A stretch of DNA of 64,000 nucleotides. Source: Rhizobiaceae bacterium. GTDB taxonomy: Bacteria; Pseudomonadota; Alphaproteobacteria; Rhizobiales; Rhizobiaceae. Below are positions 1 to 64,000 of the stretch, one piece after another (the first letter of the stretch is position 1; the number at the start of each line of letters is the position of its first letter). The notes under the pieces are model-generated. The model had not been told where the DNA came from, searched no databases, and saw only the letters and a list, made by a program, of their open reading frames with translations. The translations under genes and the position numbers were made by a program. The DNA is taken from positions 1 to 64,000 of the forward strand of contig JAHBYU010000004.1 in the NCBI GenBank assembly GCA_019635775.1, in the 5' to 3' direction.

Positions 1-44
1 ACAGGGAAAGGCGTGGATGAATTTCCACGAACTTTTCTGAAACG

Positions 45-279
45 CCCTCCCTTCGCCCCTGAGGTAGACGTTGGATCGGTGCGTGAGCGCGGAGACGGTT
101 GAGGGGTAGGCCTCAAGCCGGAACACCCCTCATCCGACTTCGCTTCGCTCAGCCACTCGCCCGGCCGGGTCCCCGCTGCTTCGCAGCGTCCCGGCGTTCG
201 CTGGCCTTTGGTCATGCCACCGGCATGACCAATTCGCGGAGCGAACCGGCTGCTCACCCCTCAAGGGGAGAAGGGAGGG
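45..279. repeat. Inverted-repeat-bounded intergenic element (MITE/RIME-like)
   Basis: The two ends, 45-64 and 259-279, are imperfect inverted copies of about 20 bases, differing by one insertion and one mismatch. Inside lies a perfect 11-bp stem with a 3-base loop (208-218 against 222-232), enclosed by a second 7-bp pair (196-202 with 240-246). A further 8-bp pair joins 100-107 and 125-132. No coding signal is convincing here. The nested palindromes and the CACCCCTCA...AGGGGAGAAGG flavour resemble dispersed intergenic repeats of rhizobia, which is family knowledge; mobility is inference. Confidence 0.55.
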
Positions 280-324
280 TGACCGCTCTGGACCTTCAGC
301 GCTGCCGAAAGGTCACGGCATGGA

Positions 325-423
325 TCATCGGGTCAAGCCCGACGATGACGAAGCAAGGAAGGAACAGACAGGCAAAGCCCCAAAACCCGGTGGTTCGACA
401 GGCTCACCATGAGGGGTTTTGGG
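325..423. repeat. Two further palindromic intergenic repeats
   Basis: A CGGG/CCCG hairpin with loop TCAAG lies at 329-341. A 10-bp inverted repeat (CCCAAAACCC at 379-388 with GGGTTTTGGG at 414-423) encloses a GTTCGACAGGCTCACCATGA-type sequence. Both types are commonly dispersed between genes in alphaproteobacteria. The rest of 1-564 shows no gene I can support. Confidence 0.45.
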
Positions 424-564
424 AGGCCCCCATCATGAGGGTCTTGGAGCGGCGCCCTTGTCAGGGGCTTCGCATGTGCCGTTCTGTGAATCCTGACGAG
501 ACGTGGCTGGATCGGATGCTTAGTGCCGGAACGGGCGTGCGACCTTGCCCGCCCTGATCCGTTC

Positions 565-1251
565 TTATCCCACAACCACGGGCGTCTTGCCGTTGACGCG
601 ATTGTAGAGGTCGATGACGTCCTGGTTGATCATGCGCACGCAGCCGGACGACATGGCCTGACCGATGGTCCACCATTCCGGCGAGCCGTGGATGCGATAG
701 CCGGTGTCCTGGCCGTCGCGGAAAATGTAAAGGGCGCGTGCGCCCAGCGGATTCTTGAGGCCGCCTGGCTGGCCGCCGCGCCACTTTTCCAGCTCCGGCT
801 GGCGCTGGATCATTTCCGGCGGAGGGGTCCAGGTCGGCCACTTCTTGCCGTACTGGATGTTCGCCCGACCGTTCCAGCGGAAACCGTCGCGGCCGATACC
901 CACTCCATAGCGCAGAGCGTCGCCGCCCGGCTGCACATAATACAGGAAACGTTCCTGCAGCCTGACCACGATGGTGCCGGGCGGTTCGCCGGTCGGGTCA
1001 ACGACCACCTGGCGCCGCCATTTCGGATCGAGCTTCTGGTATGGGATTTCCGGCAGCGTGAATCCGTCATCGGTGAAGGAGGCATACATCACATCGGGTG
1101 AGGTGACGTTGCGATCGACGCTGATCTTGGGGCGGATCGAGCCGGTCGACATATCGTCAAGCTGAAGCGCAGGCATTTCCGTCGTACTGCATCCGGCGCC
1201 TGCAAGGATGGCCGTTGAGCCGATGCAGAGCAGAGCCGAACGGCGCGACAT
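565..1251 (-). CDS. L,D-transpeptidase (YkuD/ErfK family), lipoprotein-like
   Basis: This 228-residue protein has a YkuD catalytic domain. Such enzymes make 3-3 crosslinks in peptidoglycan or attach lipoproteins to it in the periplasm. The signature is visible near the C terminus: His188 in HGSPEWW, then SSGCVRM with catalytic Cys204 and Arg206. The second residue of the usual SHGC motif is Ser rather than His. The N terminus MSRRSALL followed by a hydrophobic stretch and LAGAGC (Cys21) reads as a lipoprotein signal peptide, with RR hinting at Tat export. The frame stays open further upstream, but that extension has no family resemblance, so the start at 1251 is preferred. It is transcribed alone, away from its neighbours. 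Confidence 0.88.
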   Translation of the reverse strand: MSRRSALLCIGSTAILAGAGCSTTEMPALQLDDMSTGSIRPKISVDRNVTSPDVMYASFTDDGFTLPEIPYQKLDPKWRRQVVVDPTGEPPGTIVVRLQERFLYYVQPGGDALRYGVGIGRDGFRWNGRANIQYGKKWPTWTPPPEMIQRQPELEKWRGGQPGGLKNPLGARALYIFRDGQDTGYRIHGSPEWWTIGQAMSSGCVRMINQDVIDLYNRVNGKTPVVVG

Positions 1252-1560
1252 AATCTCGGGGTAAACCTGCCCGACGGATGCCGGGGACACCGTCGCGCTG
1301 ATGGTCTGATCTTCGGACAGGAACGCTTCTGACACTGGGACGCTTCCACACAAACACACTTCGGCACAGCGCCGTAGCTTCCCGTATTTTAGCGATTCAT
1401 GGTTGACGAAAAGTGAAAGCCTTGAGGCGCAAGGCGTTGCCGCAAAAGTGGTGGCCTCAAGCCATGCGCTCCGCGGAATGTGGCACAGAAAGACCTCCGG
1501 GCCGTCACAATCTTTCCCGAAACGGCTGGCTAGTTTCGCCCTCGAACGTAAGAGGGAAAC
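1252..1560. other. 309-bp intergenic region upstream of the L,D-transpeptidase
   Basis: This divergent promoter region lies between the transpeptidase and a small ORF. I see a GANTC methylation site at 1394-1398 within an AT-richer patch (about 1385-1415), which probably contains the transpeptidase promoter. A 7-bp inverted repeat joins TTGAGGC at 1422-1428 with GCCTCAA at 1454-1460. No gene is convincing inside it. Confidence 0.35.
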
Positions 1561-1683
1561 ATGAGCCACAATCTGAAGACCGACCTTGCGCTGTTTGCCG
1601 CGGCCTTCGTTTCCGCGGCGATGGTTCTCGGTGCAGATACGAGTTTTGCCCAGATGCTCGGTGTGATCATCGGGGCCCACTGA
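1561..1683 (+). CDS. Small hydrophobic protein, 40 aa, unknown
   Basis: An ATG at 1561 follows a purine-rich AAGAGGGAAA stretch at good distance and opens 40 codons ending in TGA. The product starts MSHNLKTD and continues with an Ala/Val/Phe-rich segment ending near SFAQ, so it could be a secreted or membrane-anchored micropeptide. I recognise no family. The support is the ribosome binding site, the plausible signal/membrane segment and its position in an otherwise empty gap; it may still be chance. Confidence 0.4.
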   Translation: MSHNLKTDLALFAAAFVSAAMVLGADTSFAQMLGVIIGAH

Positions 1684-1757
1684 GGCCGCCAAACGGGCTT
1701 GCCCGAAGCCGTCTTTCCGTTCCTAATCCCGGCTGACATTCTTCGCGGAGAAGAGAA

Positions 1758-2504
1758 TTGCAGCCGACGCCAATATCAGCAGGCATGTCATGGTTCTCCC
1801 GGACCCGACCAGATTCATTTCTGGGCGCGAACCTCAGCGCATTTACCGAACCGTTCCTCAACGACTACTTCAGGGCGAATTTCTATCACCTGAAAGGCCG
1901 GGATCTCGACCTCGTCGTTGACGCGGGCATGGGGCTGGCGCCGATTTCGCCGTTGCTCGACCTGACGCCGGGCAAGCCGGTGCTGGCAGTCGCAACGCAC
2001 ATCCATGCCGACCATGTCGGCTCGCTGTTCGAGTTCACGGATCGTGCCGGGCCGAAATGGGAGGCGGAAGCTTTCGCCAGCATGGACGACCATTGGACAT
2101 TCGCCGACGAATTCCGCGACCTCGATGAACCAGTGTCGCGGCTGCCGCACACGCGCTGGAAGGCGCAGGACTACCGCATCGAACCCGCGCCGCTGACACG
2201 CATCCTGGACGCGGGCGACACCATCGAGCTTGGCGACCGAAGCTTTACGGTGCTTCACCTGCCAGGGCATTCCTTCGGCTGCATCGGCCTCCATGACGAG
2301 AAGGACGGGGTGCTGTTTTCCGGCGATGCGATCTATGACGACACGCTGATCGACGACATGTGGTGCTCCGACCGAGAACAGTATCGCGAGACCATGCGCC
2401 GGCTGATCGACCTGCCTGTCCGCATCGTCTTTGGCGGCCACGGCCAGCCGTTCGGCCAAGCTCGGATGAAAGAGATCGCGCAGGCCTATCTGGATCGATC
2501 CTGA
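1758..2504 (+). CDS. MBL-fold metallo-hydrolase
   Basis: The product is a metallo-beta-lactamase-fold hydrolase of about 248 residues. The zinc motif HIHADH is at residues 81-86 (H81, H83, D85, H86). It is followed by LPGHSFG with a metal His and SGDAIYDD with a bridging Asp, and GGHGQP near the C terminus supplies the last His. The metal set therefore looks complete. The start is probably TTG at 1758, because GGAG lies seven bases upstream of it; ATG at 1785 has a poorer site. Substrate is unknown: the superfamily includes thioesterases, glyoxalase II-like enzymes and lactonases. The LysE-type exporter starts 69 bases downstream on the same strand. Confidence 0.85.
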   Translation: MQPTPISAGMSWFSRTRPDSFLGANLSAFTEPFLNDYFRANFYHLKGRDLDLVVDAGMGLAPISPLLDLTPGKPVLAVATHIHADHVGSLFEFTDRAGPKWEAEAFASMDDHWTFADEFRDLDEPVSRLPHTRWKAQDYRIEPAPLTRILDAGDTIELGDRSFTVLHLPGHSFGCIGLHDEKDGVLFSGDAIYDDTLIDDMWCSDREQYRETMRRLIDLPVRIVFGGHGQPFGQARMKEIAQAYLDRS

Positions 2505-2573
2505 GTTCGCCCGAGGGGCTTTACAAAAGGCGCGCGTCGGCGATTTATCCTCGTCGAACAGGAGTATCCGAAC

Positions 2574-3197
2574 ATGACTTTCGAAACCTGGCTGGCGTTC
2601 GTCGCAGCGTCCTCGATCCTGCTGGTGATTCCGGGGCCGACCATCCTGCTGGTGGTTTCCTATGCGCTGGGGCAGGGGTGGCGAACCGCGCTGCCCATGT
2701 CGGTCGGCGTGGCGCTCGGCGATTTCACCGCGATGACGCTTTCCATGCTGGGCATCGGAGCGTTGCTTGCGGCCTCCGCGACGGTCTTCACGATCCTGAA
2801 GTGGATAGGCGCTGCCTATCTGATCTATCTCGGCGTAAAGCTTTTCCGCGCCGGGGGGACGCTGAGCGCCGAGCCGCGCACGGATGCGGTTTCGTCGGCC
2901 AGGATGATGGCCCATGCCTGGCTGGTGACGGCGCTCAACCCCAAGAGCATCACCTTCTTCGTGGCGTTCCTGCCGCAGTTCCTAAACCGCCACGGCGACT
3001 TCTGGACCCAGATGCTGATCTTCGAGGCGACGTTCCTCGTTCTGGCCTTCGCGAATGCGTTCGGCTATGCTCTTGTTGCCGCCCGTGCGAGGGACCTTGT
3101 CCGCAATCCGCGTGCGATACGCATCTTCAACCGCACCGGCGGTTCGCTCCTCGTGGGCGCAGGCGTGGCGACCGTGGCGATGCGTTCGGGAAGCTGA
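2574..3197 (+). CDS. LysE/RhtB family amino-acid exporter
   Basis: This 207-residue inner-membrane protein has the LysE family layout: hydrophobic helices from the N terminus and the hallmark IPGPTILLVVS near residue 20, followed by GWRTALPMSVGVALGD. About six transmembrane segments are visible. Relatives export amino acids (lysine, homoserine, threonine) or similar solutes using the proton gradient; the substrate here cannot be read from sequence. It lies between the MBL hydrolase and the TPR protein on the same strand with short gaps and could share a transcript with both. Confidence 0.9.
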   Translation: MTFETWLAFVAASSILLVIPGPTILLVVSYALGQGWRTALPMSVGVALGDFTAMTLSMLGIGALLAASATVFTILKWIGAAYLIYLGVKLFRAGGTLSAEPRTDAVSSARMMAHAWLVTALNPKSITFFVAFLPQFLNRHGDFWTQMLIFEATFLVLAFANAFGYALVAARARDLVRNPRAIRIFNRTGGSLLVGAGVATVAMRSGS

Positions 3198-3243
3198 ACT
3201 CGGGAAGCCTGTTTGGGCAAACGGGCGGAACTCGGAGGCATTG

Positions 3244-4569
3244 ATGACAGTCAGGGACAGTCTCGGCCTCTCGCTTTCCGGCGCCGATGTCGGCAGCGCC
3301 GCGCATTATGCGAAGGCCCTGCACCAGTTGCAGTGCTATGTCGGCGACCCGGTCGGCTCGGTTGACGCGGCGATTGCGCACAATCCCGATTTCGTGATGG
3401 CGCATGTGCTGAAAGGCTACCTCTTCGGCCTGTCCACGGACGGCGGGGCGCAGCCCGTGACGCGCGCCTGTTACGAGGCTGCAAGGGATCTGCCGGCAAC
3501 GTCGCGCGAGCAGGCGCATGTCGCGGCGCTCGGCCATCTCGCCGAAGGACGCTGGCACGAGGCCGGCCGGGTTCTGGAAGACCTGACGATCGAGGAACCG
3601 CGCGATGCGCTCGGCCTGCTCGCCGGCCACCAGATCGATTTCTTCACCGGCAATTCGCGGATGCTGCGCGATCGTATAGCCCGCGCCATGCCCGCATGGT
3701 CGGACGGCATGTCGGGATACCATTCCGTTTTGGGGATGCAGGCCTTCGGACTGGAAGAGATGGGCGACTATGCGCGCGCCGAAGGGTTCGGCAAACGCGC
3801 CGTCGAGCTTGAGCCGCGCGACGGCTGGGGCCAGCACGCAGTCGCCCATGTGCTGGAGATGCAGTGCCGGCAGCGGGACGGCATCGTGTGGATGCGGCAC
3901 AACACGGACGACTGGGCCGGGGACAGCTTCCTCCAGGTGCACAACTGGTGGCATCTCGCGCTGTTCCATTACGATCTCGGCGAGATCGACGAGGCGCTGG
4001 CGCTGTTCGACGCGCCGATCTATGGCAGCCCCTCGACCCTGGCGCTGAACATGCTGGACGCCTCGGCGCTGCTGTGGCGGTTGCATCTTCGCGGTGTGGA
4101 TGTCGGCGATCGCTGGACGGCGCTTGCCGCCAACTGGGCGGACAAGGCAACGGACGGCAACTACGCCTTCAACGACATGCATGCGATGATGGCCTTCGTG
4201 GGCGCAGGCCTCGGCGAAGCTGCCAGACGGCTTCTTGAGGCGCAGGAGCATGCCATGGCGGGCTCCGATGACAATGCAGGCTTTACGCGCGATGTCGGCC
4301 GCCCCGTGACCGTCGCGATCAAGGCCTTCGGCGAGGGCGACTATGCACGAACCGTCGAGTTGCTGCGGCCGATCCGGGGCATCGCGCAACGCTTCGGCGG
4401 CAGTCACGCACAACGCGACGTGATCGACCTGACGCTCATCGAGGCGGCGTTTCGGGCGGGCAACGCGCATCTGGCAATGGCGCTGTCGGCGGAACGCATG
4501 GCGGCGCGGCCCGACAGCCCGTTGTCGCAGCTTTTCATGCGACGGGCGTCCGCGCTGGGCCGCGCCTAG
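3244..4569 (+). CDS. Tetratricopeptide repeat protein, TTC38-like
   Basis: A 441-residue helical-repeat protein resembling the TTC38 family, which is long, soluble and of unknown biochemical role. TPR-like helices are seen throughout, for example around GDYARAEGFGKRAVELEPRD, with the family-typical WGQHAVAHVLEM and HNWWHLALFHYDLGE segments in the middle. No signal peptide is present. The ATG at 3244 is preceded by GGAGG, and the open frame further upstream is only readthrough. It starts 46 bases after the LysE-type gene. Confidence 0.82.
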   Translation: MTVRDSLGLSLSGADVGSAAHYAKALHQLQCYVGDPVGSVDAAIAHNPDFVMAHVLKGYLFGLSTDGGAQPVTRACYEAARDLPATSREQAHVAALGHLAEGRWHEAGRVLEDLTIEEPRDALGLLAGHQIDFFTGNSRMLRDRIARAMPAWSDGMSGYHSVLGMQAFGLEEMGDYARAEGFGKRAVELEPRDGWGQHAVAHVLEMQCRQRDGIVWMRHNTDDWAGDSFLQVHNWWHLALFHYDLGEIDEALALFDAPIYGSPSTLALNMLDASALLWRLHLRGVDVGDRWTALAANWADKATDGNYAFNDMHAMMAFVGAGLGEAARRLLEAQEHAMAGSDDNAGFTRDVGRPVTVAIKAFGEGDYARTVELLRPIRGIAQRFGGSHAQRDVIDLTLIEAAFRAGNAHLAMALSAERMAARPDSPLSQLFMRRASALGRA

Positions 4570-4592
4570 GATCCCGGGCCGTACTTTTCAGC

Positions 4593-4620
4593 CTATTTTT
4601 TGCGAAACGCGAAAAAATAG
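4593..4620. promoter_or_regulatory. Imperfect palindrome upstream of xylB
   Basis: CTATTTTTTGCG and CGCGAAAAAATAG face each other around AAA, with one unpaired G. It lies 24 bases after the TPR gene and about 120 bases before xylB. It could act as a terminator for the upstream gene or as an operator for the xylose operon; the sequence alone does not decide. Confidence 0.4.
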
Positions 4621-4710
4621 CGGCGCGCCTGTTGCGCGCGGGGCGTTTTTGCGCTGTAGGATTCACGCAGAGCAAAGAAGCGCCCGGAAAGTGGCGCGAA
4701 CAATAGCGGT

Positions 4711-4724
4711 CGGTAAAAATACCG
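4711..4724. promoter_or_regulatory. Palindrome next to the xylB ribosome binding site
   Basis: CGGTA-AAAA-TACCG is a perfect 5-bp inverted repeat just upstream of the GGAGGAGG ribosome binding site of xylB. It is placed where a repressor or an RNA hairpin could influence expression of the xyl operon. The role is inference. Confidence 0.35.
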
Positions 4725-4740
4725 GCCCCGGAGGAGGCCC

Positions 4741-6192
4741 ATGTATCTCGGCATCGATCTCGGTACGTCGAGCGTCAAGACCCTGCTCATCGGCTCCAGC
4801 CAGGAGATCGTCGGCTCGACCTCAGCGCCAGTCGCGCTGTCGCGCCCGCATGCCGGCTGGTCCGAGCAGGACCCGGCCGACTGGATCGCGGCGACGGAAA
4901 AGGCGCTCGCCGAACTGAAGGCAACGCACGGCGCTGAACTGGCTGCGGTCAAGGGTATCGGCCTTTCGGGCCACATGCATGGAGCGACGCTGCTCGACGC
5001 AGCCGACAGGGTGCTGCGGCCCTGCATCATGTGGAACGACACCAGGAGCCACGCCGAAGCCGGCTCGCTGGACGCCGATCCGCGCTTTCGCAAGATCACC
5101 GGCAACATCGTGTTTCCCGGCTTCACCGCGCCCAAGCTTGCGTGGGTGAAGAACAACGAGCCGGATATCTTCGCGAAGGTCGCCATGGTGCTCTTGCCGA
5201 AGGACTATCTTAGGCTCTGGCTGACCGGCGAGCACATGTCGGAAATGTCGGACTCGGCCGGGACGTCGTGGCTCGATGTGGCAGAGCGCCGCTGGTCGGG
5301 TGAACTGCTGGCCGCGACCGACCTCGCGGAAAGGCAGATGCCGGCACTCGTCGAAGGGACAGACCCTGCCGGAAGCCTGCGCGCGGAGCTGGCGTCCAAA
5401 TGGGGCATGAAGGCAGGCATTCCGGTCGCCGGCGGCGCGGGCGACAACGCCGCGTCGGCCTGCGGCATGGGCACGGTCAAGCCCGGGCAGGCCTTCGCCT
5501 CGCTCGGAACGTCTGGCGTGCTGTTTGCGGCGAACGGCTCCTATCTGCCCAACCCGGAAAGCGCGGTGCACACCTTCTGTCATGCGCTGCCCGGCGCATG
5601 GCACCAGATGGGCGTCATCCTGTCGGCGACGGATTCGCTGAACTGGCTTTCGGGCGTGACCGGAAAAAGCGCGGGCGAGTTGACATCCGAGCTGGGCGAT
5701 GCGCTGAAGGCGCCGACCGGCGTCACCTTCCTGCCTTATCTCTCGGGCGAGCGCACGCCGCACAACGACGCAGCGATCCGCGGCTCCTTTACCGGCCTTG
5801 ACCATGAATCGGGCAGGGCTGCCCTGACGCAGGCCGTGCTCGAAGGCGTCGCCTTCGCTTTCCGCGACAGCCTCGAAGCGCTGCGCGCCGCAGGCACAGG
5901 GCTTTCGCGGGTGACCGCAATCGGCGGCGGCTCGCGCTCGCGCTACTGGCTGAAGGCGATGGCGACGGCGCTGGACATGCCGGTGGATATTCCGGCAGAT
6001 GGCGATTTCGGCGCAGCCTTCGGCGCCGCGCGGCTCGGTCTCATCGCCGCCGAGAAGGCAGACCCCTTTGCGGTCTGTGCCGCACCCGCTACCGAAGCCA
6101 CGGTCGAGCCGGACGCCGCGCTCGTCGATGCATTTTCCGAAGCCTACCAGCGCTACCGCGCTCTCTATCCTGCCATCAGAGGAGTATCGTGA
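4741..6192 (+). CDS. xylB: Xylulokinase
   Basis: A 483-residue FGGY-family sugar kinase that phosphorylates D-xylulose to xylulose 5-phosphate with ATP in the cytoplasm. The first ATPase-fold motif DLGTSSVK is at residues 6-13. GLSGHMHG with catalytic-region residues and WNDTR follow, as in XylB. The second-half phosphate/adenosine motifs are SLGTSGV and [10 protein letters not shown] strong GGAGGAGG site fixes ATG 4741. Its stop overlaps the xylA start by one base, so the two are translationally coupled. No xylose transporter or xyl-specific regulator is adjacent in the window. Confidence 0.96.
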
Positions 6193-7502
6193 TGCCCACC
6201 GGCTTTTTCGGCGACGTCAAGAAGGTCAAGTATGAGGGACCGGACAGCGACAATCCGCTGGCCTACCGCTTCTACAACAAGGACGAGGTCGTCGCGGGCA
6301 AGCGGATGGAAGACCATCTGCGCTTCGCCATCGCATACTGGCATTCCTTTGCCTGGGAGGGCGGAGACCCCTTCGGCGGACGTACCTTCGAGCGTCCGTG
6401 GTTCAACGATACGATGGAGGGCGCAAAGCTGAAGGCCGACGTTGCCTTCGAGATGTTCTCCCTGCTCGGCGTTCCCTATTACTGCTTCCACGACGCCGAT
6501 GTGCGTCCGGAGGGCAAGACGTTTTCCGAAAGCGCGGGCCGCCTGGACGAAATCGCCGACATCTTCGCCAAGAAGCAGAAGCAGACCGGCATCAAGCTTC
6601 TGTGGGGCACGGCCAACCTGTTTTCGAACCGCCGCTTCATGGGCGGGGCCGCCACCAACCCCGATCCGGATGTGTTTGCCTATGCCGCGGCGACGGTCAA
6701 GAAATGCATCGACGTCACCAAGAAGCTCGGCGGCGAGAACTACGTGCTGTGGGGCGGGCGCGAGGGCTATGAGACGCTGCTCAACACGGACCTGAAGCGC
6801 GAACGGGACCAGGCCGGACGGTTCCTTTCGCTGGTGGTCGACTACAAGAAGAAGATCGGGTTCAAGGGTACGATCCTGATCGAGCCGAAACCGCAGGAAC
6901 CGACCAAGCACCAGTACGATTACGATGTCGCGACCGTTTACGGCTTCCTCAAGGATTTCGGGCTTGAGAAGGAGGTCAAGGTCAATATCGAGCAAGGCCA
7001 CGCGATCCTCGCCGGCCACTCGTTCGAGCATGAACTGGCGCTTGCTTCCTCGCTCGGCATATTCGGGTCGATCGACATGAACCGCAACGACTACCAGTCG
7101 GGCTGGGATACGGACCAGTTCCCCAACAATGTGCCGGAGATGGCGCTTGCCTATTACTACGTGTTGCAGGCCGGCGGCTTCAAGACGGGCGGCACCAACT
7201 TCGACGCCAAGATCCGCCGCCAGTCGATCGACCCGCAGGACCTTCTCATCGGCCATATCGGAGCGATGGATTGCTGCGCGCGTGGCCTGAAGGCGGCAGC
7301 GAGAATGGTCGAGGACAAGGCGCTGTCGGGTCCGCTGGAGGAGCGCTACGCCGGCTGGAAATCCGCCGAGGCGCGCGCGATGTTGTCGGGCAAGCGTTCG
7401 CTGGAGGACATCGCAGAGCGCGTCGTCGCCAAGAAGATCGAGCCGCAGCCGCGTTCCGGCAGGCAGGAATACCTGGAAAACATCGTCAATCGTTACGTCT
7501 GA
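6192..7502 (+). CDS. xylA: Xylose isomerase
   Basis: This 436-residue enzyme interconverts D-xylose and D-xylulose, the first step of the isomerase pathway. The active-site segment CFHDAD places His100 and Asp103 as in the long (class II) isomerases. Metal-binding [15 protein letters not shown] follows, and HSFEHEL and [18 protein letters not shown] are conserved near the C terminus. The ATG at 6192 overlaps the xylB stop (TGATG); GTG at 6189 is an alternative. XylB then acts on its product, so the two-gene operon gives xylulose 5-phosphate for the pentose phosphate pathway. Confidence 0.97.
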
Positions 7503-7555
7503 CGGAGAGCATCCCATCCGGCAAGGCCGGCCATGGGGAAAATCGTTCCAGAGCA

Positions 7556-7581
7556 GCCGCATCCTTCGCAAAGGGTGCGGC
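7556..7581 (+). terminator. Hairpin downstream of xylA
   Basis: GCCGCATCCTT and AAGGGTGCGGC form an 11-bp stem (one G-T wobble) with a CGCA loop. It lies 53 bases after the xylA stop and is followed by a short T-containing stretch. It is plausible as the operon terminator, although the U-run is weak. Confidence 0.45.
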
Positions 7582-7636
7582 CGAATTGTCTTCCATCCGA
7601 CACACGCCTGCCTTCTGACCGTCATGAAGAGCGGGT

Positions 7637-7885
7637 ATGTTCTGTGGCATGGAAACGAAGCGCAAAGCACCACAGGCCGGTTTTGACGCGCAGGTTGGCG
7701 CGTTGCTCGATCGCGTGCATGAATCAGCCTCGATCGTGGACAGCCTGATGGCGATGCCGCTGCCGGGCGAAGGCGACGCGCCCGCCGAATGGGACGCTGC
7801 CGTGGCGCGTCGGCTGGAACGCCGTCTTGTCGAAGCAATGCGCCTGATGCTCTCCAGCGACGAGCAACGGTGCGAAAGCGCCTGA
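7637..7885 (+). CDS. Hypothetical protein, 82 aa
   Basis: A short soluble protein with no family I recognise. It is rich in charged residues, with helical segments such as ARRLERRLVEAMRLML near the C terminus, and has no signal or membrane segment. ATG 7637 has a GAAGAG site five bases upstream; ATG 7649 is an alternative giving 78 residues. It ends four bases before the stop of the convergent regulator gene. That tight fit and helical propensity argue that it is real, but it could be spurious. Confidence 0.5.
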   Translation: MFCGMETKRKAPQAGFDAQVGALLDRVHESASIVDSLMAMPLPGEGDAPAEWDAAVARRLERRLVEAMRLMLSSDEQRCESA

Positions 7886-7889
7886 CATC

Positions 7890-8876
7890 CTAGCCTGCGA
7901 CTTTTCTGAGAGCGGTTGGCGCCTTGCCGAAGGCTCGCGCGAAGGCGCGTGAAAAGGATGAAGCCGAGGAAAATCCCGTCCGCTCCGCGATGTCGGCCAG
8001 GGCGATGCGCGTATCGGTCACAAGCTTGCGTGCTGCTGTCAGCCGCAGGCGCAGGTAGTACGCGCCCGGCGTCTCGCCGATCGAACTGCGAAAAATGCTT
8101 TCAAGCGTACGCGACGTCACACCGGCACGCCTGGCGATTGCCGCTATGGAGAGCGGCTGGTCGATATGGGATTCCATCAACCTGATGGCCTGGGCAAGAC
8201 GGGGATCGTAGCCGTCCAGCCTTCCCAGCGAGACCAGCGGCTGGGCATCGGTGGCGGCGCGCGACTGGTCGTAGATGAAGACGCTGGCTACATCGAGCGC
8301 CACCGCCATTCCAAGGCGCGAGCGGACCAGATGGAGCATCAGGTCGAACGCAGGAGAAGCGCCGCCGCAGGTAAAGACCGGGCCGTCGATGACATAGCGG
8401 TCGGGACGGACATCGGTTTCCGGAAACGCAGCGGAGAAATCCTCCATGTCTTCCCAGTGGGTGGTGGCCGCGCGGCCATCGAGCAACCTGGCCCGGGCGA
8501 CCAGCCATGTGCCGGCCTCGACGCCACCGCAGGCGCGCGCCGAACGCGCGGCCTTGCGCAGTCCCTGAAGGAAGGCCGCGGTGGCGTAACCTTGCGTGCC
8601 GAAGCCGGCGACCACGACAATCATGTCGGTCGGCCGCGCAGGGTCGAACCTGCCGGATACCGCGATCGGCAGGCCGCAGGTGGTTATGGCGGGTTCGCCG
8701 CCTACGGAGACGAGACGGAAATCGAACAGGGTTTCGCCCGCGATGCGGTTGGCGGCGCGAAGGGGGTCGATTGTCGAGGCGACACACATGATGGATGCGC
8801 CGGAGAAGACCAGAACCGTCACATCCAGCCGGGTCCGCTCGACACGAAAGACACTGGGCTTTTCGGTTTTTGCCAT
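7890..8876 (-). CDS. cdhR: GlxA-type transcriptional regulator (DJ-1/PfpI + AraC), likely CdhR
   Basis: A 328-residue regulator. Residues about 15-190 form a DJ-1/PfpI (class I amidotransferase-like) sensing domain. Residues about 215-325 form an AraC-type DNA-binding domain with two helix-turn-helices (SIAAIARRAGVTSRTLES and DIAERTGFSSASSFSRAF). It is divergent from the carnitine-type operon with a 70-base gap. In Pseudomonas the GlxA-type regulator CdhR activates carnitine catabolism genes, so this is probably the local activator responding to carnitine or a derivative. The family call is firm; the ligand is inferred from context. Confidence 0.85.
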   Translation of the reverse strand: MAKTEKPSVFRVERTRLDVTVLVFSGASIMCVASTIDPLRAANRIAGETLFDFRLVSVGGEPAITTCGLPIAVSGRFDPARPTDMIVVVAGFGTQGYATAAFLQGLRKAARSARACGGVEAGTWLVARARLLDGRAATTHWEDMEDFSAAFPETDVRPDRYVIDGPVFTCGGASPAFDLMLHLVRSRLGMAVALDVASVFIYDQSRAATDAQPLVSLGRLDGYDPRLAQAIRLMESHIDQPLSIAAIARRAGVTSRTLESIFRSSIGETPGAYYLRLRLTAARKLVTDTRIALADIAERTGFSSASSFSRAFARAFGKAPTALRKVAG

Positions 8877-8946
8877 ACACGTTTCGTAAAACGGAAAACA
8901 TCAAGCCGCAAGGCGAGTCAAACTTTGTCCATTCAGGGAGAGAACC

Positions 8947-9864
8947 ATGCCGCTAGCCATGAACCGTGAGGTATTCATCACCTGTGCCGTGACCGGATCG
9001 GGCGGCACGCAGGACCGCAGCCCGCATGTGCCTCGTTCGCCAAAGCAGATCGCCGATTCGGCGATCGAGGCGGCGAAAGCGGGTGCTGCAATCGTGCACT
9101 GCCACGTGCGCGATCCGGAAACGGGAAAGCCGCGCCGCGACGTTTCGCTCTATCGCGAGGTGACCGAACGCATCCGTGCGGCGGACGTCGATGTTGTGCT
9201 GAACCTGACCGCCGGCATGGGCGGGGACATGGTATTCGGCGATGTCGAAAATCCCCTGCCGCTCAGGACGCCGGGGACGGACATGGGCGGCGCTTCCAAT
9301 CGTGTGGAGCATGTGCGCCAGTGCCTGCCGGAAATCTGCACCCTCGATTGCGGCACGATGAACTTCAACGAAGCCGACTATGTGATGACCAACACGCCAG
9401 GCATGCTGCGCGCCATGGGCGGCATGATGACCGAAATGGGCGTGAAGCCGGAGATCGAGGCGTTCGATACCGGACATCTCTGGTTTGCCAAGCAACTGGT
9501 GGCAGAGGGCGTCCTGAAGCCGGACGCGCTTGTGCAACTTTGCATGGGCGTGCCGTGGGGCGCGCCGGACGACCTGAACACCTTCATGGCAATGGTCAAC
9601 AACGTGCCCGCTGAATGGACGTTCTCGGCTTTTTCGCTCGGCCGCAACCAGATGGCCTATGCGGCGGCGTCGGTTATTGCCGGCGGCAATGTGCGCGTTG
9701 GCCTGGAAGACAATCTGTGGCTGGACAAGGGCGTGCTGGCAACCAACGCGCAGCTTGTCGAGCGGGCCGTGTCGATCGTGGAAAATCTCGGCGCGCGGGT
9801 TATCGGACCCGAGGAAGTGCGCCAGAAACTCAACCTTACCAAGCGCGCGCCGCTGGCGGCGTAA
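8947..9864 (+). CDS. cdhC: Beta-keto acid cleavage enzyme (BKACE), probable dehydrocarnitine cleavage
   Basis: This 305-residue zinc-dependent TIM-barrel enzyme belongs to the BKACE family (formerly DUF849), which cleaves a beta-keto acid with acetyl-CoA. The metal motif HCHVRDPETGKP begins at His51 and His53; GTMNF and LEDNLWL are also typical. Because carnitine dehydrogenase follows directly, the likely reaction is 3-dehydrocarnitine plus acetyl-CoA to betainyl-CoA plus acetoacetate. GGGAG precedes ATG 8947; a second ATG five codons in is possible. The gene opens the operon. Confidence 0.88.
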   Translation: MPLAMNREVFITCAVTGSGGTQDRSPHVPRSPKQIADSAIEAAKAGAAIVHCHVRDPETGKPRRDVSLYREVTERIRAADVDVVLNLTAGMGGDMVFGDVENPLPLRTPGTDMGGASNRVEHVRQCLPEICTLDCGTMNFNEADYVMTNTPGMLRAMGGMMTEMGVKPEIEAFDTGHLWFAKQLVAEGVLKPDALVQLCMGVPWGAPDDLNTFMAMVNNVPAEWTFSAFSLGRNQMAYAAASVIAGGNVRVGLEDNLWLDKGVLATNAQLVERAVSIVENLGARVIGPEEVRQKLNLTKRAPLAA

Positions 9865-9878
9865 TCGGAGACATGTCC

Positions 9879-11045
9879 ATGACCATCGCAAAGGCGGCCG
9901 CCATCGGCGGCGGCGTGATCGGAGCGGGCTGGGTTGCCCGCCTTCTTCTAAACGGCATCGACGTGGCGATCTACGATCCGGATCCGGAGGCGTCGCGCAA
10001 GGTAGGCGAAGTGATGAAAGGCGCGCGCCGCGCCTACCGCAAGATGCTGCCGGACGGGCTGCCGAAGGAAGGCAAACTGACCTTCGCCAAGACGATCGCG
10101 GAAGCGGTGAAGGACGCGGATTTCATCCAGGAGAGCGTTCCGGAGCGGCTCGACCTGAAGCACAGGGTGCTGGCCGAGATCGACAACCACGCGCCGGCCA
10201 ACTCAATCGTCGGCTCCTCGACTTCCGGCATCAAGCCGACTGACATGCAGGTGGCGATGAAGAAGCACCCGGAGCGGCTGGTGGTCGGCCATCCGTTCAA
10301 CCCGGTCTACCTCCTGCCGCTCGTCGAGATCGTCGGTGGCGAGCAGACATTTCCCGAAGCGATCGAGGTCGCCAGGGAAATCTACGCCTCCATCGGCATG
10401 AAACCCGTCGTAATCCGCAAGGAGATCGAGGCCTTCGTCGGCGACCGCCTGCTCGAAGCCGCCTGGCGCGAGGCGCTGTGGCTGGTCAAGGACGGCATCT
10501 GCACGGTCGAAGAACTTGACGACATCATGCGCTACTCTTTCGGCATACGCTGGGCGCAGATGGGTATGTTCCAGGTCTATCGCGTCGCAGGCGGCGAGGC
10601 GGGCATGCGCCATTTCATGGCCCAGTTCGGGCCGTGCCTGAAATGGCCGTGGACCAAGCTGGTGGACGTGCCGGAGTTCAACGACGAACTGGTCGACCTG
10701 ATTGCCACGCAATCGGACGAACAGTCGGGCAAGTGGTCGATCCGCGAGCTGGAGAAAATCCGCGACGACAATCTGGTCGCGATCATGGAAGCGCTGAGCC
10801 GCCAGAACAAGGGCAAGGGCTGGGGCGCGGGCGAGCTCTACAACGGCTACACCAAGCAGCTTGCAAGCCTCGCCTCGAAGAAGGCAAAGCCGGCGCTGAA
10901 GAGCAAGGCAGCCAAATCGGCGGCCAAGGCGAAGGCCGCGAAACCGGCCAAGAAGTCGGTCGCGCAGAAGGCCTCGGCAAAGCCGCTGAAGAAGGCTGCT
11001 GCCAAGAAGACCGCCTCCAGGAAAACTTCCGGGAAGAAGGGCTGA
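9879..11045 (+). CDS. cdhA: L-carnitine dehydrogenase with Lys/Ala-rich C-terminal tail
   Basis: This 388-residue enzyme of the 3-hydroxyacyl-CoA dehydrogenase superfamily would oxidise L-carnitine to 3-dehydrocarnitine with NAD. GGGVIGAGWVARLLL near the N terminus is the Rossmann nucleotide-binding loop. SSTSGIKPTDMQ and VVGHPFNPVYLLPLVEIVGG are family-typical. After about residue 333 the protein changes abruptly into a 55-residue tail with 20 lysines plus Ala, Pro and Ser, like histone H1/AlgP tails. Some rhizobial carnitine dehydrogenases instead carry a thioesterase-like domain there (from memory). ATG 9879 lies eight bases after GGAG; ATG 9873 is too close. It is 14 bases from the BKACE gene. 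Confidence 0.88.
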   Translation: MTIAKAAAIGGGVIGAGWVARLLLNGIDVAIYDPDPEASRKVGEVMKGARRAYRKMLPDGLPKEGKLTFAKTIAEAVKDADFIQESVPERLDLKHRVLAEIDNHAPANSIVGSSTSGIKPTDMQVAMKKHPERLVVGHPFNPVYLLPLVEIVGGEQTFPEAIEVAREIYASIGMKPVVIRKEIEAFVGDRLLEAAWREALWLVKDGICTVEELDDIMRYSFGIRWAQMGMFQVYRVAGGEAGMRHFMAQFGPCLKWPWTKLVDVPEFNDELVDLIATQSDEQSGKWSIRELEKIRDDNLVAIMEALSRQNKGKGWGAGELYNGYTKQLASLASKKAKPALKSKAAKSAAKAKAAKPAKKSVAQKASAKPLKKAAAKKTASRKTSGKKG

Positions 11046-11050
11046 TCGCC

Positions 11051-12226
11051 ATGAACTTCGGCCTTTCGGAAGAGCAGAAGCTTATCGTCGAGACGACCCG
11101 AGCCTTCGTCGAGAACGAGCTTTACCCGCACGAGCTGGAAGTGGAACGGACCGGCGTGCTCCGGCCTGCTCTCATCGAGCAACTGAAAGCCAAGGCCATC
11201 GAGGCCGGGCTCTACGCGGCCAACATGCCTGCCGATGTGGGCGGCGCAGGGCTCGATACCGTTTCGTGGTTGCTCTACGAAAAAGAACTGGGCCGCGCCA
11301 ACTATGCCCTGCACTGGACCTGCGTGGCGCGGCCGTCCAACATCCTGCTTGCAGGCACGCCCGAGCAGCGCGAGAAATATCTGTTTCCCTGCATTCGCGG
11401 CGAGAAGTCCGACTGCCTTGCCATGACCGAGCCCGGAGCGGGATCGGACCTGCGCGGCATGAAGGCGAGCGCCGTGCAGGATGGCGACGACTGGGTGCTG
11501 AACGGCACCAAGCACTTCATCAGCCATGCCGACGTCGCCGACTTCGCCATCGTGTTCATGGCATCGGGCGAAGAGGATAGTGTTGCCGGTTCGGGGCGCG
11601 GAAAACGCAAGAAGATCACGGCGTTTTTCGTGGACAAGGGCACGCCGGGCTTCACGGTGCGCGAAGGTTATCGCAACGTGTCGCATCGCGGCTACACAAA
11701 CTCGGTGCTGGAGTTCGACAATTGCCGCCTGCCGTCGAGCCAGATCCTTGGCGAGGTCCACAAGGGATTCGAGGTGGCGAACTCATGGCTGGGCGCGACG
11801 CGGCTGCAGGTCGGAGCGACCTGTCTGGGACGTGCCGAACGCGCACTTCGCCATGCCATCGACTACGCGGCGCAGCGCGAACAGTTCGGCCAGCAGATCG
11901 GCAAGTTCCAGGGCGTGTCCTTCAAGCTCGCCGACATGGCGACGGAGCTCAAGGCCGCCGAACTGATGATCCTGGAAGCCGCGTGGAAGTACGACCAGGG
12001 CACGGTGACCGACCAGGACATGGCGATGGCCAAGCTGAAGGCCACGGAGATGCTGGCCTTTGTCGCCGACGAGGCGATCCAGATCCACGGCGGCATGGGC
12101 CTGATGGACGACCTGCCGCTGGAGCGGATCTGGCGCGACGCGCGCGTGGAGCGCATCTGGGAGGGCACGAGCGAAATCCAGCGCCACATCATCTCGCGCG
12201 CCCTGCTGAGGGCGGTGGGAGGCTAG
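11051..12226 (+). CDS. Acyl-CoA dehydrogenase, possibly gamma-butyrobetainyl/crotonobetainyl-CoA (CaiA-like)
   Basis: This 391-residue FAD flavoprotein shows the standard acyl-CoA dehydrogenase layout. An N-terminal helical domain starts NFGLSEEQK. A middle beta domain carries CLAMTEPGAGSDL and NGTKHFIS. The C-terminal helical domain has the catalytic Glu371 in IWEGTSEIQ. It begins five bases after carnitine dehydrogenase. With CaiD and an acyl-CoA ligase in the same operon, it most likely converts gamma-butyrobetainyl-CoA to crotonobetainyl-CoA, feeding carnitine formation. That substrate is inference from context; the family is certain. Confidence 0.88.
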   Translation: MNFGLSEEQKLIVETTRAFVENELYPHELEVERTGVLRPALIEQLKAKAIEAGLYAANMPADVGGAGLDTVSWLLYEKELGRANYALHWTCVARPSNILLAGTPEQREKYLFPCIRGEKSDCLAMTEPGAGSDLRGMKASAVQDGDDWVLNGTKHFISHADVADFAIVFMASGEEDSVAGSGRGKRKKITAFFVDKGTPGFTVREGYRNVSHRGYTNSVLEFDNCRLPSSQILGEVHKGFEVANSWLGATRLQVGATCLGRAERALRHAIDYAAQREQFGQQIGKFQGVSFKLADMATELKAAELMILEAAWKYDQGTVTDQDMAMAKLKATEMLAFVADEAIQIHGGMGLMDDLPLERIWRDARVERIWEGTSEIQRHIISRALLRAVGG

Positions 12227-12231
12227 CTTCG

Positions 12232-12966
12232 ATGGCAAGGCCCGGCATCCGGGAGACCGACCTCTACCTGCCGGTGAAGCGGCTGCTCGAAGGGCAGGGC
12301 TACACGGTCAAGGGCGAGGTCGGCGCAGCCGATGTCGTGGCCGTGCGCGGCGAGGAGGACCCGGTCATCGTGGAACTGAAGGCAGGCTTTTCGCTTTCGC
12401 TGTTTCACCAGGCGGTGGAGCGGCAGGCGATCACCGATGCCGTCTATGTGGCCGTGCCGCAGGTGACAGGGCGCGCCTCGTATCGCGCCCTGGTCGACAA
12501 CCGGAAGCTCTGCCGCCGTCTGGGCCTCGGACTTATTACCGTGCGGCTCTCCGACGGCTTCGTCGAAATCCATTGCGACCCGGAGCCTTACAGGCCACGC
12601 CAGTCAAAACCGCGCAAGACGCGTCTGTTGCGCGAATTCGTGCGGCTGGTCGGCGATCCCAACAGCGGCGGCGCGACCCGGAAGCGGCTGGTCACGGGTT
12701 ATCGGCAGGAGGCGCTGCGCTGCCTGGCACTCCTGCAGCAGGCGGGGCCGACCAAGGCGTCGGAAGTGGCGCGGCAGACGGCGATCGCGCATGCACGCCG
12801 GCTGATGTCCGACAACCACTATGGCTGGTTCGAGCGCATGGGCGCTGGAATCTACGCGCTGAGCCCGAAGGGCGTGAGCGCGATCGAAGACTACGCCGCA
12901 GAAATTGAAAGCATGGCCACTGCCAGGCCTCCGGAATCCACGACAGAAACGATTGCTGCCCAATGA
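12232..12966 (+). CDS. DUF2161 family, PD-(D/E)XK-fold putative nuclease
   Basis: A 244-residue protein matching DUF2161, annotated elsewhere as a putative PD-(D/E)XK phosphodiesterase. The core reads Asp34 (GAADVVAV), then VIVELKAG with Glu48 and Lys50, then Gln-rich FHQAVERQ, the usual order of this nuclease fold. The C-terminal part (about 150-225) looks like a winged-helix module. It starts after a GGGAGG site five bases beyond the acyl-CoA dehydrogenase stop, and its own stop overlaps the ligase start (ATGA). It is thus tightly embedded in a metabolic operon. The function is unknown; the active-site residues appear intact. Confidence 0.75.
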   Translation: MARPGIRETDLYLPVKRLLEGQGYTVKGEVGAADVVAVRGEEDPVIVELKAGFSLSLFHQAVERQAITDAVYVAVPQVTGRASYRALVDNRKLCRRLGLGLITVRLSDGFVEIHCDPEPYRPRQSKPRKTRLLREFVRLVGDPNSGGATRKRLVTGYRQEALRCLALLQQAGPTKASEVARQTAIAHARRLMSDNHYGWFERMGAGIYALSPKGVSAIEDYAAEIESMATARPPESTTETIAAQ

Positions 12967-15065
12967 CGCCAAAGCCCCGCGACCTTTCCCGCCTCCTGAG
13001 GCCCAAATCGATAGCCGTCGTCGGCGGTGGGTTCTTCGCGCCGAATGTCGTCAAGCAGTGCCTCAAGATGGATTTCGCAGGCGACATCTGGCCGGTACAT
13101 CCCTCCAAGGATGCGATCGAAGGCGTGAAGGCCTATCGCTCGCTGGCCGACCTGCCGGCGGCGCCTGACGCCACCTTCATCGGCGTAAACCGCAACCTGA
13201 CCGTCGACATCGTGCGCGAGTTGCGCGAATCCGGCGCAGGCGGAGCGATCTGCTTCGCGGCGGGCTTTCGCGAGACGAGCAGCTACGATGCGGATGGCGA
13301 GCGGCTCCAGCAGGCGCTGGTGGAGGCGGCTGGCGATATGGCGGTCATAGGCCCGAACTGCTACGGGCTGATCAACTATGCCGACGGCGCGCTGCTCTGG
13401 CCTGACCAGCATGGCGGTCGCCGCCTCAAGGAAGGCGAGCGGGGGGCTGCGATCATCACGCAGTCCTCCAACATCGCCTGCAACCTGACCATGCAGACGC
13501 GCGGGCTGCCGCTTGCCTACATGATGACCGCCGGAAACCAGGCGCAGACGGGCCTTTCGGAGATGGCGCTCGGGTTGATCGAGGACGCCAGAGTGTCGTG
13601 CCTCGGCCTGCACATCGAGGGCTTCGACAGGGCAGCCGGTTTCGAGCGGCTGGCGGCGCGCGCGAGGGAGCTGAAAAAGCCGATCGTCGCGGTGAAGGTC
13701 GGGCGTTCCGAGCAGGCCAGGGCGGCGACCGTCTCCCATACCGCCTCGCTCGCCGGCTCGGACGCGGCATCCGATGCTTTCCTGAAACGGCTCGGCATAC
13801 CGCGCGTCGACACGATCCCGGCTTTCCTCGAGGCGCTCAAGCTTTTCCATGCGGTCGGACCGCTGGACAGCTACACGCTGTCCTCGATGAGCTGTTCGGG
13901 CGGCGAGGCATCCGTAATGGCCGACACGGCGGAGGGCCGGCCCCTGTCGTTCCCGAAGCTGACGGACGAGCATCGCGCGCGCATCCAGGAAACGCTCGGG
14001 CCGCTGGTCGCGGTCGCCAACCCGCTCGACTACAATACCTATATCTGGGCCAACGAACCGGCGATGACGGCGACATTCTCCGCGATGGTGTCCGGCGGGT
14101 TCGGGCTGAACATGCTCGTGCTCGACTTTCCGCGCATCGACCGATGCTCGGACGCCGACTGGTGGTGGACCATCAACGCCTTCGAGGCGGCGGTGAAGGA
14201 AAACAACGCCAAGGGCGCGGTGGTCACGTCGATGGCCGAAAACATACCCGAAGGTCATGCGGAGGAATTGTTGCGACGTGGCTTGGTGCCGATCCTCGGC
14301 ATCGCGGAGGCGATGGATGCGGCAGGCGCGGCGGCCTTCGTGGGCGAGGCGTGGAAGCTGCCCGCCGCTGCACCCGTCGGCGCGTCAGGCCACTCCGGCC
14401 CGTCGGCCCAATCGTCCCCAGGCGGAGAGCCCTCGCATTCCGTCGATGAAGCATCGGCCAAGGCCATGCTTGCGGGTGCCGGTCTTTCGGTGCCGCAAGG
14501 GCGGCGCACCGCAACGGTCGACGAGACGGTGGTCGCGGCAGACGCGCTCGGCTATCCCATCGCGCTGAAGGCGTTGGGCGTGGCGCACAAGTCGGAAGCC
14601 GGCGCGGTGAAACTCAACCTTAGGGATGAGGCTTCCGTCCGCTCGGCCGCCGAAGCGTTGCTGGGGCTGGGTGACGGGCTCTATGTCGAGCGCATGGTGG
14701 AGGGCGGCGTCGCCGAGCTTATCGTCGGCGTGACGCGCGATCCGCTTTTCGGGCCGGTGATGACGGTCGGGTCCGGCGGCGTGCTGGTCGAATTGCTGAA
14801 GGACAGCGCCACCTTGCTCCTGCCGGCAAGCCGGGACGATGTTGAAGCGGCGTTGCGTGGCTTGAAGCTTTTCCCGCTCCTCGACGGATTCCGGGGGCGA
14901 CCGAAAGCCGATCTGGTTGCTGCGGTGGAAGCCATCATGAAGATTTCCGATTTTGCGCTGGCCAATGCCGCTACGCTGGCTGAACTCGATGTCAATCCGT
15001 TGATCGTCTGCGCCGAAGGCAAGGGCGCATGGGTCGCGGACGCGCTGCTCGTCAAGGAGAACTAG
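12963..15065 (+). CDS. Fused ADP-forming acyl-CoA synthetase (acetate-CoA ligase family)
   Basis: A 700-residue single-chain NDP-forming acyl-CoA ligase. Domains in order are CoA binding (about 1-135, IAVVGGGFFAP), succinyl-CoA-synthetase-like (about 145-460) with SHTASLAGSD carrying the phosphorylated His259, and an ATP-grasp part (about 485-700). A Ser/Gly/Pro-rich linker separates the last two. In this operon it probably activates a betaine such as gamma-butyrobetaine, carnitine or crotonobetaine to its CoA ester. That role is more often filled by AMP-forming CaiC or CoA-transferase CaiB. The substrate is inference. It overlaps DUF2161 by four bases and abuts caiD. Confidence 0.87.
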   Translation: MTPKPRDLSRLLRPKSIAVVGGGFFAPNVVKQCLKMDFAGDIWPVHPSKDAIEGVKAYRSLADLPAAPDATFIGVNRNLTVDIVRELRESGAGGAICFAAGFRETSSYDADGERLQQALVEAAGDMAVIGPNCYGLINYADGALLWPDQHGGRRLKEGERGAAIITQSSNIACNLTMQTRGLPLAYMMTAGNQAQTGLSEMALGLIEDARVSCLGLHIEGFDRAAGFERLAARARELKKPIVAVKVGRSEQARAATVSHTASLAGSDAASDAFLKRLGIPRVDTIPAFLEALKLFHAVGPLDSYTLSSMSCSGGEASVMADTAEGRPLSFPKLTDEHRARIQETLGPLVAVANPLDYNTYIWANEPAMTATFSAMVSGGFGLNMLVLDFPRIDRCSDADWWWTINAFEAAVKENNAKGAVVTSMAENIPEGHAEELLRRGLVPILGIAEAMDAAGAAAFVGEAWKLPAAAPVGASGHSGPSAQSSPGGEPSHSVDEASAKAMLAGAGLSVPQGRRTATVDETVVAADALGYPIALKALGVAHKSEAGAVKLNLRDEASVRSAAEALLGLGDGLYVERMVEGGVAELIVGVTRDPLFGPVMTVGSGGVLVELLKDSATLLLPASRDDVEAALRGLKLFPLLDGFRGRPKADLVAAVEAIMKISDFALANAATLAELDVNPLIVCAEGKGAWVADALLVKEN

Positions 15066-15848
15066 ATGACCGACGTTATCACCACGCGCCGCGAGGGCGG
15101 CGTATTCGAAGTCACGCTGGACCGGCCCAAGGCCAATGCCATCGACCTGAAGACGTCGCGGCAGATGGGCGAGACCTTCAAGGCCTTCCGCGACGATCCG
15201 GAACTTCGGGTCGCCATCGTCAAGACGGCCGGCGACAAGTTCTTCTGCGCCGGCTGGGATCTCAAGGCCGCCGCCGGCGGCGACGCGGTGGACGGCGACT
15301 ACGGCGTCGGCGGTTTTGCCGGCCTGCAGGAACTGCGCGACATGAACAAGCCGGTGATCGCCTGCGTCAACGGCATGGCGGTTGGCGGCGGCTTCGAACT
15401 GGCGCTTTCCTGCGACCTTATCTACGCGTCGGACCATTCGAGCTTCGCGCTGCCGGAAATCCGCGCCGGGACGCTGGCGGATGCCGCCACCATCAAGCTG
15501 CCGAAGCGCATTCCCTATCACGTCGCCATGGACCTGCTTTTGACCGGGCGCTGGATGGATGTCGCCGAAGCGCATCGCTGGGGTCTCGTCAACGAGGTGC
15601 TTCCCAAGGAAAAGCTGGAGGATCGCGTCTGGGAGATCGCGAAGCTGCTGGCATCAGGCCCGCCGCTGGTGTTCGCGGCGATCAAGGAAACCGCGCGCGA
15701 AGCGGAAGGCGCGAAGTTCCAGGACATCATGAACCGCGTGACCAAGCGCCAGTTGCGAACAGTGGACGTGCTCTACGGGTCGGAGGACAACATGGAAGGC
15801 TTCAAGGCGTTTGCCGAGAAGCGCGACCCGGTCTGGAAGGGTCGCTGA
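15066..15848 (+). CDS. caiD: Carnitinyl-CoA dehydratase (crotonobetainyl-CoA hydratase)
   Basis: A 260-residue crotonase-fold enzyme that interconverts crotonobetainyl-CoA and L-carnitinyl-CoA. It aligns by eye with Escherichia coli CaiD along its length. The shared LDRPKANAID and AGWDLKAAA are present, both acidic active-site residues fall at the same numbers (Glu111 and Glu131), and the C terminus FAEKRDPVWKGR is the same. It follows the ligase gene without a gap and closes the operon. It links the acyl-CoA dehydrogenase product to carnitine dehydrogenase, although a thioesterase or CoA transfer is still needed to release free carnitine. Confidence 0.92.
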   Translation: MTDVITTRREGGVFEVTLDRPKANAIDLKTSRQMGETFKAFRDDPELRVAIVKTAGDKFFCAGWDLKAAAGGDAVDGDYGVGGFAGLQELRDMNKPVIACVNGMAVGGGFELALSCDLIYASDHSSFALPEIRAGTLADAATIKLPKRIPYHVAMDLLLTGRWMDVAEAHRWGLVNEVLPKEKLEDRVWEIAKLLASGPPLVFAAIKETAREAEGAKFQDIMNRVTKRQLRTVDVLYGSEDNMEGFKAFAEKRDPVWKGR

Positions 15849-15933
15849 GCCGATAGGCTAATCTCCATCGCACATGCTCCTGACGCAAGGCTGTCAGCAC
15901 GATCCGACGATCGGTCTCGCTGGCACATTGCGG

Positions 15934-15954
15934 GATCGCGTCAAAAACGCGATC
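15934..15954. other. Perfect 8-bp inverted repeat between caiD and the MFS gene
   Basis: GATCGCGT and ACGCGATC flank a CAAAA loop. It could end the carnitine operon as a hairpin, although no U-run follows, or serve as an operator for the efflux pump that starts 70 bases later. No regulator gene is adjacent to the pump. Confidence 0.4.
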
Positions 15955-16024
15955 TGACGTGCCGATCGCCAGAGTGTCGGATTCGCCGGCGCCGGATCGT
16001 CCTTTGCGAAAACAGGAGCGAGCC

Positions 16025-17602
16025 ATGGAACAGTCCGCAAGCAATGCCGGCAGCATTCCGCGCAAGGCGACCAGCCGCGAATGGATAGGTCTCGGCGTGA
16101 TTGCGCTGCCATGCCTGCTTTATTCGATGGATCTGACGGTGTTGAACCTCGCCGTCCCCGCGATAACGGCAGACCTCAACCCCAGCGCCACACAGCTTCT
16201 CTGGATCGTGGACATATACGGCTTCATGATCGCCGGCATGCTCATCACAATGGGCACGCTCGGCGACCGGATTGGCAGGCGAAAGCTGCTGATGATCGGC
16301 GCCTTCGCGTTCGGTCTGGCGTCCATCCTGGCAGCGTTCTCGACGAGCGCGGAAATGCTCATCGTGGCGCGCGCAATACTCGGGCTGTCGGCGGCGACGC
16401 TGGCGCCATCCACGCTTTCGCTGATCTCCAACATGTTTCCCGATCCGAAGGAGCGGACGTTGGCGATCGGCGTATGGATCTCCAGTTTCTCCGCCGGCGG
16501 CGCGATCGGCCCGGTGATCGGCGGCATTTTGCTGACCTGGTTCTGGTGGGGCTCGGTGTTCCTGATCGCTGTCCCGGTTATGGTGGTGCTGCTTGCCGTC
16601 GCGCCATTCCTGCTGCCGGAATACAAGGACGAGAATGCAGGACGGATCGACCTGACGAGCGCGGTCCTCTCCCTCAGCGCTGTCCTAGCGTTGATCTACG
16701 GCATCAAGCATGCCGCATCCTACGCGCTCGACGCTGAAGCGATCGCCGCGATCGTGACCGGACTGGCGCTGGGCGTGGTATTCGTGCGGCGGCAACGCCG
16801 GCTTGCCGAACCGCTGATCGACCTTCGCCTTTTTTCATCAGTGACATTTTCCGCATCGCTCGGCATCAATGTGCTGGGCTTCTTTGCCGCGTTCGGCATC
16901 TTCCTGCTGACGGCGCAATACCTGCAACTCGTGCTCGGCTTGTCGCCGCTTGCGGCGGGTCTGTGGAGCGCACCGTCGTCGATCGGTTTCATCGTCGGCT
17001 CGCTGCTTGCGCCAAAATTGCTCGACAACATGCGGCCGGCCTACATCATGGCCGGCGGCTATCCGGTGACTGCTGTCAGCTTCCTGATCATGGCGCAGGC
17101 GGCGTCGATGGCCTCGCTTCACCTGCTGATCTCGTCCTTTATCCTCATGTCGTTCGGGCTGGCACCCATCTTCACGCTCTCAACAGACCTCATCATCGGA
17201 AGCGCTCCGCCGGAGCGCGCCGGAAGCGCGGCCGGCCTTGCCGAAACGAGCTCCGAGTTTGGCGGTGCGCTCGGAATTGCCGTGCTTGGCAGCATCGTGA
17301 CGGCGCTTTATGCCAGCGGAATGGCTGGGTTTTATGCCGGCGGGATTGACGACGGCTCGATGGTGATCGCGCGCCAGACTATCGGGGGCGCGGTGGCTGA
17401 GGCGCAGCGCGCAGGCGGGGCCGCAGGCGATCTGCTGCTTGCGGAGGCTCGTGTAGCCTACGGGAACGCCTTCCGGGCGGTCACGCTGGTCTGCGCGGTC
17501 GTGTCTGTCCTCGCCGGGCTGGTCGCCCTTCTGGTGCTCGGCCGGATCAAGCCGGATGCCGGACAGCAAGGCGAAGCGTCATGTGTGTCGGAAGTGGCCT
17601 GA
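16025..17602 (+). CDS. MFS multidrug efflux transporter, DHA2/SmvA-like
   Basis: A 525-residue inner-membrane transporter with about 14 hydrophobic segments, typical of the DHA2 drug:proton antiporters. Motifs are visible: LLYSMDLTVLNLAVPAI in the first helix (motif D1-like), GTLGDRIGRRKLL in the loop between helices 2 and 3, and SFSAGGAIGPVIGG in helix 5 (motif C, antiporter signature). Relatives such as SmvA and QacA export quaternary ammonium compounds and methyl viologen. ATG 16025 follows a CAGGAG site. The substrate is inference. Confidence 0.9.
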   Translation: MEQSASNAGSIPRKATSREWIGLGVIALPCLLYSMDLTVLNLAVPAITADLNPSATQLLWIVDIYGFMIAGMLITMGTLGDRIGRRKLLMIGAFAFGLASILAAFSTSAEMLIVARAILGLSAATLAPSTLSLISNMFPDPKERTLAIGVWISSFSAGGAIGPVIGGILLTWFWWGSVFLIAVPVMVVLLAVAPFLLPEYKDENAGRIDLTSAVLSLSAVLALIYGIKHAASYALDAEAIAAIVTGLALGVVFVRRQRRLAEPLIDLRLFSSVTFSASLGINVLGFFAAFGIFLLTAQYLQLVLGLSPLAAGLWSAPSSIGFIVGSLLAPKLLDNMRPAYIMAGGYPVTAVSFLIMAQAASMASLHLLISSFILMSFGLAPIFTLSTDLIIGSAPPERAGSAAGLAETSSEFGGALGIAVLGSIVTALYASGMAGFYAGGIDDGSMVIARQTIGGAVAEAQRAGGAAGDLLLAEARVAYGNAFRAVTLVCAVVSVLAGLVALLVLGRIKPDAGQQGEASCVSEVA

Positions 17603-17688
17603 CACTCAGACCGAGGGCCGTGCAGGTCTTGCGCACACGTGCTTTGACGGACATGATGCGGGCTGCTGTATACCCTTGGCGGGGATCG

Positions 17689-18276
17689 ATGCAGTCAGAT
17701 ATCCTGTTTCGCCTCTTTACGCTCGAACGTGTGGCGCGGACCTTCTTGCGACTTGATACGGAAGGTGTCGTCGTCGGCGACAAACGTATCGGCTGGAACA
17801 CGGGCGGCCCGATGCGTTGGCGCGATATCGCGGAAATTCGGGCTATTCGCCTTGGCCTGTCGCCGGTGCCTCGCGGAAAGGTCAACGGTGTCTGCGAGAT
17901 CACATTCGTCAACGGCCTGGTTCTGTCGGTTCTCAGTCATAGCCAGATGGGTTTGTTTGACGAGGAAAGGCGGCGCGACTTCGGCGCCTTCGTAAGGACG
18001 CTTCACGAAAGACTGTTGCGTGATGACAAATCGCGCATCGACTTTTACTCCGGCAGCCGCGGCTCCAAACGCATATTCGCCATGATCTTTGCTGCCATGG
18101 CGGTGGTGGTCGTCGGTTGGCTGTTCTATTTTCTCGCGGGCACGCTTGGCTTCATGGGCGTGTTAATCAGCCTCGCGGTTGCCGCCGCATTAGGGCTTCC
18201 GCTAATCAGAGTCATGGCATCGAATGCCGGCGAGGCCTACAATCCTGACTCCATATCGGAGCGCCTTCTGCCATGA
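17689..18276 (+). CDS. Hypothetical membrane protein
   Basis: About 195 residues with no family I recognise. The first two thirds are soluble and beta-rich (RLDTEGVVVGDKRIGWN, RWRDIAEIRAI), reminiscent of a PH-like fold. The C-terminal part has two adjacent hydrophobic segments (from IFAMIFAAM to LIRVMA). The frame is open from 17581 and overlaps the MFS gene end. ATG 17689 after GGCGGGGA gives the most natural N terminus; ATG 17653 is another option. It ends seven bases before the stop of a convergent deaminase gene. Confidence 0.6.
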   Translation: MQSDILFRLFTLERVARTFLRLDTEGVVVGDKRIGWNTGGPMRWRDIAEIRAIRLGLSPVPRGKVNGVCEITFVNGLVLSVLSHSQMGLFDEERRRDFGAFVRTLHERLLRDDKSRIDFYSGSRGSKRIFAMIFAAMAVVVVGWLFYFLAGTLGFMGVLISLAVAAALGLPLIRVMASNAGEAYNPDSISERLLP

Positions 18277-18283
18277 AGCCTTG

Positions 18284-18877
18284 CTAGTTCAGGGGGATGT
18301 CGTTTTCGGCCTTGCCTGACTGGTATGTCGAGGACAGCCGGTCATAGGTGTCGGCCACCGCCTTTATGCGCGCTTCCAGGCGCTGGCGTTCATCCTCGGG
18401 CAGTTCGCGGACCAGCTTCCGGATCGATCGGCTCTTCCAGTAGGCGTTCTCGGCCCTGTAGCCGCCCGGCTCCAGCCTGAAGACTTCCTTGAGGATGCGC
18501 AGGTCGTGCGGGATTGCGAAACTGTCGCGCGAATCCTCGTGGCTGAAGAGGAAGTAGAAATTGTCGAAGCCTGTCCATGTGATCGCCGAGAGACAGAGCG
18601 AGCAGGGCTCGTGCGTGGCAAGGAAGATCGCGTCCTTCGTATCGACACGCTCGGCCTTTGGCATTTCGTAGAAACGCTTCAGGCAATGTACCTCGCCATG
18701 CCAGAGCGGGTTCTCGATCTCGTTGTTTGTCTCGGCGATAACCAGGCCGTGGTCGTCCTTGCGCAGGATCGCCGCGCCGAACAGCTTGTTGCCTTTCGCG
18801 ACACCCTCTACCGTCTTCGGCACGATGTCCTGTTCGATCACGTCGAGAAGGCGGTCGATCAACGAAATGTCGCTCAT
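18284..18877 (-). CDS. Cytidine deaminase-fold nucleoside/base deaminase of unknown substrate
   Basis: A 197-residue zinc deaminase. HGEVHC supplies Zn ligand His60 and proton shuttle Glu62 (Gly replaces the usual Ala between them), and HEPCSLC supplies Cys92 and Cys95. A C-terminal extension of roughly 85 residues is not part of the minimal deaminase fold. It is the last gene of the ureide block; its start overlaps the allA stop by four bases. A separate guanine deaminase (guaD) exists 11 kb away, so this one may act on another purine base or ureide. The fold is certain, the substrate is not. Confidence 0.82.
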   Translation of the reverse strand: MSDISLIDRLLDVIEQDIVPKTVEGVAKGNKLFGAAILRKDDHGLVIAETNNEIENPLWHGEVHCLKRFYEMPKAERVDTKDAIFLATHEPCSLCLSAITWTGFDNFYFLFSHEDSRDSFAIPHDLRILKEVFRLEPGGYRAENAYWKSRSIRKLVRELPEDERQRLEARIKAVADTYDRLSSTYQSGKAENDIPLN

Positions 18878-19368
18878 GGAAGATGGATCTCGTAGGGCTC
18901 GGGGAAGAAGAATTCTTCGAGGTTGTTGCCCGCGCCGCCGCGGTCGACCACGAGAAAATCCTGTGGTTCTCCGATGGGCGTCAACACCCCGTGCCAGCGG
19001 CCGGCCGGATAGTTCACACCCTGGCCGGGCCGGGTGAGGAAGGCGCGCGGCTCGCCCGGCCTGCCGTTTTTGTCATGACAGACAATGACGAGGAAGGGAC
19101 GCTGCGAGAGCGGCATGAACGCCTGGCTGCCCAGCGGGTGACGCTCGACCATCTTGAGCGAGAGCGGAAAATCGTAGGGTTTGCCTTTGAAGATCGAGAT
19201 CAGGACATGGCCGCCGGGACCCGTCGCTTCCGGCCTCGCAAGGGCATGGTAGCGCTCCGTCATGCCGCCATTGATCGGGTAGTGGCCTTCTCCGCTGGTG
19301 TCGAGCACGTCTCCGAAGGGCGCGAAGTTTTCGCGGGTGAGCGGACTGGCGGTGATGATCCGCGTCAT
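18874..19368 (-). CDS. allA: Ureidoglycolate lyase
   Basis: A 164-residue cupin-like enzyme that splits ureidoglycolate into glyoxylate and urea, the last ureide step. Typical AllA segments are visible: the N terminus ITASPLTRENFAPFGDVLD, ERHPLGSQAFMPL with an active-site region, and NYPAGRWHGVLTPIGEPQDFLVVDR. It overlaps the upstream ureidoglycine aminohydrolase gene and the downstream deaminase by four bases each, so the three are translationally coupled. Its product glyoxylate would need the glycerate route, for which a glycerate kinase is present at 31 kb. Confidence 0.93.
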   Translation of the reverse strand: MTRIITASPLTRENFAPFGDVLDTSGEGHYPINGGMTERYHALARPEATGPGGHVLISIFKGKPYDFPLSLKMVERHPLGSQAFMPLSQRPFLVIVCHDKNGRPGEPRAFLTRPGQGVNYPAGRWHGVLTPIGEPQDFLVVDRGGAGNNLEEFFFPEPYEIHLP

Positions 19369-20198
19369 CGCGAAAATGCGCCGAGCTTGGCGTGCCGGTT
19401 CACGTCCTTGTAGAGCAGATAGCGGAACCGTCCGGGGCCGCCAGCGTAGCAGGCCTGCGGGCAGAAGGCGCGCAGCCACATGAAATCTCCAGCCTCGACC
19501 TCGACCCAGTCGCGGTTGAGCTTGTAGACGCCCTTGCCTTCGAGGACATAGAGCCCGTGCTCCATGACATGCGTTTCCTCGAAGGGGATCAGGCCCCCCG
19601 GCTCGAACGTCACGATGGTGACATGCATGTCGTGGCGCAGGTCATCCGGGTCGACGAAGCGGGTCGTGGCCCATCTTCCGGCGGTGCCGGGCATGGATAG
19701 CGGTACGATGTCCTGTTCGTTTCGGAACACGGGATCGGGAACGTCGATGCCGTCGACGCGCTCGTAAAGCTTGCGGATCCAGTGGAAGCGCGCGGGCGTC
19801 TTGCCGCCGTTCTTCAGCGTCCAGCCGCAGGACGGAGGCAGGTAGGCGTAACCGCCCTTCTGAAGCCGGTGGCTCTTGCGGCCGAGCCTGATCGTCACCT
19901 CGCCTTCCATCACGAAGATCACGCCCTCGGCTCCTGCATCGGGCTCGGGCCTTTCGCTGCCGCCGCCGGGGCCGACCTCCATGACGTATTGGGAAAACGT
20001 TTCCGCAAAGCCTGAAAGCGGGCGCGCCAGTATCCAGGCGCGTGTCCTGTCCCAGAACGGCAGCAAGGACGCCACGATGTCGCGCTGGACGGCCTTGGGG
20101 ATGACGGCATAGGCCTCCGTGAAGACGGCGCGGCCGCTCATCAGTTCGGTCTGGGGAGGATGTCCGCCATGCGTGGCGACATATTGCGGGCCGGCCAT
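19365..20198 (-). CDS. allE: (S)-ureidoglycine aminohydrolase (bicupin)
   Basis: A 277-residue protein with two cupin domains, matching the YlbA/UGlyAH family that releases ammonia from (S)-ureidoglycine to give (S)-ureidoglycolate using Mn. The second cupin has the metal motif region PFEETHVMEHGLYVLEGKG followed by WVEVEAGDFMWLRAFCPQA, as in the plant and Escherichia coli enzymes. The first cupin (about residues 60-150) appears to lack a full metal set, as in the family. It starts 9 bases after the allantoinase/OHCU gene and overlaps allA. The presence of this enzyme implies an allantoate amidohydrolase elsewhere in the genome. Confidence 0.92.
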   Translation of the reverse strand: MAGPQYVATHGGHPPQTELMSGRAVFTEAYAVIPKAVQRDIVASLLPFWDRTRAWILARPLSGFAETFSQYVMEVGPGGGSERPEPDAGAEGVIFVMEGEVTIRLGRKSHRLQKGGYAYLPPSCGWTLKNGGKTPARFHWIRKLYERVDGIDVPDPVFRNEQDIVPLSMPGTAGRWATTRFVDPDDLRHDMHVTIVTFEPGGLIPFEETHVMEHGLYVLEGKGVYKLNRDWVEVEAGDFMWLRAFCPQACYAGGPGRFRYLLYKDVNRHAKLGAFSR

Positions 20199-20207
20199 TT
20201 TTCTTTC

Positions 20208-21641
20208 CTACTGCGGCAGGATTTCACGCAGGCGAAGGAGAGCGATGCGCTCGACCTGCCTGCAAGCGGTTTCAAACTCGGTGGTGCGGTCGTTGCCGAT
20301 GCGGGTCTCGAACGCCGAAAGAATCTCGTCCTTGGACTTGCCCTTCACCGCGATGATGAACGGAAAGCCGAAGGTGGAGACATAGGCAGCGTTCAGCCTG
20401 GAGAAGAGTTCACGCTCGCCATCGGTCAGTGCGTCAAGGCCTGCGGAGGCCTGTTCGCTTGCCGACTCGGGCGTCAGGCGCTTCGCAGCCGCCAGCTTCC
20501 CGGCAAGGTCTGGATGCGCGTTGAGCACGCCGAGCCTTTCCTGGTCGGTCGCCGCCCGGAAAACGCGGCAGAGCGCATTGTGCAGGCCGCCCGCTGAATC
20601 ATGGGCCGGACCAAGCTCGAGATGGTAGGCGCGCTCCGCGATCCACGGCGAATGTTCGAATATGCCACCGAACAGCGCAACGAAGGCATCATGCTCCATC
20701 CGCGACGGGCGAACGGTTGGGAGGCGGTAGGGGTGGGTCGCCTTCCAGTGACGGGCGATGTCGACGCGTCGGGCAATCCAGACCCTGTCATGACTGCGCA
20801 CGTAGTCGATGAAACGCCGCAGCGCGGCTGCGCGGCCGGGCCGGCCGACGAGACGGCAATGCAGCCCGATGCTCATCATGGCGGGCCTGCCCCCGGTGCC
20901 CTCCGCATAGAGCGTATCGAAGGCGTCCTTCAGGTAGGCGAAGAACTGGTCGCCGGAATTGAAGCCCTGCGGCGTTGCAAAGCGCATGTCGTTGGCGTCG
21001 AGCGTGTAGGGTATGATGAGCTGCGGCGGCATGGCGTTGCCGTGACCGTCATGGTCGAGCCAGTAGGGCAGGTCGTCCTCATAGGTGTCGGAAACGTATT
21101 CGAAGCCGCCTTCCTCGGCGGCAAGCCTGACTGTGTTCACCGATGTGCGACCCGTGTACCAGCCGGTAGGCCGCTCGCCGGTCACCTCCCGGTGCAGCCT
21201 GATGGCCTCCTGCATGTCGCGGCGTTCGTCTTCGATGGCGTAGTCGCGGTAGTCGATCCATTTGAGGCCGTGCGAGGCGATCTCCCAGCCGGCTTCCTGC
21301 ATGGCCGCGACCTGATCGGGCGACCGGGCGAGCGCGGTGGCGACGCCGTAGCAGGTGACGGGGACGTTCGTTTCCGTGAACATGCGCAGGAGGCGCCAGA
21401 AGCCCGCGCGCGCACCGTATTCGTAGATCGATTCCATGTTCCAGTGGCGCAGGCCGGGCCAGGGCACCGCGCCGACGATCTCGGACAGGAAGGCTTCGGA
21501 TGCAGCATCACCATGCAGAACGCAGTTCTCGCCGCCCTCCTCGTAGTTGACGACGAACTGAACAGCGACATTCGCCCCGCCGGGCCACTTGGGATCGGGC
21601 GGATTGCGGCCGTAGCCGCGCATGTCTCTTAGGTAACGCAC
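20208..21641 (-). CDS. puuE: Bifunctional allantoinase (PuuE) / OHCU decarboxylase (UraD) fusion
   Basis: A 477-residue fusion. Residues 1-305 form a polysaccharide-deacetylase-fold allantoinase of PuuE type (VNYEEGGENC, GWEIASHGLKWIDY, MMSIGLHCRLVGRPGR). Residues about 315-477 form OHCU decarboxylase, with His376 in NAHPDLAGKLA, SASEQASAGL around 393-401 and FPFIIAVKGK. The second domain converts OHCU to (S)-allantoin and the first opens allantoin to allantoate, so consecutive steps share one chain. Such fusions are known in rhizobia. It is the first gene of the leftward block and diverges from hiuH across a 179-base promoter region. Confidence 0.94.
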   Translation of the reverse strand: MRYLRDMRGYGRNPPDPKWPGGANVAVQFVVNYEEGGENCVLHGDAASEAFLSEIVGAVPWPGLRHWNMESIYEYGARAGFWRLLRMFTETNVPVTCYGVATALARSPDQVAAMQEAGWEIASHGLKWIDYRDYAIEDERRDMQEAIRLHREVTGERPTGWYTGRTSVNTVRLAAEEGGFEYVSDTYEDDLPYWLDHDGHGNAMPPQLIIPYTLDANDMRFATPQGFNSGDQFFAYLKDAFDTLYAEGTGGRPAMMSIGLHCRLVGRPGRAAALRRFIDYVRSHDRVWIARRVDIARHWKATHPYRLPTVRPSRMEHDAFVALFGGIFEHSPWIAERAYHLELGPAHDSAGGLHNALCRVFRAATDQERLGVLNAHPDLAGKLAAAKRLTPESASEQASAGLDALTDGERELFSRLNAAYVSTFGFPFIIAVKGKSKDEILSAFETRIGNDRTTEFETACRQVERIALLRLREILPQ

Positions 21642-21722
21642 TCTACCTCCCGGACGCGATCTTCGCTCGCCGACGGATTTTCAGAATAGACAAAGGGTGT
21701 GGCGTTCATTCCCCCGAAAAAA

Positions 21723-21732
21723 TTTGAAAGTC
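21723..21732 (+). promoter_or_regulatory. Candidate shared purine-operon motif, copy 1
   Basis: TTTGAAAGTC lies in the 179-base divergent region between puuE/uraD and hiuH, 88 bases before the hiuH start, preceded by an A/T run. The same ten bases in the same orientation occur upstream of puuD (28443-28452). It may be part of a common regulator or promoter site; chance cannot be excluded. Confidence 0.3.
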
Positions 21733-21820
21733 TTTTTGTGGCCTTTTGCTTCACCGCTGGGATAGCATGGCCTTTAATGGCGGAAAACCATACGCTTGCA
21801 AGCGCAGGAAGGAGGCGCCG

Positions 21821-22186
21821 ATGGCCAAGGCTCATGGCGGCAGCCTGACGACCCACGTTCTCGATACCGCTTCGGGGCAACCGGCGGCCGGGCTGAAGAT
21901 CGCGCTCTACCGCGTGAGCGGGAATTCTCATCGCAAGATCCGAGAAGCGGTGACCAATGCCGATGGCCGCTGCGACGCGCCCTTGCTTGAGGGAAAGTCA
22001 TTCCAGACCGGAACCTACGAGCTCATCTTCTTTGCCGGCGACTATCTGAGACAAGGCAGAAAGAAGCTGCCCGATCCGCTTTTCCTCGACCAGATACCCA
22101 TCCGCTTCGGCATGGCAGAAGAGAAGCACTACCACGTGCCGCTTCTGCTTTCGCCTTACGGCTATTCCACCTATCGGGGCAGCTGA
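21821..22186 (+). CDS. hiuH: 5-hydroxyisourate hydrolase (transthyretin-like)
   Basis: A 121-residue transthyretin-related protein that hydrolyses 5-hydroxyisourate, the product of urate oxidation, to OHCU. The hallmarks are present: the N-terminal [14 protein letters not shown] with active-site His12, and the C-terminal tetrapeptide YRGS. GGAGG six bases upstream fixes ATG 21821. It is the first gene of the rightward block and is followed one base later by xdhA. Its product goes to the UraD domain encoded divergently. Confidence 0.96.
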
Positions 22187-22187
22187 G

Positions 22188-23669
22188 ATGGCGAAAGTGA
22201 AGGTTCGAAGCGAACTGCGCTTTCTGCTCAATGGCGACGACGTTGTTGTTGCCGATGTCGGACCGGACGAAACCCTGCTCGACTACCTGCGCCTGCGCCG
22301 CGCGCTGCGCGGCACGAAGGAAGGCTGCGCCGAGGGCGACTGCGGCGCCTGCACCGTGCTGGTGGGCAAGCTTGCGGCCGGCAAGCTCGTTTATGAAAGC
22401 GTCAACGCCTGCATCCGCTTCATGGGCTCGCTGGACGGCTGCCATGTCGTGACGATCGAGCATCTGCGTGGAGCCGATGGCGCGCTGCATCCGGTGCAGC
22501 AGGCGATGGTCGATTTCCATGGCTCGCAATGCGGCTTCTGTACGCCGGGCTTCGTCATGTCGCTTTATGCGTTGTGGATGCGCGCGCCGGAACCTTCAGT
22601 TGCAGCAATTGAGAAGGCGTTGCAGGGCAATCTCTGCCGCTGTACCGGCTATGAGGCCATTGTGCGCGCGGCACGCTCGATTTCCCGCTATGGGCAGGCC
22701 GCGAAGGATCCTCTCGCGGCAGAGCGAAAACGCGTGACCGAAAGGCTGGCGGCCTTGCGCGATGACGCAAGGGTGGAGGTGGGCTCAGGCGGCCGACGGC
22801 TGATCGTGCCGGCTTCGGCCGACGATTTCGCGTCGGTGCTGGAAAAGGAACCGGCCGCGACCGTTGTCGCCGGCTCGACCGATGTCGGGCTCTGGGTGAC
22901 CAAGCAGATGCGCGACATCTCGCCTGCCGTTTTCATCGGCGGCATCGAGGACTTGCGCGCCATCTCGGAAGAAAAGGGCGTCGTCACCATCGGCGCGGGC
23001 GTGACCTACTCCGAAGCGTTTGCGAAGCTTTCAAAACGCATTCCGGCGCTTGGCCGGCTGATCGACCGGATCGGCGGCGACCAGGTGCGCAACATGGGAA
23101 CGATTGGCGGCAACATCGCCAACGGCTCGCCGATCGGCGACACGCCGCCGCCGCTAATCGCGCTGGGCGCGACGCTGACCCTGCGCAAAGGCAGGAAGCG
23201 GCGGACAATTCCTCTGGAGGACTTCTTCATCGCCTATGGCAAGCAGGACCGCCGGCCGGGCGAGTTCGTCGAGGCGGTGCTTGTGCCTGTGCCGGCAAAA
23301 GGCGAGCATTTTTCCGTGCATAAGGTCAGCAAGCGGCGGGAAGAAGACATAACCGCCACGCTCGGCGCGTTTTATCTCGTGCTTGCGAGGAACGGGACGG
23401 TGAAGTCGATCCGCATCGCCTATGGTGGTATGGCCGCGACGCCCAAGCGGGCGTCTGCGGTGGAGGCCGCCCTGCTTGGAAAGCCGTGGACCGAGGCGAA
23501 TGTCGAGGCGGCGCTGCCCGCCTATGATCTCGACTTCTCGCCGCTGACCGACATGCGCGCTACTGCCGCCTATCGCGCGCTGGTGGCCAAGAACCTGCTG
23601 ATGCGCTTCTATCAGGAGACGACAGGAACCAAGGCGCCCCTTACGGTAGGCCGGCAGGAGGCTGCGTGA
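22188..23669 (+). CDS. xdhA: Xanthine dehydrogenase small subunit (2Fe-2S/FAD)
   Basis: A 493-residue subunit carrying two 2Fe-2S clusters and FAD. The first cluster ligands are in CAEGDCGAC (Cys47, 52, 55) with Cys75. The second are Cys115 and Cys118 in QCGFCTPGF and Cys150/152 in CRCTGY. The FAD-binding domain (about 200-380) has VAGSTDVGL and GTIGGNIANGSPIGD. It passes electrons from the molybdenum centre of XdhB to NAD. It lies one base after hiuH, and its stop overlaps the xdhB ATG. Confidence 0.96.
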   Translation: MAKVKVRSELRFLLNGDDVVVADVGPDETLLDYLRLRRALRGTKEGCAEGDCGACTVLVGKLAAGKLVYESVNACIRFMGSLDGCHVVTIEHLRGADGALHPVQQAMVDFHGSQCGFCTPGFVMSLYALWMRAPEPSVAAIEKALQGNLCRCTGYEAIVRAARSISRYGQAAKDPLAAERKRVTERLAALRDDARVEVGSGGRRLIVPASADDFASVLEKEPAATVVAGSTDVGLWVTKQMRDISPAVFIGGIEDLRAISEEKGVVTIGAGVTYSEAFAKLSKRIPALGRLIDRIGGDQVRNMGTIGGNIANGSPIGDTPPPLIALGATLTLRKGRKRRTIPLEDFFIAYGKQDRRPGEFVEAVLVPVPAKGEHFSVHKVSKRREEDITATLGAFYLVLARNGTVKSIRIAYGGMAATPKRASAVEAALLGKPWTEANVEAALPAYDLDFSPLTDMRATAAYRALVAKNLLMRFYQETTGTKAPLTVGRQEAA

Positions 23670-26041
23670 TGAACAAACACGCCACGCCGGATCTCAAGGC
23701 AGCAAGCATCAAAGGCGGGGTCCACGTCAGTCAGCAGCACGATTCCGCCCACAAGCATGTCGCGGGCAACGCCGTCTATATCGACGACATGCCCGAACCC
23801 GCCGGGACGCTGCATGGAGGGCTGGGCCTCTCGACGGTTGCTCACGGCGTCATAAGGTCAATGGACCTGTCGGCGGTTCGCACAGCCCCCGGCGTGGTCG
23901 CGGTGCTGACGGCAGCGGACGTACCGGGTGAGAACGACATCTCGCCATCGGCCATGCATGACGATCCTGTGCTGGCGGACGGTACGGTCCAGTTCCACGG
24001 ACAGCCGATCTTCTGCGTGATCGCACAGACACGCGACCAGGCGCGCCGTGCGGCGCGGCTGGGAAAGATAGAATACCAGGAACAGCCGGCCGTGCTCGAT
24101 ATCTGGGATCTCGATCCAGATACGGACAGGCAGGTCTTTCCAGCTCTAACGCTGAAGCGCGGCGATGCGGCCGCAGCCCTTGCCCGCGCGCCAAGACGCG
24201 TGACCGCGCGCATGCGGCTCGGCGGGCAGGATCACTTCTATCTCGAAGGCCAGGTGTCGCTGGCCGTTCCGGGCGAGGACTCCGAGGTGACGGTCTATTG
24301 CTCGACGCAGGGCCCGACGGAGACCCAGCACATGGTCGCCCATGCACTCGGGATTCCGTCATCTGCCGTGACAGTTGAGATAAGGCGCATGGGGGGCGGC
24401 TTCGGCGGCAAGGAAACGCAGGCCAACCAGTGCGCCGCGATTGCCGCCATCGCCGCAAAGAAGCTCGGCCGCGCAATCAAGATCAGGCTCGACCGCGACG
24501 AGGACATGACCGCGACCGGAAAGCGGCACGACTTCGTCATCGACTACGACGTGGGTTTTGACGACGAGGGCCGTATCCTTGCGGTCGACTATGTTTTCGC
24601 GCTCAGGGCGGGTTTTTCGGCGGACCTATCCGGGCCTGTGGGCGACCGCGCGCTTTTCCACTGCGACAACGCGTATTTCTTCCCGGACGTTCAGGCGCGC
24701 TCTGCCCTCTTCCACACGAATACGGTCTCCAACACAGCCTTCCGCGGATTTGGCGGGCCGCAGGGCATGGTGGGCGCAGAGCGCGTGATCGAGGAGGTCG
24801 CGTTCGCGGTTGGCAAGGACCCCCTCGAGATACGCAAGCTCAATTTCTACGACGCGATGGGGGAAAATGGCGCGCGCAATGTCACGCCGTACCACCAGAA
24901 GGTGGAAGACTGCATCATCCAGCGCATTGTCGCCGAGCTTGAGGAAGGCTGCTCCTATGCACGCCGGAGGCGCGAGATCGCCGCGTTCAACAACAACAGC
25001 CGGTTCGTGAAACGTGGGATCGCGCTAACGCCGGTGAAATTCGGCATCTCCTTCACCAAGACGGAGGCAAATCAGGCCGGCGCGCTGGTGCATGTCTATG
25101 CCGACGGCTCCGTGCACATGAACCACGGCGGGACCGAGATGGGTCAGGGCCTGCATCTCAAGGTCGCGCAGGTGGTGGCCGAGGAGTTCCAGATCGACCT
25201 CGACCGTGTGCGGATCACCGCCACCACGACCGACAAGGTGCCCAACACCGCGCCCACGGCCGCTTCATCGGGGGCTGACCTGAACGGCATGGCGGCTCAG
25301 GATGCCGCGCGCCAGATCAAGAACCGGCTCATCGATTTCGCAGCCGAGCGATACCAGGTGCCGCGCGACCAGATCGTCTTCCTGCCGAACCGGGTGCGGG
25401 TCGGAAACCAGGAGATAGCGTTCAACGAGCTGGTGCGACAGGCGTTTGTGGCACGCATCCAGCTTTCGGCGGCGGGCTTCTACAAGACGCCGAAAATACA
25501 CTGGGATCGCTCGAAGGGGCGTGGCCATGCCTTCTACTATTTCGCCTATGGAGCGGCCTGCTCGGAGGTGTCTGTCGATACGCTGACCGGCGAATATGTC
25601 GTCGAGCGAACGGACATCCTGCATGACGTCGGCCGGTCGCTCAATCCTGCTATCGATCTCGGCCAGATCGAAGGCGGGTTTGTCCAGGGCATGGGTTGGC
25701 TGACGACCGAAGAACTGGTGTGGGACGACAAGGGCAGGCTGCGTACGCATGCGCCCTCCACCTACAAGATTCCGCTCGCTTCGGATCGACCCAAGATCTT
25801 CAATGTTGCGTTGACGGATTGGTCGCAGGCCTATGAGCCAACCATCCATCGCTCGAAGGCGGTGGGCGAGCCACCGCTGCCGCTGGCGATCTCCGTGCTG
25901 CATGCGCTGTCGGATGCGGTGGCGAGCGTCGCCGAACACAAGGCCTGTCCTCGCCTCGACGCGCCGGCGACGCCCGAACGGGTCCTGATGGCGATCGAGC
26001 GCATGAAGGCGCAGGCCGACGGCCCGACGTCCGGCGGGTAG
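23669..26041 (+). CDS. xdhB: Xanthine dehydrogenase molybdopterin-binding subunit
   Basis: A 790-residue large subunit that binds the molybdenum cofactor and oxidises hypoxanthine and xanthine to urate. RMGGGFGGKET is the cofactor loop, followed by AFRGFGGPQGM and HGGTEMGQGL. The catalytic glutamate is expected in KAVGEPPLPLAIS near the C terminus. AGGAGG lies about eight bases before ATG 23669, which overlaps the xdhA stop by one base; an in-frame GTG one codon earlier is less likely. Maturation needs XdhC, which follows 10 bases downstream. Confidence 0.96.
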   Translation: MNKHATPDLKAASIKGGVHVSQQHDSAHKHVAGNAVYIDDMPEPAGTLHGGLGLSTVAHGVIRSMDLSAVRTAPGVVAVLTAADVPGENDISPSAMHDDPVLADGTVQFHGQPIFCVIAQTRDQARRAARLGKIEYQEQPAVLDIWDLDPDTDRQVFPALTLKRGDAAAALARAPRRVTARMRLGGQDHFYLEGQVSLAVPGEDSEVTVYCSTQGPTETQHMVAHALGIPSSAVTVEIRRMGGGFGGKETQANQCAAIAAIAAKKLGRAIKIRLDRDEDMTATGKRHDFVIDYDVGFDDEGRILAVDYVFALRAGFSADLSGPVGDRALFHCDNAYFFPDVQARSALFHTNTVSNTAFRGFGGPQGMVGAERVIEEVAFAVGKDPLEIRKLNFYDAMGENGARNVTPYHQKVEDCIIQRIVAELEEGCSYARRRREIAAFNNNSRFVKRGIALTPVKFGISFTKTEANQAGALVHVYADGSVHMNHGGTEMGQGLHLKVAQVVAEEFQIDLDRVRITATTTDKVPNTAPTAASSGADLNGMAAQDAARQIKNRLIDFAAERYQVPRDQIVFLPNRVRVGNQEIAFNELVRQAFVARIQLSAAGFYKTPKIHWDRSKGRGHAFYYFAYGAACSEVSVDTLTGEYVVERTDILHDVGRSLNPAIDLGQIEGGFVQGMGWLTTEELVWDDKGRLRTHAPSTYKIPLASDRPKIFNVALTDWSQAYEPTIHRSKAVGEPPLPLAISVLHALSDAVASVAEHKACPRLDAPATPERVLMAIERMKAQADGPTSGG

Positions 26042-26051
26042 GCGTGTCGTG

Positions 26052-26900
26052 ATGACGAACCCGCGACAGGGCGGCCTCGAGGCATTCCTTGACGCGAATT
26101 GCGACGTTGCCGTTGTCGAGGTTGCGCGCGCGAGGGGCTCCGTTCCGCGCGAGGCCGGAGCGTTCATGCTGGTTTCGTCGTCATCGGCCTACGGCACGAT
26201 CGGGGGCGGCCAGCTCGAATACATGGCTATCGACAAGGCAAGGCAGATGCTGGCCGGGACGCTGGCCGGGGACGTATGGCTGGACGTACCGCTGGGGCCG
26301 GAGATCGGGCAATGTTGCGGCGGACGGGTCGAGGTTGCGATCAGGCTTGTGACCGGAGCGATGAAAGAAGAACTGATCAGGGCCGCCGAGGCCGAGGCTG
26401 CGGCAATGCCCCATGTCCACGTTTTCGGCGGCGGTCATGTGGGACAGGCGCTTGCCAATGCGCTGAGCCTCCTGCCTGTCCATGTCACGGTTGTGGAAAC
26501 GCGTAAGGATGCACAGGAAGGCATGCCAGCCGGGGTGAAAACCACGCTCACGCCAGTTCCGGAGGAGGTCGTTAGAAAGGCAGAGCCAGGAGCGGCGTTC
26601 ATCGTGCTGACGCACGACCATGCGCTGGACTTCATGATCGTCGCGGAAGCGCTCAAGAGGAAAGATGCCGCCTATGTCGGCATGATCGGATCGAAGACAA
26701 AAAAGGCGACGTTCCGGAACTGGTTCCTGAAGTCTGCCGGGGGCTCAGAGCAGGAGTTCTCCCACCTCGTCTCGCCGATCGGCGGGGATGCCGTTGCGGA
26801 CAAGCGGCCTGCGGTCATCGCCGCGCTCACTGCCGCAGAGCTGATGACGGCGCTGGCCGGGCCCAAAAGAGTAGCCACCAGCGCCGAAAAGGACCGATAA
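26052..26900 (+). CDS. xdhC: Xanthine dehydrogenase accessory protein XdhC
   Basis: A 282-residue chaperone that binds molybdenum cofactor, promotes its sulfuration and inserts it into XdhB. Typical segments are GSVPREAGAFML, GTIGGGQLEY and QCCGGRVEV in the N-terminal XdhC/CoxI domain. A Rossmann-like C-terminal domain follows with VFGGGHVGQALANAL and TLTHDHALD-like sequence. ATG 26052 is preceded one codon earlier by an in-frame GTG. It ends directly against the stop codon of the convergent dps gene with no spacer, so no terminator lies between them. Confidence 0.94.
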   Translation: MTNPRQGGLEAFLDANCDVAVVEVARARGSVPREAGAFMLVSSSSAYGTIGGGQLEYMAIDKARQMLAGTLAGDVWLDVPLGPEIGQCCGGRVEVAIRLVTGAMKEELIRAAEAEAAAMPHVHVFGGGHVGQALANALSLLPVHVTVVETRKDAQEGMPAGVKTTLTPVPEEVVRKAEPGAAFIVLTHDHALDFMIVAEALKRKDAAYVGMIGSKTKKATFRNWFLKSAGGSEQEFSHLVSPIGGDAVADKRPAVIAALTAAELMTALAGPKRVATSAEKDR

Positions 26901-27389
26901 TCAGTCCTTTTCCTGCACGTGGGATTCGAGGAACCACAGAGTCTTGTCGAGAGAGCGCGAGAAGGCGGTGAAGATGTCGGCTGTTCCGGCGTCGCCCGCC
27001 TCGTCGGCCTCGTCGATCGCCTTGCGCACCGAATTCGCCACCGTCGCATAGCTGTCGATCAGGGCAGCGAGATGGTCCTTCGTCTTGTGGATGTCGGTCG
27101 GGTAGGCCTTCAGCGCGGTCTGCTTCGCGACCACCTGCGACGTGCCGAGCGCCGTGCCGCCAAGCTGCACCGCCCGTTCGGCCATCGTGTCGACATGACC
27201 GTCAAGGTCGGCGCGGAAACCGTCAAGCATCTCATGGATGGCGATGAACTGCGGACCCTTGATGTTCCAGTGTGCCTGCTTGGTTATCAGGGCGAGATCG
27301 ATCGCGTCAGCCAGACGCGCGTTGAGCAGCGCGATCGACGCCGTCCTGGTGTTGGATTTCAAGTCGTTCCTGGTGGAGATACCGACCAT
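26901..27389 (-). CDS. dps: Dps, DNA starvation/stationary phase protection protein
   Basis: A 162-residue ferritin-like protein that forms dodecamers, oxidises and stores iron, and shields DNA. The intersubunit ferroxidase ligands are visible: His40 in AHWNIKGP, His52 and Asp56 in IHEMLDGF, Asp67 and Glu71 in DTMAERA. The C terminus is short and not lysine-rich. Its position within the purine island may be accidental, or it may relate to peroxide made by urate metabolism; the latter is inference. Transcription converges with xdhC, sharing adjacent stop codons. Confidence 0.95.
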
Positions 27390-27475
27390 GACGAGCTCCT
27401 TTGGGACAGTGAAATGATTGCCCGCCTAATGTAGGACGTAAATCTGCGTCGGGAAGTATACCAACAGGCAGCTTG

Positions 27476-28396
27476 CTATCGTCCTGCGAGAAGATCCCGG
27501 ATCAGGCGCTGGCACCGCTCGGCCATGAAATCGAGCAGCAGCCTTACCTTGGGATCCTGCAGCTTGCGGTGTGGATAGACCGAGGCGAGCTGCACGGGCG
27601 TTGGCGGGTTTTCGGGCAGAATCACCTTCAACCGGCGGTCCCGGATGAAGGGTTCAACCTCGAAGCGCGGCTTGTTGATGATACCCCTTCCGGCAAGGGC
27701 CCAGCCCGTCAGCACATCTCCATCGTCGGAATCAAACGGTCCCCGAACTTCGAACTTGGCTGGTCCGGTCCTCGTCCTCAGCGTCCAGTAGTGTTCGCGC
27801 AAACCGGGATAGCGCAGCATCAGGCAATCGTGCCGGTCAGTGATCAATTCCTTCGGCTCGACTGGCTCGCCTCGTGCCTTCAGGTAGGCGGGGGAGGCCA
27901 CCAGCACCCGTTCGCAGTCCATGATGCCGCGCATGGTGAGGCTGGAATCCTCAAGGACGCCAAGCCGAAAGGCGACATCAATGCCTTCCTTCATCATGTT
28001 GATCTCGTGATCTGACAAGCGCAGACGCACTTCGATGTCCGGGTATCGGTCGTGGAATTCGGGAATGCCGGAGGCGATCAGACGCCGGCCAAGCCCGAGA
28101 GGGGCAGTGACGCGGATCGTGCCGCGCGGCTGGCCGGAAAGCGCGCTGACAGCCGCCTCTGCCTCGGTAACCGCTTCCAGCACCTGCTTTGCGCCGGCAT
28201 AGAACACGGTTCCATGCTCGGTCGGCATCAACTGGCGTGTCGTACGGTTGAACAGCCTGACACCGAGATGCTTTTCCAGCTCCTTGATGCGGTTGGACGC
28301 CACGGCCGGTGAAATACGCATGTCGCGCCCGGCCGCCGACAGGTTGCCCAGTTCGACGACGCGAACAAAGACGGCGATGTTGTCGAGATAAGCCAT
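27476..28396 (-). CDS. LysR-family transcriptional regulator
   Basis: A 306-residue LysR-type regulator. The N-terminal winged helix-turn-helix (residues about 3-62, with NLSAAGRDMRISPAVASNRI) is followed by the effector-binding domain. It is divergent from the puuD-guaD-glycerate kinase operon across 123 bases, the classical arrangement for controlling the neighbouring genes. It may therefore regulate urate/guanine catabolism. The effector is unknown; a purine intermediate would be a reasonable guess. Confidence 0.88.
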   Translation of the reverse strand: MAYLDNIAVFVRVVELGNLSAAGRDMRISPAVASNRIKELEKHLGVRLFNRTTRQLMPTEHGTVFYAGAKQVLEAVTEAEAAVSALSGQPRGTIRVTAPLGLGRRLIASGIPEFHDRYPDIEVRLRLSDHEINMMKEGIDVAFRLGVLEDSSLTMRGIMDCERVLVASPAYLKARGEPVEPKELITDRHDCLMLRYPGLREHYWTLRTRTGPAKFEVRGPFDSDDGDVLTGWALAGRGIINKPRFEVEPFIRDRRLKVILPENPPTPVQLASVYPHRKLQDPKVRLLLDFMAERCQRLIRDLLAGR

Positions 28397-28442
28397 GCTA
28401 CCCTTTGGAATTCGAGGGGGTTCACAGTATTTTCCATTTTTT

Positions 28443-28452
28443 TTTGAAAGTC
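28443..28452 (+). promoter_or_regulatory. Candidate shared purine-operon motif, copy 2
   Basis: TTTGAAAGTC follows a run of T in the lysR-puuD divergent region, 67 bases before puuD. It is identical to the copy before hiuH at 21723. Farther along, GGGG-CGAA-CCCC at about 28479-28490 could form a small hairpin. A role as regulator site is only a hypothesis. Confidence 0.3.
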
Positions 28453-28519
28453 ATCGGTCATCTCTCCCCTTCACGTTTGGGGCGAACCCCTTAAAGTCGG
28501 AATGTTCAGAGGGTGACGG

Positions 28520-29737
28520 ATGCTCGATTTCGTAATTGCGTGGGACTGGCTGAGCTTTGCCGTGCGCTGGCTGCACGTCATCACGGGGATAGCGTGGATC
28601 GGCTCGTCCTTTTATTTCGTCGCGCTCGATCTCGGCCTTCGCCAGCGGCCGGGACTGCCGGCCGGCGCGCATGGCGAGGAATGGCAGGTTCACGGCGGCG
28701 GCTTCTACCACATCCAGAAATACCTCGTTGCACCGGCGGAGATGCCCGAGCACCTGACCTGGTTCAAATGGGAATCCTACGCTACGTGGATGTCCGGCTT
28801 CGCGATGCTGGCAATCGTCTACTATGCAGGCGCGGACCTCTTCCTCATCGATCCCAATGTGCTCGACATTTCGCCCGCCACGGCCATCGCGCTGTCCATC
28901 GCGTCGCTCGTGCTGGGCTGGCTGCTATACGATACGCTCTGCAAGTCGCCGCTCGGCAAAAACGACACCCTGCTGATGCTCGTGCTCTACGCGATCCTTG
29001 TCGCGCTCGCATGGGGCTTCACGCAGATATTCAGCGGTCGGGCCGCCTTCCTGCATCTGGGCGCCGTGACGGCGACGATCATGTCGGCCAATGTGTTCCT
29101 GATCATCATTCCCAACCAGAAGATCGTGGTTGCGGACCTTATCGCGGGCAGGAAACCCGATCCGAAATATGGCAAGATCGCCAAGACGCGTTCGACGCAC
29201 AACAACTACCTGACCCTGCCTGTCCTGTTCCTGATGCTATCGAACCACTACCCGCTGGCATTCGCGACCCAGTTCAACTGGGTCATCGCCTCGCTCGTCT
29301 TCCTGATCGGGGTGCTGATCCGGCATTTCTTCAACACGATGCATGCGCGCAAGGGCAAGCCTTACTGGACATGGCTGGTTGCAGCGATCCTGTTCATCAT
29401 CATCATATGGCTTTCGACCGTTCCGAAAGTGCTGACGGGAGAGGCGCGGGCGTCGGCAGCGGCAGAGACATTCGTCGCGTCGGCTCATTTTCCAGCGGTG
29501 CGTGACACGGTCCTGGGGCGCTGCGCCATGTGTCATGCCGGCGAGCCCTCCTATGAGGGGATCTACTTCGCCCCGAAAGGCGTGATGCTGGAGACTGACG
29601 CCGAGATCGGCGAGCATGCGCGGGAAATCTACCTGCAGGCGGGCCGGAGCCACGCCATGCCGCCCGGCAATGTGACCCAGATCACGCCTCAGGAGCGGGC
29701 ACTGCTGGTCGCATGGTTCGAGCAGGCGCGGCAATAG
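28520..29737 (+). CDS. puuD: Membrane urate hydroxylase with cytochrome c domain
   Basis: A 405-residue integral membrane protein that converts urate to 5-hydroxyisourate, replacing soluble uricase. About eight hydrophobic helices fill residues 1-310 (RWLHVITGIAWIGSSFYF at the start). A periplasmic cytochrome c domain follows with heme motif CAMCH at 335-339 and a later Met in SHAMPPGN as likely axial ligand. Electrons can therefore go to the respiratory chain rather than form peroxide. It is the first gene of the block and is followed one base later by guaD. Confidence 0.93.
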   Translation: MLDFVIAWDWLSFAVRWLHVITGIAWIGSSFYFVALDLGLRQRPGLPAGAHGEEWQVHGGGFYHIQKYLVAPAEMPEHLTWFKWESYATWMSGFAMLAIVYYAGADLFLIDPNVLDISPATAIALSIASLVLGWLLYDTLCKSPLGKNDTLLMLVLYAILVALAWGFTQIFSGRAAFLHLGAVTATIMSANVFLIIIPNQKIVVADLIAGRKPDPKYGKIAKTRSTHNNYLTLPVLFLMLSNHYPLAFATQFNWVIASLVFLIGVLIRHFFNTMHARKGKPYWTWLVAAILFIIIIWLSTVPKVLTGEARASAAAETFVASAHFPAVRDTVLGRCAMCHAGEPSYEGIYFAPKGVMLETDAEIGEHAREIYLQAGRSHAMPPGNVTQITPQERALLVAWFEQARQ

Positions 29738-29738
29738 G

Positions 29739-31049
29739 ATGAGCCAGACACTCCTGCGGGGACGTACGCTCTCCTTCCTGCGCTGGCCCGAAGAGAAGGA
29801 AGACCAAGCCGCCTATCGCTACGAAGAGGATGGCGGGCTGTTGTTCGAGGACGGCAGGATCGTGGCTGCGGGACACTACGGAGAGGTTGCGGCCAGGGCG
29901 GCGCCGGACGCGAAGAGGATCGAACATCGTCCGCACCTGATGTTGCCGGGCTTCATCGACGCGCATGTGCATTTCCCGCAGATGCAGGTCATCGCCTCCT
30001 ACGGCGCGGAACTGCTCGAATGGCTGAACACATATACGTTTCCCGAGGAGACGAAGTTCCGCGACGCCCAACACGGCCGGCGCATCGCCCGCCTTTTCCT
30101 TGACGAGGTGGTGCGGCACGGAACGACGACCGTTGCGGCATACTGCTCCGTGCACAAGCAATCGGCCGAAGCGTTCTTCGCAGAATCGCATGCGCACAAC
30201 ATGCTTAACATCGCGGGCAAGGTGATGATGGACCGCAATGCGCCGGAGGCGCTGCGCGACACGCCGCAAAGCAGCTACGATGACACAAGGTCGCTGATTG
30301 CCGAGTGGCATGGCAAGGGCCGGCAGCTCTACGCCATCACGCCGCGCTTCGCGATCACCTCGTCGCCCGATCAGATGGAGATGGCGGGCGCGCTGGCGCG
30401 TGAATTCCCCGACCTGCACATACAGACGCATCTTTCAGAGAACCACGCCGAGATCGAGTTCACGCAGGAGCTTTACCCATGGTCGCGCGATTACACGGAT
30501 GTGTATGAGCACTACGGGCTGCTGCGCGAGCGAGCGCTTTTCGGGCATTGCATCCACCTTTCGGAGCGCGAGGCGGACGCGCTTTCGACAAGTGGAGCGG
30601 TTGCTGTCTTCTGTCCAACCTCGAACCTGTTCCTGGGTTCGGGCCTGTTCGACTACCACCGCTACAGGCTTCGCGAGAAGCCGCTGAGGCTGGCGTCGGC
30701 GACCGATGTCGGCGGCGGAACAAACTACTCCATGCTGCGTACGATGGACGAAGCCTACAAGGTGATCGCGTTGCAAGGAGAGAAGCTCAACCCGTTCGCC
30801 TCCTTCTGGCAGATAACGCGCGGCAACGCCGAATCGCTATCCATTGCCGAGAGGGTGGGCACTTTGGACGTGGGAACCGACGCGGATGTGGTCGTGCTGG
30901 ATGCCGGAGCGACGCCCGCGATGCGCCTGCGGCTGGAAACGGTCAAGACACTCGCGGAGGAGCTTTTCCTGCTGCAGACGCTTGGAGACGACCGTTCTGT
31001 GGTCGAGGTCTATGTCGCCGGTGAGCGGGCAAAGAGCATGCTCGCCTGA
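29739..31049 (+). CDS. guaD: Guanine deaminase
   Basis: A 436-residue amidohydrolase that deaminates guanine to xanthine. GFIDAHVHFPQ carries metal ligands His76 and His78 and the adjacent Gln81 typical of GuaD. IQTHLSENHAEIEF, FGHCIHLSERE and ATDVGGGTNYSML supply the later metal and active-site residues. It begins one base after puuD. With XdhAB it converts guanine to urate, which PuuD then oxidises, so the block channels guanine into the ureide path. Confidence 0.95.
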   Translation: MSQTLLRGRTLSFLRWPEEKEDQAAYRYEEDGGLLFEDGRIVAAGHYGEVAARAAPDAKRIEHRPHLMLPGFIDAHVHFPQMQVIASYGAELLEWLNTYTFPEETKFRDAQHGRRIARLFLDEVVRHGTTTVAAYCSVHKQSAEAFFAESHAHNMLNIAGKVMMDRNAPEALRDTPQSSYDDTRSLIAEWHGKGRQLYAITPRFAITSSPDQMEMAGALAREFPDLHIQTHLSENHAEIEFTQELYPWSRDYTDVYEHYGLLRERALFGHCIHLSEREADALSTSGAVAVFCPTSNLFLGSGLFDYHRYRLREKPLRLASATDVGGGTNYSMLRTMDEAYKVIALQGEKLNPFASFWQITRGNAESLSIAERVGTLDVGTDADVVVLDAGATPAMRLRLETVKTLAEELFLLQTLGDDRSVVEVYVAGERAKSMLA

Positions 31050-31089
31050 CGGCGCTTGACCGCACGCGCCGGCCTCGTAAAACGCTGGC

Positions 31090-32379
31090 ATGAGCACCGA
31101 TCCCAAAGCCTTCCTGTCCTCGATCTTCGAGACGGCGGTTGCAGCCGCCGATCCCGAGCGGACGATCCGCCAACACCTCCCGGCCAAGCCCAAGGGACGC
31201 ACCATCGTGATCGGCGCAGGCAAGGGCTCGGCCCAGATGGCGGCAGCATTCGAGAAGGCATGGGACAGGCCGCTCGAAGGCCTTGTCGTGACGCGATATG
31301 GCTATGCGGCGCGCTGCGAACGCATCGAAGTCATCGAGGCCGCGCATCCCGTTCCGGACGCAGCGGGGTTGACTGCATCGCGGCGGCTTCTCGATAAGGT
31401 TTCGGGCCTAAGCGAAGACGACCTTGTAGTGGCGCTGATTTCCGGCGGCGGTTCCGCGCTGCTGCCGTCACCCGCACCGGGCCTGACGCTTGACGACGAG
31501 ATCGCGGTGAACGAGGCGCTGCTGGCGTCAGGTGCGCCGATCGCTGCAATGAACACCATTCGCAAGCATGTATCGACCATCAAGGGTGGCCGGCTGGCTG
31601 CGGCGGCGTGGCCGGCCAAGGTGATATCGCTGGTGGTGTCCGATATTCCCGGCGACGATCCCGCACTGGTGGCCTCGGGGCCTACGATCCCCGGCCAGGG
31701 AAACCGCCAGGATGCGCTGAACTTCGTGCGAACCTATGACATGAAGTTGCCGGATGCGGTGATGGCGCACCTCAATTCGACAGCGGCCGATGCGCCTTCA
31801 GTCTATGACGAACGTCTCGCCGGCAATGAGGTTCATGTGATCGCATCGGCTGCCGTATCGCTGGAAGCAGCGGCGCAATTCGCGAGAGGACAGGGCATCG
31901 ATGCCGTGATCCTCTCGGACTCCATCGAGGGTGAGGCGCGCGATATAGGCTCCATGCACGCGGCGATCGTGCGCGAGATCGCGCTGAAGAACCGTCCTTT
32001 CGAGAAGCCCGTCCTGATCCTTTCCGGGGGCGAAACGACTGTCACGCTGCGGACCAAAGGCGGAAAGGGCGGCCGAAACAGCGAGTTCCTGCTGGCCTTC
32101 GCGATGGGCATCGACGGTATCGAGGCAATCCATGCCCTTGCTGCCGATACCGACGGCATCGATGGCTCTCAAGACAACGCGGGCGCGTTCGCCGACGGGA
32201 CGAGCATCGCCCGCATGCGCACGGCAGGCATCGACGCGAAGGCGATGCTGTCGCGCAACGACGCCTGGACGGCGTTCAACGCGGTCGGCGATCTTTTCTT
32301 GCCAGGGCCCACCGGGACAAATGTGAACGACCTGAGGGCAATCCTTGTGACCGGACCCGGTGGTGGACTGCCTGGCTGA
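31090..32379 (+). CDS. Glycerate 2-kinase (MOFRL/DUF4147 family)
   Basis: A 429-residue glycerate kinase of the class II type (formerly annotated hydroxypyruvate reductase TtuD). The N-terminal part has GAGKGSAQMAAAFE and LISGGGSALLPSP. The C-terminal MOFRL-type part has LSGGETTVTLR, GGRNSEFLLAFA and ADTDGIDG. It phosphorylates D-glycerate to 2-phosphoglycerate. Placed 40 bases after guaD, it fits the route from glyoxylate (end of purine breakdown) through tartronate semialdehyde and glycerate to central metabolism. The carboligase and reductase for that route are not in the window. Confidence 0.9.
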   Translation: MSTDPKAFLSSIFETAVAAADPERTIRQHLPAKPKGRTIVIGAGKGSAQMAAAFEKAWDRPLEGLVVTRYGYAARCERIEVIEAAHPVPDAAGLTASRRLLDKVSGLSEDDLVVALISGGGSALLPSPAPGLTLDDEIAVNEALLASGAPIAAMNTIRKHVSTIKGGRLAAAAWPAKVISLVVSDIPGDDPALVASGPTIPGQGNRQDALNFVRTYDMKLPDAVMAHLNSTAADAPSVYDERLAGNEVHVIASAAVSLEAAAQFARGQGIDAVILSDSIEGEARDIGSMHAAIVREIALKNRPFEKPVLILSGGETTVTLRTKGGKGGRNSEFLLAFAMGIDGIEAIHALAADTDGIDGSQDNAGAFADGTSIARMRTAGIDAKAMLSRNDAWTAFNAVGDLFLPGPTGTNVNDLRAILVTGPGGGLPG

Positions 32380-32423
32380 AAGCGTCACGGCCGACCTTGC
32401 AGCCTGCTGTGAGGCTATTCAAT

Positions 32424-32807
32424 CTATTTCAGAATTTGCATGCGCTCTACCGAGATGTAGCGTCCCCTGAAATCGCGATCGACCTCTCCGCGCAATCGAA
32501 CGGTCATATCAGGGCTCACGCGCCGTCCTCGCCATTTTATCGGCTCGATCTCCACGCGTATCTCACCGGTTTTGTCGCGGAAGAGATAGTGATCTCGGTG
32601 AAGATGCTTGACGACATGGCCGGTCAACGAAACATCTCGGCCGATGCGGGCCTGCTTGGCCTGCTGCACTGTGGTCGGCGTACGGGAACTTCCGGTTGAT
32701 TCACCCGTGAATTGAGCGCTGGCGGGATCGGCAATCAAAACCGCGAACGACGTGCCGACGACAGCCGCCAGGGCTGCACGTCGCGAGAACCTATGCAATG
32801 CGGTCAT
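32424..32807 (-). CDS. YgiW/YdeI-type periplasmic OB-fold (BOF) stress protein
   Basis: A 127-residue exported protein. The N terminus MTALHRFSRRAALAA followed by a hydrophobic run and ASAQ is a signal peptide, with cleavage expected after SAQ or PASA. The mature part reads VQQAKQARIGRDVSLTGHVV, DHYLFRDKTGEIRVEIE and LRGEVDRDFRG, the pattern of the bacterial OB-fold family (YgiW, YdeI) linked to stress tolerance. GGAGGGA upstream supports ATG 32807. It converges with glycerate kinase and stands alone. Confidence 0.85.
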   Translation of the reverse strand: MTALHRFSRRAALAAVVGTSFAVLIADPASAQFTGESTGSSRTPTTVQQAKQARIGRDVSLTGHVVKHLHRDHYLFRDKTGEIRVEIEPIKWRGRRVSPDMTVRLRGEVDRDFRGRYISVERMQILK

Positions 32808-32935
32808 CGACAATCCCTCCATGGTTGAAAAATCGACGCTAGGGCTTTCGCCAACGCACGGCAATAGATGAAAATCGGATAGAAAAAGGCACTGTGGCGA
32901 CCAGGGCTATGCCGGAGCTTGGCAGCCACTACCGC

Positions 32936-34392
32936 CTACGCAGCAAGAAGCTTCTTCACCTCAAGCATATCGTCCAGAAAGCGCGCGCGTTCCGCTTCCT
33001 TGTCGTCGGGATCACGGATGCGCAGGATGAAGGAAGGGTGGATGGTCAGGAAAACGCGCAGTCCATCGTCGCGCTCGACCAATTGCCCGCGCATCTTTGT
33101 GATCGGGACCGCTTTTCCAAGCAGGGACAATGCCGCCGTCGCGCCGAGGGCCACCACGAGCGCCGGTTTCGCCAGCGCAAGTTCCTTGTCCAGCCACCAG
33201 CGGCAAGCCTGAACCTCGCCGGCATTGGGCCTGGAATGGATGCGTCGCTTGCCGCGCGGCTCGAACTTGAAGTGTTTGACCGCGTTTGTGACGTAGGTCT
33301 TTTGCCGGTCGATACCTGCGTCGCCCAGCACTGCATCGAAGACTTTGCCGGCAGGGCCGACAAAGGGCCTGCCGGCCAAATCCTCCTGATCGCCGGGCTG
33401 CTCGCCGACAAACACCACGTCCGGCTTGTCCGGGCCTTCGCCAAAGACGGTTTGCGTGGCATCACGCCAGAGGGGGCACCGGCGGCACGCTTTTGCCGCA
33501 TCGCGCAGTTCCGCGATCGAATTTGCCTCTGCGCCATCATTTTCGGAAGCCGGCGTCGCGTCGGCAGGCCAATGGCGCGCCTGAACTTTTGCATGATGCG
33601 GAGCGGGCACTGTCGGCATCCTGGCGAGCATCTCTTTCGCGGCGTCATCGGCGCCGGCTACAAGTCGGGGAATGAGCGGAGCCTCGGGCAGGTTCCGCCA
33701 GTATTTCTTCGGCATCTCCTTCTGCATGGCCTTCATCTTGAGGCGCGCCGGGTTGAAGATGTTCTGGTAGTAGGTGAGCCAAAGCTCCTCGACCGCATCA
33801 TCTCCCGGCGCGTCGCGCTTTTCCGCGCCGGGGCTGAAGGTCACCTCCGTCATGTCCCAATGTGCGCAGAGGAAGGGGGTCAGGATCGACCAGGACATGC
33901 CAGTGAAGCGGCGCACGAAAAAGGGTGCGTTGCGCTCGACGATAAAGTGCTCGGGTTCGAACCATGCAACGTAGCGCTGGTCGTCGCCGACCATCCGGAA
34001 CCGCACGAAGGCGCGCATCTTGTGGATGTCACGGCGAACGGATTTCTCCATCGCCTCGAAGCGTCTGACATCAGGATCGGATGCGATCTTCAAGAGCGCG
34101 GGCTCCGAGCGCATGCGCCAGAGCATGCGGTAAAGCAGCGCGAAGCGTTCCGGATCGCTGTGGCAGGCAACCGTTTCGGCGCGTTCGACGAATTCGCGAG
34201 AGACCCTCAGACAACTGTCCGGGACAGGTTCAGGCAGCCCCTCGTTCGGCTCGTCACCGACCCGCCAGGCTACGTCTTCCGGTCGAATTTGCGCGAGCGC
34301 CAGTCGCCGGGCGGCGTCGCGCCACGCGGCGAAATCGGTCTCGCCGGCAAGATGCACCGTGTGCGCAGAGAGGTCGAGGAGCGCCGTCTGCA

Positions 34393-34393
<1 letters not shown>
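32936..34393 (-). CDS. udgX: DUF4130-UdgX fusion, uracil-DNA binding/glycosylase protein
   Basis: A 485-residue fusion. Residues about 85-245 match DUF4130 (TIGR03915-like, function unknown). Residues about 295-485 are a UdgX-type uracil-DNA glycosylase domain. Visible are Cys303/Cys306 of the iron-sulfur cluster (KACRRCPLW), motif GEQPGDQED at 330-338, and the UdgX-specific KRRIH at 382-386 followed by HPS at 452-454. In mycobacterial UdgX the His of KRRIH covalently traps the uracil-excised site; His386 is the equivalent here. ATG 34393 overlaps the stop of the radical SAM gene by one base, so the two proteins are made together. Confidence 0.92.
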
Positions 34394-35628
<1,235 letters not shown>

Positions 35629-35630
35629 GT

Positions 35631-35645
35631 GTTCATGATATGTTC
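35631..35645 (-). promoter_or_regulatory. LexA (SOS) box GTTC-N7-GTTC
   Basis: On the plus strand GTTC-ATGATAT-GTTC is an exact match to the alphaproteobacterial LexA consensus. It sits two bases upstream of the radical SAM start codon and covers the candidate -10 element TATCAT (minus strand). LexA binding here would block transcription of the radical SAM-udgX pair until DNA damage. Confidence 0.8.
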
Positions 35646-35692
35646 TGAACGCAAAAAAGCAAATAACATTTGATGCGTCTTGCCGGCAGGCC

Positions 35693-37081
35693 TCAGACCT
35701 CGTGCAGGTAGAGATGGTAGTCGAGTTCGCTGACCGTTCGGGCCACGCGCAGATATTCCGCATACTTTATGGCGGTGAAAGTGCGGTGCATATCCCCGCC
35801 CAAAGCCTGTTTGAGGAAGGCGGAACCTTTCGCCAGTTCGATCGCCGAGCGCCAGTCTGGTGGCATGGTCGACGGACGGTCCTGCGCAGTTTCGTAACCG
35901 TTTCCGGTAACTTCGGGACCGGGATCCAGTTTTTCGTCCAGGCCCTTCGCGATTCCAGCAAGTACGGTTGCCGCGACAAGATAGGGATTGGCGTCGACGC
36001 CGGACGGACGATGCTCGATGCGGCGGGCGGCGATGCCACCTGCCGGTACGCGCAGGGCGACGGAGCGATTGTTGACGCCCCATGTCGGCGCGATGGGTGC
36101 ATAGGACTGAGATACGAAGCGTCGCCACGAATTGGCGTGCGGCGCAAAGACCAGCATCGATTCCGCCATGGTTGCCGAAAGCCCGCCGAGCGCATTGAGC
36201 AGGGAAGGCGACCATGTGCCTTCGCGCTCCTCGGCGAAGACGTTGCTGCCGTTGGCACCCTGCATCGAGACATGCAGATGCATGCCCGAGCCGGCATATT
36301 TCTCGATCGGCTTGGCCATGAAGCAGGCGGTCACGCCATGCCGGCGCGCCTGGGCGCGCACAAGCCGCTTCAGCATCAGGAGGTCGTCGGCGGCCTGAAG
36401 GATGTTCTTGCGGTAGTTGAGGGTCAGTTCGTACTGGCCGGGCGCGTATTCCGAGATGACGGTCTCGGCCGGGATTTCCTGTGCCGCAGCGGCGGCGTAA
36501 ATGTCCGAAAACAGCGGCTCCATCCCGTGCAGGTGGTCGACGGAATAGACCTCGGTCTTGCCGCTGCTTCGGCCGTCGAGCACGGCTTTGGCCGGCTGCA
36601 CACGGCCCTCGGCATCGCGTTCGTTGGCCAGCAGGAAGAATTCCAGTTCGAACGCGCCGGCGGGGAACAGTCCCTTCTCGGCGAAGGCGGCGACCTGGCG
36701 CGCCAGGGCATGGCGCGGGTCAGATGTCATCGGCGAGCCGTCGAGCGCATACATGGACAGCAGCACCTGACCACGTGGCGGAACCGTGCCATGCAGCGGC
36801 TTCAGTGTGCCGGCGATCGGCCATGCGCGCAGGTCACCGTCGCCGGAATCCCAGATCAAGCCGGTTTCGTGGACGTCCTCGCCGGTGATGTCGAGGCCGA
36901 GGATCGAAATCGGCAGGTGCCGGCCATGCTCATAGAGGCCCATCAGCTCGTGACGGCGGATGATCTTGCCTCGGCCAACGCCATTGGCGTCGGTCAGCAC
37001 GATATCGAACGCCTCTATGTCGGGGTGGGCACTCAGAAACGCCCTTGCTTCATCGACGGTCGAACCTGATGGAGATGTCAT
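35693..37081 (-). CDS. Glutamine synthetase family protein (gamma-glutamylpolyamine synthetase-like)
   Basis: A protein of about 462 residues with the GS fold. It has an N-terminal beta-grasp part (DIVLTDANGVGRGK) and a catalytic part with ELEFFLLAN, EYAPGQYELTLNYR, GSGMHLHVS and NNRSVALRVP. Residues coordinating the two metals and glutamate are in these segments. The sequence is nearer PuuA-type enzymes than GlnA, so it probably ligates glutamate to an amine. ATG 37081 has AGGA at a proper distance; ATG 37111, ten codons earlier, overlaps the aminotransferase stop and is an alternative. It forms an operon with that aminotransferase. Confidence 0.85.
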   Translation of the reverse strand: MTSPSGSTVDEARAFLSAHPDIEAFDIVLTDANGVGRGKIIRRHELMGLYEHGRHLPISILGLDITGEDVHETGLIWDSGDGDLRAWPIAGTLKPLHGTVPPRGQVLLSMYALDGSPMTSDPRHALARQVAAFAEKGLFPAGAFELEFFLLANERDAEGRVQPAKAVLDGRSSGKTEVYSVDHLHGMEPLFSDIYAAAAAQEIPAETVISEYAPGQYELTLNYRKNILQAADDLLMLKRLVRAQARRHGVTACFMAKPIEKYAGSGMHLHVSMQGANGSNVFAEEREGTWSPSLLNALGGLSATMAESMLVFAPHANSWRRFVSQSYAPIAPTWGVNNRSVALRVPAGGIAARRIEHRPSGVDANPYLVAATVLAGIAKGLDEKLDPGPEVTGNGYETAQDRPSTMPPDWRSAIELAKGSAFLKQALGGDMHRTFTAIKYAEYLRVARTVSELDYHLYLHEV

Positions 37082-37107
37082 CGGGAGATCCTGTGCCGCG
37101 CGCGATG

Positions 37108-38481
37108 TCATGCGACGAGTTGGGCCGCGACAGCGCCGAACGCGCTGACGAGGCGGTCGACCTGGCGGGCCGTTGTGGCTGGCGAGATCAGCATCATGTT
37201 GTGGAACGGCGCGATAAGCACGCCGCGATTGACCAGGGCGACATGCACCGCAGCTTCGAGCGCCGGCGCATGGGCCTTTTCCGCCTCGGCTCCATTGCGC
37301 AGCGGACCCGGCGCGCAGATGAACTCGACGCGCGCGCCAACGCGCGCGACGTGCCAGGGAAGGGCATTTTTATCGATCGCGGCCGACAGGCCCGTCGCAA
37401 GACGTTCTGCCAGGGTGTCCATGCGGGCGTAGTTTTCCTGCGTCATGACCTCTTCAAGCGTTGCCCGCATGGCCGCGAACTGGAGGGGGTTGGCCGAAAG
37501 CGTTGTACCCATCCCCGAATACCCCGGCTCCTTGGCACGTTCGTAGGCGCGGAAACGGCGAGCGACCTCGGCGCTCATGCCCCAGACCGAAGCCGGAACG
37601 CCGCCGGCCACCGGCTTGCCGAGCACGAAAAGGTCGGGCTTCAGCCCGTAACGCCGCGTATAGCCGCCCGGCCCCGTCGAAATGGTGTGCGTCTCGTCGA
37701 TGAGGAGCAACGTTCCGGTCTTTCGCGTGGCTTCCCGGAGCGCCTTGTGGAAGCCGGGGTCAGGCAGCACCATGCAGGAATTGGTGAGGACGGGCTCGGT
37801 GATGACGCAAGCGACATCTTCCCCGGCAAGCGCACGTTGAAGCGCCGGGATGTCGTTGAACTCGACAATCCTCGTGTTTTTCGTGAGGTCGCGAAACTCG
37901 CCTGCCAGCCCGGGGCGATTGACTGGCCTGCCCTCAACCAGCCGCACCATCGTCTCGTCGACGGAGCCGTGGTAGCAGCCGTTGAAGACGAGGATTTTCG
38001 GGCGGCCGGTGACGGCACGGGCCAGGCGCAAGGCGAAGCGGTTTGCGTCCGTCGCAGTCGTGGCGATCTGCCATTCCGGCAGGCCGAAGCGGTCTGCAAG
38101 AAGCCTGCCGAGGACGAGCGTGTCCTCGTCGGGTAGCATGTAGGTCAGTCCGCGATCCGCCTGCCGACGGATGGCCCGCGCGACCGGCGGCGGCGAATGG
38201 CCAAACATGGAGCCGGTGTCGCCGAGGCAGAAATCGTCCAGCCGGTTGCCGTCGATGTCGAGTATGGTGGCGCCCTCCGCTCGTTCAACGATGACGGGAA
38301 AGGGTGTCGGCCAGTCGTTCATCCAGTGCATGGGAACGCCACCGAAGAAACCGGCGATGCCCCTGCCGAAAGCCACCTGGGATTTGGGGCGGGCCGCACG
38401 GAAACGCTCCGCCTCGGCTGCGCGAAGCTTGCGGATACGGGCGGTATCGATCCCGCCCTGAATGTCTCGTTTCGAGGTCAT
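37108..38481 (-). CDS. Class III PLP-dependent aminotransferase
   Basis: A 457-residue fold-type I aminotransferase of the class III group (omega-amino acids, GABA, polyamines, glutamate semialdehyde). The N-terminal half has LDDFCLGDTGSMFGHSPPP. TTATDANRFALRLARAVTG and FNGCYHGSVDETMV form the cofactor pocket. LLLIDETHTI gives the PLP-binding Asp, and LGKPVAGGVPASVWG contains the Schiff-base Lys. It precedes the GS-like gene on the same strand. The pair suggests amine or amino-acid catabolism; the exact substrate is not readable. Confidence 0.87.
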   Translation of the reverse strand: MTSKRDIQGGIDTARIRKLRAAEAERFRAARPKSQVAFGRGIAGFFGGVPMHWMNDWPTPFPVIVERAEGATILDIDGNRLDDFCLGDTGSMFGHSPPPVARAIRRQADRGLTYMLPDEDTLVLGRLLADRFGLPEWQIATTATDANRFALRLARAVTGRPKILVFNGCYHGSVDETMVRLVEGRPVNRPGLAGEFRDLTKNTRIVEFNDIPALQRALAGEDVACVITEPVLTNSCMVLPDPGFHKALREATRKTGTLLLIDETHTISTGPGGYTRRYGLKPDLFVLGKPVAGGVPASVWGMSAEVARRFRAYERAKEPGYSGMGTTLSANPLQFAAMRATLEEVMTQENYARMDTLAERLATGLSAAIDKNALPWHVARVGARVEFICAPGPLRNGAEAEKAHAPALEAAVHVALVNRGVLIAPFHNMMLISPATTARQVDRLVSAFGAVAAQLVA

Positions 38482-38605
38482 TGTGCTGCCCGGAGATACA
38501 AGCTGTTCCTAACGGCTGTCGACCCGGTCTGCAATCAGGCCGCAGGCCGGGGAGGGAAGGCAGCCATGCATGGACACGTGCGCAATGCGGCTCGGAAATA
38601 GCCGA

Positions 38606-40228
38606 CTAGCTTCTTAGGCCCGGCGCCTCATGACCGGAGCGTGCGACATATTCCGTGTAGCCGCCGCCATAGGCGTGGATGCCGTCGTCCGTGAGCTCCA
38701 GAACGCGGTTTGACAGGGCTGCAAGGAAATGGCGGTCGTGCGAGACGAACAGCATGGTTCCTTCATACTGCTCGAGCGCCGCGATCAGCATTTCCTTCGT
38801 GGCCATGTCGAGATGGTTGGTCGGCTCATCGAGAACGAGGAAGTTGGGTGGGTCAAACAGCATCATGGCCATGACCAGCCGCGCCTTCTCGCCGCCCGAA
38901 AGCACACGGCACTTCTTTTCGATTTCGTCGCCGGAGAAACCGAAGCAGCCTGCCAGCGCACGCAGCGGCGCCTGCCCGGCCTGCGGGAATGCGTCCTCCA
39001 GCGACTGGAAGACGGTGCGCTCGCCGTCCAGCACTTCCATTGAGTGCTGGGCGAAATAGGCCATCTTGACGCTCGGGCCGCGCGCCACAGTGCCCTGATC
39101 CGGTTCGACAACGCCGGTCGCCAGCTTCAGCAGCGTGGACTTTCCCGCGCCGTTGACGCCCATGATGCACCAACGCTCGCGACGGCGAATCTGGAAGTCG
39201 AGGTTTTCGTAGATGGTGCGGCTGCCATAGCGCTTGTGTACGTTCTTCAGCGTCACGATGTCCTCGCCAGAGCGCGGCGCGGGCTGGAACTCGAACTTGA
39301 CTGTCTGGCGACGCTTGGGCGGCTCGACCTTCTCGATCTTGTCGAGCTTCTTCACCCGGCTTTGCACCTGCGCCGCATGCGAGGCACGCGCCTTGAAGCG
39401 TTCTATGAAGGCGATTTCCTTGGCAAGCATCGCCTGCTGGCGGTCGAACTGCGCCTGCATCTGCTTTTCGGCAATCGCACGCTGCTGGACGTAGAATTCA
39501 TAATTGCCCGAATAGCTTGTCAGTCCGCCGCCATCGATTTCGACGATACGGTTGACGATGCGGTTCATGAACTCGCGGTCGTGCGAGGTCATCAGGAGCG
39601 CGCCATCGTATCCCTTCAGGAAGTCCTCAAGCCATATCAGGCTCTCGAGATCGAGATGGTTGCTCGGCTCGTCGAGCAGCATGGCGTCCGGGCGCATCAG
39701 CAGGATGCGGGCTAGCGCAACCCGCATCTTCCAGCCGCCGGACAGCGCGTCCACGGGCCCATCCATCATTTCCTGGCTGAAGCCGAGCCCCGCAAGGACT
39801 TCGCGCGAACGTCCGTCCAGTGCGTATCCGTCGAGGTCCTCGAACTGTGCCTGCAATTCGCCGTAGCGCTCGATGATGGCGTCCATCTCGTCTGCACGGT
39901 CGGGATCGGCCATCGCCGCTTCGAGGTCGCGCATCTCGTTTGCGACCGCGCTTACGGGGCCTGCTCCCTCCATCACTTCGGCCACCACGCTGAGGCCGGA
40001 CATCTCGCCGACGTCCTGGCTGAAATACCCGATGGTGACGCCGCGGTCAGTCGACACCTGGCCTTCGTCGGGCAACTCCTCGCCCGTGACCATGCGGAAC
40101 AACGTCGTCTTGCCGGCACCGTTGGGACCGACGAGGCCAACCTTCTCGCCTTTCTGGATGGCGGCTGACGCTTCGATGAAGACGATCTGCTTGCCGTTCT
40201 GCTTGCTGATATTTTCGAGACGAATCAT
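38606..40228 (-). CDS. ABC-F family ATP-binding protein
   Basis: A 540-residue soluble protein with two ABC ATPase domains and no membrane part, typical of ABC-F translation factors that act at the ribosomal E site. The first Walker A is GPNGAGKT near residues 35-42, with signature LSGGWKMRVALARI and DEPSNHLD. The second is GVNGAGKST with LSGGEKARLVMAM and DEPTNHLDM. The interdomain linker is charged and coiled-coil like. The start MIRLENISK at 40228 is typical; the open frame upstream is readthrough. The exact ABC-F subgroup is undecided. Confidence 0.93.
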   Translation of the reverse strand: MIRLENISKQNGKQIVFIEASAAIQKGEKVGLVGPNGAGKTTLFRMVTGEELPDEGQVSTDRGVTIGYFSQDVGEMSGLSVVAEVMEGAGPVSAVANEMRDLEAAMADPDRADEMDAIIERYGELQAQFEDLDGYALDGRSREVLAGLGFSQEMMDGPVDALSGGWKMRVALARILLMRPDAMLLDEPSNHLDLESLIWLEDFLKGYDGALLMTSHDREFMNRIVNRIVEIDGGGLTSYSGNYEFYVQQRAIAEKQMQAQFDRQQAMLAKEIAFIERFKARASHAAQVQSRVKKLDKIEKVEPPKRRQTVKFEFQPAPRSGEDIVTLKNVHKRYGSRTIYENLDFQIRRRERWCIMGVNGAGKSTLLKLATGVVEPDQGTVARGPSVKMAYFAQHSMEVLDGERTVFQSLEDAFPQAGQAPLRALAGCFGFSGDEIEKKCRVLSGGEKARLVMAMMLFDPPNFLVLDEPTNHLDMATKEMLIAALEQYEGTMLFVSHDRHFLAALSNRVLELTDDGIHAYGGGYTEYVARSGHEAPGLRS

Positions 40229-40373
40229 GGATTTTCGCAGCTTGGGAGAATTCGCCAGCGCCCATACGCGATGAACATGATCCGCGAAAGTCTGTAAACG
40301 GCCGCACGGATTGATCGTGCCAGTTGACCACGCCGAAAATTTACGCGTGAATGCCGCCGACATGAGGGGTTCA

Positions 40374-40832
40374 ATGCGTATTCTTGTTGCCGTTGCGGTT
40401 TTCTCGATGTGCGCGGGCGGTGCGTCGGCGTCCGGCGGCATCAATTGCGAGGCAAGGGACAAGGCCGTCTCGTTCGAAGTCAGCGCGGGTGTCTCGCGCG
40501 GCCTCGGGGCGGCGATCTTCAGCTTCGACGGGAAAGTAACCATCAAGGACAAGAAGATCGCCAGCGACCTCGTGAACACGAAATTCGAGCGGGACCACGT
40601 CGCACAATACTGGCTGGACGGCAAGGAACTGCGGTTGCTGCTCTACCGTGAGAGGGAAGGCGACAAGCCGCATGGCTACGTCGAGCTCGGGATCGTCACA
40701 AAAGCGAAGCCGGGTGACGACGACGACGGTATCTATGGTGGAGACTATACACTCAGCGTGTTCGACACTTCCAACAGTGACGAGGGCCTGACAGTCACCC
40801 GAAAGGGGAAGGTTTCGTGCTTCGTGGAATAG
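40374..40832 (+). CDS. Hypothetical secreted protein
   Basis: A 152-residue protein with a clear signal peptide (MRILVAVAVFSMCAGGASA, cut before SGG). The mature part is beta-rich with two cysteines (INCEARDK and VSCFVE at the very end) that could form a disulfide. An acidic stretch DDDDGIYGG lies in between. I recognise no family. ATG 40374 is three codons before MRGSMRI-type alternatives. Its stop abuts that of the convergent MarR gene. Confidence 0.65.
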   Translation: MRILVAVAVFSMCAGGASASGGINCEARDKAVSFEVSAGVSRGLGAAIFSFDGKVTIKDKKIASDLVNTKFERDHVAQYWLDGKELRLLLYREREGDKPHGYVELGIVTKAKPGDDDDGIYGGDYTLSVFDTSNSDEGLTVTRKGKVSCFVE

Positions 40833-41267
40833 TCAATAACGCTGCTTGAGCGCATTGATGACCCGATGCGCCAGACCGAGAAAGACTTCCCTCTCTTCAT
40901 CGTTCAGTTCACCCAATGCGATCTCGTTGACCGATTGTGCGGCGCCCATGGCCGCCTGACGCAGGGAGAGCGCCTTTTGTGTCAGGTGTATCGACTGTGA
41001 CCGGCCGTCCTGTGGATGCGCGCGTCTTTTTACAAGGCCGTCGCGTTCCATGCGAGTCAATGTATTCGCCATGGTGGCTTGCTCGACGTTGAGCCGGTCC
41101 ACCAGTTCGCGTTGCGTCAGTCCGTCCTTCTCCCACAAGGCCAGAAGAGTCATGAACTGCGCGGGCGCAAGCCCGAGCGGTTTGATGTTGTGTTGCAGCC
41201 CCTTGGCAAAAAGGCGTGCCATGTGATTGGCGAGAAAGCCAGCTGATCGGTCTTTATCAAACTTCAT
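40833..41267 (-). CDS. MarR-family transcriptional regulator
   Basis: A 144-residue winged-helix regulator. The DNA-binding part reads LTQRELVDRLNVEQATMANTLTRMERDGLVKRRAHPQDGR, with helices at about residues 50-85. The N- and C-terminal helices make the dimer. It is divergent from a small membrane protein gene. The 73-base gap holds a large inverted repeat (41284-41325), which is very likely its own operator. The inducer is unknown. Confidence 0.92.
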   Translation of the reverse strand: MKFDKDRSAGFLANHMARLFAKGLQHNIKPLGLAPAQFMTLLALWEKDGLTQRELVDRLNVEQATMANTLTRMERDGLVKRRAHPQDGRSQSIHLTQKALSLRQAAMGAAQSVNEIALGELNDEEREVFLGLAHRVINALKQRY

Positions 41268-41283
41268 CCTGACAACCTAACTG

Positions 41284-41325
41284 TTGCATAGCATGCCATC
41301 AAATGATGGATAGCATGCTATGCAA
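41284..41325. promoter_or_regulatory. Likely MarR operator, long inverted repeat
   Basis: TTGCATAGCATGC (41284-41296) and GCATGCTATGCAA (41313-41325) are perfect 13-base inverted copies. Between them CCATC and GATGG form an inner pair, and each arm contains the near-palindrome TAGCATGCTA or part of it. It sits in the marR-membrane protein divergent region, so it can control both genes. Confidence 0.78.
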
Positions 41326-41340
41326 ATCGAGGGTTTTGCG

Positions 41341-41808
41341 ATGAGAAAGAAAATTCATGCTGCATGCGGAGCCGTTGCGCTTCTGACGATCTGCGTCTTC
41401 TGGAGCGCCACGATGGTTTCCGAATTGTTCGGGGACCCGGCCGCGATAACGGTCGTCAAGAACTTTGTCCTGATGGGCATGGCGCTGCTCATCCCGGCGA
41501 TGGCCGGCGCGGGCGGGTCAGGCTTTCTCCTTGGCAGGAAATGGCGTGGCCAGCTCGTCGAGCGCAAGAAGCGGAGAATGAAGATAATCGCGGCAAACGG
41601 GTTGCTTGTCTTGCTGCCCGCAGCTCTTTTCCTTGCAACGAAGGCCAACGCCGGGGAATTCGATACGGCGTTCGCGGTCGTTCAGGTCGGGGAACTGGCG
41701 GTTGGTGGTCTGAATATAGCGCTTATGTCCATGAACATGCGCGACGGTTTTGCGCTTCGGCGGAAACCCATAACTGCGGCTATGGGCGGGGGAGGGCTTT
41801 CCGCCTGA
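41341..41808 (+). CDS. Hypothetical membrane protein controlled with marR
   Basis: A membrane protein of about 155 residues. Four hydrophobic segments are visible: AACGAVALLTICVFW, FVLMGMALLIPAMAGAGGSGFLLG, IIAANGLLVLLPAALFLA and VQVGELAVGGLNIALMSM. A basic loop KRRMK precedes the third. No family is recognised with certainty. ATG 41341 has GAGGG seven bases upstream. The adjacent MarR operator suggests induction by the ligand of that regulator, as is common for marR-linked efflux or redox membrane proteins. Confidence 0.65.
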   Translation: MRKKIHAACGAVALLTICVFWSATMVSELFGDPAAITVVKNFVLMGMALLIPAMAGAGGSGFLLGRKWRGQLVERKKRRMKIIAANGLLVLLPAALFLATKANAGEFDTAFAVVQVGELAVGGLNIALMSMNMRDGFALRRKPITAAMGGGGLSA

Positions 41809-41817
41809 ACGCTTGCT

Positions 41818-42789
41818 TCAGCCCGTGATATCAATGACGCCGCAGTCGCCGGCGTCCGTGCCGAAGGCGATGCGCCGTTCCCCCTTGTCCCACATCATGG
41901 CCGTGACCGGCCCCTTGCCGGGGCGGCGCAGCAGGACCTCCTTGGCGTCTGCAAACCTGACGGCCAGCACCATCCCGTCATTGTAGCCGATGGCGACGAT
42001 ATCCTCGCTCGGGTGGCAGGCAACGCATGTGACGAGAGCGTTGCCGCGGGTTCCGAGTTCCAGCGGCGCCTTTCCCATCGGGCCGTCCTTGGCCTGGAAG
42101 GGCCACACGATGGCAGCCGACGCACCCGAACTGGCCAGCCACTTGCCCTTGGCACTCCATGAGAGGCTCTTTACCTTGCCGGGGTAGCCGGTCATGCGCA
42201 TATGCTTGCCGTCGGCGAGTTTCCAGCCATGCAGAGCGTTCTCCTGCATGGACGTCACGACGAAGTTGCCATCGGGCGAAAAGGTCACCGCCGTATGAGC
42301 GCCAGCCCATTCCAGTTCGGTGGGTTTCCCGTCCGTTGCCGGAAAATGCAGGGTGACGCCGTTGTAGCGCGCCACGGCGAAGCGCATGCCCTTGGGTGAA
42401 AACGCCAGACCCTCTACCGTGCGGGCATGCTGGAACTCCCTGGACCGGCCATCGGAAAAGCGGACAGACGCGGAGCGTCCAACCGCGTAGGCCACGCTGC
42501 CCTGCGGTCCGGCGGCCACGCTGCTGACCCATTTGCGGCCGACCTCGGCCAGTGTCTCGACAGAGTCGCCCGCGCTCGCGCATACCTTGCCGTCCTCGCC
42601 GCCGGTGATCAGCTGCGATCCTGCCTGGTCGAGCGTGGCTGCCAGCAGTCCATCATGGATTTGAAGCGTCTTGTGGCCGTAGTCGAGACGGTGAACCGTG
42701 CCGTCGGCCAGTGCGAAATAAGGCACGTCGCCAATGAATAGGGCGGCGATGCAATGTCCGTTGAGGTCAAGCGGGGCGACTGTCGGCAT
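41818..42789 (-). CDS. WD40/beta-propeller repeat protein
   Basis: A 323-residue protein built from WD40-like blades, for example VEGLAFSPKGMRFAVAR, TAVTFSPDGNFVVTSM, VKSLSWSAKGKWLASSG and VTCVACHPSEDIVAIGYNDG. No signal peptide is seen, so it is probably a cytoplasmic scaffold. It is the last gene of a three-gene operon with CobW and a hypothetical protein. Its start lies 23 bases inside the end of the hypothetical gene, giving strong coupling. Partners are unknown; the repeated association with a COG0523 GTPase suggests a role in metal handling. Confidence 0.85.
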   Translation of the reverse strand: MPTVAPLDLNGHCIAALFIGDVPYFALADGTVHRLDYGHKTLQIHDGLLAATLDQAGSQLITGGEDGKVCASAGDSVETLAEVGRKWVSSVAAGPQGSVAYAVGRSASVRFSDGRSREFQHARTVEGLAFSPKGMRFAVARYNGVTLHFPATDGKPTELEWAGAHTAVTFSPDGNFVVTSMQENALHGWKLADGKHMRMTGYPGKVKSLSWSAKGKWLASSGASAAIVWPFQAKDGPMGKAPLELGTRGNALVTCVACHPSEDIVAIGYNDGMVLAVRFADAKEVLLRRPGKGPVTAMMWDKGERRIAFGTDAGDCGVIDITG

Positions 42790-43159
42790 TTTCTCGGATC
42801 ACGATCTCACGTTCGTCCCACCGGATGACCTGCGTGCCCTGGACGGGGAGGGGAGCTAGCCTTCCGTCCTCGTCCTTCACGTAGGTGTAGCAGAACCAGT
42901 CGTTCCAATGGCGCAGCAGCCACGATGTTTCAAGGCTGCGCTTGGCCAGGGCGCAACTTGCCTTGGGAAAGATACTGAGGACCAGACCCGACTTGTACCC
43001 CGAAACGACGATGACACCGAGGCCGGTTTTCTCGTCGCGGGGGTCGTAGACCATCAGGTCGACCGGACCGGAGTCCGGACCGAGATCATAGTTGTGGACG
43101 AGGCGAATGAAGTCGCCCGCCCACAGGCTCTCATCCTGCATGTCGGTCAGAAGGCGCAT
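42767..43159 (-). CDS. Hypothetical protein between CobW and the WD40 protein
   Basis: A 130-residue soluble protein of mixed alpha/beta character. Segments such as VDLMVYDPRDEKTGLGVIVVSGYKSG read like beta-strands, and WLLRHWNDWF carries aromatic residues. An Imm45-like immunity fold crossed my mind but I cannot support it. Ten bases separate its start from the CobW stop, and its 3' end overlaps the WD40 start, so all three are one operon. Confidence 0.7.
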   Translation of the reverse strand: MRLLTDMQDESLWAGDFIRLVHNYDLGPDSGPVDLMVYDPRDEKTGLGVIVVSGYKSGLVLSIFPKASCALAKRSLETSWLLRHWNDWFCYTYVKDEDGRLAPLPVQGTQVIRWDEREIVIRENADSRPA

Positions 43160-43168
43160 CGCTCAGGA

Positions 43169-44200
43169 TCAGGCTGCCTGGCAGGCCTCGAAGCTCTTGC
43201 GCAGCCTGTCTTCATCGAGGTCGCGGCCAATGAAGACCAGTCTGCTCTCATGCTTCTCGTCGGCCTTCCACGGCCGCTGATGATCGCCCTCGATGATCAT
43301 GTGGACGCCCTGCAGAACATACCGATCCGGATCGTCCTTCAACGCGATGACACCCTTCAACCGAAGTATGTTGGGCCCCTCCATCTGAGTTATCTTCTCG
43401 ATCCAGGGAAAGAACTTCTTCGGATCCATCTCGCCGCCGCGCAGCGAAACGGATTTCACGCTTACATCGTGGATGGGCGAGGCATGCGCGTGGTCGTGGT
43501 GACCATGGTGCCCGTCATGATCATGTTGGTCGTCGGAGTCGAGGAAATGCGGATCGCTGTCGAGTACGCGCTTGAGATCGAATGCGCCGCGGTCAAGGAC
43601 TTCCGTCAGGTTAACGCCCGAACGCTCCGTGCGATGGATACGGGCGGACGGGTTGATAGCCCGCACCGTCGCCTCGACTTGCGCCAGTTCTTCGGGCGTC
43701 ACCAGGTCGGTCTTGTTCAGTACGACGACATCGGCAAAGGCGATCTGGTCTTCAGCCTCTTTCGAGTCTTTCAGCCGAAGCGGCAGGTGCTTGGCATCGA
43801 CCAACGCCACGACGGCGTCGAGCCTGGTCTTGGCGCGCACGTCCTCGTCCATGAAGAAGGTCTGCGCGACGGGAGCGGGATCGGCCAGACCCGTGGTTTC
43901 CACCAGAATGGCATCGAAACGTCCCGGGCGACGCATCAGGCCTTCGACGACACGGACAAGGTCGCCGCGAACCGTGCAGCAGACGCAGCCATTGTTCATT
44001 TCGTAGATTTCCTCGTCGGACTCCACGATGAGGTCGTTATCGATGCCGATCTCCCCGAATTCGTTGACGATGACCGCGTATCGCCTGCCGTGGTTTTCGG
44101 ACAGGATGCGGTTGAGGAGAGTGGTCTTGCCGGAGCCGAGATAACCGGTGAGGACGGTGACGGGAATCTGTGTCTGCGTGGGGGCTTGTGCTTCGCTCAT
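43169..44200 (-). CDS. CobW/COG0523 GTPase, putative metal chaperone
   Basis: A 343-residue G3E GTPase. Walker A is [12 protein letters not shown] (about 19-30). The CxCC metal site is in [11 protein letters not shown] (Cys72, 74, 75), with [16 protein letters not shown] and VLNKTDLV as guanine-nucleotide motifs. A histidine-rich loop ([15 protein letters not shown], about residue 230-245) precedes the C-terminal CobW domain. Such proteins deliver zinc or other metals to client enzymes. No cobalamin genes or riboswitch are nearby, so a zinc-type role is more likely than cobalamin synthesis. It leads the operon. Confidence 0.92.
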
Positions 44201-44382
44201 GGGATGCCTCTGTCGATCAGAGGCTCCATATAAGGTGGCTTGTTCGTTTTTGCACCTGCGCATTGGCGAATCCCGACGGCGGCCGGAAGCGGCGGGCACG
44301 AGGCTGTGAGCGCGGCTTTTTGACTGACGCGGTTTCGTTTGTCATCTAATTGTTATCTGGTTCTGGCATTAGCGGTGCCGGG

Positions 44383-44417
44383 CTCGTTTGGATTGCCGGC
44401 AAACGAGTTTCGAACTC
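44383..44417. promoter_or_regulatory. Overlapping inverted repeats upstream of the second MarR gene
   Basis: CTCGTTTG (44383-44390) pairs with CAAACGAG (44400-44407), and GAGTT-TCG-AACTC (44405-44417) overlaps its right arm. They lie 68-102 bases before the marR-like start. They may be operator sites or alternative RNA hairpins. The 284-base gap otherwise shows nothing I can name. Confidence 0.4.
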
Positions 44418-44484
44418 GGCCAGACGGGCAGAAGTTCTGGCCGGGGGGCGTTGATCGAAGCCGGTTTCAAGCACGGGGTGGCAT

Positions 44485-44955
44485 ATGTCCAAGACGAACA
44501 AGAGCCAGACCATGAGCCGGCTGCATTCGGCGGCGCGGCTGTCGCGTACGGCGCTGGCCGCGCGACTGCTGGCGCACGGGTTCTACGCCGGGCAGGACCA
44601 GATCATGCTGACGCTGAACGGCCAGGATGGTCAGACGCCCGGCCAACTCGCGGCACGGCTGGGGGTTCGCCCTCCAACAATCACCAAGACGATCAACCGC
44701 CTCCAGACACAGGGATTTCTGGAAAAGAAGGCCTCGGAAAGCGATGCGCGCCAGGCGCACATCTTCCTGACCGAAACCGGACGGGACACGATCAGGGCGA
44801 TCGAGAAGTCGGTGCGCAAGACGGAAAAGCAGGCGCTGAAAGGCTTCGACAAGAAGGATCAGAAGGCCCTGTCGAAATTGCTCTCTCGGATAGAAGCCAA
44901 CCTTTCCAACAGCGAGCTTGAGGAATTCGACGAGGACTCCGAACTGGAGGACTGA
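44485..44955 (+). CDS. MarR-family transcriptional regulator
   Basis: A 156-residue winged-helix regulator: GQTPGQLAARLGVRPPTITKTINRLQTQGFLEKK is the recognition module, followed by ESDARQAHIFLTE as the wing. The C terminus is unusually acidic (SELEEFDEDSELED). ATG 44485 follows a G-rich GGGGTGGC. It precedes an EamA-type exporter by about 50 bases on the same strand and may regulate it. The ligand is unknown. Confidence 0.88.
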   Translation: MSKTNKSQTMSRLHSAARLSRTALAARLLAHGFYAGQDQIMLTLNGQDGQTPGQLAARLGVRPPTITKTINRLQTQGFLEKKASESDARQAHIFLTETGRDTIRAIEKSVRKTEKQALKGFDKKDQKALSKLLSRIEANLSNSELEEFDEDSELED

Positions 44956-45006
44956 TGGAATTTGCATGGCCGCCAACCATGTTTGGCGGTCGCAGTGCCG
45001 TCTTGA

Positions 45007-45987
45007 ATGGACGAAAAGGCAGCCATTGGCATGAAATGGCCCGCCTTGAACAAGCCGCTCAACACCACCGAAACGGGAATACCACGGACCGCGATCCTGT
45101 ACATGATCGGGGCCTTCATTCTTTTCACCTTCCTCGATACGGGTGCAAAGTATCTCGTGCTGGCGGGCGTCTCGCCACTGTTTGCCGCGTGGATGCGGTT
45201 TCTCACCCACGTCGTCCTCGTTCTCGTCCTGTTGCGCGTCTGGCATGACATCGGCCGGTTTCGCGCTGCCAGCCTGCCCGGGCAGGTGTTGCGCAGCGCC
45301 ATGCTGTTCGGCTCGACCATCTTCAACTTCATGGCGTTGCAGACGCTGCAGCTCGCCGAGACTACCTCGATCTTTTTCTTCGGGCCGATGGTGGTCACCG
45401 CGCTTGCCGGACCGTTGCTGGGAGAGTGGGCCGGCTGGCGGCGATGGCTTGCGATCCTTGCAGGTTTCTTCGGCGTCCTTGTCATCACGAGACCGGGCGT
45501 CGGCACGCTGGCAATCGGACATGTCTACGCGCTTTGCGGCATGCTATCCTACTGCACCTACGTCATCATGACGCGACGCATGTCGAGTTCGGAAACGCCC
45601 GAAAGCATGATCCTCTATTCCGGGCTCGCGCCTGTGGTTCTGCTGCTTCCGACACTGCCGTTTTCCGTGTCGCTGCCGCAGGATGCCTGGCACTGGGCCG
45701 TCCTGCTGTCGCTCGGGGTGTTCGGCGCCCTCGGCCACTGGTTCCTCATAAAGGCATACCGGCTCGCGACGGCTTCGGCACTCGCGCCGTTTCCCTATCT
45801 CCAGATGGTGTGGATGGTGACGGCAGGCTGGTTCGTCTTCGGGCAGTTTCCGGATTTCTGGACGCTTGCCGGTGCTGCCATCATCGTGGCGAGCGGACTC
45901 TATATCGTTCACAGGGAGCATCGACTGCGCCTGCAGAACACCGCAGTGCCCAATGCCGAAGACGAAGAACTGGCAAAAAAGCTTTGA
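45007..45987 (+). CDS. EamA/DMT-superfamily transporter
   Basis: A 326-residue inner-membrane protein with ten hydrophobic segments arranged as two EamA repeats. Examples are ILYMIGAFILFTFLDTGAKY early, SIFFFGPMVVTALAGPLLGE at the end of repeat one, and SALAPFPYLQMVWMVTAGW in repeat two. The family exports or imports metabolites; the substrate is unknown. ATG 45007 is used; ATG 45031 would also keep all helices. It follows the MarR gene. Confidence 0.88.
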   Translation: MDEKAAIGMKWPALNKPLNTTETGIPRTAILYMIGAFILFTFLDTGAKYLVLAGVSPLFAAWMRFLTHVVLVLVLLRVWHDIGRFRAASLPGQVLRSAMLFGSTIFNFMALQTLQLAETTSIFFFGPMVVTALAGPLLGEWAGWRRWLAILAGFFGVLVITRPGVGTLAIGHVYALCGMLSYCTYVIMTRRMSSSETPESMILYSGLAPVVLLLPTLPFSVSLPQDAWHWAVLLSLGVFGALGHWFLIKAYRLATASALAPFPYLQMVWMVTAGWFVFGQFPDFWTLAGAAIIVASGLYIVHREHRLRLQNTAVPNAEDEELAKKL

Positions 45988-46016
45988 CCCGACCGCCCGC
46001 GATGTCCTATTCGCGT

Positions 46017-46033
46017 CTTTAAACAGTTTAAAG
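46017..46033. promoter_or_regulatory. LacI-type operator CTTTAAAC-A-GTTTAAAG
   Basis: A perfect 8-bp inverted repeat around a single central base lies 44 bases before the LacI-family start. The size and symmetry fit LacI/PurR-type operators, so autoregulation of the lacI-dehydrogenase pair is likely. Confidence 0.7.
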
Positions 46034-46077
46034 GATCTGTTTGAGCCCGGCGCAGGACCGGGTTCAAGGAGGGCGCG

Positions 46078-47100
46078 CTGGCACAGAAGATCAAGCTATC
46101 GACCATCGCCGATGCACTCGGCGTCTCGACCGCCACGGTCTCGCTTGCCCTTCGCGACAGTCCCCTGGTGGCCGATGCGACCCGGGACCGCATCAAGGAC
46201 CACGCACGCGCGATCGGCTACATCTATAATCGTCGCGCCGCCAGCCTGCGAACGTCGCGTTCGGGTATCGTGGGGGTTGTTGTCCACGACATCATGAATC
46301 CGTTCTTCGCGGAAATCCTGCGCTCGATCGAAAGCGAACTCGACCGCAGTCGGCAAACCTTCATCCTCTCCAACCATTACGACCAGTTGGAGAAGCAGCG
46401 CACCTTCATCGACACACTGCTGCAGCTGGGCGCCGATGGAGTGATCATGTCGCCTGCGATCGGTACGCCGAAGGAGGACATCGTCATGGCCGAGGAGAAC
46501 GGCCTGCCCGCGGTGCTGATCGCCAGAAACGTGGAAGGCGCGGGGGTTCCTGTCTTTCGCGGCGACGATGCCTATGGAACGGGCCTCGCCACCAACCACC
46601 TCATCTCGCTCGGCCACAAGCGGATCGCCATGATCGGGGGCACGGACCAGACATCGACAGGCCGGGACAGGTACCAGGGATACGTGCGCGCGATGGATGC
46701 AGCAGGACTCGGAATGGAGCCGCACTGGCGCATTCCGGGACCGCGCACGAAGCAGGCAGGTTTCGAGGCGGCAAGCCAGTTCCTCGCGATGAAAGACCAT
46801 CCGACGGCGGCTGTCTGCTGGAACGATCTGGTGGCGATAGGGTTGATGAACGGCATTGCGCGCGCGGGCCTTGCGCCCGGGGTGGATATTTCTGTTACGG
46901 GCTATGACGACCTGGAGGAAGCGGCCATCGCGACGCCGGCGCTTACGACCGTCTGGAACGGTCAACGGGAGGTTGGTCGCCGCGCTGCGCGCGCGCTGCT
47001 CGACAAGCTGTCGGGACAGGCAGTCAGCCCCTCCCAGGAACTTATCAGGCCGGAACTGCACGTCCGGCAGTCGACAGGCAAGCCAGTGGAGCGCCAATGA
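46078..47100 (+). CDS. LacI-family regulator, apparent CTG start
   Basis: A 340-residue LacI-type repressor. Residues about 5-50 form the helix-turn-helix and hinge (LSTIADALGVSTATVSLALR). The rest is a periplasmic-binding-like sensor (GIVGVVVHDIMNPFFAEIL, ISVTGYDDLEEAAIATPALT). The full helix-turn-helix is reached only if translation starts at CTG 46078, four bases after AAGGAGGG. The frame hits a stop at 46042 and has no ATG, GTG or TTG between. Starting at GTG 46168 would delete the DNA-binding domain. Its stop overlaps the dehydrogenase start (ATGA). Confidence 0.85.
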   Translation: MAQKIKLSTIADALGVSTATVSLALRDSPLVADATRDRIKDHARAIGYIYNRRAASLRTSRSGIVGVVVHDIMNPFFAEILRSIESELDRSRQTFILSNHYDQLEKQRTFIDTLLQLGADGVIMSPAIGTPKEDIVMAEENGLPAVLIARNVEGAGVPVFRGDDAYGTGLATNHLISLGHKRIAMIGGTDQTSTGRDRYQGYVRAMDAAGLGMEPHWRIPGPRTKQAGFEAASQFLAMKDHPTAAVCWNDLVAIGLMNGIARAGLAPGVDISVTGYDDLEEAAIATPALTTVWNGQREVGRRAARALLDKLSGQAVSPSQELIRPELHVRQSTGKPVERQ

Positions 47101-48074
47101 CCCAGACCGACCTTAGCCGGATCACCATACTCGTACCGGGCAAGCTGAACGAACATGCGGCCGGGCGGATGGAAAAAACGTTCAACATGGTTGCAATGGA
47201 GACGGCCGACCCGGATCAAGTCTCCGACGAACTGGCGAAGAAGGTTCAGGGAATTGCGGCCTTCGGCGCCATCAATGCGGCGTTCATGGACAGGTTGCCG
47301 AACCTCGAGATCATCGCAAGCTTCGGTGTCGGCTATGATTCCGTGGATGCGGCCCATGCTGGCAAAGCTGGCGTCATGGTGACCAACACGCCTGATGTGC
47401 TGACGGAGGAAGTTGCGGACACGGCGCTTGCGCTGCTGCTGAACGCTGTCCGGGAGTTTCCGCGCGCCGAGAACTACCTGCGCGAGGGGCGCTGGGCCAA
47501 GGAAGGTCCGTATCGCCTCACGCCCGGTACGTTGCGTGGCCGCAAGGCCGGGATATTCGGCATGGGCAGGATCGGACAGGCTATTGCCCGCCGGCTGGAG
47601 GCATTCGGGCTGTCGGTCGCCTACCACAACCGGCGCAAGGTTGACGACCTCGCTTATGAATACCATCCGACGCTCGTGTCGTTGGCGGCAGCGGTGGACA
47701 CGCTGATCTGCGTCGTGCCGGGCGGGGCCTCGACCGCAAACGCAATCAACGCCGAGGTTCTGGAGGCGCTTGGCCCGCAAGGTGTCCTTGTAAACATTGG
47801 CCGCGGCTCCACGGTGGACGAGGCCGCTCTGGTTGCGGCACTTCGTTCCGGTACGATATTTGCGGCGGGGCTCGATGTCTTCGCCGATGAGCCGAACGTG
47901 TCGAAGGACCTGGTCTACCTGCCGAACGCCTGCCTGCTGCCGCATGTCGGATCGGCGTCGATCCATACGCGCAACGCGATGGCAGACCTCGTCGTCGACA
48001 ATCTGATCGCGTGGTTCTCGCAGGGCAAGCCGCTAACGGCGGTTCCCGAAACAGCCCATGTGAGAGCGCAGTAG
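47097..48074 (+). CDS. D-2-hydroxyacid dehydrogenase (glyoxylate/hydroxypyruvate reductase-like)
   Basis: A 325-residue NAD(P)-dependent dehydrogenase that interconverts 2-oxo acids and D-2-hydroxy acids. The nucleotide loop is GIFGMGRIGQAIARR. The catalytic triad is complete: Arg236 in NIGRGSTVDE, Glu265 in DVFADEP and His283 in LPHVGSAS. Arg in AYHNRRK after the second strand suggests NADP preference. It is translationally coupled to the LacI gene, so its substrate or product may be the inducer. The neighbouring 2-oxo-acid transporter supports an oxo-acid role. Confidence 0.9.
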   Translation: MTQTDLSRITILVPGKLNEHAAGRMEKTFNMVAMETADPDQVSDELAKKVQGIAAFGAINAAFMDRLPNLEIIASFGVGYDSVDAAHAGKAGVMVTNTPDVLTEEVADTALALLLNAVREFPRAENYLREGRWAKEGPYRLTPGTLRGRKAGIFGMGRIGQAIARRLEAFGLSVAYHNRRKVDDLAYEYHPTLVSLAAAVDTLICVVPGGASTANAINAEVLEALGPQGVLVNIGRGSTVDEAALVAALRSGTIFAAGLDVFADEPNVSKDLVYLPNACLLPHVGSASIHTRNAMADLVVDNLIAWFSQGKPLTAVPETAHVRAQ

Positions 48075-48076
48075 CG

Positions 48077-48850
48077 CTATTCGGCGGCAGTCTTGACGCC
48101 GGTCCGCGCCATCGCATGCGCGCGGGCCGCATCTCCAAAGGCGTGGAAGATCCTGGCGGAATTGCTGTCCGAATGCGCCCAGTATTCCGGGTGCCACTGG
48201 ACGCCGACGGCGAAGGCTGCCGCATCCTTCACCGAAACGGCCTCGACCGTTCCATCGGGTGCGAGGGCCTCGACCTGTAGTCGAGAGCCGGGCACGTCGA
48301 TGGCCTGCCGGTGAACGGAATTCACCATGATCTCTCCGGGTCCGAAGACGTCCGCGAGACATGTCCCCGGCTTGATCGACACACTCTGGCGAATGGCGAA
48401 GCGGACATCCTGGTCGTCCGAAACAGGCGCACGATGGTCGAGCGAACCGGGACGCTCCTGAATCTCGGTGGCGAGCGTCCCGCCAAGCGCCACGTTGAGT
48501 TCCTGTATGCCCCTGCAGATGGCGAGCAGCGGCACGCCATACTCAATCGCTTTGCGGATCAGCGGAAGCGTCGTGGAATCGCGGGCCTGATCGTATGGCC
48601 CGTTGGCTTCGTTGGCTTCGGCGCCGTAGAGCGAAGGATGAACGTTTGAGCGGGAGCCCGTGAGCAGCACGCCATCAACCGATGCGAGCAACTGATCGAA
48701 ATCCAGCCGATCCCCAAATGAGGGCACGAGGACAGGAAACACGCCGGCTGCCGCGATCGCCGCTTCGAGATACTGCCTGGGAGCCGCATGCCAGTCGTAG
48801 TTGTCGACATGCTTTACGTCGGTCGACACGGCGACGAGAGGCTGTAACAT
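48077..48850 (-). CDS. Gamma-glutamyl-gamma-aminobutyrate hydrolase-like class I amidotransferase
   Basis: A 257-residue class I glutamine amidotransferase-fold hydrolase of the peptidase C26 type. The catalytic Cys112 is in LLAICRGIQELN, and His220 and Glu222 are in QWHPEYWA. GVLLTGSRSNVHP is the upstream loop typical of this family. Relatives release GABA from gamma-glutamyl-GABA in putrescine breakdown. A GS-like/aminotransferase pair that could belong to such a path is 10 kb away. Two bases separate its stop from that of the convergent dehydrogenase. Confidence 0.85.
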   Translation of the reverse strand: MLQPLVAVSTDVKHVDNYDWHAAPRQYLEAAIAAAGVFPVLVPSFGDRLDFDQLLASVDGVLLTGSRSNVHPSLYGAEANEANGPYDQARDSTTLPLIRKAIEYGVPLLAICRGIQELNVALGGTLATEIQERPGSLDHRAPVSDDQDVRFAIRQSVSIKPGTCLADVFGPGEIMVNSVHRQAIDVPGSRLQVEALAPDGTVEAVSVKDAAAFAVGVQWHPEYWAHSDSNSARIFHAFGDAARAHAMARTGVKTAAE

Positions 48851-48891
48851 GCGGGCCTGTCCTGAAGGCGGAGGATCGAATTGCCTAATAG

Positions 48892-50226
<1,335 letters not shown>

Positions 50227-50250
50227 GCTGCCCAAGCGAACGCGATACAA

Positions 50251-50284
50251 AAAGCCCCGGACGGTTGCCGTCCGGGGCTTTTTT
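50251..50284. terminator. Bidirectional rho-independent terminator
   Basis: A 14-bp perfect stem (50251-50264 with 50268-50281) and TTG loop are followed by a T run on the plus strand and preceded by an A run, which gives a T run on the minus strand. It separates the convergent takP and TRAP large permease genes and can serve both. Confidence 0.92.
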
Positions 50285-50301
50285 GTTGCTGCGCCTGCGT
50301 G

Positions 50302-52032
50302 TCAGAATTTCGGTGGCGCGGAGAGGTCGTTTGCGGGTGGGGATGGCGGCGGGGTCCCATCGACGGGCGGCGCGCCGAGAGGCGGCAAGCCGAGGTCTGG
50401 CAGGCCAGGTTGCTCGGCGCCTCCGAGCGGTGGCAGCACGATTTCCACGTCGCCGGGGTCAACGACCGGTCCCTTGTAGTGCATCACCATCTGCGGGAAC
50501 GAGATCGTGAGTGCGACCATGATGATCTGGATGCACACGAATGGCACCGCGCCCCAATAGATCTGTCCGGTGGTTACCGGCTCGATCTGCTTGCCGGTGA
50601 TGCGGTCCAGATAGGGGACGCGTGCGGCTACCGACCGAAGGTAGAACAGCGCAAAGCCGAAAGGCGGATGCATGAAGCTCGTCTGCATGTTGATGCCGAG
50701 CAGAACGCCGAACCATATGAGGTCGATGCCGAGCTTGTCCGCTGCCGGGGCGAGCAGCGGCACGATGATGAAGGCCAGTTCGAAGAAATCGAGGAAGAAT
50801 GCGAGGAAGAAGACGAGTATGTTGACCGCAATCAGGAAGCCCGTTTCCCCGCCGGGCAGGGACACGAGCAGATGTTCGACCCACAGGTGCCCGTTAACGC
50901 CGTAGAAAGTCAGAGAAAAAACGCGGGCGCCAATCAGGATGAACATGACGAACGCCGAGAGCCGTGTCGTGGAGGCAAGCGCCTGCCTGATGACGTCAAG
51001 CGTCAACCGTCCCTTGGCCGCGGCCATGATCAGCGCACCGACAGCGCCCATTGCGCCGCCCTCGGTTGGCGTGGCGATGCCCAGGAAGATCGTGCCCAGA
51101 ACGAGGAAGATGAGGGCAAGCGGCGGTATCAGGACGATGATGACCTGCTGCGCGAGACGCGACATCAGGTTCAGCTTCATGCCGCGATCGATCAGCGCGA
51201 ATATGTAGATGAGGACGACGCCTACGGTGGCCCCGAGTATGTCGGCGTTGGCGCCCTGCGTCGGGTAAAGGTAGACATGCGCCGCATAGGCGGTGACAAC
51301 GCAGACCAAAATGGCGACGATGAGTGAGGTGACGCCGTGGCCGAGCGTGCGCGCTTCCAGCGGCAGTGCAGGCATCGAGTCACGCTTGAAGAACGAGAGC
51401 AGAAACACATAGGACATGTAGAGGCCGGTCAGCACCAGACCCGGTATGAGCGCGCCTTTGTACATATCGCCGACCGAGCGGCCGAGCTGGTCGGCCAGAA
51501 CGATTAGGACGAGCGACGGCGGGATGATCTGCGCAAGAGTGCCCGACGCTGCTATGACACCGGTAGCAGCCCTGCGATCGTATCCGTAGCGCAGCATGAT
51601 CGGCAGCGAAATCAAACCCATGGCGATCACCGAGGCTGCAACCACGCCCGTTGTCGCGGCAAGAAGCGCGCCGACGATAATGACCGCATAGGCGAGCCCA
51701 CCGCGGATCGGCCCGAACAGCTGGCCTATCGTGTCCAGCAAGTCCTCGGCCATGCCGGAGCGTTCAAGCACGATGCCCATGAAGGTGAAGAACGGAATTG
51801 CCAGCAGCGTCTCGTTCGACATCACCCCCCAGAACCGCTCGGGCAGGGCATAGAGCAGAGGCCAGGAGAGGTTGATGGTGTTGTTGGAATAGGGCGCCAG
51901 CTCGACCGCGATGAAGAAGAAGAGCAATCCGTTGGCGGCGAGCGAGAAGGCGACAGGATAGCCGATCAACAGGAACACGATCAGCGAGACGAACATGATC
52001 GGCGCCATGTTTTGCGCGATGAACTCGATCAC
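50302..52032 (-). CDS. TRAP transporter large permease (DctM-like), Pro-rich tail
   Basis: A 576-residue membrane protein with more than a dozen hydrophobic helices, the sodium-driven translocating subunit of a TRAP transporter. Typical segments are IPFFTFMGIVLERSGMAEDL and SGTLAQIIPPSLVLIVLAD in the first half and GIATPTEGGAMGAVGAL in the second. It is longer than most DctM proteins. Part of the excess is a loop around residues 205-300, and part is a Pro/Leu-rich C-terminal tail of about 55 residues after the last helix. It overlaps the small permease gene by four bases and probably works with TakP. Confidence 0.92.
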   Translation of the reverse strand: MIEFIAQNMAPIMFVSLIVFLLIGYPVAFSLAANGLLFFFIAVELAPYSNNTINLSWPLLYALPERFWGVMSNETLLAIPFFTFMGIVLERSGMAEDLLDTIGQLFGPIRGGLAYAVIIVGALLAATTGVVAASVIAMGLISLPIMLRYGYDRRAATGVIAASGTLAQIIPPSLVLIVLADQLGRSVGDMYKGALIPGLVLTGLYMSYVFLLSFFKRDSMPALPLEARTLGHGVTSLIVAILVCVVTAYAAHVYLYPTQGANADILGATVGVVLIYIFALIDRGMKLNLMSRLAQQVIIVLIPPLALIFLVLGTIFLGIATPTEGGAMGAVGALIMAAAKGRLTLDVIRQALASTTRLSAFVMFILIGARVFSLTFYGVNGHLWVEHLLVSLPGGETGFLIAVNILVFFLAFFLDFFELAFIIVPLLAPAADKLGIDLIWFGVLLGINMQTSFMHPPFGFALFYLRSVAARVPYLDRITGKQIEPVTTGQIYWGAVPFVCIQIIMVALTISFPQMVMHYKGPVVDPGDVEIVLPPLGGAEQPGLPDLGLPPLGAPPVDGTPPPSPPANDLSAPPKF

Positions 52033-52613
52033 TTGCGCACCTCGCCGGCCAGTGTCTTGGCTTCAATCTCCGCCTGTTCATGCGCCGATATGAAAGGAGT
52101 TGGGTCTGGCATGTCGCCGCGCATGATGGCGATCTTCTTGATGATCTCGGAGACGCCCTGGATGCCCAGAAGGACAAAGCCGGCAAGTAGTAGAGCCTTG
52201 GCAGGCCATATGATCAGCCCCCCCGCGCTCGACGACATTTCGCCGGATCTGACGGACTGGCCGACATAGGGGATGAAGTAGGCGATCATCAGGATCGTGA
52301 AGGGCATGAGGAAGAAGATGTGCCCGAGCAGGTCGATCCAGTGCTGCACGCGCCGCGAGAACGCGCCATAGACTATATCGATGCGGATGTGCTCGTTCTG
52401 CCTTAGCGTATACGCCGCCGCCAGAAGAAACGCGGCCCCGAACAGGTACCACTGAAGCTCGAGCCATGCATTGGAGGATGTATTGAAAGCCTTGCGAACA
52501 ACCGCGTTCGTGGCGCTGACAAGGATGGCGAGAAGGATAAGCCAGGATACAGCCTTGCCGACCACTTCGTTAAAACGGTCGATCAGCCGGGACAAGCCGA
52601 TTAGGCCCGACAT
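52029..52613 (-). CDS. TRAP transporter small permease (DctQ-like)
   Basis: A 194-residue membrane protein with four helices, the small subunit of the TRAP complex. WLELQWYLFGAAFLLAAAYTLRQNEHIRIDI is the diagnostic second-helix region, and the last helix is followed by a charged tail. GGGAGG precedes ATG 52613. The stop overlaps the large permease start (ATGA). The gap upstream to the divergent CGNR gene is 179 bases and should hold both promoters. Confidence 0.92.
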   Translation of the reverse strand: MSGLIGLSRLIDRFNEVVGKAVSWLILLAILVSATNAVVRKAFNTSSNAWLELQWYLFGAAFLLAAAYTLRQNEHIRIDIVYGAFSRRVQHWIDLLGHIFFLMPFTILMIAYFIPYVGQSVRSGEMSSSAGGLIIWPAKALLLAGFVLLGIQGVSEIIKKIAIMRGDMPDPTPFISAHEQAEIEAKTLAGEVRK

Positions 52614-52792
52614 CGCAATCCTCCCTTTTGGTCCGGGTCCTTTGTGAATCTCCGGGACCATACGGGTATGACCGCGGCAGCGCCAAGCGTCAACACGAAG
52701 TGCCTAGGGCGTTAGTCTATGACGCATGGGAAGCGCGGAGGGGATAAGAGAAACTAACTTGTAAAACCTGTTTAGACAGTTAGAATTGCGGC

Positions 52793-53398
52793 ATGGCGGT
52801 TCTGTGGAACAGGCACCGGTTCTCCGGCGGTCTCCTCGTGCTCGACACGACCAACACGGTGGTTCTTCGCGGAGATGCCGAGCGTTCGTTCGATCGATTT
52901 GCCGAAAGGGCCGAGATCGCAAGCTTCGCAGAGACGGCGACAATTTTCCGGGCGACCGAACTGGGTGGCCGGAAACTGTTTTTCGACGGGTCCGAGGAAT
53001 CGGCAGGCAAGGTTCGCCAGCTCAGGGAAGCAGCCGACGGGCTTTTCCGGCAAGCCGTCCGGTCAGGGCAACTTGACACGGCTCTGTTCCCTGCCGTGCT
53101 GCAAGGGGCGGCGATCTGTCTTGATGGCGCGGGAGAAATGATAGGCAAGGAAGGCCGGCCATTCGGCGACCCGGCCACGCCGCTGCGGTTCGAGGTCGCG
53201 CTCGGCGTATCGGCGATCTCGCTGCTTGCAGGGCACGAATGGCGAAAGGTTCGTATCTGCCCGCACTGCAACTGGCTGTTTGTCGACAGAAGCCGGAATG
53301 GCAGCCGAGTCTGGTGCGACATGTCCATCTGCGGCAACCGGCAGAAGGCCCGCAGGCACTACGAACGCAGCAAGGCAAAGGAGGACGAGGATGGCTGA
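52793..53398 (+). CDS. CGNR zinc-finger (ABATE domain) putative regulator
   Basis: A 201-residue protein. Residues about 15-145 form an ABATE-type ligand/stress domain. The C terminus is a CGNR zinc finger with Cys156, Cys159, Cys175 and Cys180 (CPHCNWLF and CGNRQKARRHY). The family is taken as transcriptional regulators. It is divergent from the TRAP permease genes, which it may control. It overlaps the following lipoprotein gene by eight bases. Confidence 0.9.
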   Translation: MAVLWNRHRFSGGLLVLDTTNTVVLRGDAERSFDRFAERAEIASFAETATIFRATELGGRKLFFDGSEESAGKVRQLREAADGLFRQAVRSGQLDTALFPAVLQGAAICLDGAGEMIGKEGRPFGDPATPLRFEVALGVSAISLLAGHEWRKVRICPHCNWLFVDRSRNGSRVWCDMSICGNRQKARRHYERSKAKEDEDG

Positions 53399-53939
53399 GA
53401 AGCGTTTTCCCAGGGCGGTTGCGATGCTGACGCTCGTTGCACTTCTCGGCATTGCAGCCTGCCGCGAGGCCGAGGACGGAGAGCCCTTCGAGATCATCGG
53501 AAAGCTGTTCGTCTTCAACTACCGGGTGGCAACCGCGACCTACCTCGTCAGGCTCGCTCCCCTGCGGACCATGGAAGAAGGTGAGACTGCTGTTGCCAGC
53601 TTCGAGGACCCGGCCGGAGGAGAAGACATTGTGGTGAGGCAGAAGATCTGGCCGAAACTGCAGAAGGTGACGATCGAAAGTCCGCCGCTGCGCTGCGTGG
53701 TCAAGGACCGACCCTACAAGGTTTCGATTCGGATCGAAGCGGCGGATGGCTCGGTAAGGCAAACGATCGAAACAACCATGACGTCGTCCGAGGACCAGAG
53801 CATCCTGCCTGACAAGCCGCTGGTTGTCGGGCCGGTATATACGCCAAATCCCGAGCTTGCCGGCCATCCAGGCGGCAAGCTGCCTGAACTGGAAAAGCTG
53901 CCATGCCCTTCCGATTCGGACGGCAAGCAAATCGACTAA
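53391..53939 (+). CDS. Hypothetical lipoprotein
   Basis: A 182-residue exported protein. The N terminus MAEKRFPRAVAMLTLVALLGIAAC is a lipoprotein signal with lipobox IAAC. The mature part is beta-rich (FNYRVATATYLVRLAPL, YKVSIRIEAADGSVRQTIE) and ends in a proline-containing acidic tail. I know no family. ATG 53391 follows AAGGAGG and lies within the end of the CGNR gene, so they are coupled. Confidence 0.75.
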   Translation: MAEKRFPRAVAMLTLVALLGIAACREAEDGEPFEIIGKLFVFNYRVATATYLVRLAPLRTMEEGETAVASFEDPAGGEDIVVRQKIWPKLQKVTIESPPLRCVVKDRPYKVSIRIEAADGSVRQTIETTMTSSEDQSILPDKPLVVGPVYTPNPELAGHPGGKLPELEKLPCPSDSDGKQID

Positions 53940-53994
53940 GGCAGCTATTATCGTGCGTACAGGGACGACTGCCGGACATTTTGTTTCGGCGGAA

Positions 53995-54026
53995 GGCAGG
54001 CTGGCATGCCTGCCCTTGCTCTTTTG
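53995..54026 (+). terminator. Hairpin after the lipoprotein gene
   Basis: GGCAGGC (53995-54001) and GCCTGCC (54008-54014) form a 7-bp GC stem with a six-base loop, followed by a T-rich CTTGCTCTTTT. It lies 56 bases after the lipoprotein stop and before the indolepyruvate oxidoreductase, so it probably ends the CGNR-lipoprotein transcript. Confidence 0.55.
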
Positions 54027-54139
54027 AAGTTCCCTGGAAATTCATTTGACCTGATGACCCTGCGGGGAAACACTTGTCCGGCGGCAACCCACGCTGGCGT
54101 TCCGGAGTTTCCAGGACGAGCTCCGCAGAGGATGTGCCT

Positions 54140-57100
54140 ATGACGCTCCACGACGTGACGCTCGACGACAAGTTCGATCTTGGCAAGGAGCGCATATTTG
54201 TGTCCGGCGCGCAGGCGGTGGTGCGGCTGCTTCTCATGCAGCGCGAACGCGACAGGCGAGCAGGTCTCAACACGGCCGGTTTCGTTTCCGGCTATCGGGG
54301 CTCGCCGCTCGGCGGTCTCGACCAGCAGTTCTGGCGCGCGAGAGAGCAGCTTTCGCAAGCCGACATCGTTTTCCAGCCCGGCCTCAACGAGGAACTGGCC
54401 GCCACGGCCTGCTGGGGATCGCAGCAGACCGAACTGCTCGGCGAGGGCAAGCATGATGGCGTCTTTTCGATCTGGTACGGCAAGGGGCCGGGCGTCGATC
54501 GTTCCGGCGACGTGTTTCGCCATGCCAATCTCGCAGGCTCGTCCAAACATGGCGGCGTGCTTGCGCTTATGGGCGACGACCATACAGCCGAATCCTCCAC
54601 CAACGCGCATGCGACGGAGTTTCTGTTCGTCGATACGATGATACCGATCCTCAATCCCGCCGGCGTGCAGGAACTGATCGACTATGGCCTCTACGGCTTT
54701 GCGCTGTCGCGCTTTGCCGGGACCTGGGCGGCGATCAAATGCGTGAAAGACAACATCGAATCGACTGCGTCCGTCGATGCCTCCCTCGATCGGCTGGGCA
54801 TCATCATTCCCGAATTCGACATGCCGCCTGGCGGTCTCAACATCCGCCACGAGATCGATTTCCTCGGGCAGGAGGCGCGGCTGCATGAGTTCAAGCGAGC
54901 CGCAGCAGCCGCCTTCGTGCGGGCAAACGGAATAAACCGGACGATCTATTCGGGAGGCAGCCGGCCGAAGATCGGCATCATAACGGTGGGGAAAAGCTAT
55001 CTCGACGTCCGCCAGGCGCTGGAAGACATAGGAATCAACGAGGAGAGGGCCAACGAAATCGGCGTCCGGCTCTTCAAGGTCGGCTGCCCCTGGCCGCTCG
55101 ATCTCGAGCACATCAAGGATTTCGCACGCGGCCTGGAAATGATCGTTGTGGTGGAGGAGAAGCGCTCGCTGATCGAGGTTCAGGTGCGTGAAGATCTCTA
55201 CGGGAGCGCCATGCAGCCGACGGTCATCGGCAAGAAGGACGAAAACGGTCGGTGGCTGTTCCCGGTGAAAGGCGCGCTTGACCCGAACGATATTGCGATT
55301 GCACTGGGGGAGCGTATCCTGAGGGTGATCGGGCATTCCGATGAGATTGCGGGGCGCGTCGCGCGGCTGAAGCAATACCAGGCGATGCTTTCCGAGACGA
55401 AGGACATCGGTTCGCGCCTGCCCTTCTTCTGCTCCGGATGCCCCCACAACTCATCCACGGTGGTTCCGGAGGGCTCGATCGCCGGCGCCGGCATAGGGTG
55501 CCATTTCATGGCGCTTTGGATGGATCGTTCGACGATCGGCTTCACGCAGATGGGCGGCGAGGGTGCGCAGTGGATCGGCCAGGCGCCGTTCTCCAAGCGC
55601 GAGCACATGTTCCAGAACCTCGGCGACGGAACCTACAACCATTCCGGTGTGCTCGCCTTGCGCTTTGCGATCGCGGCCGGCGTGAACATAACCTACAAGA
55701 TTCTCTACAACGATGCCGTTGCCATGACCGGTGGACAGCCGCTGGAAGGCGGGCTGACGGTCGACATGGTCGCGCGCCAGGTCCATGCGGAAGGTGTCCA
55801 GCGCATCGCCGTCGTTTCCGACGATCCCGGCAAGTATGACCGCACGAAGTTTCCGTCCGTCGCCACCTTCAACCATCGCGACGATCTCGACCTGATCCAG
55901 CGTGAACTGAGGGACGTGAAAGGCGTGTCCATCCTTCTTTACGATCAGACCTGCGCCGCCGAGAAACGACGTCGAAGGAAACGGGGCACCTATCCCGACC
56001 CTGACAAGCGCGTGATCATCAACGAACTCGTCTGCGAAGGCTGCGGCGACTGCGGCGTGAAATCCAACTGCGTGTCGATCCAGCCAGTCGAGACAGACTT
56101 CGGACGCAAGCGCCGGATCGACCAGTCGAGCTGCAACAAGGATTTTTCCTGTCTCAACGGCTTCTGCCCATCCTTCGTGACGGTGCACGGGGCGAAGCTT
56201 CGCAAGGCCGAGGGGCGGGCCGGAGATGCCGATCCTCTGGAAGGGGTTCCTGATCCAACACCTTTCCCGCTCGACAGCGATGGCTGGGCGTCGATCATCG
56301 ATGGCGTGGGCGGCACGGGCGTCGTCACGATAGGGGCTATCCTCGGCATGGCTGCGCATCTGGAAGGCAAGGGGTGCGGCATGATCGACATGGCTGGCCT
56401 GGCGCAGAAGGGCGGCTCGGTATTCAGCCATGTGAGGATAGCTGCGACGCCCGCTGACATCCATGCGATCAGGGTCTCGGCCGGCAAGGCGGACCTCATC
56501 CTGGGTTGTGATCTGGTCGTGTCAGGCTCCCGAAAGGTCATGGCTGCCGTCCGTGAAAACCATACGATCTTCGTCGCGAACACAGCCGAGATCATGCCGG
56601 GCGAGTTCACGCGATCGGCGGACTACACCCTTCCGGTTGAGCGCCTGAAAAAGGCGATAAGGGCAGCCGCCGGCGAGAAAAACGCACATTTCTTCGACGC
56701 CACGGGCACCGCAGCGGCACTTTTCGGCAATTCGCTGGGCGCGAACATGTTCATGCTGGGCTTTGCGTGCCAGCACGGAGGGTTGCCGCTATCGCCGCAG
56801 GCGATAGAGCGGGCGATAGGCCTGAACGGCCAGGCCGTGTCGATGAACGTGGCTGCGTTTCGCTGGGGCCGCAGGGCGGGCCACGATCCGGAATTCGTCC
56901 GTAAACTCGTAGACAGGTCGGCGGAAGACACACCTGCCGCGGCGACACTCGACGAGGTGATTTCGCGCCGGGCAGCGTTTCTGACCGCCTACCAGGACGC
57001 CGCCTATGCAGCGCGCTATCTCGACAGGGTTGAAGCCGTGCGAGACGTGGAAAACAGGGCTGTCGCCGGCTCGACGGTGGTGACGGAAGCGGTGGCCCGC

Positions 57101-57607
57101 AACCTGTTCAGGCTGATGGCCGTCAAGGATGAATACGAAGTTGCGCGGCTTTACACGGACGGGTCCTTCGCCAAGCAGATTTCCACGGAATTCCAGTCGT
57201 TTGAGCGCCTCGAATTTCATCTCGCACCACCGATCCTCGCACGGACGGCGGCTGACGGACGCCCTCGCAAGTCGAGTTTCGGCGGATGGATGATGGCAGG
57301 CTTTCGATTGCTAGCCACGCTGAAGGGATTGCGGGGTACGGTGTTCGATGTCTTCGGCTATTCGGCGGAGCGGCGCTTCGAAAAGGAACTGCTTCGCCAA
57401 TATGAACAAGACCTCGATCTCATCGTGGCCCGCCTCGAACCGGGTCTGCTGGAAGCTGCGGCAGGCCTTGCCTCGGTTCCAGCCCTGATCCGCGGCTTCG
57501 GATACGTCCGCCATGCCAGCGCCGACAAGGCGGCCGGAGAGCGTGCAAGGATGCTGAAACGCTTCTCGGGCAATCCTGTCGAGAGGGTTTTGCAGGCTGC
57601 CGTATGA
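54140..57607 (+). CDS. Single-chain indolepyruvate ferredoxin oxidoreductase family protein
   Basis: A 1155-residue thiamine-pyrophosphate, iron-sulfur enzyme that oxidatively decarboxylates aryl or branched 2-oxo acids to acyl-CoA. The domains are fused in one chain. First is the pyrimidine-binding part (GFVSGYRGSPLGGLDQQ, GDDHTAESSTNAH). A TPP-binding part follows (FCSGCPHNSSTVVPEGS, NDAVAMTGGQP). Then comes a ferredoxin-like segment (CEGCGDCG from Cys632). The gamma-type part begins around GVGGTGVVTIGAILGMAAHL. The length is normal for the aerobic proteobacterial form. ATG 54140 follows AGAGGA. It stands alone between two hairpins. Confidence 0.93.
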   Translation: MTLHDVTLDDKFDLGKERIFVSGAQAVVRLLLMQRERDRRAGLNTAGFVSGYRGSPLGGLDQQFWRAREQLSQADIVFQPGLNEELAATACWGSQQTELLGEGKHDGVFSIWYGKGPGVDRSGDVFRHANLAGSSKHGGVLALMGDDHTAESSTNAHATEFLFVDTMIPILNPAGVQELIDYGLYGFALSRFAGTWAAIKCVKDNIESTASVDASLDRLGIIIPEFDMPPGGLNIRHEIDFLGQEARLHEFKRAAAAAFVRANGINRTIYSGGSRPKIGIITVGKSYLDVRQALEDIGINEERANEIGVRLFKVGCPWPLDLEHIKDFARGLEMIVVVEEKRSLIEVQVREDLYGSAMQPTVIGKKDENGRWLFPVKGALDPNDIAIALGERILRVIGHSDEIAGRVARLKQYQAMLSETKDIGSRLPFFCSGCPHNSSTVVPEGSIAGAGIGCHFMALWMDRSTIGFTQMGGEGAQWIGQAPFSKREHMFQNLGDGTYNHSGVLALRFAIAAGVNITYKILYNDAVAMTGGQPLEGGLTVDMVARQVHAEGVQRIAVVSDDPGKYDRTKFPSVATFNHRDDLDLIQRELRDVKGVSILLYDQTCAAEKRRRRKRGTYPDPDKRVIINELVCEGCGDCGVKSNCVSIQPVETDFGRKRRIDQSSCNKDFSCLNGFCPSFVTVHGAKLRKAEGRAGDADPLEGVPDPTPFPLDSDGWASIIDGVGGTGVVTIGAILGMAAHLEGKGCGMIDMAGLAQKGGSVFSHVRIAATPADIHAIRVSAGKADLILGCDLVVSGSRKVMAAVRENHTIFVANTAEIMPGEFTRSADYTLPVERLKKAIRAAAGEKNAHFFDATGTAAALFGNSLGANMFMLGFACQHGGLPLSPQAIERAIGLNGQAVSMNVAAFRWGRRAGHDPEFVRKLVDRSAEDTPAAATLDEVISRRAAFLTAYQDAAYAARYLDRVEAVRDVENRAVAGSTVVTEAVARNLFRLMAVKDEYEVARLYTDGSFAKQISTEFQSFERLEFHLAPPILARTAADGRPRKSSFGGWMMAGFRLLATLKGLRGTVFDVFGYSAERRFEKELLRQYEQDLDLIVARLEPGLLEAAAGLASVPALIRGFGYVRHASADKAAGERARMLKRFSGNPVERVLQAAV

Positions 57608-57675
57608 TCTGGATACCGCTTGTTTACCTGAACGGAAGTTTCCTTGATTCACAAAGGGTTTGAGCGGTCCGGTGG

Positions 57676-57706
57676 CTTGCCCGGCGGCAAGTTCTAAGTC
57701 TTTCTT
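57676..57706 (+). terminator. Possible terminator after the indolepyruvate oxidoreductase
   Basis: CTTGCC and GGCAAG form a 6-bp stem with a CGGC loop, followed by a T-rich TTCTAAGTCTTTCTT. It is 68 bases after the stop codon. The stem is short, so this is only a moderate call. Confidence 0.4.
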
Positions 57707-57751
57707 AATGCGGATATGTCATGACCGCAGCCGAGCTCGGCCGCGCAGGTT

Positions 57752-60094
57752 ATGAAAAAAAACAAGCCCGACGACATATCGGAAGACATTTATGTCGGCT
57801 TCGTCCGGTCGTTGTTCACCGGCGCCGTCATCCTTTTGCTTGGCGCACTGACGCAGGGCCTGATCGGTCTTCTTGTCTACTGGAAGACCGGTGCGCCGAT
57901 CTACATCGTTCTCGCCATCCTGATGGCTGCGGCCAGCCTCGGCCGGTATCTCTCCATCCTGCGGGTCGATCGCGACACCATCGTCGGTTACGAGACGGCG
58001 CAGCGCTGGGAGCGCTACTACATCTTCTGGGGCACCATCCAGGGGTTCTGCGTCGGCGTATTCGCCTTCGTGGCTCTTTATGTCGTGCCCGACAGCTTTG
58101 GCGAAATCGCCGCGATATCGGTGGTTCTGGCGAGCACGATCACTATCGCAGGCCGCAATTTCGGCTCGCGCAAGATGGTCATCATCCTGTCGCTGTCGGT
58201 GCTGTTGCCGATCTCGTTCGGGCTGATGCTGAAGGGCGACTTCTATCACTTCCTGCTTGGCCTGTTCATCATCCCCTTCATCTTCACCATCAACAAGATG
58301 GCGCATCTCGTGCGTACGGTGCTGTTCACCGCCATCAGCGAGGAGAAGAAGGCGAACAAGATCGCCGAGCGCTTCAACAGGGCGTTGAACACCATGTCCC
58401 ACGGGCTGGTGATGCTTGGGCCGGACGGGCGGGTCGTGGTCGCCAACGCGGAAGCCGCTCACCTGATGTCCTTCAGGTCGCCTGATGCGCTTTTGGGCAG
58501 GACGATCCACGCGATGCTTATGCGAGGCGTGGCAGGAGGCATGCTCGCCCTGAAGGACTGTCGTTTCATAGAAGGGCAGCTGACCAGGGCGCTGAGAGAG
58601 GGAAGGGACCGCAAGGTCCTCGTTTCGCTTTCCAACGGACAGTATTTCGAATTTTCCGCCCGCGAGGGCAGCCAGGAACTTGGCGTCATCACGTTCGAGG
58701 ATGTCACGCAGCGCGTGGAGGCGGAGGAGAAGGTTCGCACCATGGCGCGCTTTGACACGCTGACGGGCCTTCCCAACCGCGCCTATTTCCATGAGGTGGT
58801 CACGGAAACACTTTCGTCCGGCGACCGGGAGCGAAGCTGCGGATTGGCCATTCTCGATCTCGACGACTTCAAGAGCGTCAACGATACGCTGGGCCATCCC
58901 GTCGGCGACGGATTGATCTATGCGGTTGCGGAGCGGCTTGCGGCCTTCGCAAGCGAGAACATAAAGATCAGCCGCTTCGGTGGCGACGAGTTCATGATCT
59001 TTATCAATCAGGTCGAGGATGAGGGCCACCTTTCGGGCATTCTCGACGGGATCTTCGCCGGGTTGCAGGGTGAAATCGACGTGGCCGGCCATGCCCTGCG
59101 CATCCAGGCGAGCGGAGGAGCGGTTCTTGCCCGCGTGAAGGAAACCGAGGTCGACGCCATGATCGTGAAAGCCGATCTGGCGCTCTACAAGGCGAAGGAA
59201 CTCGGCAAGAACGACTGGCAGCTTTTCGAAGCCGCGATGGACGAGGCATTCCGCAACCGGCAACTGATGAAGGCCGACTTGCGCGCCGCAATCGAATCCA
59301 ATGCGCTGCGTGTCGTCTATCAGCCAATCGTAACCATGGACACGATGCGGATCGCGAGCAGCGAAGCGCTCTGCCGCTGGGAGCATCGCGACCTGGGGCC
59401 GATTTCCCCGGCCGTGTTCATCCCGCTGGCCGAGGAAATGGGCATCATATCCGAGATCAGCCATTTCGTTCTCGAAGCGGCTTGCGCGGAATGCGTCACC
59501 TGGCCTGAAAACCTGTGCGTCTCGGTAAACTTGTCGGCAAAGGATTTCCGTAACCGCGAGGTGATCGACAGGGTGCGTGGCGCGCTGGCGTCGTCCGGCC
59601 TCGCGCCGCATCGCCTGGAGATCGAGGTTACCGAAACGGCGCTTCTCGACGACAAGTCACAGACGCGGCAATATGTCGAGGAACTGAAAGCGCTTGGCGT
59701 TCGCATCGCGCTGGATGATTTCGGTACGGGCTATTCGAGCCTGAGCTATTTGCACAAGCTGCCGCTAGACAAGGTCAAGATCGATCGCAGCTTCCTGATC
59801 GACGTCAGCCAGAACGCACGCTCGCTGGAACTCCTGAAAGGCGTCGTCAATCTGTCGCGTTCCCTCGGGTTGACCGTCACCATCGAAGGCGTGGAAACGT
59901 TCGATCAGTTGAAGGTGCTCTCCAGCCATGTGAAACCCGATCTGGTGCAGGGCTTCCTGTTCGGATCGGCGCTGACGGCATCCGGCATCGAAACGATGTC
60001 GACCACGGTCTGGCCATTCGCGAAGGATGCCCAGGACGAAAGGCGCGCCGCCAAGGCGAAGGGCATCGCATCCCTGCGCCAACCTCCCGCCTGA
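57752..60094 (+). CDS. Membrane GGDEF-EAL cyclic di-GMP signalling protein
   Basis: A 780-residue protein with about five N-terminal membrane helices (residues 18-190), a PAS-like region (about 205-325), a GGDEF domain and an EAL domain. The GGDEF motif is intact (410-414), so diguanylate cyclase activity is possible. EAL (538-540, SSEALCRWEH), with later NLSAKDF and DDFGTGYSSLSYL, supports phosphodiesterase activity. Which activity dominates cannot be told. The start ATG 57752 gives a short basic N terminus MKKNK before the first helices. The FeeM-like gene starts 271 bases downstream. Confidence 0.93.
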   Translation: MKKNKPDDISEDIYVGFVRSLFTGAVILLLGALTQGLIGLLVYWKTGAPIYIVLAILMAAASLGRYLSILRVDRDTIVGYETAQRWERYYIFWGTIQGFCVGVFAFVALYVVPDSFGEIAAISVVLASTITIAGRNFGSRKMVIILSLSVLLPISFGLMLKGDFYHFLLGLFIIPFIFTINKMAHLVRTVLFTAISEEKKANKIAERFNRALNTMSHGLVMLGPDGRVVVANAEAAHLMSFRSPDALLGRTIHAMLMRGVAGGMLALKDCRFIEGQLTRALREGRDRKVLVSLSNGQYFEFSAREGSQELGVITFEDVTQRVEAEEKVRTMARFDTLTGLPNRAYFHEVVTETLSSGDRERSCGLAILDLDDFKSVNDTLGHPVGDGLIYAVAERLAAFASENIKISRFGGDEFMIFINQVEDEGHLSGILDGIFAGLQGEIDVAGHALRIQASGGAVLARVKETEVDAMIVKADLALYKAKELGKNDWQLFEAAMDEAFRNRQLMKADLRAAIESNALRVVYQPIVTMDTMRIASSEALCRWEHRDLGPISPAVFIPLAEEMGIISEISHFVLEAACAECVTWPENLCVSVNLSAKDFRNREVIDRVRGALASSGLAPHRLEIEVTETALLDDKSQTRQYVEELKALGVRIALDDFGTGYSSLSYLHKLPLDKVKIDRSFLIDVSQNARSLELLKGVVNLSRSLGLTVTIEGVETFDQLKVLSSHVKPDLVQGFLFGSALTASGIETMSTTVWPFAKDAQDERRAAKAKGIASLRQPPA

Positions 60095-60365
60095 TCGTGC
60101 TGTCCAGCTTGCCTCCGGCGCCAGCACGCTAAACCGCTTCCGCGTGCCAAAAAAAAAGCGATCCGCACGCCGTCGGCGCCAGCTTCTGCGCGTGATCGCT
60201 TGGAAACACTGCACCTGAATGGTTAACCAGATTTGTGCCGTATTTGACTAAATTTACGGATTGTTAAGGTTAACCCGGTGTAAATGCGTTGGATCTAATT
60301 TAAAAGTTTACATATTTCGCGATTGGCCTACCTTCGTTCGTGGCGGGCATGCGGGGTTAGTGAGT
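60095..60365. promoter_or_regulatory. AT-rich region upstream of the FeeM-like gene
   Basis: This 271-base gap is markedly richer in A/T than its surroundings, especially 60222-60330. It contains a loose palindrome CCGTATTTGACTAAATTTACGG and repeated GTTAA words (TTAAGGTTAA). It looks like a regulated promoter for the downstream acyltransferase. No precise -35/-10 pair is claimed. Confidence 0.35.
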
Positions 60366-61148
60366 ATGGTTGTGCAGTCAACGGCGCTTCGCGCGATAGC
60401 GAGCGAAAACCAAGCAGAAGAAGAGCTCGCGAAGGGGACATCCTTCGCCGGCAAGGTGGCGGAGCTACTTGAGCGCACCGAATATCGGCGATGCGAGAGC
60501 GGCGAGGACATCGAGGCGATCTACCGGCTCAGGTACAAGGCTTACAGGCTGCACGGCTTCATCGACGAGGTCGGTGATCAGGTTGTCACAGATGAACTTG
60601 ACGACACTCCGAACTGTTACAAGTTCGGCATCTTCATCGACAATGAACTGGTCAGCACTGTTCGCATACATCACCTGACCAAGGACCAGCCCTACGGGCC
60701 GGTGATGAAGACATTCTCCGACATAATCGGGCCACGGCTGGAGCGTGGCGAGAGCTTCATCAACCCGACATTGTTTGCGGGGGAGCCGCATTATCGTGCG
60801 CCATTTCGCGCCCTGCCATATCTGACGCTGCGCCTGGGGCTTGTCGCCAGCGTCCATTTTGACGCCACGAGCTGCGTAGGCGTTGTGAGGCAGGAGCATA
60901 CGGCCTTCTACAGGCGGGTGTTCGGCGCCGTTCAGGTCGGGGACCCCAGGTCATATCCGCCGTTCAATGTGCCCGTCATGCTGTATGATGCAAATTGCAC
61001 AATCAATCGGGAACCCATCCTGAAGCGCTTTCCGTTCTTCAAGTCGACGGCTGTGGAGCAGCGCTTGCTGTTTGACAAACCGGCGATAGGGGAACTGCCG
61101 CCCCTGACGATCCTTCCGACCGCGAAATATTACCGCGACGCCGCCTGA
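60366..61148 (+). CDS. FeeM/autoinducer-synthase-like N-acyltransferase
   Basis: A 260-residue protein of the GNAT-like N-acyl amino acid synthase/acyl-homoserine-lactone synthase clan. IEAIYRLRYKAYRLHGFI matches the conserved arginine-rich start of these folds. LVSTVRIHH, ERGESFINPTLF and RLGLVASVHFDATSCVGVVRQEHTAFY cover the later core strands and helix. FeeM enzymes join acyl-ACP chains to an amino acid such as tyrosine; LuxI uses S-adenosylmethionine. This protein looks closer to FeeM. No LuxR-type gene is nearby. ATG 60366 is chosen; a GTG three codons earlier is possible. Confidence 0.72.
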   Translation: MVVQSTALRAIASENQAEEELAKGTSFAGKVAELLERTEYRRCESGEDIEAIYRLRYKAYRLHGFIDEVGDQVVTDELDDTPNCYKFGIFIDNELVSTVRIHHLTKDQPYGPVMKTFSDIIGPRLERGESFINPTLFAGEPHYRAPFRALPYLTLRLGLVASVHFDATSCVGVVRQEHTAFYRRVFGAVQVGDPRSYPPFNVPVMLYDANCTINREPILKRFPFFKSTAVEQRLLFDKPAIGELPPLTILPTAKYYRDAA

Positions 61149-61250
61149 TCTGAAGGCGGTTCGCTCGGAATGTCGGTGTGAACCTTTCGGTCCATTGACC
61201 GTTGTTGGCGGCGCACGCATAGCTGTCGCCAATCCGGGAGAAAAAGAGTC

Positions 61251-61400
61251 ATGGACATCGCCAGTTTGCCGCTAACGCCTCTGATTTCGCTTATCGCAGG
61301 CGTCGTTATCCTGATCATGCCGCGCTTGCTGAACTATATCGTAGCGCTCTATCTGATCATCATCGGGCTTCTGGGACTCTTTCCGCAGCTCGCTGGATAG
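61251..61400 (+). CDS. DUF3096 family small membrane protein
   Basis: A 49-residue protein with two hydrophobic stretches: TPLISLIAGVVILIMPRLLN and YIVALYLIIIGLLGLF. This is the DUF3096 pattern, a tiny helical-hairpin membrane protein of unknown function. GGGAG with purines lies about ten bases upstream of ATG 61251. It is easily missed because of its size. It sits between the FeeM-like gene and a periplasmic binding protein gene. Confidence 0.82.
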   Translation: MDIASLPLTPLISLIAGVVILIMPRLLNYIVALYLIIIGLLGLFPQLAG

Positions 61401-61483
61401 ATGTTCGGCTGAAGCCAAGCGCAGCCTTGCCCAAACGGTGCATTCTCTAAATCACGATCATCCTGTAAGGACGGTCGTGACGC

Positions 61484-62815
61484 ATGAAGCACAGGGAACT
61501 TCCGATGACTTTCGGCAGACACCGTTTCAGGTTCCCGGCAGCCGTATTCTTTCTGCTGCTTGGCGTAGTGCAAGCCAGCGCCGAGGACATCATCAGCCTG
61601 CCCAATCTTGCTTACCGGACAGGCCCGTTCGCATCATCCGGTATTCCATTGATGAACGGCCAGCGCGACTACATGATGATGATCAACGAGCGTGACGGCG
61701 GGGTGAATGGGGTCAGACTCGGCTACGAGGAATGCGAGACCGGCTACTCCACCGAAAAGGGCGTCGACTGCTACGAGAAGACCAAGGCGACCGGCCTTGT
61801 CGTGCAGCCATGGTCGACAGGCATCACATCGCAGATCTTGCCGCGCTCGGCCGCCGACAGGATCCCCATCCTCGCACCCGGTTACGGGTTCTCGCCGATC
61901 ACCGACGGCAAGACATTCAAGTGGGCGTTCAACATGCCTGCTTCCTATTGGGACGGTGTGTCCATGATCCTTCGCTATGTTTCCGAGGGCAATCTGGACA
62001 CGCTGAAGGGAAAGAAGATCGCTCTGCTCTATCTCGACTCGCCCTATGGGCGGGATCCTATTCCTTTCCTGCAGTCGCTTGCGGAAAGGCATGGCTTCAC
62101 GTTCGTGGCCATTCCGGTCGCCCCGCGGGAGATGCAGAACCAGGCATCGCAATGGCAGGAGATCGCACGCGAGAACCCGGACTTTGTGTTGCTTTGGGGG
62201 TGGGGGACGATGAATGGAGGTGCGGTGTCGGAAGCGGTTCGAACCGGATTTCCGATGGAAAGGTTCATCGGCATCTGGTGGTCAGGCCAGGATGAGGATC
62301 TGAAAGCCGTGGGACAGGCCGGCAAGGGCTACAGGGCGCTGTCCTGGAACATTCCGGTCTCAGACTCTCGTGCGATGCAGGACATCCGAAAATATGTGCT
62401 GGACCCGAAGAAGACCGAGATCGGCGAAGGAGAGTTCGATTCGGTCTTCTACCAGCGTGGCGCGATCATCTCGATGTTCACGGTCGAGGCGATCCGCCTG
62501 GCACAGGAGCATTTCAACACGAGGCTGATCAACGCGGAGCAGTTGCGCTGGGGTCTTGAGAATCTGAAGCTCGACGAGGACCGCCTTGCGCAGATCGGCA
62601 TGTCCGGCATGATAGCTCCCTTCTCCATAACCTGCGAGGACCATACCGGACACGCAGGCGCCTGGATGCTGGAGTGGGATGGAAGCCGGTTTACCCGCAT
62701 TTCCGATCTGCTTCAGGCCGACCAAGCCGCAGCGGCGCTTCTCGTTGACGAGATGGCGACTGCCTACGCGCAGGCCAACGCCCCCTGGCCCATGAACGAA
62801 GAGTGCAAGCTTTAA
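61484..62815 (+). CDS. Type 1 periplasmic binding protein (branched-chain amino-acid/urea type)
   Basis: A 443-residue ABC-type receptor protein. A signal peptide ends near VVQASA. The mature protein has the two-lobed type 1 fold with RDYMMMINERDGGVNGVRL, KKIALLYLDSPYGRD, WQEIARENPDFVLLWGWG and an aromatic-rich ligand cleft (IGIWWSGQDED). No permease or ATPase genes of the transporter are in the window, so it may be an orphan receptor. ATG 61505 is an alternative start that shortens the leader to a more usual length. Confidence 0.85.
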   Translation: MKHRELPMTFGRHRFRFPAAVFFLLLGVVQASAEDIISLPNLAYRTGPFASSGIPLMNGQRDYMMMINERDGGVNGVRLGYEECETGYSTEKGVDCYEKTKATGLVVQPWSTGITSQILPRSAADRIPILAPGYGFSPITDGKTFKWAFNMPASYWDGVSMILRYVSEGNLDTLKGKKIALLYLDSPYGRDPIPFLQSLAERHGFTFVAIPVAPREMQNQASQWQEIARENPDFVLLWGWGTMNGGAVSEAVRTGFPMERFIGIWWSGQDEDLKAVGQAGKGYRALSWNIPVSDSRAMQDIRKYVLDPKKTEIGEGEFDSVFYQRGAIISMFTVEAIRLAQEHFNTRLINAEQLRWGLENLKLDEDRLAQIGMSGMIAPFSITCEDHTGHAGAWMLEWDGSRFTRISDLLQADQAAAALLVDEMATAYAQANAPWPMNEECKL

Positions 62816-62940
62816 ATCCGATGCCGTACGTTGCATCAGTGCTGGCGAACAGTTTTGTCACAGTTGCGGCGGCATTCCTGCCATTGCCCTTCGTCCGGCT
62901 TTTCGGTATGTGCCGGTAAGTTACTATCCGGAGGGAACAC

Positions 62941-63168
62941 ATGGCCGACCACTCGCCGACCGGACCCGTAGAAACGGGCGCGCTCATGGACTATCCAGAG
63001 CATGAGAAAACCTATTCCATGTTCATAGCTCTTGCGAAGTATGGTTCTCTCTTCTGCGGGGCGCTTCTTGTTGCCATGGCGTTCGGCTTCTTCACCGCCG
63101 CCGGCTTCTTCTCTTCCACCATCCTGCTCGTACTGATCTGCGCGGTCGGCTGGGCGCTTCTGCGCTGA
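62941..63168 (+). CDS. aa3-type cytochrome c oxidase subunit IV
   Basis: A 75-residue membrane protein. MDYPEHEKTYSMFIALAKYGS is diagnostic of the small bacterial aa3 oxidase subunit IV, followed by two hydrophobic stretches. It stabilises the respiratory oxidase. GGAGGG lies upstream of ATG 62941. Its location just before pntAA, away from the other oxidase subunits, is common in alphaproteobacteria (from memory). Confidence 0.92.
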   Translation: MADHSPTGPVETGALMDYPEHEKTYSMFIALAKYGSLFCGALLVAMAFGFFTAAGFFSSTILLVLICAVGWALLR

Positions 63169-63245
63169 GAAACGCGTTCAAGGTTCGGCCGGCTTTTGCC
63201 GTCCGTGACATAACGTGAGGTAAGTTCCGACCGAAAGGATAAGCG

Positions 63246-64000
63246 GTGGGGCAGATTGTATTCATCCCCAAGGAAGTTGAGGCCGGGGAGCCTCGCGTTG
63301 CGGGTTCGCCCGAGACGGTGAAGCGTCTTGTTGGTCTCGGCTTCGACGTGATCGTTGAGGCAGGTGCCGGCCTCGCGTCTCGCATCGTTGACGAAGAATT
63401 TTCCAAGGTTGGCGGATCGATCGGCAAGGCGTCGGATGCGGGCCGCGCCGATCTGGTGCTGAAGGTCAGGCGGCCGACGGAAGCAGAGCTGAAGGGCTAC
63501 AAGAAGGGCGCCATCGTGATTGCTACGATGGATCCCTATGGCAACGAGGCTGCGCTGGCCGCGCTCGCGGATGCCGGGGTGACGGCCTTTGCGATGGAGT
63601 TCATGCCGCGCATCTCCAGAGCGCAGGTCATGGACGTGCTGTCGAGCCAGGCGAACCTGGCCGGCTACCAGGCCGTGATCGATGCGGCGGCCGAATACGA
63701 TCGTGCGCTGCCGATGATGATGACGGCTGCGGGCACGGTGCCGGCGGCCAAGGTGTTCATCATGGGCGTCGGCGTTGCCGGCCTGCAGGCGATCGCGACG
63801 GCAAGACGTCTCGGCGCTGTAGTCACCGCCACTGATGTTCGTCCGGCAGTGAAGGAGCAGGTGCAGTCGCTCGGCGCAAAGTTCCTGGCGGTCGAGGACG
63901 AGGAGTTCAAGGCTGCCGAGACGGCGGGTGGCTACGCCAAGGAAATGTCGAAGGAATACCAGGCCAAGCAGGCGGCGCTGGTGGCCGATCACATCGCCAA
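63246..64000 (+). CDS. pntA: NAD(P) transhydrogenase subunit alpha part 1 (partial)
   Basis: A GTG at 63246, eight bases after AAGGA, opens a frame that runs off the window after 251 codons. The product begins VGQIVFIPKEVEAGEPRVA and includes EFMPRISRAQVMDVLSSQAN and the nucleotide loop FIMGVGVAGLQAIATARRLGA followed by TDVRPAVKEQV. This is the NAD-binding domain I subunit of proton-translocating transhydrogenase, which transfers hydride between NADH and NADP. The remaining part and pntAB/pntB should follow to the right. Confidence 0.95.
   Translation, partial: MGQIVFIPKEVEAGEPRVAGSPETVKRLVGLGFDVIVEAGAGLASRIVDEEFSKVGGSIGKASDAGRADLVLKVRRPTEAELKGYKKGAIVIATMDPYGNEAALAALADAGVTAFAMEFMPRISRAQVMDVLSSQANLAGYQAVIDAAAEYDRALPMMMTAAGTVPAAKVFIMGVGVAGLQAIATARRLGAVVTATDVRPAVKEQVQSLGAKFLAVEDEEFKAAETAGGYAKEMSKEYQAKQAALVADHIA

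Follow-up and report, generated by a model that had tools for sequence, protein, structure and literature searches.

In the window, the 64,000-nucleotide stretch of Rhizobiaceae DNA analyzed here, the region just upstream of a radical SAM gene is predicted to be the promoter-operator of a two-gene SOS operon, with the radical SAM gene (TIGR03916) first and a DUF4130-UdgX fusion second, which LexA would repress and which would be transcribed into a leaderless mRNA. We give this reading a probability of around 0.8. Comparison with related loci gives good support to a LexA operator lying over a leaderless promoter, and the unit is very probably a leaderless repair operon. We infer that RNA polymerase would use a sigma-70-type promoter, with its -10 hexamer at -12 to -7 of the ATG and its -35 element about 17 bp further upstream, and would start at the A of the ATG or about one base from it. 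LexA bound to GAAC-N7-GAAC would cover the -10 and the start region, keeping the operon off, and RecA-triggered cleavage of LexA would free the promoter and induce the operon in the SOS response. Ribosomes would then begin on the 5'-terminal AUG, and UdgX would be translated through coupling at the overlap of the two genes. The features are listed in Table 1.

Table 1. Features of the putative operon and its control region in the window
Feature	Position	Strand	Basis or remark
Radical SAM protein TIGR03916 (rSAM_link_UDG), 411 aa	34393..35628	-	Profile match
TGATG, radical SAM stop and UdgX start overlapping by one base	34391..34395	-	Read from sequence
DUF4130 (TIGR03915)-UdgX (TIGR03914) fusion, 485 aa	32936..34393	-	Profile matches; GEQPG and KRRIH
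Predicted LexA operator GAACATATCATGAAC (GAAC-N7-GAAC)	35631..35645	-	2 nt from start codon; conserved in relatives
-10 hexamer TATCAT	35635..35640	-	Inside LexA box spacer, at -12..-7 of ATG
-35 element TTGCTT	35657..35662	-	16-bp spacer in window vs 17-bp for family columns
Start codon ATG, with transcription predicted to begin at its A (35628)	35626..35628	-	Predicted from -10 register

The two genes and the putative promoter-operator

The first gene matches TIGR03916, described as a putative DNA modification/repair radical SAM protein and which we take to be the same family as COG4277, with an E-value of 3.4e-169 and 563.3 bits (curated cut-off 343.5). Its helix-hairpin-helix matches are weak, just below the Pfam cut-off, and no sequence relative was found in the PDB at E 0.001. 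The second protein scores 322.1 bits against TIGR03914 (cut-off 189.95), and in the PDB it matches 6ail best (uracil DNA glycosylase X; E 2.8e-50), an entry presumably from Mycobacterium smegmatis. Motif A of UdgX (GEQPG) and the KRRIH loop are both present in the alignment of the window protein with 6ail. Motif B deviates: the window has HPSFILR where HPS(S/A)(L/V)(L/V)R is stated (PMC10359453), in the same frame but with letters outside the motif at two positions. We thus classify the protein as UdgX-type by the family model and the loop, without claiming that every motif fits. The TGATG overlap suggests translational coupling of UdgX to the radical SAM gene. This gene order is kept in relatives: a UdgX-type partner lies downstream in 153 of the 154 having at least 400 nt there (the miss is L146), and its extrapolated start falls within -30 to 60 nt of the radical SAM stop in 138 of these 153. 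Where the downstream sequence reaches 1700 nt or more (76 loci), the loop reads KRRIH in 42 and KRRLH, KRRVH or KRRMH in 15, and 19 have none of these.

Two bases (AC) separate the radical SAM ATG (35628-35626) from an exact LexA direct repeat GAAC-N7-GAAC, which reads GAACATATCATGAAC on the - strand and GTTCATGATATGTTC on the + strand (35631-35645). This agrees with the first-pass annotation, which had placed an exact GTTC-N7-GTTC two bases before the start. The box fits the alphaproteobacterial LexA operator GTTC-N7-GTTC, listed as the Caulobacter entry in a published table (PMC9578287). The order on the - strand is TTGCTT-N16-TATCAT, with TATCAT within the box, followed by AC and the ATG. 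The same annotation had proposed that this TTGCTT/TATCAT promoter starts the mRNA at the ATG. The register of the proposal is kept across relatives (see below), but a consensus promoter scan at its strict threshold found no promoter at the radical SAM start; TATCAT matches its textbook hexamer at 5 of 6 positions and TTGCTT at only 3 of 6, and the window's own -35 is weak.

Conservation of box, spacing and promoter register

The radical SAM gene is patchy, being found in 13 of 41 relative genomes and, over the cut-off, in 65 of 297 genomes of the order; 10 further genomes of the order matched only below the cut-off and were dropped. We assembled 156 loci: 13 from the 41 relative genomes (one being the window's own), 29 from the order survey, 34 by place, and 80 named loci that are the best of at least 570 matches. 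Close relatives of this radical SAM protein are over-represented in the set, and the fractions given below are not class-wide frequencies. One locus (L080) was without a usable start codon, and the other 155 were reduced to 134 at less than 75% identity over the 60 nt upstream. Start codons were chosen by rule, an ATG near the aligned first residue being preferred.

Within these 60 nt, GAACN7GAAC is present in 119 of the 134 non-redundant relatives. When the spacer is set to 3-6 or 8-13 instead, the two words are found in no more than 1 of the 134, and the median for all 256 four-letter words in the N7 arrangement is 0. The next-ranked words, AACA (69) and ACAT (22), mostly reflect this box shifted by one or two bases. 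Of the 15 box-less loci, 7 carry the inverted form in the 100 nt upstream, 4 of these in the 60 nt nearest the start; near-misses are seen in some of the rest. On this comparison we take the LexA site in the window to be real and conserved. The motif on its own, within the window alone, is not significant: there are 4 exact matches vs 2.07 expected, at least 4 occur in 14 of 100 shuffles, and the other three matches all lie inside ORFs (429, 472 and 780 aa). The whole genome has 204 matches vs 111 for the reversed control. The counts in the window would suit a chance match without LexA function, an explanation that we reject and consider negligible in view of the 119 conserved boxes: the significance of the box comes from its position and its conservation, not from the number of motifs.

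Some loci carry other arrangements of the site. L055, L061 and L063, from genomes of 6-7 Mb, have the identical LexA box inverted and 96-99 nt upstream, with none at the start codon. In L050, L093 and L104 an inverted box ends 1 nt before the ATG, and in L050 its spacer places TACCTT at -12 to -7.

The loci were classed by the distance from the end of the box to the start codon: 1-3 nt (class A), 4-7 nt (class B), 8-20 nt (E1 and E2) and more than 20 nt (class F). These account for 61, 13, 37 and 8 of the 134 loci, respectively, and in 52 of class A the distance is exactly 2 nt. Class E1 comprises 12 loci, mostly of Aurantimonadaceae, with 13-15 nt between box and ATG; it was hand-picked after viewing the sequences, and L049, L062, L072 and L098 share this spacing yet were kept in E2. 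We call A and E1 leaderless-type loci (n=73) and E2 and F distant-box loci (n=33). Counting against our reading, 48 of the 134 loci lack both a close box (class A or B) and the E1 layout.

Class A spreads over Rhodobacterales, Caulobacterales, Sphingomonadales and Hyphomicrobiales. Pairwise identity within it is 26% at -60 to -19 of the box, but reaches 41% across the -35 hexamer and 65% across the spacer. Since the flanking DNA is near random identity, the fixed spacing is no relic of recent ancestry. On a quick FastTree tree of 133 proteins, in which 33 of 130 inner branches are weak, the leaderless-type vs distant-box label requires at least 6 changes. The informative columns of class A are T-T/G-G-C-C at -18 to -14 of the box and A-T-A-T/A-C/A-A-T in the spacer, and in the column profile the two hexamers are exactly 17 bp apart.

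The spacer has the form TAnnnT in 44 of 61 class A loci vs 5 of 45 boxes at least 8 nt away (Fisher p 2e-10; class B, with 8 of 13, was excluded from this test), and TA stands at -12 of the start in 52 of the 61. The TATNAT-like spacer could reflect a sequence preference of LexA only, with no -10 element, and A/T-rich spacers do occur at other boxes of the same genome: ssb has AAAATAG, and imuA has ATAACAT, which fits TAnnnT although the box ends 23 nt before the start. We find this explanation very improbable, given the counts above for close and distant boxes, and because TAnnnT is found in 0 of the 12 E1 spacers, where TAT instead stands at -12 of the ATG, outside the box, in 10 of 12. At -35 of the start codon, T[TGC]G was seen in only 28 of the 52 loci with spacing 2, in 11 of the 12 in E1 and also in 6 of the 33 with distant boxes; it occurs together with the -12 element in 28 of 52, 10 of 12 and 0 of 33, respectively. 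In E1, then, the distance from the predicted promoter to the ATG is unchanged, although the operator sits about 12 bp further upstream. A promoter that stays fixed relative to the ATG where the box has moved appears to be tied to the start codon, as the operator is not, which is what a leaderless mRNA would require. This layout, with the promoter unmoved, would amount to a natural experiment separating the repressor site from the promoter.

It is tempting to extend this to the Alphaproteobacteria as a whole, with a promoter locked to the start codon and kept with the leaderless mRNA, and an operator free to shift by about one helical turn or even to flip. We put this forward tentatively, as less likely than not. 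If true, the response to DNA damage would include an operon in which leaderless translation has been selected, for instance because under damage both the crosslinking UdgX and its radical SAM partner could then be produced through Shine-Dalgarno-independent initiation.

Translation start and a possible leader

The first-pass annotation had also reported that no ribosome binding site precedes the gene, and we too saw no Shine-Dalgarno sequence before the radical SAM ATG of the window; class A relatives are likewise at the level of shuffles, with a duplex energy of -4.5 kcal/mol or lower in 8 of 61 loci vs 16% in shuffles. Shine-Dalgarno four-letter words were found in 10 of the 73 leaderless-type loci vs 24 of the 33 distant-box loci, a comparison that excluded class B (2 of 13) and the class without a box (5 of 15). 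The start codon is ATG in 72 of 73 and 23 of 33, respectively, GTG and TTG starts being commoner among the distant-box loci. Duplex energies in E2 are moderately above shuffles (16 of 25 vs 44%), the shuffled expectation being itself high. The choice of start is constrained in 34 of the 61 class A loci, which have no other in-frame start before the upstream stop. In the window, in-frame start codons are present further upstream, the radical SAM ORF opening at 35763, and hence the choice of start there rests on homology.

These data must be weighed against a different arrangement, in which the operon is under LexA control and an upstream start or read-through gives its mRNA a leader. Translation would then do without a Shine-Dalgarno sequence, and the spacing of the box would be incidental. 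A glutamine-synthetase-like gene on the same strand ends 64 nt upstream of the radical SAM gene, and no terminator was found between the two, which makes a leader possible through read-through into the operon. For the tight repression design proposed in the first-pass annotation, such read-through is a possible complication. Initiation without a Shine-Dalgarno site is also common in Caulobacter, where 75.4% of genes are reported to lack one and 375 mRNAs to be leaderless (PMC4117421). That most genes there lack the site anyway counts against our reading. Furthermore, the distant-box loci, 33 of the 134, include the 24 with a Shine-Dalgarno word. A leader would nevertheless leave unexplained why the -35 and -10 elements keep a constant distance to the ATG in divergent lineages, even where the box lies some 12 bp further upstream, and we regard it as unlikely. 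A leaderless mRNA would account for this distance. If it is confirmed, the mRNA start of an SOS operon would be predicted to the base in many species, which would help the annotation of start codons.

Related systems and other LexA boxes

The annotation had tied the radical SAM-UdgX pair to the SOS response. The link holds but had already been published: a study of Bacteroidetes describes the COG1573-COG4277 pair as SOS-regulated and cites earlier reports from Verrucomicrobia and Alphaproteobacteria (PMC8565304). That operon has the same kind of gene pair under LexA as the window; unlike here, the available text describes no leaderless promoter or fixed operator-to-ATG geometry, and the word "leaderless" appears in it 0 times. 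A connection in SOS contexts of DUF4130 with SplB-like proteins and with uracil glycosylases has also been described (PMC3765255). UdgX of Mycobacterium smegmatis shares the GEQPG and KRRIH motifs with the window protein, which differs in being fused to DUF4130 and encoded in an operon with a radical SAM gene; the physiological role of UdgX is described as largely unknown (PMC10359453). If our reading holds, UdgX and its uncharacterised radical SAM partner would be placed among the damage-induced genes of these bacteria.

Repressed leaderless promoters are known too. In the acuR-acuI-dddL operon of Rhodobacter sphaeroides, another alphaproteobacterial leaderless operon whose repressor operator overlaps the promoter, the 5' end was mapped at the AUG, with TATTAT and TTGATT centred 10 and 35 bp upstream; its regulation relies on the TetR-family repressor AcuR and acrylate, unlike the LexA and DNA damage predicted here (PMC3017554). 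The lexA gene of Mycobacterium tuberculosis is an SOS gene whose transcription and translation starts coincide, as we predict for the window, but phylum, SOS box and gene all differ (PMC2897130, PMC3062782). In Deinococcus-Thermus, a -10 motif adjoins ORFs, and DdrO sites may overlap it or be near it. As predicted for the window, a repressor of the damage response would there bind at or close to the -10 element of leaderless genes, albeit in a DdrO rather than a LexA system (PMC12340547). Hence, SOS control of the pair and repressed leaderless promoters (acuR, mycobacterial lexA) were known before, and our literature searches found no report of the fixed LexA-promoter-ATG geometry.

The genome of the window has one TIGR00498 match, confirmed by hmmscan, and this lexA gene has its own box at -66. 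Boxes also precede imuA (-38; so named from a match that falls short of the NCBIfam cut-off), ssb (-117) and comM (-108, inverted). A box lies 0-4 nt before an ATG at 14 places in this genome (1 in the control), and the A/T-rich form of such a close box is found 47 times in 26 genomes vs 5 in the reversed control. We read 29 of these 47 places (L222-L250): the radical SAM gene accounts for 2 (L248, L250) and longer ORFs for 8 (L225, L227, L231, L233, L236, L238, L243, L244), and 19 of the 29 ATGs open ORFs of at most 41 codons. A general class of leaderless LexA genes is not claimed.

Other genes of the same genome have boxes at various distances. A VOC-family-like gene (L213:241-594, - strand, contig C12; a reading, with no NCBIfam match) has a GAACN7GAAC box at -42, and at L236, in a genome of the same genus, an upstream ATG in frame follows 4 nt after the end of the box. 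On contig C1, a RecD2-like helicase gene (L020:1573-2697, + strand) has an inverted LexA-type box at -72, and a divergent ORF has its ATG 1 nt from the end of this same box. On the same contig, a DNA polymerase IV gene of uncertain start (L202:172-1494, - strand) has an inverted box 6 nt before a possible ATG.
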